Assembly: GCA_006503535.1 (NCBI GenBank)
Contig: QYRS01000001.1
Span: 5,185,373 to 5,249,372 of the forward strand
Direction of reading: 5' to 3'
DNA length: 64,000 nt
Origin: Arthrinium phaeospermum
Lineage: Eukaryota; Ascomycota; Sordariomycetes; Amphisphaeriales; Apiosporaceae
Part shown: piece after piece, positions 1 to 64,000 of the stretch
Layout: the number at the start of each line of letters is the position of its first letter
Numbering within the stretch: the first letter of the stretch is position 1
Translations under genes and position numbers: made by a program
The notes under the pieces: model-generated
Seen by the model: only the letters and a program-made list of their open reading frames with translations
What the model was told of the DNA's origin: nothing
Database searches by the model: none

Positions 1-633
1 GGCGCGCCCCAGCAGGTTCATGCGCGACAGGCCGGCCGCCGCCAGGATCAGCACCGTGTACTCGCCGTCCTCGGCGTCGAGCTTGCGCAGGCGCGTGTCG
101 ATGTTGCCGCGCATGTCGCGGAACTGGAGGCCCGGGTACTTGCGTCGGATCTGGGCCATGCGGCGGACGCTGCTGGTGCCGACGATGCTACCCTCGGGCA
201 GGTCGGCGAGGGACTTGTACTGGCCCTCGAGGGACTTCTTGACGACGACGACGTCGCGGGGGTCCTCGCGCTCGGGGATGCAGGCGAGGACGCAGCCGGC
301 GGGCAGGCTGGTGGGCATGTCCTTGAGGGAGTGGACGACGAGGTCGAGCTCCTTGGCGACGAGCCCGGCCTCGAGCTCGTTGGTCCACAGGCCCTTGCCG
401 TCCGTCTTGTCGAAGCTGTAGAGGGCGGTGATCTTGTCCTTGTCGGCGAGCGAGTCCATGCCGCGGATCTCGAAGTGGACGTCGGGGTGCAGCTTGGACA
501 GCGAGCTGACGACGAAGTCGGCCTGCTTCAGGGCCAGGGCCGACTTGCGGGTGCCGACGCGGACGGTGGTGGCGGCATTGGTCGACTTGGCGTCGGACGT
601 CGTGATGACGGGCTGGGTGGCGGCGGTCGACAT
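1..633 (-). CDS. HEM3: hydroxymethylbilane synthase (porphobilinogen deaminase), 5' part
   Basis: Third enzyme of the haem pathway in the cytosol: it condenses four porphobilinogen molecules into hydroxymethylbilane on a dipyrromethane cofactor. The frame is open from the ATG at 633 to the window edge, giving the first 211 residues of a family usually about 340-360 long. Visible family motifs are VRVGTRKSALALKQ near residue 24, the catalytic-aspartate region VVHSLKDMPT near residue 100, GTSSVRRMAQIRRKYP near residue 150 and RGNIDTRLRKLD near residue 175. The first ~22 residues are Ala/Thr-rich and not conserved, as usual in fungi. No intron is seen in this part. The missing C-terminal part lies left of the window and would carry the cofactor-binding cysteine. 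Identification is by family motifs; function is well established. Confidence 0.96.
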   Translation of the reverse strand, partial: MSTAATQPVITTSDAKSTNAATTVRVGTRKSALALKQADFVVSSLSKLHPDVHFEIRGMDSLADKDKITALYSFDKTDGKGLWTNELEAGLVAKELDLVVHSLKDMPTSLPAGCVLACIPEREDPRDVVVVKKSLEGQYKSLADLPEGSIVGTSSVRRMAQIRRKYPGLQFRDMRGNIDTRLRKLDAEDGEYTVLILAAAGLSRMNLLGRA

Positions 634-2255
634 GGTGGCGGGCGGTGGATTGAGCTGTGAATGTGAATGGGGTTACAATGGCAGGCAATTGGAGATGCCC
701 TGTTCGTCGTCGCAATCAATTGAATTGGCCAATGTAACCGCAATTGACTTTTTGGTTTCCGAAATAGTTCTGTCTGCAAATCGAGTAGCTTAGATCAATT
801 GGAGGCAGGTGCCGTAGCTGCTTATTGCTCGTCCCGCGGGGCTGTCTGTCAGCGCTCCTTCTCGGGGACGTTTTGGAGGGGTAAATCGGAAAGGCACCTA
901 AAGTCGGGTCCTGGAGGAGGGGCAATTGATCCAATGGGTTGACCAGTGACGCAGGTGCCTGCAGGGATGCTCTGGCAGAATGGGTGTCGAGGGGTATCCG
1001 GTTGCTTGGGCCATCATCAAAATATCAACAAGGCGATGGCATTATTCTGCGCCTCCCCTATCCCAATCTGATTTCACTGTGATCACTAAAACGTTTTCGC
1101 TCCTTTTCATCTTGTCCCAAATGAGTGGACTAACTCACCGTCCGGATCTGTCTCCCGCCTCTTCTCGAGACGTGGGATCCAGTATGTCCTCAAAATGCCA
1201 TACCAAATGTCAGATTCCCTCGACTGACTGTATGCGATCTGGTGATCAATCATACCACACTCTCTCTACTCGTGCCCCTTACATACAGGATGAACTGCCA
1301 AGCGTTGGATCCTCGGCGCCTCCCGTAGCACCACCGTTAGAACCTTCTATAAGCAGGCTCAACTGACTTTACCCCTGGCTCTAGCCCCGGCCCCAACCCA
1401 GCCTCGTGCCTTGATGCGATGCCACTAATGCAGGAGTGCGCAATCCGACCAGGGAGTTGTACTGGTTTGCTGACCCTGCCGCATCGCATTTGACTACCTG
1501 CTTTTCAATTTCGATTCTTCCGATAACCGAGACCTGTCGTGGACAAACCTACTCGTCACTTAAGTCCCCTAAGTCCCGCCCGAGACACGAATCTGGCTTC
1601 CATGTCGGGTCGCATGGACAGGCTGGACTACCACACGTGTGCCCGCCATGGCAACACGGCCAGCCCGTCAAGACCGTGACCCGGTTGCTTCTCTGATATC
1701 ACGCTCTCTCGTAATTGGGTACATAAAGCATTTACGGTCTGTTCAACCCTGCATATGGCGCGGCCATGCTTCAATATACATATGGCCTTACATACATGAG
1801 TCCTTCGCCCGTGTCACTCGGCACCTCTTCCGCTTGTGATACCGTTCGTTCAGGGACCTTTCAGATGGGACCGAATCCCATGGCAGAGGCATATGCTCGC
1901 GTACATCTCATTGAGGGTTTCCCTCGGTGTTCCCGTGTCGAGCTTTAGCAACCCGATACTTGCCATGGTCCGATGTGAAGTAATGCCTCGCTTCAACTTT
2001 CCACAGACGCCAGTGGTACTCACTTCTTGCGTGGTACTCGAGATACCACATGCTGCAAACTGGCGGAGGCTCTTCCATAGTACGGATTGGGTCTCTCAGC
2101 CTTTCGGCTCTCTATAAAACCTGCGTGATGTCGATAAATCTATGAGCTCGTCTCAGTATCAGAGTCATCCTTTGAAGTGTAGTTGCCATATCACCCAGTC
2201 AGACCGTTTCCTTGCCATCAATTTGTATCCGCCCCAAGATACCATTATCGTCAAG
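634..2255. other. intergenic region, shared divergent promoter area with a CAATTG cluster
   Basis: No convincing coding region. It separates HEM3 (-) from a secreted-protein gene (+). The 243 bp next to HEM3 hold five CAATTG palindromes (686, 717, 741, 796, 923), far more than chance. Short open frames here have no coding character. Confidence 0.6.
2113..2118 (+). promoter_or_regulatory. TATA box of the small secreted protein gene
   Basis: TATAAA in CTCTATAAAACC lies about 140 bp upstream of the ATG at 2256, leaving room for a 5' UTR of about 110 nt. Assigned by position and match only. Confidence 0.45.
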
Positions 2256-2751
2256 ATGAAGAGCGGCGTTGTCCTCAACATCTCCACCCTCTCCGCCGGC
2301 CTGGCCATGGGAAGCCTCATGAAGCATCAGAACCACCTGCCTTCTTTGGTGGCATCCGTCCATGCGCCCCTGACCACCAGCACGGGCTCCAAGTGCGGCA
2401 AGGGCTACACCTACTGCGGCTACATGCTCCAGAACGACGGCCACAGTGAGTCCATCTTCTTCTCTTCTCGTCCCTTCTCTTCTGTCGCCCGGGACTGATC
2501 TCCTACTGCCCCCAGACTTCTCGCCCGACACCATCAACAAGACGTACTGCGACGGCCTCAAGGACTACTGCCCCAACAACACGCCCAAGACGTCGCCCGA
2601 CCAGGCCGTCTTCGTCTGCATGAACGACGCCCCCGCCGCCAGCATCCAGCTCCTGTGCGCCTGCAGCGGCAAATGCCTCGACGAGCCCTCCAGCAACAAC
2701 ATTGCCCACTGCGACTCGGCCTGCGCGACCCCCCAGAAGTGCAGCGACTAG
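2256..2751 (+). CDS. small cysteine-rich secreted protein (effector-like)
   Basis: Two exons, 2256..2445 and 2516..2751, with a 70-nt intron (GTGAGT ... CCCAG) that splits an Asn codon; product 141 residues. The start has a good fungal context (TCAAG before ATG). The N-terminus is moderately hydrophobic up to about residue 18 and could be a signal peptide, though weaker than usual. From residue 45 on there are 11 cysteines (GSKCGKGYTYCGYM, TYCDG, DYCPNN, FVCMN, LCACSGKC, HCDSAC, KCSD), the spacing of a disulfide-rich extracellular protein. I do not recognise a named family. Candidate apoplastic effector or surface protein by inference; an odd cysteine number suggests one free or dimer-forming cysteine. 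Confidence 0.8.
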
Positions 2752-3664
2752 GTCTTCTTCTAACAGAGGTGGAATAGACGGCCTCACTCGACCCCCTCTT
2801 TGATGTCCATCTCGGCCACGGTCACCATTGTCTTAGGGTGGCGTGGGATTTCCTGTCAAGTAAATAGAACATGATGCAGTGGCTCGAAGAAGACATGAAA
2901 TGAATGACTTCCAAGGTACGACCAAAGGCCTCCATCGGTGCGCTGTACATGTGATGTATGTAACTGTACTGCTTCTATCTTCAGATGTCAGCCACCAAGG
3001 CGGCGGAGACATCCAACATGGCCCACCTCGTCACTCTTGACAGCGGAACAGGGTGTCGAGTGTTTCCACTCGCAGGACTGGAAGCAGAGGGTATCGGCCG
3101 AAAGCCCCGCAATGGTTGACGCGGCGCCTTGGTGAAAAGAAGAAAAAAACGGGGTTTCGACGATCGTCGCATCTACGATCATCTGGCAATAAATACATTA
3201 GTTCCGATTCTCGCATCGTCTCGAAGCCCATCAGAAGGATTGGGGGATGCTGCGTATACTCGTGGTCATTCGCGGTTCACACGGCTTCTCGGACGTTGGC
3301 TTCCCACAATACCACTCTCTTATTAATACAGGCTGGGCGCCCATGGCAATACTACCTGCCCAAACACTTATGGGCAGTTTTTAGGTGGGTGCCCACATGG
3401 GGGCGAGTACCTACTGTACCTGAAAGCGGCGCAGCTGGAGGTATGCGCAATGCGGTTCCCAGCCAAGGGGCTAGCCAGTCTGCCTAATTAGCTGTTTAGA
3501 TCCTTCTTCGGTCGCGCGCGCCCCTCGCCAGAAAGCAAACGAACGACTGCAGTTCTGTTCTGACCCGAAACCCGGCCCCCAAAATATACATACATACATC
3601 TAGTATTTTAACCTTTTTTCCTATTCGTTCTCTCTGTACTCCCCCAAACAGGTAAGCCAGCAGG
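2752..3664. other. intergenic region
   Basis: About 0.9 kb between two co-directional genes. Contains the 3' UTR of the upstream gene and the promoter of the methyltransferase gene, with a short CATA-rich run near 3585. No gene or RNA seen. Confidence 0.5.
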
Positions 3665-4915
3665 ATGACGAGCCCCGAGGATAATAGCGTGCACGTATTG
3701 GACGGGGGTCTGGGCACCGCCTTGGAGGACCGCTACGGCGTCGTGTTTGGCGACTCGACCCCGCTATGGTCCTCCCACCTCATCGTCTCCGATCCGGACA
3801 CGCTGCTGGCCTGCCAGAGGGACTTTGTCGACGCCGGCGCCGACGTGCTCCTCACCGCCACCTACCAGATCTCAATTGAGGGCTTCGCGCGGACCAAGGT
3901 GCCCGCCTACCCCGAGGGGATCCCCAGGTTCGCCGTCGAGCGCTACCTCGCCAACGCCGTCAAAATTGCCGAGAGGGCCTCCTTAAGGAAAGCAGCAGCA
4001 CCAGGACAAATTCCCAGCTCGGCCAGTCTGGCCTTGAGCCTGGGCCCGTACGGGGCCTGCATGGTGCCCGGCCAGGAGTACAGCGGGAAATACGACGACG
4101 AGCACAACAGCGAGGAGGCGTTGTACCGGTGGCACCTCGAGCGGCTGCGCCTGTTTACCAACGTCCAGGGCCTGATGGACCGTATCTCTTACGTCGCCTT
4201 CGAGACCATGCCGCGCCTGGACGAGATCCGCGCGGTGCGGCGGGCGTACCACGACTCCCAAATCACCAACAAGAAGCTTTGGATCTCGTGCGTCTTCCCC
4301 GGCGAGGCCAACGCTCTGCCGGATGGGACCTCGGTCGACCACGCCGTGAGGGGGATGCTGGAGCCCCTAAGCGGCGGCTCCAAACCATGGGGCATCGGCA
4401 TCAACTGCACCAAGATGCACAAGCTGGCCAGCCTCGTTGCCAGCTACGGCGAAAGTGTCCGGGCCATTACCATGTGCGCTGCGTCATCAGGATTGAATAT
4501 CAGTGCGCCGCCGTGCTTGCTGCTATACCCCGACGGCACCACCCAAGGTGAAGTCTACAACACGACGACCAAGAAGTGGGTGATTCAGCCGCAGCAGCAG
4601 TCGCCACAGACAGCATCGAGCACGTCATCATCGGTAGCGGATCATGAGGTGCGTGTCTCTGCCATCCATCCCCAGTGAATTTTTTTGTTATGTCAATGTT
4701 TTCTGTCATCCATGTGCTCACTATCAATCGAACCTCTACTCTAGGGACCCTGGGCCAAGGAACTTGCCAAAATTGTGCGAACCACCCGGGACCAGGGTGT
4801 TTTCCGATCCTTCATGGTGGGCGGCTGCTGCAAGGCCTCCGCTGCCGACATCAGCCAACTGCGGCAGGAATTCCCAGGTTCCTCCTCGTCGGATCCCTCG
4901 TGTACGCGGACATGA
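3665..4915 (+). CDS. homocysteine S-methyltransferase
   Basis: Transfers a methyl group from S-methylmethionine or S-adenosylmethionine to homocysteine, making methionine; cytosolic, zinc-dependent (yeast Mht1/Sam4 family). Two exons, 3665..4648 and 4745..4915, give 384 residues. N-terminal signature LDGGLGTALEDRYG is present. The three zinc ligands of the family are Cys248 (GIGINCTK) and Cys356-Cys357 (MVGGCCKAS). The last two are in exon 2, so reading through the intron to the stop at 4678 would give a protein without its metal site; the intron GTGCGT ... CTCTAG (96 nt) is therefore required. A Ser/Thr/Gln-rich insertion at about residues 305-328 precedes the splice point. Family assignment is firm; preferred methyl donor is not visible. 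Confidence 0.94.
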
Positions 4916-5657
4916 CTCGATCGCGTCATATCCCTCTAATAAGATGTAAAATGCCGCCTTTTGAACCACCACCTTTCTCAGCTCGCCCGGCCTAGCCTAG
5001 TCCCTCCCAGCTTCTCCCAGCTTCCCCCAATTCCCCAATCCCCAGCACGCCACTGTAAGGTCCCCACCCAGACCAAACCAATTGAATTGCGGAGGGTAGC
5101 CCGTACAATTGCTAGTCCCTCCGCGACCGTGGCCTAGAACCTAGCTGCCTAGCTGCCACCACAGCCCAGAGCCTTCTTTTCCCCTCCAGGGCCCTGGAAC
5201 TTGGGAAGACAGGCAGGCTGGAACGGCGGAGGCGGGACTTTCCAGCCAAGCTCCCTGCCCGTCGCCGAGCCGTCGCAATTCGAGGGATCCACCTCACCCT
5301 GAAAGCGGTTGGAACAGAGAAAATTCTCCAGCAAGTGCCCGATGGCCGGAAATGGCCCTGCCTGCCTGCCCACGGGGGAACAGTAGATGCAGCGACGGGC
5401 AGCAGCGATAGCGGACGTAACTGAGTAGGTAGCACATCATCACCAAAGCCTGTACCCCCCAAAAGTACTTATAATGAAGGCCATGGGAGCCCTCACGAGC
5501 GGGTGGTCTGCCCTCCAGTGTGTTTGTGTGTACCTGCATTAGTGTCTTGTTGTCGCTTTTTCCCAGTTCTCCAGGTTTAGAGGTGTGTGCGTGTAAGAGA
5601 GTGAGAGAGAGAGACTGAGCAGATCCCACCCCCTTTCCTCCGGATCCAAGCAACACC
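4916..5657. other. intergenic region, permease promoter
   Basis: About 0.74 kb. Pyrimidine-rich runs near 5000-5040 and two CAATTG sites (5078, 5106). A GT/GA microsatellite-like stretch (5580-5615) precedes the permease ATG. No gene seen. Confidence 0.5.
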
Positions 5658-7408
5658 ATGGCTACTGTCACGACCATCTCCGGGGTGCCGCCGCCTGCAT
5701 CCCACGGGATCGAGACAAAGGTGCACGACGCCGAGAAGGCGCAGCACTACCAGCACGACGAGAAGGACCCCTACGAGCCGGAGCTCAACGTCGGCGGCCA
5801 TGGCGGGACCCAGCGCCGGCTCAAGAACTACCAGGTGACCATGATCGGCATCACCAGCGGCATCGGTACCGGTCTCTTCATCGGTACGGGCGCCGCCTAC
5901 GCCAAGGCCGGTCCCGCCGGTCTCCTCTTGGCCTTCATCATCGTCGGAGGCGTTCTCTGGTGTGTCATGCAGAGTATTGCCGAGCTGGCAACCCTGGTAA
6001 GTGTCCCTCTCTGTGTACCTGCGTTCGTGAACATCAGCCGCTGACGAGCAATTCGCATCACAGATCCCCACGGCTGGTTCTTTCCCCCACTGGGCCACGA
6101 GATTCATCGACCCCGCGGTCGGCTTCTCGCTCGCCATCTCGTACGGCTACTGTTTTACGATAGCCATCGCCTCGGAGTGCTCCGCCGCCGCCATCCTCGT
6201 CTCGTACTGGTCCGACATCTCGCCGGCCGTCGTCATCAGCATCTCCCTCGCCCTCATCCTGGCCATCAACCTGATGAGCGTGCGCTTCTTCGGCGAGACC
6301 GAGGTTGTCACGGGCGCCATCAAGGTCACCTGCTTCATCGGCCTGATCCTGACGTCCATCGTCATCACGGCGGGCGGCGCCCCCAACCACGAAAAGGTCG
6401 GGTTCAAGTACTGGAACGAGCCGGGCGCCTGGGTCGACTTCCACGGCATCACCGGCTCGACGGGCCACTTCCTGGGCTTCCTGTCGGCCTTTGTCAACGC
6501 CAGCTTCAGCTTCATCGGCGTCGAGACCGTCGTCATCACCGCCGCCGAGGCCGTCAACCCCCACAAGACCATCCCCAGCTCCGCCCGCAACGTCACCTAC
6601 CGCATCGCCATCTTCTACATCCTGGGCGCCCTCTTTATTAGTCTGGTCGTCGACCCCCGCAACGCCGCCCTCGTCTCGGGCACCGGCAACGCCAACAGCT
6701 CGCCCTGGGTCATTGCCATCCGCGAGGCCGGCATCAGCGTCCTGCCCAGCATCGTCAACGCCTGCATCATGATCTCGGCCTGGTCCGCCGGCAACTCGTA
6801 CTGCTGGGTCGGGTCGCGCATGATCGTCGCCATGACGACGGACCGCCAGCTGCCCCAGGTCTTCGGCCGCACCACCAAGAACGGCGTGCCCTACGTCGCC
6901 GTCGTCGCCGCCTGGCTCTTCGGGCCCCTCGCCTACCTCAGCCTCGGCCAGGGCGGCGCCGCCCAGGCCTTCTCGTGGCTGCTCAACCTCAGCACCGTCG
7001 CCGGCCTGATCGCCTGGGCCACGCTCTGCTTTTGTTATATTCGCTTCCACAAGGCCATGAAGGTGCAGGGCGTCAGCCGCGACACGCTGCCGTGGAAGGC
7101 GCCCTTCCAGCCCTACGCCGCCTGGATCGGCTTCATCGGCTCGTCCGTCATCGTGCTCATCACCGGCTTCCCCGTCTTCCTCAAGGGCAACTTCACGGCC
7201 TCGGGCTTCATCGCGGCCTATGTCGGCATCCCTATCTTCGTGATTCCCATCATTGTCTGGAAGCTGGTTCACAAGACCAAGGTAAGCAAGCTCCCCTCTT
7301 CTGCTCATTGATCCATATATAAGACTTGCGTGCTAACCAACTCCCCAGTTCATCCGAGCTCGCGACATGGATCTTTGGTCCGGTCGTCTCCCCGAGGGTT
7401 CTTCATAA
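5658..7408 (+). CDS. amino-acid permease (YAT / APC superfamily)
   Basis: Plasma-membrane proton-coupled amino-acid uptake carrier with 12 predicted membrane spans. Three exons, 5658..5996, 6064..7281 and 7349..7408, with two 67-nt introns; the second has a perfect branch site (TGCTAAC at 7331). The product has 538 residues, normal for the family. The TM1 signature SGIGTGLFIGTG is at residues 67-78, followed by the conserved region PTAGSFPHWATRFIDPAVGF. The segment SFSFIGVETVVITAAEAVNPHK corresponds to the TM6 consensus of fungal general and dicarboxylic amino-acid permeases. The N-terminal ~55 residues are cytosolic and contain several lysines, as expected for ubiquitin-mediated turnover. 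Substrate range cannot be read from sequence. Confidence 0.95.
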
Positions 7409-7685
7409 GCCTTCGTTCTTCTTGTCTTGCCTGGCCGACACAGCAAAGACTACCTTCTTGCGGGTGTTGGGAACCAGATCGGTTTGAGCAGAACCACCCT
7501 AATAAACATCGTAATAGACATCATAGACATACACTATACATAATTCAGGATACCCCTCTTCTACCAAGTTCAAACACAATTCATCTCCACGTCGTTTCGG
7601 TGCTGCGCATTGGTCACTGTGTGTCAAGTCCATTGCTCATTCAATTGCTCAGATGACAGCAGCAGGGTGCACTGTACGCTTTGTT

Positions 7686-8552
7686 TCATACATCAGGTAA
7701 CTCGTGGTCCAGGTTCAGGATGGGCTCGACGAATCCGCGGAACACGACGCGGGATATCCGCAGTGCCGGCGCGGCATCTTCCTTCTCCTTTCCCTCTCCC
7801 TCTCCTTCTCCCTCTCCCGGGCCCTTCTCCGCAGTCGCCACCCTGGAAGGAACCTTGTCATCTGTCATGGCAGGTATGTGGCCGTTGTTCACAGTCGATG
7901 TTGTCGCTGTTGTTGTCGTTGCTGGCGGCGCAAGGTCAGACGGTGACGTCGCCGCACTTGTCATGTCCTCACCACTGTCGGCCTCGAGGTTCAAGGTCCA
8001 GCGCAGCCCGAAGCCCCGACTGTTGCGGACCTCGTAGATGGCGACGTACGAGTGCAGCATCAGCACGTTCTCCCAGCGCACGTTGCCCAGGACGGTCTCC
8101 AGCACGCCGGCCGCCAGCGCCGTCTTGTGCTCGTTGCTGCCCTTGGGCAGGGGCCAGAAGGGGTGTGGCCGGCCATGTTCCGACGAGGCCCCACCGCGCT
8201 CGAAGTGCTCTGCCGATCCGTCAGTCAATCAGTCCATTTACCCCGCGTATCGCACCAGCTCTCTCGGCTCAGCTGTCAGGGACCTGCAGTAGTACATTGC
8301 ACTGAAGGCAGGTCCCCAATAGGTAGCTAGCACTTTCGAAAACGAAACAGGGCACTTACTGCAAAGAGCGACGGCGCCTGCGGACATGCGTGTCTTGGGC
8401 CGCGGAGGGGCGTTGAATGACTCGACCAGCGCCTGGCGATCGGGCGGCAGCAGGAACACGGTGCCTTGGGTGCGCACCAGCCCTGCCTTTCGGTAGGCCG
8501 TCTCCTCGGGGCTGGGTTCGGCAGACCAGGGCAGCTGCAGGCTCGGATACAT
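7686..8552 (-). CDS. unrecognised protein, two exons
   Basis: Exons 8552..8360 and 8209..7686 (minus strand), intron 150 nt with GTAAGT donor and CAG acceptor; splicing keeps one frame and gives 238 residues. The N-terminal half is compact with conserved-looking sequence (PWSAEPSPEETAYRKAGL, GTVFLLPPDRQALVESF, HPFWPLPKGSNEHKTALA, VLETVLGNVRWENVLMLHSY, YEVRNSRGFGLRWTL). The middle is a low-complexity Ser/Thr/Ala and GEGEGEGEG stretch, and the C-terminus returns to an ordered segment (RVVFRGFVEPILNLDHELPD). This looks like one domain interrupted by a disordered insertion. No family recognised, no membrane span. An alternative start lies nine codons upstream at 8579. Confidence 0.65.
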
Positions 8553-9002
8553 GGTTCCTGTGTGCTGTTGCGCTACCATCAACGACTTTTTGTGTCCGAA
8601 TTGAAGTCTGCTCGTTCGAGGACCTGATGTAGCATTGACAATAAAGAAAAATAACTGAGAGTAGAAATTCCCAAATGTCGCAATTGAGTAGCACCTACGA
8701 ATAAAACGCATTCCTATTTTCTTGCTGTCCTGCTTTCCACGGTGAGTCAACAGGCAGCCATCTCCGATGTGAGCTAGGTAGGGCTGAGCTGGGGCAGTGG
8801 TGGTGCCCGTCCCTCTGTTTAATGGGGCTCTTTAAGGGAAAGTTGCTCAACTTTCAATCGTGAATTCACCCCATCTAGAAATCAATTGAAGCAACATATC
8901 GATTTCTGCATGAAGCTCGTGTATTGCATCGTATTCTGAATTCATTTTGCTCAATTGCACCGTGGTATCCCTCGCTCGCAAATCCGATCCTCTAGAAAAA
9001 CA
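8553..9002. other. intergenic region
   Basis: 450 bp AT-richer than its neighbours, with three CAATTG sites (8681, 8883, 8953). It holds the promoter of the 8552 gene and the 3' UTR of the 9003 gene. No gene seen. Confidence 0.5.
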
Positions 9003-10617
9003 TCATGTCCGCCGCCATCGCGCGCCCCACGGCTCGACTTGGGCCCCTTCGTCTCGTGCTTCCCCGTTAGTCGTACCCTGGCTCCCCCCAATGGCTCCTC
9101 TCCCAGCCGCCGGCCCCGCAGGCGGCGGGTTCAAAGTCGTCGTGGGCTGAGAAGTTGCATGTCCGCCACCGTCCTCGCTACGACGAATCTGAAGCGGCGC
9201 GGGGACCAAAGAATCATCACTCGCCAGTTGTCGGCCGTAACTTTTCCCTCCGCCTTGTTGCACATCCGTCCCGGGCAGCTCCGCGACAGGAGACAGTTCA
9301 TCGGGCGGTGGCACTGCAGCGTTCCCAAAGCCTTCAGCACCAGCGCCGGCAACGGCACCAGTCCCAGCACCGCCCAGGGAGGAGCCTTCGAGCTCGCTGA
9401 CGGCCGAGTCATCCGACGGACGTGGGCGGTGCTTCGACTTGAGTTTGGACGACGACCGTCTTCCTACAGCTGTTGTCGCCGCCGCCCCTCCTTCTCCAAG
9501 CTCGCCCCGTAGCTTATGGGGCTTCGCCGGCCGACCATCGGCCTCCACAATCGCCGCGCCGTCCGCCATTGGCACCTTGGGCTCGCCCGAGGGTATCGAC
9601 CCTTCCTCCATCCCCTTGGCCGGGCGGCGACTGCTGCCGCGGCGTTGTCGGAGGAGCAGGAACACGAGCGCGATGAGCAGCACCCCGCCCACGGCCACGC
9701 CAACGCCCACCCCGATCTTGGCCCCCGTGTTGAGCCCGCCCGACTCGGAGCTGCCGTCGTCGCTGTTGCCCGTGTTCGATCCCGGTCCCGAGTTGGTGTC
9801 GCTCGGCGAGGTGGCGGTCCTGGTGACGGTCGCCGTCGTGGTTTGGCCATTTGCGTCGGTGAAGGTGGTTGCTGAAGAGGCCGGATGTGAGTCACTGGAT
9901 GGAGGCAGGGGGGAAGACGTTGGTGGGGGCCTGGATGGGGAAATAGCGGGAGAGGGAGCGGCACTGGGAGTCTCTTCTAACGTACGTGATACAGTGGTCT
10001 TGGGCGGGGCCGTGGTGGCTTGGCCTCCTCCTCCTCCTCCGGTAGTGCCTGCCGTGGGGACGGTGGCGGGCGGACTGTAGTTGGGGAAGAAGCTCATGGT
10101 GTCGCCCGTGTTCTGCGGCAGCGACACCAGGTTCGACAGGGTCTCGGTGTCCTTGAAGGCGACGGTGGCCTTGGCCGCCTCGGTGCAGCTGCAGAAGGCG
10201 CCGTTCTGGAGCGTCGATGGGTTGCCCTTCTGCGAGCAGATGGCCCACTGGCCGTCATTGTCGTCGCAGTAGGTCAAGGCCACCCATGGTTGGTCTGTTC
10301 ACCCGGGTGTATCAGCCAACTTGCTCACTAAGCAGATGATGGAGACATGCGCCAAACTCACCCACCACCTTCTTGGGGCAGCTGGCATCTTGATAGTCCG
10401 GGTCGCTGCAGCCGGCCCAGTAGGTCAGCATGCTCCCGTACCCCGTGCCGTAGACTCCGAAGCAGGCGCCGTCGGCCAGGCAGTTGTCGCCCTTGCCACA
10501 GCATGTCTGGTGGCCGAAGGCTTGGTTGCCGCAGGGGATGAAGCTCGAGTCGAGCTCTTTGCCCGAGGCCGTGTAGCAGGTGCCATTGCTGACGCGCGGG
10601 TTGGGATCATCGCTCAT
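9003..10617 (-). CDS. cysteine-rich single-pass membrane protein with Ser/Thr-rich stalk
   Basis: Exons 10617..10362 and 10294..9003, intron 67 nt; the join makes VVDQPWVALTYCDD and 515 residues. Architecture: an N-terminal cysteine-rich region of about 120 residues (about 12 Cys, e.g. QTCCGKGDNCLADGACFG), a Thr/Ser/Pro-rich stalk to about residue 240, one membrane span (GVAVGGVLLIALVFLLL) followed at once by RQRRGSSRR, and a disordered cytoplasmic tail of about 250 residues. This layout is common in Pezizomycotina and resembles wall-stress sensors, but the cysteine domain is not a recognisable WSC domain. No classical signal peptide at this start; either insertion relies on the internal span or an upstream exon is missing. 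The role as a surface sensor is inference. Confidence 0.82.
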
Positions 10618-12414
10618 CGTGAACGCTGCTATTGGCGATATTTCCTACGACTCATGGTCTCTTTGGTAATGGGAATGGTAGGCGGAGATGGGAAACTCGG
10701 CAGAGCAGAGAACAAACTGCCGTATCTTCTCCCATGTTACACACCCCAATTTGCCATTTTCCCCTTCGCTTAATTCCCAGGAGCAGGCACAGTGACGTCT
10801 CGAAACCCCCTTTCCTGATCGACTTTGATCGGGCTCAATCGATCCCTCCATGACGTTGGTGGTGCCGAGATCCCTGTAGATATCCCCAACTTATAGCCCG
10901 TCTCGACTCCACCTGCAATACCACCATGTGGCTTCCGGCCATACAAATGGCCCAATCTGCCGCTGCTCTTGCCCCGGAGCTTTTCGCCCAGTGCCAAGGC
11001 TGGAGAACATGCATGCATGCCATTGCAAGCGAGCTTTATGTATCCTGTCTGTGGACAAGACCTCCAAGCTTAATACAGCCAGCTATGGCTCGCAACGGGA
11101 TTACTCGCTCGTCTGGATGTACGTCTGCCGCTGTTGGTCGGCCATTTGCTCATGCGACTTTAGAAATGGAAGCTATGGCATGTTGACCCTTACATAGATC
11201 CCGAGGTGCCAAGTGAGCCCGCGACCCAGAATCCGACTGTTTGTTTCCCAGCTTGGTCCATGAGTCAACCGTGCATATCGATCATGCACACACAAGCCTA
11301 GGTGGTGTGCATCTGTCGTAACATATGGCCCTAGATTCCCCTTTTCATTCCGTATCGCTGGCATATCTGGATCCTCTTTTGACTCAGGATAGCAGCCTCA
11401 GCTCAACACAGCTGGGAAAATGTGGCCTAAGCGCTCACCACCAGGGATACAATCACAAGCTCACCCACCCCGCCAAATCTATGATGAGCATCGTCCGGTC
11501 AATTTGTTCTACCTCTATTTATTGTCTCGCCAAAAATACCTCCCGTTCACCTGTGGAGTTTCTTGTGAGATACGTCAACGTATAATCACGCCTTAGGCTC
11601 TTAGCCTTTGGTAGTTCAGCGAGCGAGACTCCCATCGGGGGCTAGAACCGAACGGCGCAATTCGTTATGCAACGTCGGCTTGCCTATCCGTGTCAAGACT
11701 CAAGGCAAATCCGTCCGATGAGATGCAATCTAGCCCTTAGCTAATCCTCGGGTGGGTGAAATTGCCGAGTCCCCCGATAACAGCGTGAAGTCGTCCGTTG
11801 AGGGCATCCAGGTGAAACAGACCGTGCACCCCCAATCATCAGCCTATCCCACCAAGTCGGTTAGTGTTTGCAGCTCGTCTTGGGGCTTCCTTGCCATCCG
11901 GCGGCGACTTCGCCCAGTCGATGGCGGCTACGATAATGCTATCTAGAGCAAGAGTCCCGGATCAGACTAGCCTCGCCTCTTAGCCATGGGAGCTCCAATG
12001 GGCGGCTTTGCTGCCTTTGCTCCGGGCGTATACGATGATCAGACGAACGACGGACACAACAGGCAACGTCTGTGTGGTTGCCTACGGTTGACTCGAGATA
12101 TCGTGGTTATCTGTACTGGCGCATGTCAGTGCGAAGGCCATGAGCAGTGAGCCCCCCTCACGACAGGCACCGGCAAACCGAGGCGCTGAGGGGAAGCCAT
12201 CGAGCTGCTCACTTATTGAGGTTTTGACATCTCTTTGAACATATATGGATGTGGGATGCTTGTCTCCGGTTTCACTCAGCTACGTCGAATCATCTACAGA
12301 ATTGTGCTAAGTCTCTGCTACTACGTATATCTCAAGGCGAAGGAAACTCTGGGATACCCGGAAGAAGCCTTACGGACGAACAACGCTTCAACGGCCCTCG
12401 CACAAACCGGCGGT
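10618..12414. other. intergenic region, 1.8 kb
   Basis: Divergent spacer between the membrane protein (-) and the MFS gene (+). Short open frames here lack coding character and I see no RNA gene. The frame of MFS exon 1 is open upstream to 12235 with another ATG there, so a longer N-terminus is formally possible. Confidence 0.5.
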
Positions 12415-15288
12415 ATGACTTCTCAGCCGCCCAACTTCTCTCGCACCACTCGCCCGCCGACTACATCCGGTGCGGCTCGCAGATACGCGCAGTACCATGA
12501 TGCCACCACCTCCATTCGCTCGCCCACCCCATTGGCAGCCCACGTAGTTGGGGCAGAACCGCCCGGCACTACCGACAGCGGCGGCGAAATGGGCGTCGGA
12601 TCCGCAACACAGGGCACTTCCCAGCATCCACAAGCAGCCGCCGCTTCGAGCTCAGAAGGAGGCCCAGCCTCCAACGACCGGAGACCACCGCCGCCGCCGC
12701 CGCCCCCGTATCCGGCGAGGGCCCGGCTGCGAACCCCCGCCGTGTCCAATGGCAGCTCCTTCTGCCGGCGGCTGCGCAACGATTCCGCCATCCACTTCTC
12801 GCCGGTGGACCTGGACCTCGCGCTGGTGGAGCTGGACAGCAACGGCGACGAGCTGTCCCTGATCGAGAGCTACGAGGACGAAATGTCCATAGCCATGTCC
12901 ATGTCCTCGCGCCGCACCTCGCTCGACGTGGCCGCGTCGGCGGCCCCGCTCTCGCACATCTACCGGAGCAGCTCGACGCAGACCGAGATGGGACGAAGGG
13001 CGGCCGCCAGACGGTTGCGGTCCTCGATGAGCCCACGGTACTCGGCCACGGCCACCGCGTCCCGATCCAGCCAGGGTTTCAGTCGCATGAACCTGTACCC
13101 CCATGGAGAGGTGGTGGACGACAGAAGCCCCACGAGTCCCCGGCCACCGTGTCCCCTGGGCACCAGCAGAGACGCCCGACAGTCGCCGTCGCCGCAGACG
13201 CAGGCCGACATCATCCGCTCGTACCACCAGCTCATGGCCACGGGCTACTTCCACAACGGCTCCATCCACCAATCCGTCTGTCCCGTGCCCTCACGCTCTA
13301 CGCGACCGTTGCCGCTGCCGCTGCCCCTGGAGCCCAAGTCGCCCATCACGCCGCTGACCATGGTCCACAATGAGAAGTCGTTTGCTGGCGGCCAGCTGGG
13401 CAGTCCTTCCATCCCACCGGATGGGATGAAGGCGTATGGTGATGACGAGGTGCATGTCAATCCTGCTGACGAGATGAACGAGCTGCCGACTGGATTCTTC
13501 TTCTACATGATTGTCGTGTCGCTGCTCCTCTGCGTGTTCCTCATGTCGCTCGACTTGGTGAGCTACTTGCTGCATCTGCCAACAGAATACTACAACATCC
13601 GCCCCCGAGTGAAACACCATACTAACCATGTCCTTTCCACAGACCATCGTGGCGACGGCGATCCCGAAAATCACCGACCAGTTTGGGCTCCGCGACGTGG
13701 CGTGGTACTCGTCGGGCTTCTTCATGACGACGGCGGGCTTTCAAAGCTCCTGGGGCAAGATCTACCGCTACTTCCCCCTCAAGATCGGATTCTTGAGCGC
13801 ACTTGGGTACGTATGCGTCGTTGTTAGTCCGATGGATGCACTCTTATGAAAATCATGCTAACACCCGAGCTAGTAGGTTTACCCAATCCCCATCCGCACA
13901 ATCTCGAACGGATGACTGATTGCATGATCCAGGCATCTTCGAAGCCGGCAGTCTCATCTGCGGCGCGGCCCCCACCTCGGTGGCCCTCGTGGTCGGGCGG
14001 GCGATCGCGGGCATCGGCGCCGGCGGCCTCTCGTCGGGCTGCTTCATCATCATCGGCTACATCGCCCCGCCCGCGAAGCGGCCCGTGTTCCTTGGGCTGC
14101 TCGGCGCCTCCTACGGCATCGCCAGCGTGGCCGGCCCCCTGCTGGGCGGCGTGCTGACGGACCACCTCTCGTGGCGGTGGTGCTTCTACATCAACCTGCC
14201 CGCCGGGGGTCTGTCCGCGGGCGTCATCTTCTTCTTCTTCACGACCCCCGCCGGCGCTCGTCCCCTACAGGCCCCGTTTATCGACAAGATGCGGCACCTG
14301 GACCTCGTCGGCGTCCTGATCGTCATGGGGGCCGCCGTCTCCTTCACGCTGGCCCTGCAGGACGGCGGCACCGCCAAGGCGTGGGACGACGCCCAGGTCG
14401 TCGGCCTGCTCGTCGGCTTCGTCGGCATCGTCGCCCTCTTTTGCGTGTGGGAGACGTACCAGGGCGAGCACGCCATGATCACCCCGCGCCTCATCCGCCA
14501 GCGCAACGTCTGGGTGCCCTCGGCCATCATCTTCTTGCTGGGCGGGAGCTACTTTGTCCTCATCTACTACCTGCCCGTCTACTTCCAGGCCATCGACGGA
14601 GTCAGCCCCACTCAGTCCGGCAGTAAGTTGGCTGCTTCATCATCCATTAGGTATAACATTAAACAACCCTCTGACACCTTGACCACTAGTTCGCAACCTC
14701 CCTTTCATCCTCGGCAGCAGCATGGCCGCCGTCGCCATGGGCGGCGTCATATCCAAGACGGGCATCGCCATGCCGTTCCTGCTCGCCGGCTGCGCCCTGG
14801 CCACGGTGGCGTCGGGCATGCTCTACACGCTCGACATCGGCAGCGGTCCGGGCAAGTGGGTCACCTTCCAGGTCATCGCGGGCATCGGGTACGGCACGGC
14901 GTTCCAGATCCCCGTCACCATCGGCCAGGGCATGTGCAGCGTCGTGGATCTGCCCTCGGTCACCGCCATCATCCTGTTCTTCCAGATCATCGGCGGCTCC
15001 TTCCTCGTGAGCGCGGCCCAGGTCGGCTTCCTCAACATCATGAGCAGGAAGGTCGTGTCCCTGGCGCCCCAGCTGCCGCCCCTGCTGGTGCTGGGCACGG
15101 GCGCGTCGGACCTGCGGCGGGTTTTCGGAGAGAACATCCCGCAGGTGTTGATAGGCTACATGGCGGGGCTGAGGGTGAGCTTCGCCGTCGCCACGGGGGC
15201 CATTGGCCTGGCCACTCTGGCCTGTCTCTGTCTGCGCCGCGAGAGGCTGGATGTGGACAAGGTCAAGGAGGCAGGTGGCGGCGTCTAG
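12415..15288 (+). CDS. MFS transporter, 14-TM (DHA2-like) type, with long disordered N-terminus
   Basis: Proton-driven exporter of the major facilitator superfamily. Exons: 12415..13557, 13643..13805, 13933..14622, 14690..15288; 864 residues. The transporter core starts near residue 360 (GFFFYMIVVSLLL) and shows LDLTIVATAIPKITDQFG, GRAIAGIGAGGLSSG and LLGGVLTDHLSWRWCFYINL, the signatures of fungal 14-TM toxin/multidrug exporters. The N-terminal ~340 residues are unusual for the family: Ser/Pro/Arg-rich, with a run of eight prolines and several acidic patches, probably cytosolic and a target for kinases (inference). A start at Met 13427 would give a normal-length transporter of about 526 residues. 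The second intron is a stwintron (see separate entry); treating it as one intron shifts the frame. Confidence 0.88.
13806..13932 (+). other. spliceosomal twin intron (stwintron, donor-interrupted, D1,2 type)
   Basis: A single GT-AG intron from 13807 to 13932 leaves exon 2 with two bases of a codon and exon 3 with two, breaking the frame exactly inside a conserved segment. Two nested introns solve this. The internal intron is 13807..13873: donor GTACGT, branch TGCTAAC at 13856, acceptor CTAG. Its removal joins G13806 to TAGGTT at 13874, making a perfect donor GTAGGT for the external intron (G13806 plus 13874..13932, acceptor CAG). The final junction reads CTT G / GC ATC TTC, giving Leu-Gly-Ile-Phe and the family-conserved FEAGSLICG. 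Internal and external introns are 67 and 60 nt, normal for this genome. Confidence 0.85.
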
Positions 15289-15665
15289 GCCGCTGTGGTC
15301 ATGTGGTAGTACTGTCCTGATATAAATCACCGCTCTCGTCTGTCTTTTTGGATTGCGTACGGAGAATCCGAGATGCCTTTACATCGCCTATGCATTCCTA
15401 CATTGCCAACATCCTTGCGAATGACTTGAGTAAACATTGACAGTAGATGACTTGAGATATATTAGACATGTAGGGTCTTCATCAGGCAGTGGACGGTGCA
15501 TATTGGAAAGTCTTCTTTTCATATATCGAAAATAGGCCTACTCTGGCTACCATAATGACACAAGTTATTCACTCTAGCTGTGCGTAATAAGACCGAAGCC
15601 CAAATGATATCTCCACCAACAATGCTGATATACATGAAGAATGCTTTGCCATAAGCCGCAGTTGC
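15289..15665. other. convergent 3' region
   Basis: 377 bp between the ends of the MFS gene (+) and the CFEM gene (-). AT-rich, holds both 3' UTRs; nothing else seen. Confidence 0.5.
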
Positions 15666-16197
15666 TCAGAGCATGACCGCCGCGGCTACGGCTGCACCCA
15701 CATACCGAGCTACCGGACGCCCTGTAGTGGCCCCTGCCGCTTTCAACGTAGCGGTAGATGCAGCAGCCAATTCCGTCTTGAGTATGCTTGTTGCTGCCGC
15801 CAGGTCGGAGGCCGTGGTCAATCCATCCTGGTAGACGCTCCACATGCCGCAGACATGTCCGATCGCCGAGGCAAATTCTGTATGCAAGGAGAGTCGCGAC
15901 GGACCAGTCAGAAGGCCGTGCAAATCGGGGGATAGGCATGCTTGGTAGGAAAGACTCACCCGTGGCGCAATCCACGCTCACGGCGTGCTGTACGTCGAGT
16001 AGGATGGGCGTCATGTGTCGGCAGAGACAGTCAAACGTGGCAGAGTTGATTTCGCTGATTGCACACCCTTCTTTGGGCATGGCGCTGGCGAGGGCAGCAT
16101 GCGAACAGCTGGGAAAGTCCTCGACATATTCCGACAGGCTCTGGAGAGCATAGCTCTGAGTGGCCAAGGCCAAGAAAAAGGCTACCGAGGGTCTCAT
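15666..16197 (-). CDS. CFEM-like secreted protein, probably GPI-anchored
   Basis: Exons 16197..15960 and 15877..15666 with an 82-nt intron; 149 residues. A clear signal peptide (MRPSVAFFLALATQSYALQ) is followed by a cysteine pattern like the CFEM domain: FPSC, EGC, FDCLC, VDC and HVC, with Asp just before the CxC pair as in haem-binding CFEM proteins. Six cysteines are present instead of eight, so this is a shortened or divergent CFEM. The C-terminus is Ala/Thr-rich and ends in a hydrophobic tail (RYVGAAVAAAVML), the form of a GPI-attachment signal. CFEM proteins act in haem uptake, adhesion or as effectors; which of these applies here is not visible. Confidence 0.82.
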
Positions 16198-18997
16198 GTT
16201 GGGCGAGATGATGCTGTCGGTTCAATGACTGGCTGGCTGTGACACTTGATGGGCAACGCGGGATCAGAACACGCAGGTATATCATTCAGGACGGGGCCTC
16301 CTTAAGTAAACATCAGTAGCGACGAGAGTTTGAAACCCGAGCCGCTCGACGGGCGCCACCGTGCGGCTGGGGCAAGGGTGCCTATTCAGCCCTCGATAAG
16401 ACACCCACGCTGCCCTATCAGAATCAAGGAGGCTTGGCGCCGTCGCCGATAGCCATTGGTGCCCTGGCCTAGCCCGCAGTGTCGGTGTTGCTCTCATTGG
16501 TCTTCTCCCTGCACAGGCACACGGCATGCCGAAGATTGCTGCATATGCAAGCCCACGTAGATTGGTCTCACTCCCAGGGAGACCTTTTCAGCTGTTGCGT
16601 TCTAGATTCGAGAAAGCGCCTGGACGACGATCAATTGCCTATCAAGTGACCCGTTTATCTAGGAAGGTTACGGTCTGGACATACGCCACTTCTCACTTCG
16701 AGGTCCTGTGGACGACGGGCCAGAGTTGTGTAAATAGTTAGATGACGGGCGATCGCTTGAGTCTTTTCGCGTGGACTTCCAGTTCAGGCATGCTTTAAAA
16801 AAGTAGATGAGACTGAAATATAAGCTTACATGGTATGCTTGAGAAATGGGCTATCCACCAAAGCCACTCGACTCTTGCAGTAGTATGCCGATGAGCCAAG
16901 GAAGGAGAGTCACCAGTGCCCGGGTTGGTCACTACTCTGTCCTGCATCACTCCCGCCTCTGTTACCAAGGTCCAGAGAGCTTCGGGCTGTGTGGCACTCC
17001 TGTGTCCCCTTGAACGATTAGAGGTTATCCCAGTGTGAGGACTCCTTTCGTTCCGGCCACGCTTCTCCACCGCGTTCAAGCGAGGTAGTAGGCGGCCACG
17101 ACGTATGCTTGCCGGCAGGGAAGGAGTCGAAACTGACTACTCGCAGCTCAGCATTGCTGTAGATTCTGCAGGCTTCGAGACTTGAAGGCGACCTGCTGTG
17201 AATCGAGAAGAAACAGAGGCAGAAAGATGAGGCTTTTAGAGCTCTTGTCGGATAGTGCTGCACGCAGGAGAATGGCATATGATTAGCGGGCCGAGGACCA
17301 CATCATTTCAATGGAAAGCGATAGTCTTTTCAGAACCAATGAATCTAGTTGGCGTGTTGCATGGTATGGAATGGGCACCGCCGAACCTCGTCGTCTACCA
17401 GTTACGGTATTTGTCTGTGCAATGACACGGACACTAACACGGCCCTATCCCGCAAGCTCTAGCCATCTGGCTTAGTGGCCTCCCGCTAAACCTTCTTTCG
17501 ACTTCGTTGGGTCTGCCTTAGCCGTCGGCCCAATTCTTCTCGCGAAGATCAAAGGTGGTTTCGATTAATAAGTAGGTCGGTGTTTTTACGCTGGGAAACA
17601 GCCGCGTCCGGACTGTGCTGTGCTGTAAGGCCAAAACCCTTCCATGCCGAGGCAGACGGCAACGCCCGGAAGGCTTTCTTCTACTGATGCCCACAGGCAG
17701 TTCTGCTCGCTGCCTCGGTTGGGTGCAGTGGTTTGCCAGCTGATTGACTGGTTTACTGCTATGCATTGCCAATAGTTGCAGGCTAGTCTCGTCGGTCGCT
17801 GGCCTTCGTGTTCCAACCATCGGATCCGCATTGTCGATATGGTCTCATGCCCGAAGCCGCTCTGGAGGTCAGTCGTTGGCGGCGAGTGGTGTATACGTGG
17901 GCTGATAGCCATGATAGCTATGTCCAACTCGTCCCAGTGCTATTGACCAACGTGTGCACCTCCTCGTGTTGATACGGGGTTGGGCGCTTGTGATTCTTCT
18001 GAGCAATTGGATATGACGTGCGCCAATCACGAGATGCGTACATTGAGTAGATGTGCTGATGTAGGCGTTACAACATGCTGTCGCATTTCTCCTCCAATCA
18101 GGCAAGTAGCTCCGCGGGACGGGGCCGGGGTTATACGAGAGACTGCCCATTCCCAGTAGTATGACGGTGACCCGACAAATAGGCAGGAAACAGAAACAGC
18201 AAAGTCCAGGCGTGAGGCTCGGTCGAGTCCCGTTGCCCATCTTCACCGCTGCCGCTTGTCGGACGACGGTGGTGGACAAGCCAAGTTGAGTTGTCCCCCC
18301 GCCCCTCTGGATTGTTCGAGAAGAAGCTATTTTTGGGGGGGAGATGCCCCTGGCTTTCGAGCGACAGTGGCCAACTTTGGGGCCGTGTCCTAGCCACCTA
18401 TTGTTGCAACGACCTCTGCCAAGAGGCACCAATTTATCGTGTCGGTGGAGAGCGCTAGCACCACACGAAATACCAAAGTTCGATTCCCCCCGATCGGATC
18501 ATACTTAGGTGCCAGCAATTGTTGCCCGTGACGTGCCGGCAAAAACCATAGGTCGCATGAACCGGCAATTGAAGCGAGAGGTGGAGAGTCGCCTGTTTCC
18601 CTGCTTGGATTTCTCGTATCCAGGTCCTGCCCCACCCGCATTGGCAGTGCGTGGTCCCTTCGGCCTTCTAGCCCGTCCCCACTACCCCTGGCTAGCTTCC
18701 AGAGCGTTGTGAGCATAGACGGGCCAATCTGCCCAAAGAGGCTGTGGTTCATGCCGTCTGCCGCCACACCCGTCGGCTCCCCGGCGCCGCCGGACGGTTT
18801 TGGCGTCTTCCAGACGACATATTAAAGGAGGCCATCACCGCCCGTTGGATTTCTCTTTTTTTCCCCTTTCCCTCCTCAGCACTCCTCAGCTGTCAATTAA
18901 TAATACACCACGAAGTCCTTCGTTTAATTCCACCCCCACTTCAACCAGTATTTAATACTCCGTCTCTCACTTTCAGACCACCACCACCACCGTCAAG
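16198..18997. other. intergenic region, 2.8 kb without a supported gene
   Basis: Several open frames of 70-190 codons exist but show no conserved domains, no codon bias like neighbouring genes and no plausible splice partners. A TATTTAAT element at 18949 is a likely TATA region for the next gene. No tRNA or repeat noticed. Confidence 0.5.
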
Positions 18998-19539
18998 ATG
19001 CAGTTCACCTTTGTCGCCGTCGCCGCTCTGTTCGGCGCTGCCATGGCCGCCCCCGCCCCCGTCCCCCAGTCCGACGAGATCAAGGAGTCGGTGCAGATCA
19101 CCAAGTTCCACGCCCGCAAGAGCCACCTCAACGGCGGCCTGACGGGCCCCGTCGACTCGATCGACTTTGCCCTCACGGCCAGCGCCGAGGCCGGCACCAT
19201 GGGCTTCGTCTGCACCGCCTCGGCCGAGGAGGGCGAGGAGTCGCTCAAGTTCAAGCCCAACCTGTACCGCTGCAACGGCGGCACCGAGAACGCCCACTAC
19301 TCGTTCGAGCTCAACGCCCCCGTCGGCGACGACAACAAGTTCTCCCTCACCATCATCCACCAGACCGGCATTGCGTAAGTCCTTAACCTCTCCTATATTT
19401 GATCCGCAACAGACACTAACTTCTTTTTAGTTTCGGCTACTGGGGCGAGATTGAGGTCCCCACCTACTGCCACGCCGGTGGTGCCGAGACCATGGTCTGC
19501 CAGCAGATCGCCGACGTCACCGCCGACCTTCACCTGTAA
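18998..19539 (+). CDS. AltA1-like small secreted protein (AA1-like domain)
   Basis: Exons 18998..19374 and 19431..19539, intron 56 nt; 161 residues. The signal peptide ends after AMAAP. The mature protein has the AltA1 pattern: a first beta-strand region (VQITKFHARKS), four cysteines (FVCTAS, YRCNGG, PTYCHAG, MVCQQ) as in the family, and about 140 residues. Proteins of this fungal-only fold include the Alternaria allergen Alt a 1 and plant-defence elicitors of Verticillium and Magnaporthe, secreted and tied to host contact. Which activity this member has cannot be seen. Start context GTCAAG before ATG is good. Confidence 0.88.
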
Positions 19540-19821
19540 GGGGAGGGCGCATGACCGAGGCTTGTCACGAACTTATTGATAATTATGTATAATGGCGTCT
19601 AAAGCACAATCCCTCATGACGGAGACGTGACGAGGAGGACTATCTTGAATCCCGAGTCAGCTCACAACCTAATCACTCAAAAGCCGGTGTACCGAACCGT
19701 ACAATAATACAACCACGGTGCATATCATTCTCTGTCTTGGTGCACTATATGGAACTTGTGACGTGACATGGAGTGTAGGATTCTTCACTATGCAAATTAG
19801 GCCCCCCAACTAACTGCTCCA
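19540..19821. other. convergent 3' region
   Basis: 282 bp between the stop of the AltA1-like gene (+) and that of the monooxygenase gene (-). No gene seen. Confidence 0.5.
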
Positions 19822-21780
19822 TCACTGGGCCACCACTTCGAACCCCTGCATCGAGTCCAGCGCCGCCCGGATCTCGGCCTTGTAGGCGGGGATGCCGCCG
19901 GCGTAGCAGACGGGCTCGTAGGCCTTGCCCGGCACGTTGCCGCCCATGTAGGTCGACGTGGTGGTGGGAAAGAGGGTCTCGTCGTTGAGGGCGACGACGC
20001 GCCTCTTCCACGCGTCGGCCGCCTCGCGCCGGGGGTTGACGTACTTGATGCCCTGGCGGCGCATCTTGTCGAGCAGGTCGGCGATCCAGCGGCCCTGCAC
20101 CTCGACGGTCGAGGGCCCGTTGCTGAGCAGGGTGGGGCCGTGGGGCCCGTAGATGTGGAACATGTTGGGGTAGCCGCTGACGCTGGTGCCGAGGTACGTC
20201 TGGCACCCGCTCGGCGCCGCCCACTCCTCCTGCAGCTTGGTCTGGTGGATGCTCTCGAGGCCGAGCTGCGTCATGACTGTGGGGGTATTGTCAGTGGACT
20301 TCTTCTCAAATTAGGTCACACATTCGGGGTGTCAACATACCTCCCGTGACTACATCCTGTTGAAAAGCCAGCATCAGTTTTGGTCTCTGAAAAGCAAGGG
20401 GTAGCTAGGACTTACGAAACCGGTCGCCACCGCAATCACGTCAAACTCGTGATGGGTGCCATCGGCAAGGGTGATGCCTGTTTTGGTGAATTTCCGGATG
20501 GGGTTGTCCTTGACGTCCACGACGTCGACGCTCGGCCGGTTGAACTGCTCGTAGTAGTCGTACTCGAGGCAGGGCCGCTTGATGCCAAAGTAGTGGGGCC
20601 CCTTTTCGGGCGCCAGCAGGTCGCGCTTCCGCGGGTCGTCGATGCGGGCCCGGGTCTTCTTGGCCCAGAAGTCGTAGGCGTGCAGGTTGGCCTCGTGCTT
20701 CTTGAGGGTGTCCTTGTAGCCGGCCACCCAGTACCGGAAGCCGCCGTCGGCCCAGAGCTTTTCGTAGGTGGCCTCGCGCTGCGCCGGGCTGTCGTCGGCC
20801 GCGTTCTTCTCGGCCCAGTCGTACGTGAAGCCGGCGAAGCTGGTCTCGCGCAGCTTGAACATCTCCGGGTACAGGGCCCGGTGGCGCTCCCGCTCGGCCG
20901 GCTCGACCTGGCGCCGCCGCATGGGGATGGCCAGGTTCGGCGTGCGCTGGAACACCTTGAGCGAGCCGGCCGCGGGGCCCCAGGCCTGGACGATCTGCAC
21001 GCCCGACGCGCCCGTGCCGATGACGGCGCAGCGCTTGTTCTGGACGTCGACCTCGTGGTCGGGCCAGAAGGAGGAGTGGTGGATGACCCCCTTGAACTGG
21101 TCCATGCCGGGCCAGTCGGGGATGTAGCGTCGGGCCGCCTGTGGACAGTTAGTAAGCAGGAGTGACGATGCGATTTGCTAAATTGTAGATGCACTTACGA
21201 AACCGGTGCCGAGGATCAAGTACTTGGCCGTGGTGAGGCGGCCATCCTCGGTGCGGACGGTCCACTTGCCGCGGGCCGTGTCGAAGTGGGCGCCGACGAC
21301 GACCGTGTTGAAGGCGCAGTCCTTCTTGACGCCAATGACCTTGTCGACGTGGTCAAAGTAGGCGCGCAGGTCCTGGTACTTGGGGTAGTTGGAGGTCCAG
21401 TCCCACGTCTTCCAGACCTCGGGCCACGAGAACTCGTACTCGGGCACCTCCGAGTCCACCCCCGCCCCCGGGTAGCAGTTCCACCGCCACGTGCCCCCCG
21501 TGTCGTTGCCCGCCTCGAAGATGACCGTCTTGTAGCCCCGCTCGCGCAGGGTTTTGAGCATGAAGATGCCCGCTGTGGCACTTTCACGTTAGGACATCCC
21601 CTAATATTAAGCTAATCTCTAACATCAAGTAGACAACGACTTACCGAAGCCGGCACCGACAACCAGAGCATCCACCTCGAGATTGTCGGCATAAGGCCCC
21701 GAGTTCTCGCTGTGCGACACGGAGTAGTCAGTCAGCTCCGTGTTGAACTTCTTGGGACGGGAGGGTATTGGTTCTCCCAT
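19822..21780 (-). CDS. type I Baeyer-Villiger monooxygenase
   Basis: FAD- and NADPH-dependent enzyme that inserts oxygen next to a ketone, giving an ester or lactone. Five exons on the minus strand: 21780..21645, 21572..21199, 21138..20416, 20356..20341 and 20276..19822, total 567 residues. Exon 4 is a 16-nt micro-exon encoding DVVTG. The FAD Rossmann motif GAGFAG spans the first splice site, the BVMO fingerprint FKGVIHHSSFWP is at 185-196 and the NADPH Rossmann motif GTGASG at 211-216; the second ATGF motif lies at the exon 3/4 border. All match cyclohexanone- and phenylacetone-type enzymes. No biosynthetic cluster is obvious around it, so substrate is open. An upstream in-frame ATG at 21954 would add 58 unconserved residues. 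Confidence 0.95.
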
Positions 21781-22537
21781 GACGGCTAGCAGGTCGACGT
21801 CACTGAATAACAAATGGTTGACGGGGAGAATTTCAGGCCAGATCGAACTGGTGCTACGGAACGTGACTCTGGGACTGGGACTTTTCCTCTGTCGATACAT
21901 CATCTCTGCCATTCGGGACTCGGCGGCTTTATACCATGCTCCACTGCCCTCCACGACTGCTGTGCTCGGCTATCTGTCCGCCGACATACACCACCCCCTC
22001 CTCTCCCGTTCCCACATAAAGTTCCTTTTCTTGCTTTGTCTCAGAAGCGGACGCTGTTTCGCAGACACGCGGGTGGGTTGCATTGCTGCAGTTGTGTGAG
22101 GTTGGACAGCAGCCAGCACAGGATAATCATTTACACATCATTGGATGCAGCCCAGCTGCGGTGTTGGCCTGACAGCCTATCAGGAGTCGACAACCTTGCC
22201 CCCCTCCCCACAGCTCCAAGAAACCCCCAAGAGATCTGCAGGTATGTGTTGACGAAACTAATGCAGCCTCGGAACGGCACCCCACAATCCATCTATCGTC
22301 TCCAAATCCTTGGTCAGCATCCCGCATGGCCCCCTCCTTGTTGCTCGCCCATGGATATGTCGTGTCAATTGGGCGAGCGGGGCTACCCCGGATATGGGGA
22401 GAAGCTGCGATCCTACAGCACACGGTGCGGATGGTGGGGCATCAAAAGGAAGGAGACATCTGGTGATTTCACCTGATTCATTGCCGGACCGTCACCCTAC
22501 ACTGCAACCACTCAACCATTGCCGAGAACCTCGCATC
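21781..22537. other. divergent promoter region
   Basis: 757 bp between the monooxygenase (-) and the serine hydrolase (+), which may share control elements. No additional gene supported. Confidence 0.5.
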
Positions 22538-23916
22538 ATGCCCTTCGACACTTCAACCCTCGAGCGTCTCGACAGACATGTCGACGTCGCCTGCGCCGAC
22601 CCGGCGTCTGGAATACCTGGTGCAATTGTCGTGGTGGTCGGCAAGGATGGAGAGGAGTTGTTCGCCAAGGCGGCGGGCAAACGAGGGATCGATTCTCCGG
22701 AGCCAATGTCTCTCGACAGCATCTACTATATTGCCTCGTGCACCAAACTGCTCACGGGAATCGCCGCTATGCAGCTGGTAGAGCAAGGCAAGCTGCAGCT
22801 GGATGACCCAGACCAGATCGAAAGCCTCTGTCCGGAACTCAAAGACCTGAAAGTCCTGCGCCCGGACGGCACCTTCGAGGACAAGAAGGTCGGCATCACG
22901 TTGCGCATGCTGCTCAGCCACACGGCCGGGTTCGGCTACGCCTTCTTCAACGAGCGGCTGAGAGATTGGGTCGTTGGAGCGGGTTTGAATGTGTTCCCGG
23001 AAACGGCCCAAGACGTCACGATGCCCTTGCTGTTTCAGCCAGGCGAGGGCTGGGAGTACGGAGTGAGCCAACCTTCCTTGACGAAAGACTGCTAGCTGTT
23101 CGAATCTTGCTAATTCTCACTACTTACGCAGACCGGTGTCGACTGGGCGGGTATCGCGCTCGAGCGGTGTACCGGCCTCTCTCTCAACGAATACCTGCAG
23201 AAGCACCTGTTCGCCCCTTTGGGCATCAAGGAAATGTCCATGATTCCCAGTCAGGAAATGCGATCTCGTCTGGCGCACATGCACGCCCGAGGCAAAGATG
23301 GTATCTTGAAGGCCAGGGACCACCTCCTCCAGGCGCCGCTGACGATCGACTCCAACGACGAAGCTCAGACGCGTAGGATTTTCAACAGCGGCGGCGCCGG
23401 CATGTTTGCCAAGCCACAGGAATACTGCAGTAAGTGAATGTCCATGGTTGCGCAACAGATAGACTCCAAAGACTCACCCGCGCTGGATCAGAAATCTTGG
23501 CCGTCTTGCTCAACGACGGGATATGCCCTCGGTCCGACGCGAGAATCCTCGGCAAAGACACGGTCGAAGAGATGTTCCGCAACCAGGTCCCCGAGTTCCC
23601 CAACCTCGGCAGACAGGGCATCCCCGCCGCCGTGCCCGAGCTGACGAATCCGCTGCCCGACTTGTACCCGGTCGAAGGGAACCCGCCTCAGGGCTGGGGT
23701 CTCACCTTCATGCAGAGCAACGGTGGGGCCACGGGCCGATCCCCTGGGACGGGTCACTGGGCCGGCCTCGCCAACACCTGGTGGTGGTGCGATCGAGAGA
23801 GCGGCGTGGCGGGCATGGTCTGTTCGCAGATCTTGCCCTTTGCCGACGCCGCGGTCCTCGGGCTTTGGATGCAGGTGGAGACCGAGGTATATCGGGCGCT
23901 CAAGGAAGACAAGTAG
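22538..23916 (+). CDS. class C beta-lactamase-like serine hydrolase (EstB/LovD type)
   Basis: Exons 22538..23062, 23132..23429 and 23492..23916 (introns 69 and 62 nt) give 415 residues. The catalytic SxxK is Ser67-Cys-Thr-Lys70 (YYIASCTKLL) and the active-site tyrosine is Tyr174 in EGWEYGTGVDWAG; a GWGLTFM segment and the C-terminal WWWCDRESGVAGM complete the fold. Members hydrolyse esters or beta-lactams or transfer acyl groups; length and layout fit the LovD acyltransferase group (about 413 residues). No signal peptide, so cytosolic. It lies head-to-head with the monooxygenase, a plausible co-regulated pair, but no polyketide synthase is in the window. Substrate unknown. Confidence 0.9.
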
Positions 23917-24690
23917 TATGCATGGGGATTGAGGGTGTGGTGGCCAAATCAAGAACAACAAGTCTGAGCACGAACTGCGGACAGGATGGGTTAGATGACG
24001 CAGGCAGCCTGTACATACCCCAACACGATGCAGCACCTCGGCAGCTTTGCGGGGAGGTGGAGTATTCCGGGGAAGCGGAATATTGCTACCCACGCTTTGG
24101 AGGTCCAATCCTATATCCACGCTCTGTTATTCGCTGGGTGGGCAGCTCACCCACTAATGTTGCAGGCCTTGGCATCCATATGAACTCAGGTTGGCTGAGT
24201 ACCATAGCCACTTCCGCGGGGCTTCCGATAGCGTGGTCTTCCGCTTCTTCAGAGCAGTCAATGTTTCTACCTGCATTTCTGTCTCAGATTAGGATCAAGC
24301 GAGCATTGGAAGTAGAATGCAGCAAAAGACCCCTTGCTACTGACTTTCCTCTGTAATTGTCAACCTCGGAGGTCGGACATGACGGACGGTTCAGCCCTTT
24401 TCTTTTGATGACTCATACAATGCAGCTACACCAAACATAGTTTCAGGAGCTTGATAGCTCACCAGTCAAGCAACTTATCGACTTTTAATAAACACTTATG
24501 AGAACAGCTGGCGACAGGCTGGCAGAGATGATACAAGATGCACAGGAGGATGTCAAGAGACTGTTGCTTCAGGACAGAAATGCATTCATTCATGGGCTCA
24601 ACAACGTGACATTTGGAAAAGAAAGCACCCAACAGTTCATACCAGCCATCATACTTCCTGACCTCATGGACCCTAGCCCCTTCAAACGTT
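23917..24690. other. convergent 3' region
   Basis: 774 bp between the stop of the hydrolase gene (+) and that of the 24691 gene (-). No gene seen. Confidence 0.5.
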
Positions 24691-25300
24691 CTACGGGATA
24701 AAAGTCGAAGTCCTGGTACGCGGCGTCAAGTCCTGGGCCGCCTGGGGAGCCTCCTGCCCGGCGGCGTTCTCGAGCTTCTCGAGCTTGCCTCCCAGCGCCT
24801 CGGCCTGGGCCGCCAAGAAGGACGCCCCCGTGCTGGCCCCGGAGAGCGCGTCCGACTTCCGGTCTAGCAGGTGCTGCCCCGCCGCCGACACGACGCTGTC
24901 GAAGGGCATCGGGCTGTGCACCCTCACCATGCCGTGTGCGAAGTCGTCCATGGACTGCTTGGCCGTGTCGACCGCGGCCCGGGTGGCGAGTGCCGATTGC
25001 ACGCCCATCAGCATCGGTCCTGTGGGTTGAAAAGAGTTCATTAGTCTCGAAGCCCTGGCATGGCGGTTTGCGGACTTGTCTCTGCGTACCAATGAAGGGC
25101 AGCTTGGCGATGTCCACATCCTTCAGCCCAGGTATCTTGTGGAGGATGTTGGCCTGGAGCCTGCTGATCTGGAGGGCGGGGATCAGGATCGAGTTCGGCG
25201 TCTTCAACACTGCTCGGCCGAGTGCCAGGCCGATGTTTTCCGGGCGAAGTTGGATCAAGAGTCTTAGAGCGAGTATCTGGAAGACCTGACGGATACCCAT
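24691..25300 (-). CDS. unrecognised small protein
   Basis: Exons 25300..25090 and 25019..24691, intron 70 nt (GTACGC ... CACAG); 179 residues. The N-terminus (MGIRQVFQILALRLLIQLRPENIGLALG) is amphipathic and basic, possibly a membrane-association or mitochondrial-targeting segment, followed by PNSILIPALQISRLQANILHKIPGL and a helical Ala-rich C-terminal half (ALATRAAVDTAKQSMDDFA, FLAAQAEALGGKLEKLE). The join reads LPFIGPMLMGVQSA. Coding character is clear from codon use and frame preservation; I know no family for it. Confidence 0.68.
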
Positions 25301-26171
25301 GTTGAAATGTCGGGCAGTTGTATGGGGAGCTAAGTGACCGATCGACGGTTCGGAGAGGTTTGGGTCTATTACCAGAAAGATTAGAACGGTAGAATGGAGC
25401 AGCGTTCCAGGTTTCAGGGAGAAGACGCACTGACATGTTGGCCTCCAAGCCCGAGTGTCTTTTATGCTGATCTACCATTGATCGAGCCGTCTCACCCTGC
25501 GGTAGTCTGGACATGTGCCACCAGATTAGAAAACGGCTCATGGAGGGTTTGCCATTGCAACCTTTGTTTCAAGTCGCGACCCGTCTATCGAATCATTGGT
25601 CTCCGATGTCCGTGGATGCTGCTTCTATCCGCTTCGAGGAGCACGGGAGTGTTTGTCTGGTGCTACTCTGTGTTTCTTGACGCGGCAAAGCCTGCGAGTT
25701 TGGAAGTGTGACCAAATCGAGACTCTGTCATTTTCCGTCTAGCCAATCACTACATGGGTGCATGAACCCGCAAATGTCACATTGGGAGATGGAAATGCTT
25801 CTGCCCGCACGTCCCAAGGAGAATGAACCAAGACATGCAGCCGCGCGCTTCGTAATCAAACGGTTTGCCGCGACACCCTAGATAAGCGTGGTCGCCCGCG
25901 GCTTGCAGAGCTCACAGTCCACAAGAGAAGGGTCTCTGAGAAGGAGGGCATCTTGGCGATGACAGTAAGGTGTCACGGCCTCATACGGGTTCCGTCTTGC
26001 TGGAATGGACTGGTCGTTTATGATGTAGTAACATGTGGGTATCTTGCTCTCTACTTGTGTGACTACCAAGCTGGCTCTCCAATGCAATCGAAGTTAAAAG
26101 ACATATAATAGTAGTAATATGACAGATAAGAGCGTCTTTCGCTACCAGGCGTCCAGACCCCCGACCCGAGT
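25301..26171. other. intergenic region
   Basis: 871 bp between two minus-strand genes. No gene supported. Confidence 0.5.
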
Positions 26172-27471
26172 TCATCCCACCAACCGCTTCAACCTCTGCG
26201 TCGCTTTCTCGTTCCAGCAGTACGTCAAGGCGTTGGCCAGGCCCACGTACTGCGTCGACGACTGCATCACCACCAGCCAAACCGGCGAGGACCCGCGCAC
26301 CGCTTCCACCAGCCGCGTCGCGATGCCCGGGATCCAGAGGACAATGTACAGGACCGGGTAGCCGTTCAGAAGCAGCATCCGCCGCAGGTTGCTGTTGGAC
26401 GCGTGGCGGGCACCCCCATGGACGTGTTGGCGATCACTCTGGTCAGGGAAGGTGGACATGCGGGCATTCAACCCGGCACCGTGGGACACCGTCGCCCTCT
26501 TCCCCGGCTCTAGATCCTGCAGGGGTATTATGGGCATATGAGATTCCCTGCTGCCCTTGGCTCCACTGCCGGCACTCGCAAAGACCGACGGGCCCATGTC
26601 GTTGGCAGGAGAGTTGACGCCGGCATCGATGTAGAACGTCTTCTTGACGATGATGTCGCTGGTTTCCGTCGTGTCCGGATTGTCGTTGGCCCGGCCGCCG
26701 ACGGGAAGATCCGCTGGATCATTGTGGTTGGTGAGGTTCCTCGTCGTCGTGCTTAAGGCAAACCGTTTGAAGGTGCGCCTCAAATGGACGTAGATGTATG
26801 TGTAGATGATGAGGGTCACCAAGAAGATGGCCATGCGCCAGCTGTGAGTCAGAGCGTAACGAAGATCCGTCCGTTGCGGTTCGATCCAGCACCAGTTGCC
26901 GCTCACCGGACCATAGGCATCCAGGCCAAGTCCGATGGAGCCTGGGGTAGGGATTAGCTGAAAGTGACCACTCCAGGAGGGGGGCAACGACCTACTGGTA
27001 ATGACGGACGGAACCCAAGCCAAAGCGCAAATCGCAAGCATGGTGAGGCGGGTCGGCTCCGTCGAGAGCTTGCGTGTGCGCAGCGTCAACAGCACCGTCA
27101 CCGACATGATCAGGATGTTGAAGTCGACGGCCTGCACCGAGAACTGCCCCACGAAGGCGTTGACGTTGCAGGCCAGCCCCGGGGACAGCGGTTCCGGCTT
27201 GTCGAGGTTGAACATGGTCACCACCCCCGAGATGGAGTTGTTCAGCGAGTTGATGCTGTCTGATAAAAGCACAATTGTCAGCGACGCATGCGGCGACTTG
27301 GCTCGGAAAGCGTCACCTACCGGCAATCAGGAGGTTCAAGATCAGGGCGTGGCGAAAATGCCTTCCCGGGGGCGCAACCACATGCGCGACGAGGGCCACC
27401 GTGTCGGCCAGCAGAGACAGGATCGATCCGGTTAGGGTAGGTATCGCGACTGCCAAGTTGATGGGCGACAT
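26172..27471 (-). CDS. Git3/cAMP-receptor-like G-protein-coupled receptor
   Basis: Seven-span plasma-membrane receptor of the fungal Git3 (glucose/carbon-sensing) class. Exons 27471..27321, 27259..26996 and 26941..26172 (introns 61 and 54 nt), 394 residues. TM1 follows MSPINLAVAIPTLTGSILSLL, TM2 is ALILNLLIAG then NSLNNSISG, TM3 is NILIMSVTVLLTL, then a conserved GNWCWI in loop 2. A long third cytoplasmic loop of about 120 residues is Ser/Thr-rich. TM6 (MLLLNGYPVLYIVLWIPG) and TM7 (QYVGLANALTYCWNE) match the family, with a very short C-tail. An upstream ATG twelve codons earlier is possible, but ATGTCGCC at 27471 has the better context. Ligand and G-protein partner are not visible. Confidence 0.88.
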
Positions 27472-30195
27472 GGCTTTCGTGCAAGCACCCACCGCGGGCT
27501 CTGGCAAACTTGGTCGCGCCTTCTTTCCTTTTCTTCTTTTGTTCTGTCTCTCTTTGACAATCTATCAGGCAAGCTATGCGTCAAGGTGACTGTAATGGCG
27601 TGGAGAAGGCAAGTTTTGCCTGGCGGCAAGTCCACTTACGTGGCGGGCGGCGACGCGAGGATGGATCGAGAGATATCAGACGAGTCCCAGGGCCATGATA
27701 AGCTTAACCGCTCTACACGGCATGATGATGCAGGTGGCAACCAAGATTGTCGGCAGCACTGCGGGCAAGGGTCCATCTTTGTATGCAATAGCAGGAGGTC
27801 AGGGCGCCGGCGCGACTGCAGAGGTGCGGATGCATCATGCAAAATATGCAGGGCGGGTTTGCCATGGCTGCAGCGGTTCCCGGGCAGCGCTGACAGTCAT
27901 TGGTCATCATCCCCCCATTGAGCAAACCTGCCACTTTGGGTAGCCCTCCCTCCCCGATGCAGCGCAGATCATGTTACAAGTTGCCCGTACATGACTCGGG
28001 GCCCCGGTCGCTGAGTGGCTCGGCCAACACCACAATACGCCGTAGAAATCAAGAAAACGGAATAAGCTCTCTGCGCACATGCGTTTCCCTTTCTCTAAAT
28101 ATATCCCGCCCTCCTGGTTCGTCAGCGCTGCAGCAGTAGCCTCTTCTGCTTAGATAGCCACCCGCACTTGTCCGGTGCCCCATCCGATGTCGACCCCGTC
28201 ATCAGCATGGCCGCCTCCGCCCGAGTCATTGACCGGCATCGGGTGACATCCGATCTCGAGGGACGTTACACTGGATACCACGTCACGGAAACACCAGATG
28301 GCAGACCACGTGGAGGTGCCTGGCCGGGTTACATGCTATCGGCCTTGACACGCTTCCGAGTTTAGGTCTGGTCCGAGACGCTGTTTTATGGTAGCCCTTT
28401 GGCGACCGCGGGAGACTGGACTTGTCATGGATGTCGTACGAAACTAGGTTAGCGGCAGATGGCAAATGCACAAGCTGGCGATTACCAGATGTCGGTCGGG
28501 ATGCAGGCACAATGCCAAGATGCCATTCGTCCAGGCCCATCTGCCCAAGCACCAACTGACTTTAGTACCTGCCGCACGGTCAAAGATATGCCCTTGCCAC
28601 TCCGCACAACCCAGGGGTAGTTTGGTGATCATACATTAGACGATTGCATTGTGGGGGAACTCGTGTTCAGGATGTGGCCCGGGCCCTCTGGTTTGGCCGT
28701 TGAGCACGACATCCGGCATCTGGAGACGGGCCTCCGAGCGAAAAGGCGACTTTCCTTTCAGATGCGACGCTGGGAGTGGAAGGGGGTCAAAGCTGGATGC
28801 TTGATGCGAGTAAATGAAGTCGAGTCTGAGTGATCATTTATTATCCCGGAGCCCTCGGCCAGTCGCTTGCACCGCGATGCGTGTGGTTTGGGAAGCGCAT
28901 CTTTGGTGGTTTTGGGGAATCCCACTGATCCCACCAGTTCAATTGCAGCGCACTGGCCACACTGGTACCTGCGCCCCGGGATGTCCCGCCCGACGTCATT
29001 CAATAGTGATGTTCAGCGCCCTGGGAAGATCTCACAACATGTCTATCAAAACTTCGTTAGACTGAATGAACGTCGAGCTGGTCGGCGGTGCCAGTGAAGG
29101 TGTCTAAGCAATCGCCGCAGGTGCCAGTAGAGTCTTGCGACGGCTGCATCTGCCTCGGCGCCTTCAACAAAAGCCAGGGATCAATCAATCGGTTTGGAGA
29201 TTCGAAGAGGGCACATGGCTTATCTTTGGCGGCAGGTCTCAACATAGGAACGATGAAGCACTTCGTCCTACAGAATTGGGAGCTATTGGTCTCGACTTTG
29301 AAGGGGGATGGTGCTGGATTGATTGGTACTGTTCTGCTGGGTTGGGTGCTGGGTGTCGATTGGAGGTTTGGGGCAGCTCTTGTTAGCGAACCACAAGCTC
29401 CTGATGCGTGAGCCCCAGGATGGCATTCGGGCCGGAGCCGGTCACCTGTTGCACGTTGCAAGTCGGCATCTTCTTGTTGCCTCTCTCGAAACAAACAATC
29501 TTTTCTTGGCAATAGTCAAGTGCTGTTGCAATGGTTGGACTGGTTCCTGGACTGGTTCCCATCTAGAGGTGCAGTTTGCCATGCTTCAGGCCTAGCGGGC
29601 CTAGCACCACTACATAACGGCTAGAGCAGCGGGAACCATCCCACATCCACCACAGTTTGCCTTCTACTTCTCAGAATGCAGGCCTCATTCAAGCAATCAC
29701 TGCCGAGTACGGGCCTTCGATAAGTGTCGGTCCAAGCCTGCTTCATGTTTTCGTAGCATTTCGCAATCTGAATTGCAGACACAGATCTGTCGCTTCCTGT
29801 CCCCGGATGTTTGGGGGGCAGATTCAGGACTGGCGCACTGACTTTTGGCGCTGGGCGCTGCTGGTCTCCTTAGCTTGGACGCTCAATCAGCGGCCCCATC
29901 ATGTAACCAGCGCGGCCGTGCCTGGGTGTTTCCAGGACCACCAACCATCAAATCATCCATCCTCAATATCAGGCAATCAAAGAATACGGGAGAATGAATG
30001 CTACGGGATTCTGACGGCCACCATTCACTTTCAGAAGCCTAGCCTGGAGGATCAATGGAACACACAATCATCCAAACGATGGGGACAGCCTCTGCGCCCA
30101 TCAATCCATGCCTTGCAGATATGTACACCCTCAACGCCAAACCAAACCATGCAGCCAAATGAATCCCATACGAAAGGCCAAACCCACAGCCGTGA
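27472..30195. other. intergenic region, 2.7 kb without a supported gene
   Basis: Open frames up to 228 codons (e.g. near 29.7-30.3 kb on the plus strand) lack domains and overlap the 3' end of the NACHT gene. Composition is mixed. No RNA gene or repeat noticed. Confidence 0.5.
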
Positions 30196-33100
30196 CTATT
30201 CCTGTGGCGATCTCATGTCTTCTGGATGTCTCCTCACCTTTTCCACCGGGATCAACTTGGATGGTCGAGAAGTCTTGCCCCTGTCTGATGGTGGCACCAC
30301 CTGTCCTCGCATCCACTGCCGTATCTCCACAAGCCTCTTATAGTAGTCAAATGATGACTCTGTCAGAGCTCTCTCGCCTGCCCCCATCAGAAGATACTCG
30401 GCTTTGGTGCTGCCGCTCCAGGGCTTGAAGTCTTCCTCTTGCTTCACTGTGGCCGCTGATGAGCAAATCTTTGGCTGATCAGTGAAGCGCCCAACGAGCA
30501 GCCAGTGTGTCATGCTCAATGAAGCTGATGCAGCTGTCACGGCCGATCGATGCTGCCCGTCTGGAGAAGTGTAGCATAGGGATGCTCCTCGGTGGGCAAG
30601 TAACTTGGCCGCTGAAAAAGCACCTGCAGTGCACGCCAACATGAGAGCCGAACCCTCAGGGGAGCCTTCGTGATCAATCACGGCCCCCAAGTCCAAGATA
30701 CGACCCATTGCCCCCATGTTCTTATCCAATGTCATGAGGCAGAGGGGGCTCCAACCTGCACTGGGCTGCAAGTTGGCTATCCTCAAGAGATCAGTCTTAT
30801 CGAGCTTCCGTTGGTATAAACGGAAATCATCGTGGAATAAAGGATAAGCCTCATCCATTGCAAAAATATGCCAAGGGATAGGACCAGTGTTGCTTAGCCC
30901 TATATCTTGATTGGCAAGGGTAGCAGTGAACTTCCCCCAAGTCATGGCGACATGTATTGCCGATCTGCCACGGACATCTGGCAGATGCGGATCGACACCG
31001 AGCCGGACAAAGAAGGAAAATTCCTCTCGATATCCATGGTTCGCTGCAACATGCAGAACGGATCGACCCGCCATATTCGTCTTCTGATAATCAGCGCCCT
31101 TACTGACCAAAAATGATATGGCTTCCAGAGGTAAGCGGCGACAACCAATAATTGATGGCGTATCTCCATAACTGTCCAAAGACTTCCACATTGAAGTAGA
31201 GCAGAACTTTGCACGTGCTGTTCGAGCCTCCCAGCCGTTGCTGAACAAAGGGCGGATGGCTGAGGGTGGACAAGGTTCGCCGTCCGGGAGTGCATCCGCA
31301 ATATAGTCGGCTAGGATGTCCTCAATTTCCGTATTCTCCGTGTCGTAATAAGCGTCAACGAGTGCATCAATTATCATTCCTGCATCCCAGGTGACTTTCG
31401 ATGTTGGCTCCATACAGGCCCCATCACTGTTTCTACAATGATGGTCAGAGTGTAGTGCTATACGGAACGGAAAGATTACTCACCTCAAACTCATTGCTTT
31501 CTTTATAGCTTCCACAAGTACACGCATCTTCTCAGGGATATTCGACTTCGCAGCAGAGCGTATAATTTCTGCGTCAATGATGTTTCCCCCTTCTTCGACA
31601 TACTTTGCCAAAGCCTTCTCGGTAGACTCGATATCCAACGTCTTGTACCCCATGCACAATTCAAGGGCTGAGGCGTTTCCATGTTTCAGGCACCCATTTG
31701 TTGCCACGGACGCCCCTTCTCCGATGAGCCATGACGCTATAGGACCCGAATGAAGCGATAAGGCTAGGATAAGCGGAGAACAACCCCCGCATGATAAAGA
31801 TTCCTCAAGTGGGCATCCGGACTTGTGCAAACGTTTGCAGAGGTCGAGATTTCCATTGGTGATAGCCATTTCGAATGTGGGCATCAACCTCTGGCCTAGA
31901 GGGGCTGGAGATGATGGGTGACCACAACATGAACCCGGCCCAGTGATTGCTTCGCATACCGTTTGATCGAGCATCTCAGCTATCTTGTGAAACCCCTCAA
32001 GCAATGCTAAAGCTAAGGGTGTCAGTCCCTTGTCGTCCTCTACAGACACTGCACCGAGTTCAATGAGCGTCTTGGCTGCCGAGGAGTTGTTAGTAGCCAC
32101 AGCAACGTGCAGCGGCGTGTGACCGTTGGTGGGATCCCGGGAATTGATATCGAAACATTGCTGGTGCAGATAGCGGATGACGCTGTCGTCACCGCCGATT
32201 ACTGCGAGATGCAACGTTTGCCACGGGCGATTTGGTTCGTTTCTTAACTTCTGGGTCTCATCATGCTGAAGAAGGAACTTCATGCAAGCTAACTCGCCCT
32301 TGAGTGCACTCAAATGGAGGATGTTGGCTGTCAAGTCTATTCCCCAGCATTCATACTTGCATAAGGAGTACCAAGATGAGCCTTCAGAGAAGCCGAGATG
32401 GGGGAGGATCGACTGAAGGATGTCAACATTGCCGGTGATTACGGCAGCATGCATTGCGTTGACTCCCCTAGCGTCTGCTTCGTCTGCTTTAGCACCATTC
32501 GCTAACAAGCACAGAGCAACTTCCGGTCGGCCGTCTAAGATGTGGTGTACGAGGGCTGGGACATTCCCGTGGCGGGGAGATGTTCGCAGATTTGGATCAG
32601 CGCCTCGACGTATGAATTCTTCTATCACCCATACCGGGACAGCGGAATGGATAAGTCCACTTTCAGCCTCAGTGGGATCGACCTTGTTGAGGGCTTGGTT
32701 TGGGACATGATTGATAGTCAGTAGCATAGTCTCCTTCCATGCTTCGGCTTCAAGGCTAGTTCTTTCAAGTATTTCCAACGACCGTAGCGCGGCACATGGC
32801 TCTCTGTTCCCCGGGAAAACCTCTCTCTCTAAGAGGAACCTAATGAAGGGTGTGTTAAACGTCGGACAATAGGACGCCCGCAGCAATTCCAAAGCCATAG
32901 GAGATTCCCGGAACTGTGGCCAGTAGTCCGTAGCATCGATTACATCCACCAGGAACTCGGAGCTGACAGGCCAGGATTCGCAGGATTGTCGAGCAGGAAG
33001 GTCGAGCAAATCTAGAAGTGGAACTAGCCCACATTCGTTGTTGCTCCTTTCGTGTGACCTCATATAACCCAGTTGTAAGAGGTAGCCCATACCGTTACGA

Positions 33101-36100
33101 ATCGTAGACCGTCTATGAGGAGTCAATGGCTTGCTCTGGCGCGCGGACTTGACCGCAAACTTCCAGACGGACAAGCCGCTCTTGTCGCGAGCTGTGAGAG
33201 TATCGAGGTTTGTAAGCTGTTCAATCACCTGGAAATGCTGGTCTTGGTCGCTACTATTACGTGGATCGATGAATTGAGTTGGGGTTGAGAACCACTGTTG
33301 TAGATAAGCTTCCACTGGCAACCGCCCGTTGACTCGCTTGCTGCAAAGGTGGGGGAGATGCTCTTTGAGTGTTTTAATACAGGCTGCGGGTGTCGTTTCT
33401 CTAACATGGTGGAGGGCGCTATCTCCATTGTCTGATGTAATTGGGAACCCAACAGCTATCAGACTTTGCAAGAGTGGCACGGACTCGATTCCGCCCGCCA
33501 TGGAAAGCAGCTTTGATTCATCAAGCGCCTCGAAATCATGCCATTGGTAGCTTCGATACTGAAGCAGCAACTCGGCAACGTTGGCATGGTTGCGACTGAG
33601 AGCAGCCATGAAAGGTGTCACACCTTCATCGTCAGTCATCGTTAGTGCTTTTTCAGCCTCGTCTAGATTGACCACGTTGAGGACAGCTCTCATTGTCCGA
33701 GCGAGCCCGCGGAAAGCCCACCAATGCAAGGCGTTTGCACCACTCTTCATGTCCTTTGCCAGAATAGATGCCCCTTTTTCGAGAAGAATCCGCAGCAGTT
33801 TCTCAAGGTCCTGCTGTTGTCTTTCGTCGGCCTCCTCTCCCCAAGTCCAGAGATGCAGCGGGGTCTGACCCTCGTTGTTCACACTGGTCGGCAAACATCC
33901 AGCATCCAGCAGCCGGCGTGTCACTGCAAGCCGACTTTCGAACCCCCTATGGCCGGCATTGGAGGGACCTAAAGCACAGTGCAGCAGTGTGTCATTGTTC
34001 GGACCCGTCGTACTCCGAGCAATTGACTCAGCTGACGTGCGAGGATCGTCCAAATAGACGTTCAGTTTGTTCATATCTCCTCCTACTGCACCTGCGAATC
34101 CGAGTTGTTCCAACGCTGCGTCGTCCAGCGATATTCGACTGTTGACTAAATTTATATCCGACGTGAATGAGAGGTCGCATTCGACAGCCGCTTTCCAGGC
34201 GATGCAGCAAAGGCTAAAAGCACTTTCAGAACTGTCTATCATGTTGTTGAGAGATTTGATGAATGTTTCCAAGCGTGTTTCCAGGACTGACTTCATGGAT
34301 CTCTCCGTGATATAGCCTGTTTGAATAGAGTATTCATCGGCAATATCTTCGCAGAGTATCGATATCTTTTCATCAAAGGCCTGATAATCCGCTTCTACTG
34401 GTACGACACCACATTGCAGGAGCGTGGCGATCATCGAAAAGTCCGCAATGACAGAACAAGTAATGATTGCATCCCGCATTAGCGTAGAGCCAGCGGTAAG
34501 AGCACAGTTGGGCGATGTAGACTTTTGTGCATCCACGATACAGCTAACGGTATGGGAAATGTCATGAAGCGCCGTCTGCCCATCCTCTCGATGGATTCGT
34601 CGCGTCAGATTTGAAACGTATGGTGACGAGTGGCCACCTATACTAGGACGCAGAACAGCGATGCTTGATACTGCAAAGCTGAGTGGCGTTCCGAGCTGAC
34701 TTGATAGGTTTGGGTCAACACCCTCACTGATCAACTTTTGACAAATCTCCGGGAGCCCCAAAATTGCAGCAAGGTGCAACGGTGTAAATCTTTCGTCGAG
34801 CACAACCTCGAGCATGTTCAAATCTCGGCTTTGGTCTCGCGGCGACAGTGGGGCTCCCGGGACACTTCTTTTAACATCACAGTGTATTCCGTGGAGTAGG
34901 TGGGCTGCCCAGCTAATGAAACTGGGGGTCTTTCGACGGTCAAACAGTATCTCCGCCAGGATTCGCACCTCGTCATTGCACAACCATTCAGTTCGTGCAT
35001 GCCTCAGCCAATATAAAGACGCACCATGGTATAGTGGAGAAGTAAAACGGAAGGATTTTATCTTGTCGAAGGAATAGTTGAAATCAGCTGAGGCTATGTC
35101 GTATCTGAAGTTATCCAGCTGGAGGTATCGAAGACACTGGCAAGCGAACATTCCGGAGCAGCGTGATCGAGAAATTTGGAAATGGCCCAGGCCGATTTGA
35201 TTGAGTCTGTCGCTTTCTAGAAACTCTCTGACCGAGAAATGCGCAAACTCAAAGTGTTTGCCATCATTCGTCTTGCGAATCAGACTGCTACATGATCGCG
35301 AGATGGCATCCTCGTATGTCACATCTTCTGGGGAAATCGACTGCTGACCAGGACGAACTGATATCGCGTGCTGAAGTTCTGGGACTGACAGAATATTGCT
35401 GAGATAGCCAATAAAGTTTAAGGTCATGGACACCAGCGACTCGTGGCCTGGTTTAATGCGCTGCAACAGTCGAATGTACGTCGCTTCGAGGTCAGGCGGC
35501 AGGGTGGCCAATGCTTCACGGCGGGAACGGTCACTGTGGCATTCCCCAAGGTGGTCAAGCTGGCAGGTAACCCATCGGAACCTGCTTAGGTCAGCGTCGT
35601 GCCGAATGGGTGGCTTTTTTCACGAACTTACATTCCGTGGGCTTTGTCAACCAACGTTCGCTGGATATCTGCAAGCAGGTCGTTGTCGCCCACGCGCAGT
35701 CTTCCCGTCCGGACTCGCTCCTGTATCTCGGAAGAGACATACTCGGCTACGTCCTCGCTATGGGCAGCTATCTCCATCATCTCGAAGCCGTCGCCCAGCC
35801 CAAACCGAATCTCGTCTTCGTCTCGACTCAGCAGCGCTGCGCAGACGGTATCATGCTCGTTGACGTACGCCACCAAGGTCTCCACCACGGAAGCTGTGTG
35901 CTCACCACATTCGTCCAGGGCGTCCACGATGATGAAGACTTGGTCAAACCTGCTAGTCATGGTAGAAAGTGCCGCCTCGAGCTCCATGAGCCTCGGCTTT
36001 CTAGGAAGAGCGTTTGGGGGACGCAGTTGGTCATAGAAGACCGCAAGCTCCTCATATGCCTCCTCGCTCTGCAGGGCCAGTTGGGCGGCAATGACACTCA

Positions 36101-36941
36101 AAATTGTGTTTGGGTTCCACGTAGCTTCCGTCTTATAGTCACAGAAATAAAAGGCGACGGCGACGTTGTCACTGCTTTTTGCCAGGGCTGCTTCGATTAT
36201 CGATGCAGCGAGCACTGTCTTCCCGGCTCCCGGAATCCCGCTGAGCCACATCTTGGAACCCGGTGTATCTAGCCATGTCTGGAAAACTGGCATACGCGAG
36301 AGCCACAGTCCAGTTCGGGGATGGCGGAGGCTCAAGCTCATCTCGTAGCTTTCTTGGGGATTGTGCTTGAGGAAGGAGCCGAGGACCTTGGTTCTCTCGG
36401 AGGTCTCTTCGATCCGCGCGGTGATCTTGCGTGTTTCTCGGACGTCTTGGCGTATCTCCTCGGTCGCGTCGAGGATTTTCCGTTCGAACGAGAGACACTG
36501 AAGAAGTCCATTCATTGAGTCCGCCGACAGCGCAAGGGAAATGCGCTCCTTATGGGTGGAGAGTTCCTCCAGGTACTCCTTGATCTGGGTGGCGGTGAAT
36601 GGCCATTTCAGTTTTCGCTGAAGTTTATCGAGCTGCCCGGGTTTGCCTAGATCCTTGTCCGCCTTTTGCAGCATCTTGTCGAGCTTGGAAAGGACGAAGT
36701 GACAGGCGTCGACATGCTGTATGCGCAGAGACGCATCAAATGATTCGCCTTCGAGAGCCCTGGCGAGCCGGGCCAAGCTGTTGAGTAGGCCCCCCAGGTC
36801 GTTGACCAGGGCAGTCAACTCTTTGACCTCAGCGGGCGCGTCCTTGGCGGCTTTGGCGTATTTGTATAGCCGTCCGAAAACCAGATCCGCCAGCGTAACA
36901 ACCCCCGCTATGCTGGCGGCGATGGAGAGGGGGTCGGCCAT
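30196..36941 (-). CDS. NACHT-ankyrin STAND protein (fungal NLR-like)
   Basis: Predicted intracellular sensor of the kind linked to non-self recognition and regulated cell death. Exons 36941..35632, 35581..31484 and 31432..30196, with introns of only 50 and 51 nt; 2214 residues. The N-terminal ~150 residues (MADPLSIAASIAGVVTLADL) match the Helo-like N-terminal domain of fungal STAND proteins. NACHT: Walker A GIPGAGKT at 235-242, Walker B VFIIVDALDECGE at 335-347. The first splice completes KAHGMFRWV, conserved after NACHT domains. The rest carries about a dozen ankyrin units, many divergent (clear ones: TPLHLAAILGLPEICQKLI, TPLHVAVATNNSSAAKTLI, SVLHVAANHGY). Units are not near-identical, unlike fast-evolving NLRs. 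The frame is intact over 6.6 kb. Confidence 0.92.
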
Positions 36942-37575
36942 GGCACGACCATTTGGAGAAGCACCAATGGGCTTTCAATTTTGTGTGGTCCGCACCTTCA
37001 GAGAAAGACACTGATGTTGTGACTCGTCAGGACAGCAAAACGGTTTGAATACTAACAGTATCCCGAGGGGTCTCACTGTGTATCAACCTTGAGTGTTACG
37101 AGATAAATCTGCGACATAGATGGCTGTTATGATAAGTGCAGGTAGCGTGGGCTGACAGTCGCCTAACAGGCTGAATTACGTTGCTCCATTATGCTGACGG
37201 GCCTCCGCGAACTGATGCCAGCCAGCCGCTGTGCCCGGGCTACCAAGCCTTCCATTTGCTCTTGCCCCATTAGTTATGCGAGGTTGATGCAAGTCAGCGA
37301 CTGGGAAATAGGCGAAAGCCAATACGCGGGTTTTATGCACCCCAAGAAGCGGTAAAGGGCGCAGAGCCCAGAATGGCTACTGCAGCGTGTTCCCTAACCG
37401 GCACAGTGGCTGGCTCTTGGCACCACAACTACGACCTAATCTTAGGTCAGACCAAGGAACGCGGTGTTGCAATGCCTCAGAGGCTACTGCAAAAAAGAAA
37501 AAAGAACTCCCTATCCCATCGGCAGAAGACAAACCAGCAACAGGCATCTAGTATTATTGCTCAAATCACTCTAGG
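36942..37575. other. intergenic region
   Basis: 634 bp between two minus-strand genes; promoter of the NACHT gene. No gene seen. Confidence 0.5.
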
Positions 37576-38967
37576 TTACAGGCCAACCCCGTTGGTAGGC
37601 TGATTGACGAGATCGCCTTTCAGCCCCACATTCCCGTCGGGCCCCTGGAGGCTCCGTCTCAGTTCCGGCGGCATCTCCCACGACGTGTCAAAGTCTCTCC
37701 GGGCGCTTATATCCCAACAAGCTCCATTGCCCTCGCTGTCCGCTTGCGGGGAGTATTTCAACCCCAGCGGTGCTCTACTGTCCCTTCCGATCTTGACGGT
37801 GAAGCTGCGCAGGCTGGGCATGCCGTGCATGACGCCGTCGACCAGAGACTGCAGGAGCGCCGAGTAGGGCGGCTCCGGATGGAAGCGAAACCACATCCCC
37901 GGCACGTCGCCGTCTTCCTTGTCCCACGCGAACTCGGGCGCGTAATCCGACGTGTCCGAGTCGTCCGAGTCAAAGGCGGCGGGTTCCTCTTCTTCGGCAT
38001 CGGAATCCCAATAGCCGTCCTCCTCCACGCCCGCTTCGGGATCCCCCGACATCATCCACTGGCCGCCCGGTGTCGTTCTCGCGCAGTCAATGTGCAAGTG
38101 TTGGAGGGAAGGACAGTGGAGTTCCGAGAGGCTCGCGTGGCTACCGAGTGCGACGGGCGACAGGATCCAATGTTCGGTCAGGCGCAGAGTGCGGATGCTG
38201 GGTAGCTGGCAGAGGCGCCGCACCGCCAGACTGAGGTCATCCGCGTCGTCGGCATTCTCGCCAAAGCTGCCGGGGTCGAAATGCTCGTTGCCGGGGTCTT
38301 GATCGCCCAAGTAGATCTCCAAGGTGGCCAGCGTCGGCGGGAACTCGGCATGTTGAAGGGCGTGCGCGAGGGCCGACCGGATCTCGCGGCGTTCCGCGGC
38401 TTGTCGTCTCCCGGGGAGGCGGAGCTTCCACTCTAGCCTCTCGAGTCGACCGAGGCTGGACGAGAAGGCGAGCAGCACGCTGGGGTGGAAGTGGTACTCC
38501 GAATCCACGTCCAACTCGGACACGCAGGCCACCTTGGGCAGAGGCGGGGCGTCGGGCGTGAATTGGATGTAGCGGTAGCCATCTCGGAGGTCCCAGATGG
38601 GCGGGCCGAACTCGTTGTGCACCTGGTCCAGCTCGCCGCTGGCTACCAGCTCCCGGATCAGGCCGAGGTTGAGCGACCGAGTCGACACGGTCAACTTGAT
38701 GCCGCCGCCCGGGCTGCGGGGCCCCCAAGTGGCCAGCCTTTCGAAAAGGGACGCCGTAGCGGAAGTGAAGGCGGCGTTGTTGGCGGCCGTCTCGGCGTTG
38801 CTCTGCATTTTCTTGAGCCGCTTGACGCTGGTGGCGGGGAACAGGACCTCCAAGTGGATCTTCTGGATCCGAGCCTGTTGGGCAGGGTCTGAAAAGGCGG
38901 CATCGAACCGAGCGAAGCCTTCCTCGCTGCTCTCGATGCGGATAGACGAGTCGGTGGGGTTCTCCAT
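37576..38967 (-). CDS. uncharacterised acidic protein, possibly F-box-associated family
   Basis: Single exon, 463 residues. The region 110-300 reads like the leucine-rich C-terminal part of fungal F-box-type proteins (SLGRLERLEWKLRLPG, LPSIRTLRLTEHWILSPVAL, LHCPSLQHLHIDC), and the end has MPSLRSFTVKIG followed by a segment with GACWD. Residues about 320-365 are strongly acidic (SDAEEEEP, DSDDSDTSD). No F-box is visible at the N-terminus, so a role as a ubiquitin-ligase adaptor is doubtful. I suspect the fungal DUF6546-type group but cannot confirm it. Confidence 0.78.
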   Translation of the reverse strand: MENPTDSSIRIESSEEGFARFDAAFSDPAQQARIQKIHLEVLFPATSVKRLKKMQSNAETAANNAAFTSATASLFERLATWGPRSPGGGIKLTVSTRSLNLGLIRELVASGELDQVHNEFGPPIWDLRDGYRYIQFTPDAPPLPKVACVSELDVDSEYHFHPSVLLAFSSSLGRLERLEWKLRLPGRRQAAERREIRSALAHALQHAEFPPTLATLEIYLGDQDPGNEHFDPGSFGENADDADDLSLAVRRLCQLPSIRTLRLTEHWILSPVALGSHASLSELHCPSLQHLHIDCARTTPGGQWMMSGDPEAGVEEDGYWDSDAEEEEPAAFDSDDSDTSDYAPEFAWDKEDGDVPGMWFRFHPEPPYSALLQSLVDGVMHGMPSLRSFTVKIGRDSRAPLGLKYSPQADSEGNGACWDISARRDFDTSWEMPPELRRSLQGPDGNVGLKGDLVNQPTNGVGL

Positions 38968-39214
38968 GTTGGGTGGTTGAGAGAATGGGCAAGTAGAGGC
39001 AGGAAGTCATTGGAAGCGGGTTGGGAGCACGCTCCTATAAGTACAATTACTATGGGGTGACATGGCCCCGCGCAGGGACCCACTGAGACATGCGCCCCCT
39101 GCCCACCAGTGTGTCCATCCACCCCGGCCATCACGCTGCCAGGGGCCACCTACGCTAGAACACTTCGGGTCTACACTTACACCACACCAAAACGACATCA
39201 TGGTACACCACCAC

Positions 39215-41777
39215 TTACACCACCCCAATGCAGTACCAATACTTGCCCCAGAAAGAACCACCGCAGTTCTGCCCATTCGCCCCCAAGACCGTGTTCCAGG
39301 CGTAGAACTTGTCGTACGGCACCTTGTGCCGGTCGGCAAAGGCGGTGCACCAGTCGCCGTCCTGGGCCTGGCCGTACTGGTTGCACGACGCCACCGCGTT
39401 GCCCGCCTGGTTGGGCTCGGGCGCCGCGACGGGACCATTGGTCTCCACCGGCGGCTTGCTCGTGACGGTGCTGCTACTCCCGCTCGAGCTCACACCGACG
39501 CAGTACGCATAGCCGCCCCAAAAGCCGTTTACGCAGTCTTGCGAAATGGCCGGGTTCCAGGCGAGGAGCTGGGCATGCGTGAGGCTGTACTGCTTTTCGA
39601 GCACACCGCAGTCGTCGCCATCTGTCAAGGGGCGGTTGTTAGTCATTGTCTCACATATAGTTGGGAGTCATGGACGAAGGAGATCAAAGTGTACCTTTCA
39701 CGACGTGCCATTTGTTGCAGTCTGCAGTCTGGCCGTCTTGAGTCTGTGCCGGAGCCGTCGGGGCGGACGAGGTGGTCGGGGCCGAGGTCGTCGACGAGGG
39801 CACCTCACTTGTCCCCGGCCGCGAAGGCTCGATGCCCGGGGCCCGGACACAGTAACTATATCCTGCCAGGTGTTAGTCAGATATCCTCAGCCTCAGCCTC
39901 AGGTATGACCGTCTTACCAGCCCAAAGGCCCGAGCAGTCGGCGCCAACACTCGGGTTCATCTCGTAGAACTGCGCAATGGTGAGGTGGTAGTCCTCCAGG
40001 ATACGGGCGCACGAGGGCGCGTCCGGTGCCATCACCGCCACCGTGTAGTTGCAGTTCTCCACCATCCCTTCCTGTTCGGCCGTCAGTATTGCATTCTCTC
40101 CCCGAACATATCGACAGAAGGAAGCTTACCCGAGGATCGAACGAACCCAATCCGGGCGGTGGTGGAGGGACTTTGGGCTCGCCAATGGCATCCTGGTATC
40201 GCCCACAATAACGCATACCGCTTTGTATCCTGCAGTCCGACCCTGTGGAATCGCCAAGACTGGGATTCCAGACCTGCAAATCCACCAGCTCCACGCCCAG
40301 GACTTGGGCCGCGAAGTGGCAGTTGCTCAGGAAGGTAGTCCCGGAAATATCCTGCTGCCAGTCATCTCCCAGCAAATAGTACGCACAGCCATCGCGGGTG
40401 TCGTTGGCGAGAGGGAGCGGCGTGCTGGTGGGCGCCGGGACCGTCCAGGTGTTGTCGGCCAGCGTCGTCGCGGCATCCTCCACGGGGCCGGCCGTCATGG
40501 TGAGCACATGGGAAGTAGCCCCCGGCTTACCGGAGTACGTTTGACTGGCAGTTGTCAGTGACAAACGAAAACATCACAAGCCATGGTGGCATGCACTTAC
40601 TCTGTCCCACGGGCTGCACGCAGTACGACTCGTCGGCGTACAGGTTGGTGCAGTTCTCGTTGACGGCCGGGTTCAGCCGTCGGGCCCGGAGTGACATAGG
40701 GAGCGTCACCAGGCTTGTCGACGCACAGCTGGTCGCCCTCCATCTGCTTGAGGTTGTAGCACCCGGCATCTATCACGGGGTTCCACGCCCGGAGTTGGGC
40801 GTCACTCATCCCATACTGTTTCGTGAGGGAGGAACAAGTCGGACTCCTTGAGTGTGTGGACAGTGCATTTGTTGACCAGGCATAGCTCACCCCTCCGTGG
40901 GGAAGTCTGCGCACTCGGTCAAGAGGTGGTTGTCATTGAGCAACCAGGCAGTCCCGACAGTCCCGACACCTGGGCGAGGGAATCGAGTGACAATCGTCTC
41001 CCGCCTTGATGGTGTATGTCGTTCCGGCACACGTGGGAGCGGGAGGAGGGGCGCCGGTCGGATCTGCAACGCCCACTGTCAGTACAGAAACTTGGATGCG
41101 GGATGGGGTAGCGAGGAGGGCGTACGGCAGAAGAGTGTTGGGCGTCGTGGTCAAAGGGGCTGTGGCAATCCCGCAGCTCGACGTGCGGCTTTCGTAAAGC
41201 GACATGGACCGCAACTTGGTCCGTCATAGTACGGAGAGCCAGCTTGAAAGGCCAGGTTCTTGAGCAGACAGGCATCGCACTTGTTGCTGGTGTCGTGCTC
41301 GCCGAAGTCTCCTCCGGCGGGGAGGTCATACGAGTCACCCCGGCTTTGAGTTGGCGGCGGCGGCGAAGGCGGCCGCCACGTTGTTGCAGAACCTGCCGTT
41401 GTCGGTGAGGCAGGTGAAGTTGTAATGTAGCGGATGGTCTCGCTGATCATGGCTACAGGCTGCTCGTCGCCGGGCCCCAGCCAAGTGTCCGAGGCACAGC
41501 TCGCAACCACCTGGCTGTGATACGACGAGAGTGCTGCTGCGCAGTCGGTGGTGCATAGATCCCGGAGGTTTGTCTGTGGGGTAGTAAACCCCGGATTGTA
41601 GGGTGGCAACATGCCTTGGGCAAGCATGTCGGCGGAGAGGGCAGTAGCACAGGGCGAGCTGATGCCTTCAGGGAGGTAGCTCACGGGCAAAAGTCTATCT
41701 GCATGGACGTCCAAGGCAAGTAGACCGAGGACCGCGAGTGTCTGGGCAGCCCGCAGGTAGCCCCAACCGAATGCCAT
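39215..41777 (-). pseudogene. multi-LysM secreted chitin-binding protein, frame-broken
   Basis: Partner of the adjacent chitinase. A signal peptide starts at 41777 (MAFGWGYLRAAQTLAVLGLL), then a cysteine-containing N-terminal region and about five LysM units with interleaved introns. Clear LysM pieces are GTTYTIKAGDDCHSI, SSLTKQYGMSDAQLRAWNP, VLGVELVDLQVWNPSLGDS, ILEDYHLTIAQFYEMNPSV, EKQYSLTHAQLLAWNPAI and ADRHKVPYDKFYAWNTVL. The 3' half (40,560 to 39,215) is in frame. The 5' half is broken near 41,425, 41,340, 41,220, 40,980 and 40,680; at the last point one LysM is fused to the second half of another, as if about 100 bp were lost. A 9-bp tandem duplication sits at 40,950-40,967. Either a decaying gene or uncorrected sequence. 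Confidence 0.8.
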
Positions 41778-42789
41778 GATGGAGATGTAGAGAGACGTGA
41801 GCCGGGTGAACAGTGAACCTCGAGACACTCGCAAAACTGCGCGGCTCATATGGTTTCGCTGGGAGGGGCGAGTCATGATCAAGTCAACTGACCTGTTGAG
41901 TCGGACAGGCATTAAGTGCGCCGCCCGGGACTAGGTGGGAAGGCTCGGAGGAAAGAAAACGTCCCATTGCTGATGGAGTTCCACGATAGTCTTGCCCGGT
42001 CTAGATCTATTTTCGTACCAATATATGTGACCACGCGAGAGTTCGGGCATGTGCCGCTTGGCTGCATCTCCAGCGGCGAGAATGTCGGTGATTAGCATGG
42101 CCTGTTGCGCGCATGTTAGAGTGCGGCAACAACCGTTGTTGAGATTGAAGTAAGCCTATCCACGTGGGGTGGGACCAGTAAGCTTACTGCCATAAGTCCC
42201 GTCAAGCCCAAAGCGGAAAGGCCCCTGTCAGGGAATGCAGGTACCATCAGCCCTAGTGCTTAGGTAAGATTAGCATCGATCCCGGCGGCCGCTAGGGCCA
42301 GCCCAAGCCCAAGAGAAATAGCGTCGGCCAGAAGCCTTGAAACAAGACTGCCAAGTGTTTACCTCCGCGTCTAATTGCTGACTGCCTCTGAACAAATTCA
42401 ACTGACAGGCACCTATGAACTGCGCCGCAGCAGTGCATCGGGGCCGGGCTCAAAGAAGAGTCGACGGCACGAAGAATCTTCACAGGGTCTCGCGCATGGT
42501 TCAATAGCCTGTTCACACGAAGGCTAGATCGGGCTGTGGTGGTAGCTAAGCCGAAATAGACTACATGGACCCTAGAGTCTCTCTCACAGCCCCGTCGTAG
42601 GCGTCCTCCCAAATGTGATGAACCGATCCACGGGCCATGGCCGACACTCCCAAATTAGCCGTACCAGAATGCGGCGTCTACTTTGGATATCCACTCGCTC
42701 ACTTTGACATGGACATATCATATATTCACCTCGAGCCGGACGCTCCAGACGGGACTATACATCCTGTTGGACATGTGCAGTCGAGCAAC
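41778..42789. other. divergent promoter between LysM and chitinase genes
   Basis: 1.0 kb shared upstream region. Head-to-head placement suggests common control, as is known for LysM / subgroup-C chitinase pairs in other fungi. No gene supported inside. An in-frame ATG at 42637 upstream of the chitinase start is less likely because the signal peptide begins at 42790. Confidence 0.55.
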
Positions 42790-45700
42790 ATGGCCGGCAT
42801 CAAGGAGTTCCGTCTGGGCCTTCCTCGCTGCCAACTCGTCACTCTTTTAGTTCTTCTCCTATTCGCTCTTTCCGCGCTGGGCTTTCCAGCTCAGCAGCAC
42901 TCAAGTTATCGTCATAAGTCACTACATGGCCGAGCTCACACGCTCCGCGACACATGCCTGAACGAGGCCTATGAGTGAGTCCGTCCATGAGGCCCTGGGT
43001 GGTCTGGTTGCCCTTCGTAGTACTGACACGAGAGGCAGTCCTTTGACTACTCGGTCAAACCGGCGCGTCACAACCAGCCCAGTGTGCCCCAAACACTCGG
43101 AGCTGGCTGCCGCTTACGCCAGGGACGTGCTCCTTAACCGCCAGGTGACGCAACAAGAAGACTACAGCTGCTCGGAAACCAAGCCGTGCAGCAACGGTAA
43201 GTGGCCCTCGCTTTCCTCTTCTTTCGATCGTGAATACCAAGCTGACTCGAGCGAAACGGCAGGGGCTTGTTGTCCCAAAGAGACAGGCTGGTGCAACTAC
43301 GGCCCCAAGGCGTGCGGCACCAACAACATATCCCCCAACGACGTCTGCTGGAGCAACTGCGACGCCAAGGCAGAATGCGGTCGCTATGCCGCCACACCGG
43401 GCAAGAAGTGCCCGCTCAACGTGTATGTCCCGTTTGGAGCAGATCTTATGCCTGTTTACTCACACTGAAACAGCTGTTGCTCGGCCTTTGGGTTCTGCGG
43501 CATGACAGAAGACTTCTGCAAAGTCACCGACGACAAGGAGACTTCGTCAGAGCAATTGTGACCAGCCCAAGTCGGGTGCATCCGGCTCCAACGCTCGGGA
43601 CCGAGTAGTCGGTAGGTGGACTCCTTTCCATCTAGTCTTGGGCGGACGCACTAACTTGTTGCAGGTTACTACGAGGCTTGGGTCCACGATCGAAAGTGCA
43701 ACGGCATGGTAAGTTGTCTCCCTTCGGCCTATGATCACCTAGCTAACCCGCCACAGTCCATCGACCAGATCCCCGTGGGAGCTCTCACGCATCTGATGTT
43801 CTCCTTTGCCTACATTACCCCGGGCGATTTCCAGATTGTCCCCATGGACGACCTCGACACCAAGCTCTTCTCCAAGATGTCGGCCTTGAAGAAGCAGAAC
43901 AAGGCGCTCAAGGTCATGGTGCCCTCGGCGGCTGGACCTTCAACCCCGGCGCCACGCAGCGCGTCTTCCACGACGTCGCCAGCACCCGCGCCAACCGAGC
44001 CAAGTTCATTGGAAACCTCTTGAGCTTCCTTCGCCAGTATGCCTACGATGGTGTCGACTTTGACTGGGTAGGTACCTCGGAGATATCCCGTCCCACTTAC
44101 GGTATGCTGACTAGCTTTAGGAATACCCCGGAGCAACAGACCGCGGCGGTGCGGAAGGCGACGGCGAGAACTTCACGCCTCCTGAAGGAACTCAAGGAAG
44201 CGATCAAATCGCAGCCTATCGAGTATCAGGTCTCCTTCACGACGCCCACCAGTTACTGGTATCTCCGGCACTTTGACATCAAAGCCAGCGGCCGCCGTAG
44301 ATTTCGTCAATGTCATGAGTAAGTCGCCTTCTGAAGTCACACTCCCCCTAAGGCATCGCTAACAGACCCGAACAGGTTATGAGTAGGTCCTCCCTTAGAC
44401 TCATTCACCCCGTTGTCTGTGACTAACCCGAACAGTCTTCATGGCGTGTGGGATGCTGATAACCCCATCGGATCCAACGTCCTTGCCCATACCAATCTCA
44501 CCGAAATCAAGCTGGCACTAGACCTTTACTGGCGAAACGACGTCCCGGCAGAGAAGCTGAACCTGGGCATCGGCTTCTACGGCCGTTCCTTCCAGCTGGC
44601 GGATCCCAGCTGCCACGAGCCTGGATGCAAGTTTCTCGGTGGCGCCAGCCCCGGATCCGTACGTGTTCCGAGATCAGCTCCAAGCGAACCAGACTGACAC
44701 CCCATCTGTTACAGTGTACAAAGAACTCCGGCACCCTGGCGTACCGCGAGATTGTCGACATTGTGGAGAAGCACAAGCTCAAGCCCTACTACGACAAGAA
44801 GAACCAGGTCAAATGGATCGTCTGGAACAACGACCAGTGGATCAGCTACGACGACGAGGAGACCATTGCGGCCAAGGTCAAGTTTGCCAGCGAGCAGGGC
44901 CTGGGCGGCCTGTTGATATGGTCCGTCGACCAGGACACGGACGACCTCAGCGCGTTGGGGGCGGTCGTCGGGGCCCAGACCCTCAAACTGGCCAAAAAGA
45001 ACCTGGCTGCCCAGGACGCGGCCTACTGGAAGGACGTGGGCGCCCAGAACTGCTACGTCACCGGCTGCGGCGGCTCCTGCAAGCCGGGTTTCCAGTCGCT
45101 GGAGACGCAGCCGTGCGGCGACGCCACCTTTCTCACCCGCCACTCGACCGAAAAGGACAGCTGCTGCCCTCTCGATGCCATGCCGGACAAGTCGCAGTGC
45201 GGCTGGCGCAGCGACGCTCCCACGTGCGAGGGCCGCTGCGACGACGGCGAGGTGATGCTGCAGATGAAGTGGGGCGACGGCAAGTACTGCGAGGACGGCC
45301 AGAAGGCCTACTGCTGCAACTCGGCCCTCGAGAAGAAGAACGAGTGCTACTGGTCCGGCGAAGGCAAGCTCTGCAAGAACAAGGACCTGCCCCTGACCTT
45401 TGAGGGCAGCTTCTACGGCAAGGGCGACCCCGACAAGGACGCGCTCAACAAACTCAAGGGCAGCTCGCTCATGACGGCCCTGAAGAAGGAGGAGCTGCAG
45501 GGCATTCCCTCTACTGCTGCCCCGACCCCGACCTCAAGCGCTGGAACAGCTGCTCGTGGCATGGACAGCCCGGCAGCTGTTTCGACGCCCACTGCGACGC
45601 AACAGCCAGGTTCAGCTCACCTGGAGCCGGGCCGGCGGGGCCGAGTACTGTGGCGGCCGCTTCGACCGGACGCGTGTCTTCTGCTGCGATGCGCCCGAGG

Positions 45701-48633
45701 GAGAAAACCTGTTCTTGCCCGTCGGGCTGGACCGGCTCTTCCCAGTCCTCCCAAGGGCGACGACATCAAGACCAACTTCGACCTCAAGGTGGACGACACC
45801 TGGGGCGGGGCCGAGTCGGGCGGTTCCGGCGACGAGCCCAACGACGGGACCTTCCAGTTCTACGTGCTCGCCGCCCCCGACGAGATCCAGACCAGCTTGG
45901 ACAAGCGCGACGGGTCCGACTGGGAGCTCTTCAACTGCCACGACGCCACGAGCGAGGAGGCCCAGACGGTGCAGATGGTCTGCACCGACGACTCGGACAC
46001 GAGCAACTGCCACCACATCTTCCAAGGCCTGGGGGCCGTCGGCACCATCGTCCAGATGCCGCAAGGCTACGGGTGCGGCCCGGGCAAGTACGCCGTGGTC
46101 AAGAGTCTCGAGGTGGCCCAGAACCAGACCATGCCGAAGCGCCTGGAGAAACGGGCGTCGCTCAAGCGCAGCTCCAAGCCCCGAGTCTACGACTTGACCT
46201 TTGACTACGACTTCCGGCGCGTGCCCCGAGACTTTGGCGAGACGCAGCTCCGCGTCGACTTCAGCAACCAAGAGGGGTACTGGGACCGTGTCGTCGACGC
46301 GCCGGCGCGCAAAGCCAAGAAGAGATCGCTGGCGTCCGTGGGGGGCAACCACAAGAGGTGGCTCGAGGAGGAATGGCGCGACGACATGCACTTTGGCGGC
46401 CTGAGCCGGAGCGAGCTGCACAAGCGCTGGTTCGGCCAAGATGCCCTCGACTGGCTCAAAGGCCTCCTGAACATCGAGATCAAGAAGGAAAAGCGCCACG
46501 ACTACGACGAGGACGTCTCGGTGACCATCCTGGAAGAGGAGTGGGACTGCGGCAACTTCAAGGGCAAGATCGACGCCATCGCCACCGCCGGCATCAGCAT
46601 GTCGACGTCATTCGGCTTTACTCTGATCACCACGCTCGGCCCCGACATGAATCTCGACAACTCGTTCTGCACTTCAACAAACGAGGGCAAGATCGAGGCC
46701 ATCTTCACGCTCGACGCCGTGGCCCGCGTCGACTGGGAGCCCAAGGCGTTTGAGATTGCGAAGCTACCCTTTCCGGCGGCAGCTTCTCCATCCCCGGCAT
46801 CCTCACGCTCGGGCCCCAGCTGAAGCTCATGGGGGCAGTTCAAGGCCGGCGTGTCGATCAGCGGCCGCGTCGAAGCCCGCGTCAGCATCGCCGAGTGGGA
46901 AATCCGCCAGACCTACCCGCAGATTGACGGCTACAACCCCCAGATCGAGGACGACAAGAAGCCCAGGAGCGGCATCGACGTACAGAACCTGGCGACGCCC
47001 AGCTTCGACGCCTCGCTCGAGGCCGACGGCTATCTCGAGGCGCACCTGCTGCCCACGCTCGTCTTCGGCATCGACTTCCACAAGGACTACGGCATCGACA
47101 GCGCCACCGTCGCTGGAGGCCGACGGCTGGGCCCGCGTGCGAGTCCACTCGGATATCGTCGGCGGCGACTGCGCTTTTGGGTATCGAGTCGAGGCCGGGT
47201 GTAGCCTACGGCGTCGGCCGACGTGCCCGACATTTTCGACTGGCACCCCTCCCCGTATCACTTTGGCCAGCTGAACAAGAAGCTGATCCCCAGCGCCAAA
47301 GACCAGGAGTGGCAGTGTCTCACCGGCGGCGCCCGACGCGACACCATTGACGCTTACCCCCGCAACGCATCCGATGTGTCGCTGCTCCACGGCGGCTCGG
47401 CTCTGCGCAAACGCGTGACCCCATATCCTGCCGTGATCAAGCTTCCCTCCTTCGAGCAGTTCTGCCCGACCAAGGCATCCGAGGTGGAGGACACGCCCTG
47501 TCCGGACATTGCCGCCCCCGACGAGTTCTACGACGACCCCGAGGAGGATCTTCCTTTCGGCAAGCGGTCGATTGACGACGACGTGGACCTCAATGAACAG
47601 TACTTTGACTACCTACGCCGCGAGAACGATACCGCGGGGCACGTGTCCGAGCTGGAGCGCCGTGTCGACGTCAAGGGCAAGGAGATCCAAATTTGCTACA
47701 AGGTAAAAGGGAAGAGGAAGGAAGAGGGACACAAGTTCTTCCTAGAGGACTGGACAATCAAGGACTACACGTTCCTGGACAACGAGGACTGGGGCACCTG
47801 CAACAACTGTAAGTCTCGGACTGACTCCGTGTTTCTATTTGCTAACAAGAACAGTCAACTTTGGCGTACAACCTCAGAAGCAAAACGTCAAGAATCCAAG
47901 GTACGGGACGAAAGCAGCCGGGCCCAACACGAAACCGTTTCTCGGATATCGGGTGGAGCACATCCTCGAAGGCAACCAGCTGGACCTCTTCATGGTCGCC
48001 AACAGCGACCTCTGCCTGCCCATGAAGGACGGCGGCTGGTTCAAGGACGACGCCGTGATCGACACGACGCGGAAACCCGAGCTGCCGTGGGAGTACATCG
48101 GCCGGGCCTATCCGTTCCGCAACTCCCACGAGAACGAGTTCTACTCCATCATCGAGCCCATCAACCTCGCCAAGGAGAACGTGTTCCTGGGTAACGAGCC
48201 CATGGGGCTCAAGTACCTCAAGAAGATGAAGAAGGAGGGCGATCTCGACTCGGCCCTCTTGTCCATGAAGATCACGCTCCTGACATGGAAGTACCTCAAC
48301 GACCCTGCCGTCAAGAGAGTCCTCAAGACGCAGGCCGATCGTGTCGGCGACCGGATGGAGGTGGCCGACGAGTGGTTCGACCAGAAACAAGGCTTCCACG
48401 TGGACGAAGCGAGACCTCAAGGGCAAGTGGCTGCGATTCATCAAGACCAGCACCGACGTCGGCGTCAAGAGGCTCAAAGTGCACCTGGAGGAGTGGATCC
48501 CCAAGGTCGAAAAGATCCTGCCTACTGACACCTCGACGGATGCCGCCGTGCCGGGGGTGTGGAGAGACGGAAGAAGATCAAGGCCATGCGGGAGGCCATC
48601 GACGGGTTGACCGACTTTACGAGTCCCTTTTAA
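42790..48633 (+). pseudogene. subgroup-C (killer-toxin-like) GH18 chitinase, frame-broken
   Basis: Large secreted chitinase. Exons 42790..42974, 43039..43196, 43263..43422 and on from 43474 are clean: a signal peptide (LVTLLVLLLFALSALG), then a hevein-type chitin-binding region rich in Cys (e.g. CCSAFGFCGMTEDFC). The GH18 motif YDGVDFDW plus Glu is assembled across the intron after 44068. The C-terminal ~900 residues match the killer-toxin alpha/beta-like part of subgroup-C chitinases (FDLKVDDTWGG, SDWELFNC, EEWDCGNF). Thirteen frame breaks are seen, near 43,548, 43,921, 44,178, 44,285, 45,508, 45,600, 45,750, 46,772, 46,833, 47,111, 47,198, 48,405 and 48,555. Most behave as one missing base, often in G or C runs, with normal codons between. 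Recent decay or residual sequence error. Confidence 0.85.
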
Positions 48634-50540
48634 AGCGATAGAAATAGAATGTAGATGCTGGCGATTGGCGCATGTCATCAGTTGTTTCTGTAGTTTGTGA
48701 CTGTCTTGTTTCGGCCTTGACCACATGTTGGAGGCCCGGCTTGTCAAGTCTCGTGACTCGCGACGGCTGGTACTGATTGCTGCCCATTTGCAGAGGAGTG
48801 TTCTAGCATGAGGTCGAGGTATACAGGAAGTCCCACGTATGTGTCCGCTCAAGTTGAAAGTCACATTGGCTGCTTTGCTAGACCTAAATCGAAGAGATTT
48901 TGCATGTTGGCCTCATTGGAATCTGAGATCCGGGGCTGTCGGTGCGACGTGCATTGCACAGGCTCTTGTCGTGCCGGTGCTGGTGTGGTTAACTGTGTAG
49001 CTGACTGTAAGGGTGTGCCGATGTCACCTTCTCAGAACAGGATAGACCCTCTCGTGGGGCTGTCTGTCGGGGATGATTCCGGCGATATTCTAGAGGGTGG
49101 GTGGTGGTGAACTCCAAAGCGGATGCATGCGATAAGAGAGCGAGGTACATGAGTTTACGCGGCATTCTCGGTCGCCATTCCATCGTCTCACGTGGATAGT
49201 AGTGTCATGAGCGACCATCGGCGCCTCGTCAGCCATGCAGTTTCAAGAATGACGACGTTTATGGGGAGCGTCACATAATCGGATATCCCGTTCGCAAAGC
49301 TGGAGCGTCAGCTGCTCCTTTGGCTTCATACCGACAAGATGGTGAGTTCTCAGTTTGCCTCTTGACATTGAGTCACCCCTATCCAATGGGCCATACATGT
49401 GAGGCTCAAAATCTTAGCCTTCTGGACAGGTCTTCGGGTTCTCTTCACCTGGTGTTGCAGTTGTAGCCGCATCCCTAGCAGCGCAGTTTGGTTTGAGACA
49501 GTACCCTGTTTGAGCATACTAGAAGCATCCCCTCTGGACGTACCGCTAGTGGACTGACTCTTGATGCTTGACTTCAATTGCCAAGTACTGGTGGTTTCCT
49601 GCACTGAACAGGACACAAGAACATAGGAAAGGAACGCCGGCCTTGCCAGACGTGATACCATCGCTTCCTAAGAGCTGCAAGCTACTATGCTGCGGAGTGT
49701 TGGTGGGGACCTCGAACGACAGTCGGAGAGGACTTTCGAGAGCCATAATACAAACAATCACTCACATGGCGATTGCCACTTCAAGCGGTGCATTGTCGTC
49801 GAAGACTCGGGATCACCCTATACCAACCAGCAGTGGCGAGATGATTCTTGGAAACCTCCTACCGACCTCGCATTCAATCAGCTCGTTCAATTGCTGAGGT
49901 GCTCAGATGGCCGGGACGCTTGTTTTGAGACATCATGGGTGTTGGTGGCTCAATTGGCGCTGTCTGAACTCGGGCCGAAGTAAATGCATGGCAGAAGGTA
50001 CCGAGCAGCGCAACCAATTTCAGCGACAGTACCCAGCGCGCGTAGTCATGGTTTGCTCTGATTGATCTCACAGACAACTTGTTCGCCGGCGGCAGTCAAG
50101 ATTTCAAGAGTTGATTGCGGATAGGCTTACACGGACGGGCCCAGCGGGAGCTAGCAAGTGGGTCCCGTTCCCGGCATATGTGCCGCAGCTTTGGGACTGC
50201 CATCTACAGCAACGACACTGACTGGAGCGCATTCAGATGCACCAGCAGCAAACTCTTCCAGCGTCGCAACTCAAGGCAGTTTGATTCCTGCATTCAATTG
50301 CCGTCTTGTTTCTCGGAGTTGCAGTTCTTTTCGCAGCACGTTGGAGGTTGCAACAAGCTTGAGCTGCCCCACCTGGAGGTCATCGCAATCAGCGCACGTA
50401 CCAGCTCCCAGCCACCCGAATTCCAGCCTTGGGCGTTTCTCAGCCGCATCTCCATCCATCCATCATTCTCTCCATCATCTCCACCATCACGCATCAACCC
50501 AACGACGTCCATTCAATTGCCCCCATCCAGCATCACTGTC
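48634..50540. other. intergenic region, 1.9 kb
   Basis: No gene supported. CAATTG occurs at 49,574, 49,886, 49,951, 50,296 and 50,514, the start of the CAATTG-rich right-hand region. Confidence 0.5.
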
Positions 50541-50550
50541 CGTCGCTCCA

Positions 50551-50916
50551 ACCGACTAGCACTCGCACCTCGATCATCTATTGACCGACTCCTACTCAGC
50601 GAGCACGCGCGCAGACCAGCTAGCGCCTCGCTGAAAGGATCGGGATCTTGGGCAAGGCGCCTGACCCGGCGGCCGGTCGCGAGCCTGGGTCGTTGGCAGT
50701 GATTAGTGGTTCTGGCAGTGATTTTACTTTTTGCATTCGGGCGTACTTGTTTCAACGCCTTCTACCTGTACCAACAAGCCGACCAGCACTCGCACCCTCG
50801 ATCATTGTCGACACTGGCTCCTACTCGTCGAGCGTGCGGACCAGCGCCCTCGTCGAAAGGACCAGGATCTTGGGCAAGGAGCCTGACCCGGCTACCGGTC
50901 GCGAGCCTGTGTCGCT
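50551..50916. repeat. imperfect direct duplication, 222-bp period
   Basis: Two copies (about 50,551-50,694 and 50,773-50,916) share blocks such as GATCTTGGGCAAGG and CCGGTCGCGAGCCTG and the start CCTCGATCAT. The shared ATCTTGGGC lies at 50,645 and 50,867. Copies differ by scattered substitutions and small gaps. Confidence 0.7.
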
Positions 50917-51758
50917 TGTTTGGTTTAGGGGGGCAAGCTAGTTTTGAAGGCCAACTGCTTCTGTGTGTCTAGGTGAGTCAATCATGATGCCCACTGACGA
51001 TGGCAGTGTAGAATCTGGGCAGTCTTTCTGCGAGGAGGCGACAAGTGTCGTCGTCGCATTCAAGGTGGATGGACGAGATCAAGAACGCGACCATGATGAT
51101 GAATGCGACCGCGATGCCGACGCCGACGAAGATACCCGACACAAATTGCGCATGAGCTTCAAGGCCTCCTACAAGCCCATCGTGACCTTTCGTTTCAGCG
51201 TCAACGTCTTCGGCCACGACGAGAGCGGGAAGAAGAGAGAAGACGACGCTCTACTTTGACGTGCCGCCGCACCACATCTCGTCGCTCGAACAGACCCACC
51301 ACGTCGACACGGCCGAGCTTGATGATGACCTGCAACAGTTCTCGGGCGGCGTTACAAGGCTTCGGTTCCTACTCCAGCGCCCCGGCCATCTCGTCCAGCC
51401 CGTCCGAGATCTCGCTCTCAAGCCGGCCTCGCAGCGAACTCGCGTCCATGACCTTGCTGGCTTCCGTCCGAGTTTGTGTGTTGATGCCGCACACGACCTT
51501 GTCGAAAGAGCAATTTCGATGTCTCGAGGAAGCCGTCGCGTCGCCCGTCTCCCGCCACGATCTACAGCTGCAGCACAAAGAGCATGACTGGTGGCTGGGC
51601 GCATTGTACGGCGGAGTTGGCGGCAGGTTGGTCAAGGAAACGCCAGTCCAAGACGACGACAGCACAGCCTCCGAGTCGGGCGAGTCTACGATTGCCACGG
51701 CCACCCCGCCAGATACAGGTCAGCGCCGGATGGGGATGTTGCCGCTGGCGAACCGGCA

Positions 51759-52349
51759 ATGTCACCGGAGATGCAGATAGTCCGCCACCGTACGATCAAA
51801 CTGGAGTCGGAGGCTGGTGGCGTTTCAACAGACAGGAAAGGTATGTTGCTTCTCTTGCTTTGGTTCAACTGGGATATTGACATTCTGCCAGGCAAGCAAC
51901 CAGGGAAACGACTGCGGGACAGCCCAGACCCCGACATCCGTCTCTATCGCCGGCGCTTGGTCAGTCCGCCCGTGGATGGAGCATCAGAGAAGCTCGAGTC
52001 CAACCCGGTCGCTCTGGTTCTTTCGAAGCTGGAGCAAGTGCTCAAGCAGGCACAGGCTACCGAGGAGGAGAACCGGTCGTTGCGGGCCGAGCTGGCTGCC
52101 ATGCGACAGAGGCAAGACCGGTTGGAGGAGATGGTCCGGCGGCACGACAAGCGGACGCAGGATCTGGAGGCCGAGGGCGCGGAGCTGGACACTCGCGTGG
52201 ACGGTCTCGAAGAGCGGCAAGCCGAGCTGGAGGACCGGCAGGGCAGGATGGACGACAAGTGTGATAGCATTGAGATGGGATCTCCGACCAAGTCCATAGC
52301 GCGTTGCGGGAGAGGCTTCTTGGGGCCTTGGAGACAATGTGAGCGATGA
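51759..52349 (+). CDS. coiled-coil protein or gene remnant
   Basis: Open frame whose C-terminal half encodes a strong heptad pattern (VLSKLEQVLKQAQATEEE, LRAELAAMRQRQDRLEEMV, LEERQAELEDRQGRMDD), about 85 residues of parallel-type coiled coil. A 51-nt block at 51,841-51,891 has intron signals (GTATGT ... TGCCAG) and is itself open, so it may be spliced or retained. Upstream DNA (51.1-51.75 kb) has coding-like stretches in other frames (e.g. HDWWLGALYGGVGGRLVKET), suggesting a larger broken gene. Family unknown. Confidence 0.35.
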   Translation: MSPEMQIVRHRTIKLESEAGGVSTDRKGMLLLLLWFNWDIDILPGKQPGKRLRDSPDPDIRLYRRRLVSPPVDGASEKLESNPVALVLSKLEQVLKQAQATEEENRSLRAELAAMRQRQDRLEEMVRRHDKRTQDLEAEGAELDTRVDGLEERQAELEDRQGRMDDKCDSIEMGSPTKSIARCGRGFLGPWRQCER

Positions 52350-52891
52350 ACCAAGTGTTGACTGATGAACGACAAAGCCATGTGTCATTGTGTTGGCCTT
52401 TTCGCATTGCTTGAGCTGTCTACGCCTGCGATAGTCTAGGCTACTACCTCAAGTCGGGGAAGACGATGCCCTCATCTATTGGCGCCTTGCAGTAGGGAGA
52501 TTGGAACCGGATTGATGGCTCTTTCTGGTGGCATCAGCGACCATCGCCAAAGGATCGAGGATGAAGTCTTGGGTTTCGTGGTGGCAGACTGCCAGATGCG
52601 GTGCCCAGCTCAATTGGTGGTGCACAGACTGGGGATTGCCACCAAAAATAGGTGTACAGACTTGCCGCCCAATTTTGGTGGTGCACAGACTCGAGGTCAC
52701 CACCAAAAACAGGTGTACAGACTTATTGCACCAAGCTTATTTGGTGGTTCACAGACTCGGGTGCGCTACCAAAAATAGGTTCACAGACTTGCTGCCCGCA
52801 CCCCGCCCAAAATAGGTGGTTCACAGACTGGGCTTGCACCGCCATATGAGGTTCACAGCATTCTGTGGTGGCAATTGGTGATGCACAGAGG

Positions 52892-53278
52892 GATGCGACA
52901 GGCGGAATTCTTTCAATTCAATTGGTAAAAGCAATTGGAGACATTCGGATTCAGTTGAAGAGGCTTTTTGCCAGATTTCATGCGCATTTCCAGTGTCGCG
53001 AGGGCTGCAATTGCGGTTTGGCAGTGATGCACAGAATGCAGTACCACTTACACGCCTTTAGGTGGTTCACAGCCTCGCCTTGCGCCCGACAACCAAAGGT
53101 GCGCTTGATGCGAGAGGCAAAACCATTCCAATTCAATTGGAAAAGGCAATCAGAGACATTCTGATTCAATTGAAGAGGAGATTTGTTAGATTTCATGCGC
53201 ATTTCCAGTGTCGCGAGGGCTGCAATTGCAGATTCGCAGGGAATACGGCACCACTTACACGCCTTTGGTGGTGTACGA
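52892..53278. repeat. tandem direct duplication, 215-bp period
   Basis: Copy 1 starts at about 52,892 and copy 2 at about 53,107; both contain TTTCATGCGCATTTCCAGTG and then GTCGCGAGGGCTGCAATTGC, and end in CACTTACACGCCTTT before a GGTGGT core. Lies inside the GGTGGT cluster. Confidence 0.75.
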
Positions 53279-53569
53279 CTTTTGGTGGTTCACAGACTTT
53301 TGGTGGTTCACAGACTCGCCGGGCACCCGCCAACGGAGGTGCACAGACTAGCCGCAGCCCAATTGGTGGTGCACAGAATTGCTGCCCCAGCTACAGTGGT
53401 GCACAAACTCTAGGTGCACCACCAAAAACAGGTGCACGCCAATTACCCAGCCAATTGGTGGTGCACAGAGTAGCCCGCGACACCAAATTCAGGTGCACAG
53501 CCTGCATCGGCTCTGGCGACAGCCAATTCTGGCATTTCAAGATAAAGAACAGATTGCATTTCAAAGGCA

Positions 53570-53910
53570 GATGATTGGGAAGCAGTTTGAATGATTGCAT
53601 CAATCTCAACTGGAATTGCGCGCTCGAAATGTGTCTGTCCGGCTGGATGTTTGGATGTGCGATTCATTTGGTGGTGCACCGGATTTGGTGGTTCACAGAG
53701 TAGCCTCCGACACCAAATCCTGGTGCACAGGGTGCACACATTCTGGCATTCAAAGAGGCATTATATAGGGAGAACATGTTAAATGAATTGTATTTCAATT
53801 GCGGATGATTGGCGAATGGTCTGAATCAAATTGCATCTATTTCCGACGGGAATTGTGCGCTCGAAGTGTGTCGGCATGAGGTCTGGATGCGCATTCACTT
53901 GGTGGTTCAC
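53570..53910. repeat. second diverged direct repeat pair
   Basis: About 53,570-53,690 and 53,800-53,910 share GATGATTGG, GGAATTG(C/T)GCGCTCGAA(A/G)TGTGTC and a GGTGGT core at the end, roughly 230 bp apart. Shows that longer units of this cluster have been copied more than once. Confidence 0.6.
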
Positions 53911-54083
53911 AGACTCGAAGCCATCACCCAATTGACGTGCACAGACTCTGGGGTCGGTGGTGTACAGATTTTGGTGGTGCACAGACTCGAGCACACACCT
54001 AATTGACGTTCACAGACTTGGTCAGGCAGACCAGCCAATCGCATAACACCAATTGGCCTGCGATCGCATCAGAAGATCAATTG

Positions 54084-54996
54084 CTAATTGGAGAATCAAG
54101 ACTTGCAGGTTTCCGGATGGCCAAGAATGTATCCATTTACATTTGCTGGTGAGGTGCATCCTGGTGTCGTGGTGTAGAAGTCTGTCTCTGCTTCGACTTC
54201 TTCTCGACACCAAGCTTCCATTACCAACTCCCAATCGTGCTCCTGTCTTCCTACCCATTGGCCTTCCAAACTCTGCGAGCTGCAGAAAACCAAATACTTG
54301 ATCTAGAGGTCGAGACCTAATTGCATCTTGCCCGCATCTCTTGATAGTTGGTAAAGATGCCCACACTCTTTGGCTTTACTAACTTCACTCCGGCAATAGC
54401 CAATGGAGGACACCCATTCGCATTCTCGGAAGTTGTCGAAACTCCCTCTTGAACCGTTGCTGGGAAGACTCGAAGAACCCCAACTGTGTATCTAGCTCAT
54501 CGTTAGGAATGTTGAACATGAAGGGGTCAGAGACTTCTACACACTTGCCGTCCTCTCTGGATGCCACTCCATTGCTTTCTCTGCCATACAAGTCTCTCCG
54601 TAGTCCCAATCTCGTGGTTGCGTATTAGCTGAAAACCCCCTTACACCAGTTCTGTCACTTGCATGTATGATCTCGCTCGGACTGTTGCTGACTGGCGCTC
54701 TGGTGCACTCACTGGAAACGGGCGGTGCCGGATGACGTACTCGAACATGGTGCGGTCAATGTGCCACTGGAAAAAGTCGGAGCCGACGTTCAGTTCCCGA
54801 CCAAAGTGTTGGGCATGGGCGGGCTGGTTGTACTTGCGTTGTACGCTTTCCTATTGCCTGTTGATGGACAACTTGACTGGCGATGCTGCAGGTGGATGGA
54901 CACGACCACCCCGGGCGATCCATTCGACAAATGCGAAAACAGAGAAGCAGACACAGAAAGCGAGAAACGAATCAATGCGGAAGCTGAGTGGTCAAG
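54084..54996. other. repeat-flanking DNA without a supported gene
   Basis: Short open frames on both strands with no recognisable domain. Possible small gene remnants, none supported. Confidence 0.4.
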
Positions 54997-55521
54997 TCAG
55001 AAACATGTATTAGCACAGTAGATGACGACCCGACTCTGATGACGGTGATCAGTTGTTGCATTCACGTCCTTGACTATGATCCTCCTTCCAGCACGTCTCG
55101 GTCTCTTGCCTCGCCACGATCGGCCAGACCACAGCGACCTACGGAACAAGGACAATGTCCGAGACGGCACGACCACGAGAATTGGCGCCACGTCCACTGG
55201 AGTTCCGGCCTGGAAGCCCGAGCATCGGACATAGCTGTCCATCAGCCGACCCACGATATAGCCCTCGACCGAGATCCGGCTGCCCGGTGGGTGTTGCGTG
55301 CGATGGCCCAGGTATACCAGCACGTTGAAGCTGTAGGTGGCCGGATGCAACCCGTGACGAGGCATGTGGAAGTCCACTTTGGCCCAGAGGGTGACCGCGA
55401 GAAGGGTGTCGATTTCGGATGCGTTTTCGAGAACCACGGTCGGTAGCTGTTCGACGACGGCTTCGAAGTGGCAATGGAGACCATCGCTCTGCTCGGAGTG
55501 GCGCGAGAAGGTGGGCGTCAA
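54997..55521 (-). CDS. unrecognised open frame with coding character
   Basis: 175 codons with GC-rich third positions and ordered-looking sequence (EAVVEQLPTVVLENASEIDT, LLAVTLWAKVDFHMPRHGL, YSFNVLVYLGHR, ISVEGYIVGRLMDSYVRC). A possible splice acceptor (GACTGCAG) lies just upstream of the first conserved-looking codons at about 55,520, and DNA up to 56.0 kb has coding-like pieces in other frames, so this may be the last exon of a larger or broken gene. No family recognised. Confidence 0.35.
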   Translation of the reverse strand: MTPTFSRHSEQSDGLHCHFEAVVEQLPTVVLENASEIDTLLAVTLWAKVDFHMPRHGLHPATYSFNVLVYLGHRTQHPPGSRISVEGYIVGRLMDSYVRCSGFQAGTPVDVAPILVVVPSRTLSLFRRSLWSGRSWRGKRPRRAGRRIIVKDVNATTDHRHQSRVVIYCANTCF

Positions 55522-56639
55522 CCTGCAGTCGGAGAGATTAGCATGCTTTGGCGAAGGTCAAACAGATGGGCATCCTCACACGTGGACATCCAAGGGGCGA
55601 GCCAGCATTGGGTAACCCCAAGCCAGCATGGGTAACCCAAGCCATCAGAGGGTCGGCCAACCCCTGAGTCGGGCTGTTTGGCAAGGAAATGCCCCACGGA
55701 CACCAGGATCCTCGGGCTAGGATACGACCAGCAACTGGGACAGGCTGTTCCTGGGGCTCGACGAAACGGAGGTCATGCCAACACGACATCCCCTCGACGA
55801 ATTGATGGAGCAGTGACTGCGGCGGAACCCGGCCAAGACCGGCGACCGAGTCCCATCAGGATCTCCCATTGGCCGGATCGACCGAGTTGACGTTGGCGAG
55901 GACGGTGACGATCAAGCCGCCGGCGACCGGAGATCTGGCCACAGTCGTGCCTGAAGAAGGTGATGGGGTGGAGAACGAGGGGCCGTTCGGGAAAAACATG
56001 GCAATGGAGGAGGCGGATGTGCGGGGATGAATTCGATGGTTGTGATTTGCAAATAGGCTGGCGGTTTGAGGAGACTGCGAGAGAGGTGCTCACTTTATAT
56101 GGCTGGCCACAGCAGCGGGAGACGAGAACCCGTAAATGGTCTGAGTCGCCAGCAGGACAGGAGTATCCCCTGACCAGAACTCCTGCCCCGGTGAAACCAG
56201 GCAGCCATTTTCACCGTGTAGTTGCATCAGTGTGTTTGCGCCCACCCGACAATCAATTCGTTGCATGCGTTTCGGGGACGACCGGTGTGAGGAGGAACGC
56301 GAGGCAATTGGAGTTGCGCGCCATGGTTAAACCGAAACGATTGCACCTGCGCGCGCCACACACACCGACGGCTGAAGGCATGGCCTGGGAACGGTTTGCT
56401 GGCCTGGTCTCCAACGGTCGCTCTCTCGCTCATTGTGCAGCGGGAACACGCCATTCGTGTGAGAAAGGGGGTTTCGTAGGCGCAGCCACCAATCGCGACC
56501 AGCTGATTGGCCGCTCCCTCACTCCGAGCTCATCTCGGAAATGCAGCAACCCTGACCTGCGACACCCACCACGTCAGCAGCCGAAATTGCGACAAGTCCT
56601 TGCCATCGCTGCCCAACCCCTCGCCTGAGCCTGCTGCGA
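55522..56639. other. intergenic DNA, coding-like fragments
   Basis: Minus-strand pieces near 55.55-55.98 kb look coding but change frame several times. The rest, up to 56.64 kb, shows nothing recognisable. Confidence 0.4.
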
Positions 56640-56906
56640 CACACCACCCCCTATTGTGGGCGAGCGAGCGGTGGCACTACCATATAGTATACTCAGAGTC
56701 GTTGTACGATTCCATGAATTTTATCCGTGCGGCGTGGGGCAGCCGGAAAAGTAGGGGTAGGATTCCATGCCGGAATAGGAGTAGGATTCCATGCCGGAAT
56801 AGTAGTACGATTCCATGATATTCATAGAATCTGACTAGGGTTCTATGAATTCGATACCTGCCGTACGACGCTGGAATCGGAGATTTAAGGTATTTAAAAA
56901 GAAAAA

Positions 56907-56970
56907 CGCTCACACTTGAACCAGGTCTCCCTTCTTTCGAAGGGCGTATTACCACTATACCATATAAGCC
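56907..56970 (-). ncRNA. tRNA-like pol III unit, truncated
   Basis: On the minus strand an A-box-like TGGTATAGTGGTAA, a 3-bp D-stem (GTA/TAC), a hairpin CCCTTC-GAAA-GAAGGG where the anticodon arm would be, a B-box-like GGTTCAAGT and a T5 run directly after. Total about 63 nt with no proper T-stem and no U33, so not a working tRNA. Could be a tRNA pseudogene or the head of a SINE. Confidence 0.4.
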
Positions 56971-57355
56971 TCGTGGGTCTTGCATCTTTGGATGAAAAGG
57001 TATGAGATAATAAGGTTGATATAAGGTGAATATGGAATTTGACTAAGGTTCTATAGATTCGATCTCTGTCGTACGACGCTAAAATCGGAGATCTACAGGC
57101 ATAGGATCTCGGGTACCTGCAGGATCTCCGTTGCAGCCAGATCTACAGGGGAGGGATATCGGGTGCAGTCAAAATAAGCTTTTGACGTCCGAATGCCAAG
57201 CCACTCTCCAAGCTAGTCACGTATCACACATCCACTTCATAACACTCATCGTACGACGACATCACCGGAAGAGAATAGGTAAGGGGAACCAAAATGGGTA
57301 TCATTCATCTGGGTACGGCTCATCGGCCACTGTCGAAACCATCGCAACTACTCTA

Positions 57356-58064
57356 TTATACAGGCCCATCGTACGATTCCAATCCATTAGTCCAGATTGA
57401 TCGGGTTTCAGCACTTCCCAGCAGCGCCGGAGCCGCTCGAGCAGCACCACCACGACCACCACCACGACCACCGTTGTTCTGCCCATCCACGTTGGCATCC
57501 GTCTTCGTACACTTCGCAGCATGGTCGACCCATTTACAGTTGGCACAGCACCCGCCGAAGTGGCCTGGCAGTCGTACGCAGCGTGGGAACGGGTTCGCGA
57601 AACCGCCGTTGAGGGTATCTGTCGCTGGCACTTCGCGCAGGGCGGATTGAAGCTGGCCACGGCTGGCGATCAGCAGGCCGTTGATGTAGCTCGGGCGGGT
57701 GGACAGGATCTGGTCCGCCGACATGAACCGTCGTACGACCAACACATTGAAGCCGGGCAGGGCGAGGACCGCACGCTGGAGGTTGTTGTGGCAGAGAAAC
57801 GCCCCAGTTGCTGCTGTCCGACGGGGAGGATCACGAAGGGACTCTGGTCTTCGAGGGGGGCAATCGCGACATCGGGATGGGCCCAGCCATTGTTGGCGGG
57901 AGGCGGAGGTGCAAGCTAGATACACCAAGTGTTAGTCGTACGGCAGGTCAGATGATACCAGAGACAGGATGGGATACTCACGATCAATTGGCCGGCGCCG
58001 CGGGGATGGCGTTCGGGTCGGCACCATGGTTCTGGTTGGCTGGCTGGTTCTGGTTGGCCGACAT
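57356..58064 (-). pseudogene. DUF3716-like protein, frame-broken
   Basis: Small fungal-specific gene. Exon 1 58064..57982 (MSANQNQPANQNHGADPNAI), intron 57981..57916 (GTGAGT ... TCTAG), exon 2 57915..57356. Exon 2 contains PLEDQSPFVILPVGQQQLG, ALREVPATDT and the cysteine motif PRCVRLPGHFGGCCANCKW then DHAAKC, typical of the fungal DUF3716 group. One base seems missing near the end of exon 1, which otherwise stops in TGA, and another near 57,808; both restore a continuous frame. Function of the family is unknown; such genes are often multicopy next to repeats. Confidence 0.6.
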
Positions 58065-58460
58065 GTCAGGCGACCCGTCAGCATCGAGCCATCGTGATTG
58101 CCGTACGGCTGCATCGACGGCGTCGCTCCATCCATCCGTCGGTGATGGCAGGAAGTAGATCTCGAGACCAGGTAGTCGGGAGAGGGAATGGTGGCAGAAG
58201 GTAGGTGCGGAAGGTAGGTAGCAGAAATGCAAGGCAAGCAATCGCCGTACGAGAGATGGATAAGGTACAGTAACAGAGAAGGCAGGCGAGGGTATTGCAA
58301 TCGAGCAATTCGGTGAGATGTGATGGTGGCAGACCTGGTGGGCAGGTAACCGGATCGGATGTGACAGCGGGAAAGGCAGATGGTATATCTCTCGGGCAAT
58401 TGGCCGCCGTACGAGCAATCGGATGAGAGGATCAATTGGAAGGCGGTATTGGCCAGGTCC

Positions 58461-58496
58461 GACGAGGGATCCGACGAGGGATCCGACGAGGGAGCC
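58461..58496. repeat. 12-bp tandem repeat, three units
   Basis: GACGAGGGATCC repeated three times, the last with one change. Lies in the non-coding DNA between the two element genes. Confidence 0.9.
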
Positions 58497-58956
58497 AAGG
58501 TGATAATGGGAATGTGGAATCGGAAACATCAAATGTGATGATGGGGAATCGTACGTACCTTGGTGATGATGGTGATGATGGCAATGAGAGAAGTTGAAAG
58601 GTTGAGAACTTGGAGCTGGCGTACGAGGGATGGTTGATGCGGAAAGGAATTGGTGCGGAAAGGAAGTTGATGGTGGAGGGTGGACCGATTGGCAATTGGC
58701 GTACGTAGGCAACTGGCCAGCTGGGCTGTTGCAGTGACGCGAAAGTTGATTTCTGGTGCCTGCCGAATCGGCTGGAAAGAGCATCAAAATTGACGTACCT
58801 GCCGTATCGAGGGAAGGAGCGCGTGGGTCGGATGGACTTCCGGTGATGTATCTCCGTTGATGTGGCGTACCTGCCGTATCATTAAAAGGTCGCCGTACGA
58901 GGGGTCACCCCGCCTGGTGGAGCACCAATTGATGGATTAGATGAAGGAGGTGAGTC

Positions 58957-59317
58957 AATTGGATATATCGTACGGCGAGGAGAGCAAACATATCTGGCGG
59001 TATATCCGGCCGGCCGATCGTGACACCGGCGGTGCCGGCGGTTTGGGACGGGTCAAGCCTCGCGGCACCGCCGGTGTTTTCTGGAGATGGCGGCGGCACT
59101 AGCAAACATATTGGATATCGTGGATGAGTCACCGTACGGCGAGGAGCAAATATTTGGCGGTATATCCGGTCGGCCGATCGTGACCCTCGCGGCGCCGGCG
59201 GTTTGGGACGGGTTAAGCCTCGCGGCACCGCCGGTGTTTTCTGGAGATGGCGGCGGCACTAGAAACATGTTGGATATCGTGGATGAGTCACCGTACGATA
59301 AGGTGCATCGTGTATTA
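58957..59317. repeat. tandem duplication, about 160-bp period, two and a part copies
   Basis: Copies begin near 58,957 and 59,113 with a third partial at 59,271 (shared GGATATCGTGGATGAGTCAC between the last two). Each copy has one CGTACG near its start (58,969, 59,133, 59,292), a GGTATATCCGG(C/T)CGGCCGATC block and GGCACCGCCGGTGTTTTCTG. The period equals the commonest CGTACG spacing. Confidence 0.85.
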
Positions 59318-59550
59318 AAAAGAGAGCCGGCCGGTTGATCGTGATCTCCGTGACGTCGGAGGTTCGGTTCCGGTATAAAAAGGTCGGACCTGGCGCTGGT
59401 CTTGATAGACCGCCGGTATTGCTCGGGACGGCGACGATATATGTAAGTTCATGAGTCGTACGATGGTATGGAACCTGACTAGCATTCCAAGAGATATTAT
59501 GGGACCTGAGAATTCAAAGTGGAATCGGACTAGGATTCCATGTTCGTACG

Positions 59551-59640
59551 GCCCCATAGAAGTGGATTAGGATTCCATGTACTCCATAGAAGTGGACTAG
59601 GACTCCATGTACTCCATAGAAGTGGACTAGGATTCCATGA
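59551..59640. repeat. 30-bp tandem repeat, three units
   Basis: Unit ACTCCATAGAAGTGGACTAG plus GATTCCATGT, three copies 59,551-59,640 with a few substitutions. Related words (GGATTCCATG, GACTAGG) recur at 56.7-56.85 kb and 59.47-59.54 kb, so this word belongs to the element. Confidence 0.85.
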
Positions 59641-59672
59641 GGCATTTTCTGCGATGGATCGTGATCCAGTAT

Positions 59673-59680
59673 TATAAATA
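59673..59680 (+). promoter_or_regulatory. TATA box of the OrsD/RecQ gene
   Basis: TATAAATA, 74 bp upstream of the ATG at 59747, in a pyrimidine-rich leader. A CGTACG follows 5 bp downstream (59,685). Confidence 0.5.
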
Positions 59681-59746
59681 CCGCCGTACGACGCCTATTC
59701 CTTTCTCTCTCTTCTTCCTCTTATTATCTCTTTTACCTGTTCTATT

Positions 59747-62700
59747 ATGGATCCATTCACCTTCCTAGAGGAATACCACGTCTTCGTCTGCACGACATGT
59801 CAACACGCCTGTCTCGTGGACGAAATAACAGTTCATTTGCGTACGAAACATCGATCAATACCTGTTTCTATTAGAAAAGATATTGAACACGCCGTACGCC
59901 AAGTCCCAACAGCGTTTACCCGTCAATCCGACCTCTCTGCTCTCCCCGGCCCCCCTTTACCTCCCCCCCCTTTTCCGTTCTCGGCCCCCCTCGGACCGAC
60001 GGCTATGCCTGTACCGAATGCCCCTGTGTTTATACCCATATCAAATCGATTCAGAAACACTGCCGTACGGAACATAGCTGGGAGAATCATTGGGAAAGGG
60101 GGGGTAACGTCCGACTCCAGGCAGCCGAGCGGGACCGTACGCAATACCGGCCGTGGCGGACCGGAGTCCATTGCCAACGCTTCTTTCCCGGCCGGTCCGG
60201 GAGCTTCTACTTCGAGGTAACCCGGCCGCTCCGGCTCCGGTTCCGGTACGGAATACCGTCCTCGAGACCTTCCGAGCCCAGGCTGCCGAGTTCACGCGTA
60301 CGACGGGGTCTGTTATCGATACAGGGCACAAACACGAGCCGAATCCGTGGCTGGTCCGAACCGGCTGGGCTGTACATCTCCGGGGGTATGACCATATCCG
60401 CCTCCGTACGGGAGTCAGCCTAAAGCCGGCCGAGGGGTGGCTTCCCGATTCCGACCCCTTGATGGCCGGGAGTTACAGGATGTATATCGGAGTATCGACC
60501 GTATCGTACAACGAGCCCAGGGTATATCAACCCCGAGCTCCGTCCCATCGGCCGTACTGTTCCTCCATCAACGCAGCCGGGACCAGAAGCCAAATACCCC
60601 CTTTTCCGGCCTGATGGAGGATGCTACCCGAAACTCTTATACCAACGTATGGAAACAGGTTATCGGTTACCTCTTTCGTACGCAGGTATGGGGAGGAGGC
60701 TATACCTCCATTTTCGCTTACCCTGCCCAACAAGTCGCTCTCGACGACGTCGAGGCCTTTTTCGAGTCGGATCCGGCACCGGTACCGAGTACGGCGTATT
60801 CCGACCTCGATATACTCTGTTTAACCCTCTCTCTCTCTTTTCGACCATATACTTAGCAGATCGCCGTACGACAGTGTTCTACTCAGTGCGTTGAGTATTC
60901 TCGGTCTCCGGACTACCGGGGAGACTGTGAACTGGCTGCCCCCTTACGAATATACCTATATATATTCCGCCGTTCTCAAGATTGGTCGTCTCTTTCTCCT
61001 TTTACAGTCGTACGACGAGTGTACCGCGGAGGATAAGGAGTCTACGGAGGATAAGAAGTCCCCGTCCTTATACTCCGTCGTCCGAACTAAGGTATTCCGG
61101 TATTTCACCGTCGTTTCGGCCGAATCGGACCCTTCGCCGGCAGATTGGATATTCGAAGCCCGGTCTTACGGTATGGGTATAGCGTCCAAAACGCCGTCGT
61201 CGGCAGATATCCAGTGGGACGGGCAACAGGTGACGTACGGCAAGGTATCGTTTACTATGAGTCAGTTCATCCAGTTCGTCCAGAATATAACGGGTGAGCT
61301 CCGTCGTACGATACTATCCCTCCTCTTTGCCGAGGACGAATCCGACCTCCCCCTTTATCTCTCGCCGGGGTCCAGGACGACCTGACCGACTTCCGGCCGG
61401 AATACAACTTTTTGGTCGATTCGAATACCTGCTTTACCAGCTGTACGGGACCAGATTGGCTCGCTCAACGTATCCAGCAACAAAAGGACTTACGTACGGC
61501 GTGGTTTAATAGGAGTACTATTCAACCCCGGGAATTGGAGCGATATAAGGACCTCGTCGACCGGTTCCGAGAATTGCTCCTTTTGTTGATGCATTTTACC
61601 GGAGGGCAGCCGGGCCGGGCTTCGGAGGTTCTCAGTATAAGGCACCGGAACACGTCGTACGGCGGTTGCCGGAATATCTTTATTTCCAGGGGCCTTGTCT
61701 GTTTTATGACCCTTTACCATAAAGGGGCCCAATCGAAGCAGACTGTCAAGATTATCCATCGGTACCTGCCGGACGAGGTTGGGACGGCCTCGTACGATAC
61801 CTCTGGTTAGTACTTCCCTTTTGGGAAACGTGTCTCGGACTTGCCGGCCGGGGTTCTTTCCGGAGTGACTTCCTATTCGGGAAGGAGCTGGTACGAGATA
61901 AGGCCGCCGTACGGGAGGAGGGCGGAGAACCACTCTGGACCGGGGACCGGATGCGCCGGAGCCTCGAGGCCGCCTCTCTCCGGTGGATGGGGGTGAAGCT
62001 GAATATCCACGATTACCGGCATATCGTTATTGCGATATCTCGGGAATTCCTTCAGGGGGCATTTAAAGGACCGACGGTACCGTACGATGACTCATCTCCG
62101 GACTCTGATCAGGAGAGGATAACTTTGCCGCGGTATATGCCCGCCAGGCCGCCCACTCTCCAGACGGACGGCATGGTATATGCTCGTACGAATGATACCC
62201 TTTCCGGACCACGAGGTCTCATCAGGAGCAGGAACGGACGATCAGTGACTGGCACCGGTGGCTGACGTTCCCCTCTGCCGTTGACCATGGTTATTCCATA
62301 AAGGGGCCGTACGAGGAGCTCCAGGACGATATTGCGGTACAGCGGATCCAGACCCTTCGCCGGATCAATATGCTCGCCATGCTCCGGTTCATGCTCCAGC
62401 AACCCGATGCCGGCTTCCGTGGCCAGCAAGAAGCCGTGATTCAAGGTCTCGTACGAGGGCAAAGTCCGGTATTGTATGTCGCCGGGACGGGGAGTGGAAA
62501 GAGTATTACCTTTTTACTCCCCGCCTTCTGCTCGGCCGAGGGTATTACTATCGTTATCGTACCGCTGGTATCTCTCGAGGAGGACCTCCACCGACGGTGT
62601 AAGATATACGGTATTACTTCGTGGATATACTCGTACGGCGAGATACGAGAGGCTCAGGTCGTATTTGTTACCCTGAATCGACTACCACTAAGGCCTTTCA

Positions 62701-64000
62701 ACAGTACGTACAACGGCTCGTTATGTTCCGGCAACTGGACAGGGTCGTCCTCGATGAAGCCCATGTGGTATTAGATGGGTCATACCGGTTCCGGCCACAG
62801 TTGCAGGAGATTGGTCGTACGATGGTTGAATTCGGGGTTCCCCTTCTTTCCTTACCGCGACCCTCGCCGTTCAGGATATGCCGGCCTTTATCCGAAATAT
62901 CGGTATCGACCTCCGGCGAACTCAGATATTCCGGAGTAGTACCGTCCGGGCGAACCTTACTATTCCGTTACCTGGGTCGAGAAGGAAGAATACGTGGTTA
63001 CCGAAGCCGTACGACAGGTCCTTACCGTGGTCAATACTCTGTCCCCGCCGCGTGTTATCGTATATTGTCTCACCCGTCCGGGACGGAGGCCGTGGCGAAG
63101 GCGATCGGATGTCCGGCTTACCATGCCGCTACCGGGACGAAGGAGGAGAAGTCCGGCGTACGGCACCGGTGGACCGAGGACGGAGGGTGATTGTTGCTAC
63201 TGGTGCCCTCGCGTTAGGTTTGGATCTTGCCGACGTACGATACGTGTTCCATGTGGGTATGCCCCGGACACTCCGTGACTTTGTTCAGGAGAGCGGCCGG
63301 GCCGGTCGTGACGGGGAACGGTCCGAGTCCCGTATTATTGCGGCGCGTTTCAATGGTCGTACGAGCCAGCCTCCACGGATTGTTCCTGCCGGATATGAAA
63401 ATATCCAGGATTATATGGACGGGGTCGGGGGTTGCCGCCGTGTTTGCTTAGATCGGGTGATGGACGGCGATTAACACGGATCCGATGCGGCCCGGAAGAG
63501 ACGGCGTGTGACCTCTGCCGTACGAAGAGGACCGGGTAGGAAAGAGGAAAACGGCCGGACCCGACGACGAAACGGAACGGACTACCATCTCCGGGCACGG
63601 CATCAAGGGGTAGCCTGGCAACAGGCCGTGGTACGGCAAGGGAGACGAGACGATCAGGAGCAGGTGGAGCGATTCCGGTCTACCGTACGACGGGTCCGTG
63701 GGGTGGTGTATATATTGCACGTCCCAGCAACGGGCGTTGATTGTACACGACGGCACGACCTGCTTGATTGCGGATGAACCGGGGCCGGTAACGCTGGCGA
63801 ACAACCGGGAAGATTGAACGGGCCGTACGGGGTATACCGTACGAGGCTCACGGCGGGTGTTCGCGGTGTTACTTCCCCGGGGTGGTGTACGGCGTGGGAG
63901 GAACGGGACGGGGACGGCGGTCGGATGATTCGTACGGCAAAGGATTGTGATTTGGAGGGAATATTTATCGACTTTCTTACGTTATTACTTACGGAACTCC
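59747..64000 (+). pseudogene. OrsD zinc-finger / tyrosine-recombinase-like / RecQ helicase, frame-broken, continues past window
   Basis: One long gene in pieces. 59,747-60,210: OrsD-type start (EEYHVFVCTTCQHACLVDEI, then CTECPCVYTHIKSIQKHCRT plus EH, a C2H2-like finger). 60,240-62,070: alpha-helical region ending in MHFTGGQPGRASEVLSIRH and NIHDYRHIVIAISREF, resembling box I and box II of tyrosine recombinases. 62,300-63,480: RecQ core with motif I VAGTGSGKS, motif II LDEAHVVLD and motif VI FVQESGRAGRDGE, then a CDLC zinc-type pair. Frame breaks near 59,990, 60,213, 60,470, 60,838, 61,368, 61,785, 62,200, 62,683, 62,848, 62,960 and 63,085, mostly as one missing base. DEAH instead of DExH variants is normal for RecQ. 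Coding signs run to the right edge. Confidence 0.75.

Follow-up and report, generated by a model that had tools for sequence, protein, structure and literature searches.

Why should one six-base palindrome recur at nearly regular intervals through a 7.1-kb region at the end of a fungal contig, within genes as well as between them? The window analysed was a 64,000-nt stretch of Arthrinium phaeospermum DNA (assembly GCA_006503535.1, contig QYRS01000001.1, positions 5,185,373-5,249,372, forward strand). Counting exact matches in the window gave 50 CGTACG sites in 7.1 kb, with first bases at 56862 to 63931, the same number as in the first-pass annotation; the runner-up 6-bp palindrome of the region occurred 15 times. 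The whole window contained 62 CGTACG, thus 12 outside the array region, not around ten as first estimated. The features of the region are as follows.

56678..64000, + strand: TLH element (see below) as present in the window; window base 64000 is the last base of contig C1 (5,249,372)
56678..56702, + strand: left terminus of the element, TACCATATAGTATACTC
56862..63936, no strand: array of 50 CGTACG palindromes, by exact-match count
57356..57928, - strand: small DUF3716 gene, a single ORF in the window copy (Pfam PF12511, E 3.4e-7)
58969..59297, no strand: 160-bp tandem duplication with one CGTACG per unit
59747..60220, + strand: OrsD C2H2-finger, N-terminal part of the helicase protein (Pfam PF12013, E 2.8e-9)
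60420..62328, + strand, approximate: tyrosine-recombinase-like region, from structure and catalytic residues of the C7 copy
62370..62774, + strand: RecQ helicase, DEAD part (Pfam PF00270, E 5e-9)
62878..63474, + strand: RecQ helicase, Helicase_C part (Pfam PF00271, E 7.1e-10)

We identify the region as a repeat of the telomere-linked helicase (TLH) type, with OrsD and RecQ parts and a sharply defined left end: it encodes a RecQ-type helicase domain and is present in several copies beside telomere repeats. The left end, TACCATATAGTATACTC, was common to the copies C1, C4 and C7, each with different flanks, and further copies, two near-identical and three RIP-destroyed, were located at other contig ends, which bears out the earlier description of the region as mobile-element-like. 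TTAGGG followed immediately after the C7, C3 and C9 copies, whereas the C1 and C4 copies reached contig ends without telomere repeats. Fungal TLH genes are RecQ-type helicase genes repeated at chromosome ends (PMC4522978, PMC12857005), a likeness shared by the present element; neither a motif array nor a recombinase domain is described in the consulted parts of those two papers.

In the intact C7 copy, 51 CGTACG sites were found with a mean gap of 144 bp. The coefficient of variation of the gaps was 0.35, versus 0.98 under random placement, and none of 20,000 simulations was equally even; one gap was shorter than 50 bp and none exceeded 288 bp. Site density was similar throughout the element. 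The intact 1,378-aa ORF of C7 contained 28 sites, versus 6.2 +/- 2.2 and a maximum of 14 in 2,000 codon-preserving shuffles, and these were read in all three frames (12 as Arg-Thr, 8 as Tyr and 8 as Val-Arg). Thus, the claims of the first-pass annotation that the spacing is too even for chance and that protein constraint does not explain the sites were upheld; a half-spacing class proposed at 70-80 bp was not, since gaps of 65-85 bp numbered 6 against 3.6 expected (P 0.15). Three ordinary sources of such an array, a high genome-wide rate, codon use and one amplified short repeat, had also been named beforehand. The genome contained 8,579 CGTACG in 48,449,939 bases, about 1.25 per 7.1 kb, and this total lay within the Markov expectation of 6,705 to 10,015, trained on 56.6 kb of the window only, so that the hexamer is neither enriched nor avoided. 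The shuffles did not reproduce the count, and only 4 of the 51 sites had 40-bp flanks at least 70% alike to those of another site. An origin of the array in codon use, base composition or the amplification of a single repeat can therefore be practically dismissed: two to three sites do lie inside the single 160-bp tandem duplication, but most flanks are unrelated, non-coding DNA carries sites as well, and the array recurs in relatives, partly at other places.

The sites shared an extended palindromic logo, YGY-CGTACG-RCR, alike for the 28 coding and the 23 other sites. Each one-mismatch neighbour of the core occurred five times at most, some at 2 to 5 times the background rate; with so few neighbours, the core is sharper than transcription-factor sites usually are. 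Among the C7 gaps, the class of 158-174 bp, picked post hoc, was over-full (13 versus 5.0 expected, P 0.001); such a length is a nucleosome-like figure. This class, together with the mean gap, would fit a conserved host factor, such as a general regulatory or nucleosome-phasing protein, that binds CGTACG and whose sites the element has gathered as heterochromatin barriers or for phasing. That reading is unlikely, as the host genome is unbiased for the hexamer and as homologues, described next, lack the array. The 4 kb surrounding a RecQ gene of host type contained no CGTACG, a result that carries little weight because only about 0.7 was expected.

Relatives were judged from proteins only, CGTACG compatibility being read by back-translation. 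The sample comprised 120 listed of the 268 homologous proteins found; of the 23 proteins listed in a later search, the new ones P0121-P0132 were scored, P0121-P0129 were added to the tree and to the 130-protein count, P0130 lay outside that count, and P0133-P0139 were left out. In 13 of 130 proteins, CGTACG took one of the ranks 1 to 5 among the 4,096 hexamers; these 13 all fall within or next to one clade and include proteins of Apiospora, Trichoderma, Pleurostoma and Sporothrix, versus a best rank of 148 among 109 others. The set of 21 proteins treated as the clade, Sporothrix P0116 included, was chosen after seeing the trees. Of 17 clade members, 11 had evenly spaced inferred sites, versus none of 100 others, 4 of 104 negatives with fewer than 8 hits each having been dropped. 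A joint scan for density and evenness (4,096 hexamers in 121 proteins) left 21 rows, nine of which were CGTACG, all in the clade, and four of which came from proteins outside it. P0012 and P0005 had a high CGTACG rank with uneven spacing (P 0.48 and 0.25). From the proteins, the array appeared absent in clade members P0121, P0122, P0020 and P0039, and would thus be dispensable, lost or switched. No convincing substitute hexamer was found in array-less members; P0007, in which GTCATA and TACGAC ranked high, perhaps carries a drifted motif. The named TLHs of Fusarium and Purpureocillium, which belong to the same order as Trichoderma, showed no inferred array. DUF3716 homologues were too short for their spacing to be tested; in Apiospora P0140 the two C7 sites of the ORF stretch compared were both compatible, and the three Fusarium verticillioides DUF3716 proteins had no compatible sites.

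In the 121-protein tree, 14 of the 15 proteins with z >2.4 fell inside one 17-tip clade (support 1.0), the exception, P0117, being weak. In the 130-protein tree, Sporothrix P0116 shifted next to P0129 (support 0.975, long branches) and P0121 and P0122 sat inside the clade as negatives; a single origin of the array is thus likely, not proven. The trait tracked element phylogeny over four orders. Because the array follows this phylogeny, is missing from the Fusarium and Purpureocillium TLHs and stands in an unbiased host genome, it appears linked to the element and not to the host; against a host factor speak also the other TLH homologues outside the clade and P0121 and P0122, array-less sisters of an array-bearing protein. 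Inside the clade, a Lys in the second finger tracked the array in a post hoc comparison (6 of 6 with versus 0 of 6 without); P0130, a 636-aa piece among the six clade proteins without this Lys, ranks CGTACG 4th, its spacing not even, and the residue is also common outside the clade.

Aligned C7 coding sites were compatible at 20 of 23 positions in Apiospora P0001 (74% identity), 14 of 26 in Trichoderma P0004 (44%), 6 of 25 in Pleurostoma P0006 (38%) and 4 of 22 in Sporothrix P0116 (32%), in a comparison that left out P0039. Position sharing alone is weak evidence, because compatible C7 peptides that are not CGTACG sites were often shared too (13 of 19, 7 of 18 and 5 of 17 in P0001, P0004 and P0006, respectively); in P0001, residues at sites were kept at 92%, versus 71% expected. 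These comparisons suggest marks kept in number and spacing and shifted in position across fungal relatives, and recurrence within one clade with turnover of positions is strongly inferred. Together, number, spacing, independence from coding and recurrence with shifted positions strongly support selection or drive acting on the DNA itself; the DNA-level function proposed in the first-pass annotation, or else drive, gains further from the shared logo and the similar density throughout the element. The specific readings put forward there, binding by an OrsD finger or a recombinase, methylation and phased chromatin, are candidates.

The helicase frame of the window copy is broken downstream of the OrsD part, and the recombinase-like region was placed there from C7 (L010:6046-7968) via neighbouring sites. 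In C7, DUF3716 was matched at E 6.1e-12 (PF12511) and the ORF matched both Pfam DEAD and Helicase_C; a family profile (A2, helicase part, built from homologues) matched RecQ1, RecQ5 and BLM structures, the best rows at E 1.7e-61 or better. VIA-align identified the catalytic-domain fold of tyrosine recombinases between fingers and helicase, and the catalytic residues R, K, R, H and Y were conserved across 33 aligned proteins: R403 in 32, R536, H582 and Y591 in all 33, and two candidate lysines, K438 in 33 and K447 in 32; the box II His was kept in just 5. Three Foldseek searches with this region returned no significant match, the C7 region gave no Pfam hit with an E value of 1 or lower, and no recombinase catalytic domain was among the 25 families listed of the 40 found in the 33 members. 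By VIA-align and conserved residues, the proteins appear to include a tyrosine-recombinase domain, and no TLH-recombinase fusion was found among the matches listed in open-licence literature. Cryptons and Starships are fungal mobile elements that likewise encode a tyrosine recombinase and are marked by short target-site repeats, a circular intermediate and a captain-type domain; the TLH element, with its fixed left end, differs in its lack of a Pfam match, its RecQ fusion and the telomere at its right end.

Since one protein joins this fold to RecQ, the palindromes could be working sites of a recombination or copying machinery, used for loading, pausing or strand exchange, so that a chromosome end might be rebuilt from any internal break. 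In agreement with this, copies lie at contig ends, their left end is fixed and, where the end was assembled, a telomere follows on the right; C9 also has a truncated-then-added tandem. However, the first CGTACG lies 184 bp inside the left end, which is itself not CGTACG; the C9 junction (element position 7309) falls about 20 bp past a site, not at one; and repeated crossover sites would destabilise the element. We regard this reading as improbable.

Protection of the sites from RIP was rejected, as only 1 of 45, 1 of 34 and 1 of 39 aligned sites were intact in the three RIPped copies. CpGs in sites mutated more than others (0.78 versus 0.49, with 0.67 predicted from sequence context), an excess beyond context of 0.106 +/- 0.022 per site over 49 sites.

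Molecular drive without function, in which a copying or repair step favours CGTACG-bearing stretches as proposed for bacterial DNA-uptake sequences, is very improbable. We know of no uptake step for the TLH element. Uptake sequences are likewise short, dispersed and found inside genes, and earlier work cited in PMC1939737 called them evenly spaced; they are, however, genome-wide and non-palindromic, whereas the CGTACG array is palindromic and confined to one mobile-looking element. As far as the consulted part of that paper goes, uptake sequences are surrounded by an excess of near-matches, which CGTACG lacks, and are less even than expected of compaction sites (PMC1939737). No similar CGTACG array was found among the best matches in open-licence literature. 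In viral_contigs, the triple-site pattern occurred in at least 120 stretches with one or two matches each; L091, L094 and L063 were rejected as like arrays, their sites being closely packed, unlike those of the TLH array. A peptide pattern for TLH relatives hit 21 stretches in viral_contigs and 52 in genome_contigs, none of which tblastn confirmed.

Our main reading, to which we give a probability of roughly 45%, is that the array consists of recognition sites for a sequence-specific DNA-binding protein encoded by the element and serves to mark the element's own chromatin. Sites would be kept by selection, or drive, on DNA over the whole element; the putative reader would most likely be the OrsD-finger/tyrosine-recombinase/RecQ protein or its DUF3716 partner, and with one site per roughly nucleosome-sized stretch it could mark all element DNA. 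The near absence of intact sites from RIPped copies and a core so sharp for a transcription-factor site count against such a reader. In the VANC/VANDAL system of Arabidopsis, as far as the consulted parts of the reports go, sequence-specific anti-silencing acts through a short motif that has built up in a single transposon family and varies between related families (PMC5735166, PMC10398659). The CGTACG motif is similarly concentrated in its element. VANC motifs form tandem repeats outside coding DNA, whereas 28 of the 51 C7 sites lie in the main ORF, as a sharp palindrome spread evenly through coding and other DNA. By this analogy, the likeliest purpose would be to hold the element's chromatin open or distinct within silenced subtelomeres, so that it may stay expressed and copyable.

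More tentatively still, the array may be a self-marking code: a clade of tyrosine-recombinase/RecQ elements would write a palindromic mark into each nucleosome-sized stretch, genes included, and replace lost marks elsewhere, its own protein thereby telling element from host DNA at chromosome ends. If TLH proteins do contain a tyrosine-recombinase domain that has retained its catalytic residues, as they appear to, telomere-linked helicases would be recast as recombinase-helicase mobile elements. Across deep divergence within Sordariomycetes, coding DNA appears to have preserved a second message whose positions can shift, and with the array one can test how selfish DNA makes itself recognisable to the proteins it encodes, escapes silencing or is copied at telomeres.

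Exact CGTACG occurred at 50 sites within the last 7.3 kb of the window, precisely the number that the first-pass annotation had claimed for the terminal element region, against 15 occurrences of the runner-up 6-bp palindrome. A purine directly followed the hexamer at 44 of the 50 sites and a pyrimidine directly preceded it at 42. The genome (48.45 Mb, 19 contigs) contained 8,579 CGTACG; Markov models built on 56.6 kb of the window alone predict between 6,705 and 10,015. Elsewhere in the window, nt 52602-53377 formed a tandem-repeat tract, its units 18-61 bp long and sharing TTTGGTGGT.CACAGACT-like words.

The window end coincides exactly with the end of contig C1, and further copies of the telomere-linked OrsD/RecQ helicase element were located as follows:

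Start of C4: near-identical copy
End of C7: near-identical copy, running into TTAGGG repeats
End of C3: RIP-ruined copy, telomere repeats present
Start of C9 (L046, L047, L169, L042, L038): two RIP-ruined copies in tandem, telomere repeats present

The left end, TACCATATAGTATACTC, was identical in the C1, C4 and C7 copies, where its flanks were unrelated, and recognisable in C3 and C9. In C9 one copy breaks off at element position 7309 and is fused to the left terminus of a complete, telomere-adjoining copy. The element thus acts like a single unit that is added to chromosome ends. The C7 copy encodes a 1,378-aa ORF; the reading frame of the window copy is broken, by either assembly error or decay. 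Nearly all differences of the C3 and C9 copies from C7 were C→T and G→A changes; once these were collapsed, identity across the element body was about 1.00, with lower values toward the right end. The array was thus present in these copies before RIP, and the spread of the element is recent, so that copies within this genome offer no evolutionary depth. GC of the heavily RIPped copies fell from 55% to 20% or less, and the CGTACG sites were not spared; hence any binding would not be protective at the RIP stage. The copies in L009, L010 (C7) and the window seemed RIP-free; those in L012, L013 and the C9 loci were heavily RIPped, with almost identical underlying sequence. An AT-rich stretch of repeated GAAGACGAAGAAAAT-like units, lacking CGTACG, separated the helicase gene from the telomere (approximately L010:9835-10000 and L011:1-430).

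Triples of CGTACG with two consecutive gaps of 140-170 bp numbered 29 genome-wide, versus 2 for a reversed-pattern control, and 27 fell within the window element or the copies on C4 and C7; the others were at C1:1680590 and C10:1639790. The intact C7 copy had 51 sites with a gap CV of 0.35, an evenness reached by 0 of 20,000 random placements, which upholds the earlier claim of over-even spacing. Density per kb was 4.6 in the left end, 6.2 in the DUF3716 gene, 7.4 in the intergenic repeats and 7.0 in the helicase gene. Of 48 places in the intact ORF where the protein permits the hexamer, 28 carried it, whereas 2,000 codon-preserving shuffles gave 6.2 sites on average and never more than 14; protein coding is therefore no explanation. 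The extended logo, YGY-CGTACG-RCR, was similar at coding (28) and other (23) sites, and each one-mismatch neighbour occurred at most 5 times. The pattern is real and DNA-level. Outside this genome, IMG/VR contig L091:4035-4811 had 41 CGTACG in under 800 bases, with short, irregular gaps.

Relatives were scored from proteins by the hexamer that, read in each of the three frames, best accounts for over-represented dipeptides and tripeptides, with ranking by the lowest-frame score. CGTACG ranked 1st of 4,096 hexamers in 8 of 130 proteins and between 2nd and 5th in another 5, all 13 in or beside one clade, whose named hosts span four orders of Sordariomycetes; its best rank among 109 proteins outside the clade list was 148. 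CGTACG-compatible peptides were evenly spaced (P < 0.05) in 11/17 clade proteins and 0/100 others, although P0012 and P0005 combined a high rank with no even spacing. A joint density and evenness filter (4,096 hexamers, 121 proteins) left 21 rows: 9 CGTACG, all from the clade, 7 one-base shifts (GTACGA, TCGTAC) and one GTCCGG, also from the clade, and 4 scattered outside it. In the clade member P0007, GTCATA and TACGAC ranked above CGTACG, perhaps because the extended palindrome has drifted there. As counter-evidence, by this protein-level scoring the array was absent in P0020 and P0039, and in P0121 and P0122, both nearer Pleurostoma than C7 is.

A compatible peptide stood at the aligned place of C7 sites in 20/23 cases in Apiospora (P0001), 6/25 in Pleurostoma (P0006) and 4/22 in Sporothrix (P0116, whose tree placement was unstable), despite totals of 47 and 42 such peptides in the latter two. 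Site positions thus appear to turn over between members. C7 compatible peptides without CGTACG were shared in 13/19 (Apiospora) and 5/17 (Pleurostoma) cases, nearly as often in some relatives, so position sharing alone proves little. The array is very probably old in the clade.

Even spacing, kept number, moving positions and indifference to frame together suggest that what is conserved is the presence of a site in each stretch, as would fit a bound protein covering the element. An element-encoded reader is favoured over a host one, since the trait tracks the element phylogeny and the host genome has no CGTACG bias; the OrsD fingers, the recombinase and DUF3716 are candidates for this role. 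In the second finger, a Lys preceding the first His was found in 6/6 array-bearing clade proteins versus 0/6 others (one of which, P0130, is itself array-like), but being common outside the clade it is only a lead. The tyrosine-recombinase-like domain of the telomere-linked OrsD/RecQ proteins (L010:6046-7968 in C7, about 60420-62328 in the window) kept its catalytic residues in 32-33 of 33 aligned proteins and was found outside the CGTACG clade as well. Because one element protein unites recombinase and helicase, sites for recombination or copying are a serious rival. The nearest functional model is VANC, the anti-silencing protein of Arabidopsis VANDAL transposons, whose motifs are located in non-coding tandem repeats (PMC5735166, PMC10398659), whereas CGTACG also fills coding DNA. 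The best reading of the array would be a VANC-like one.
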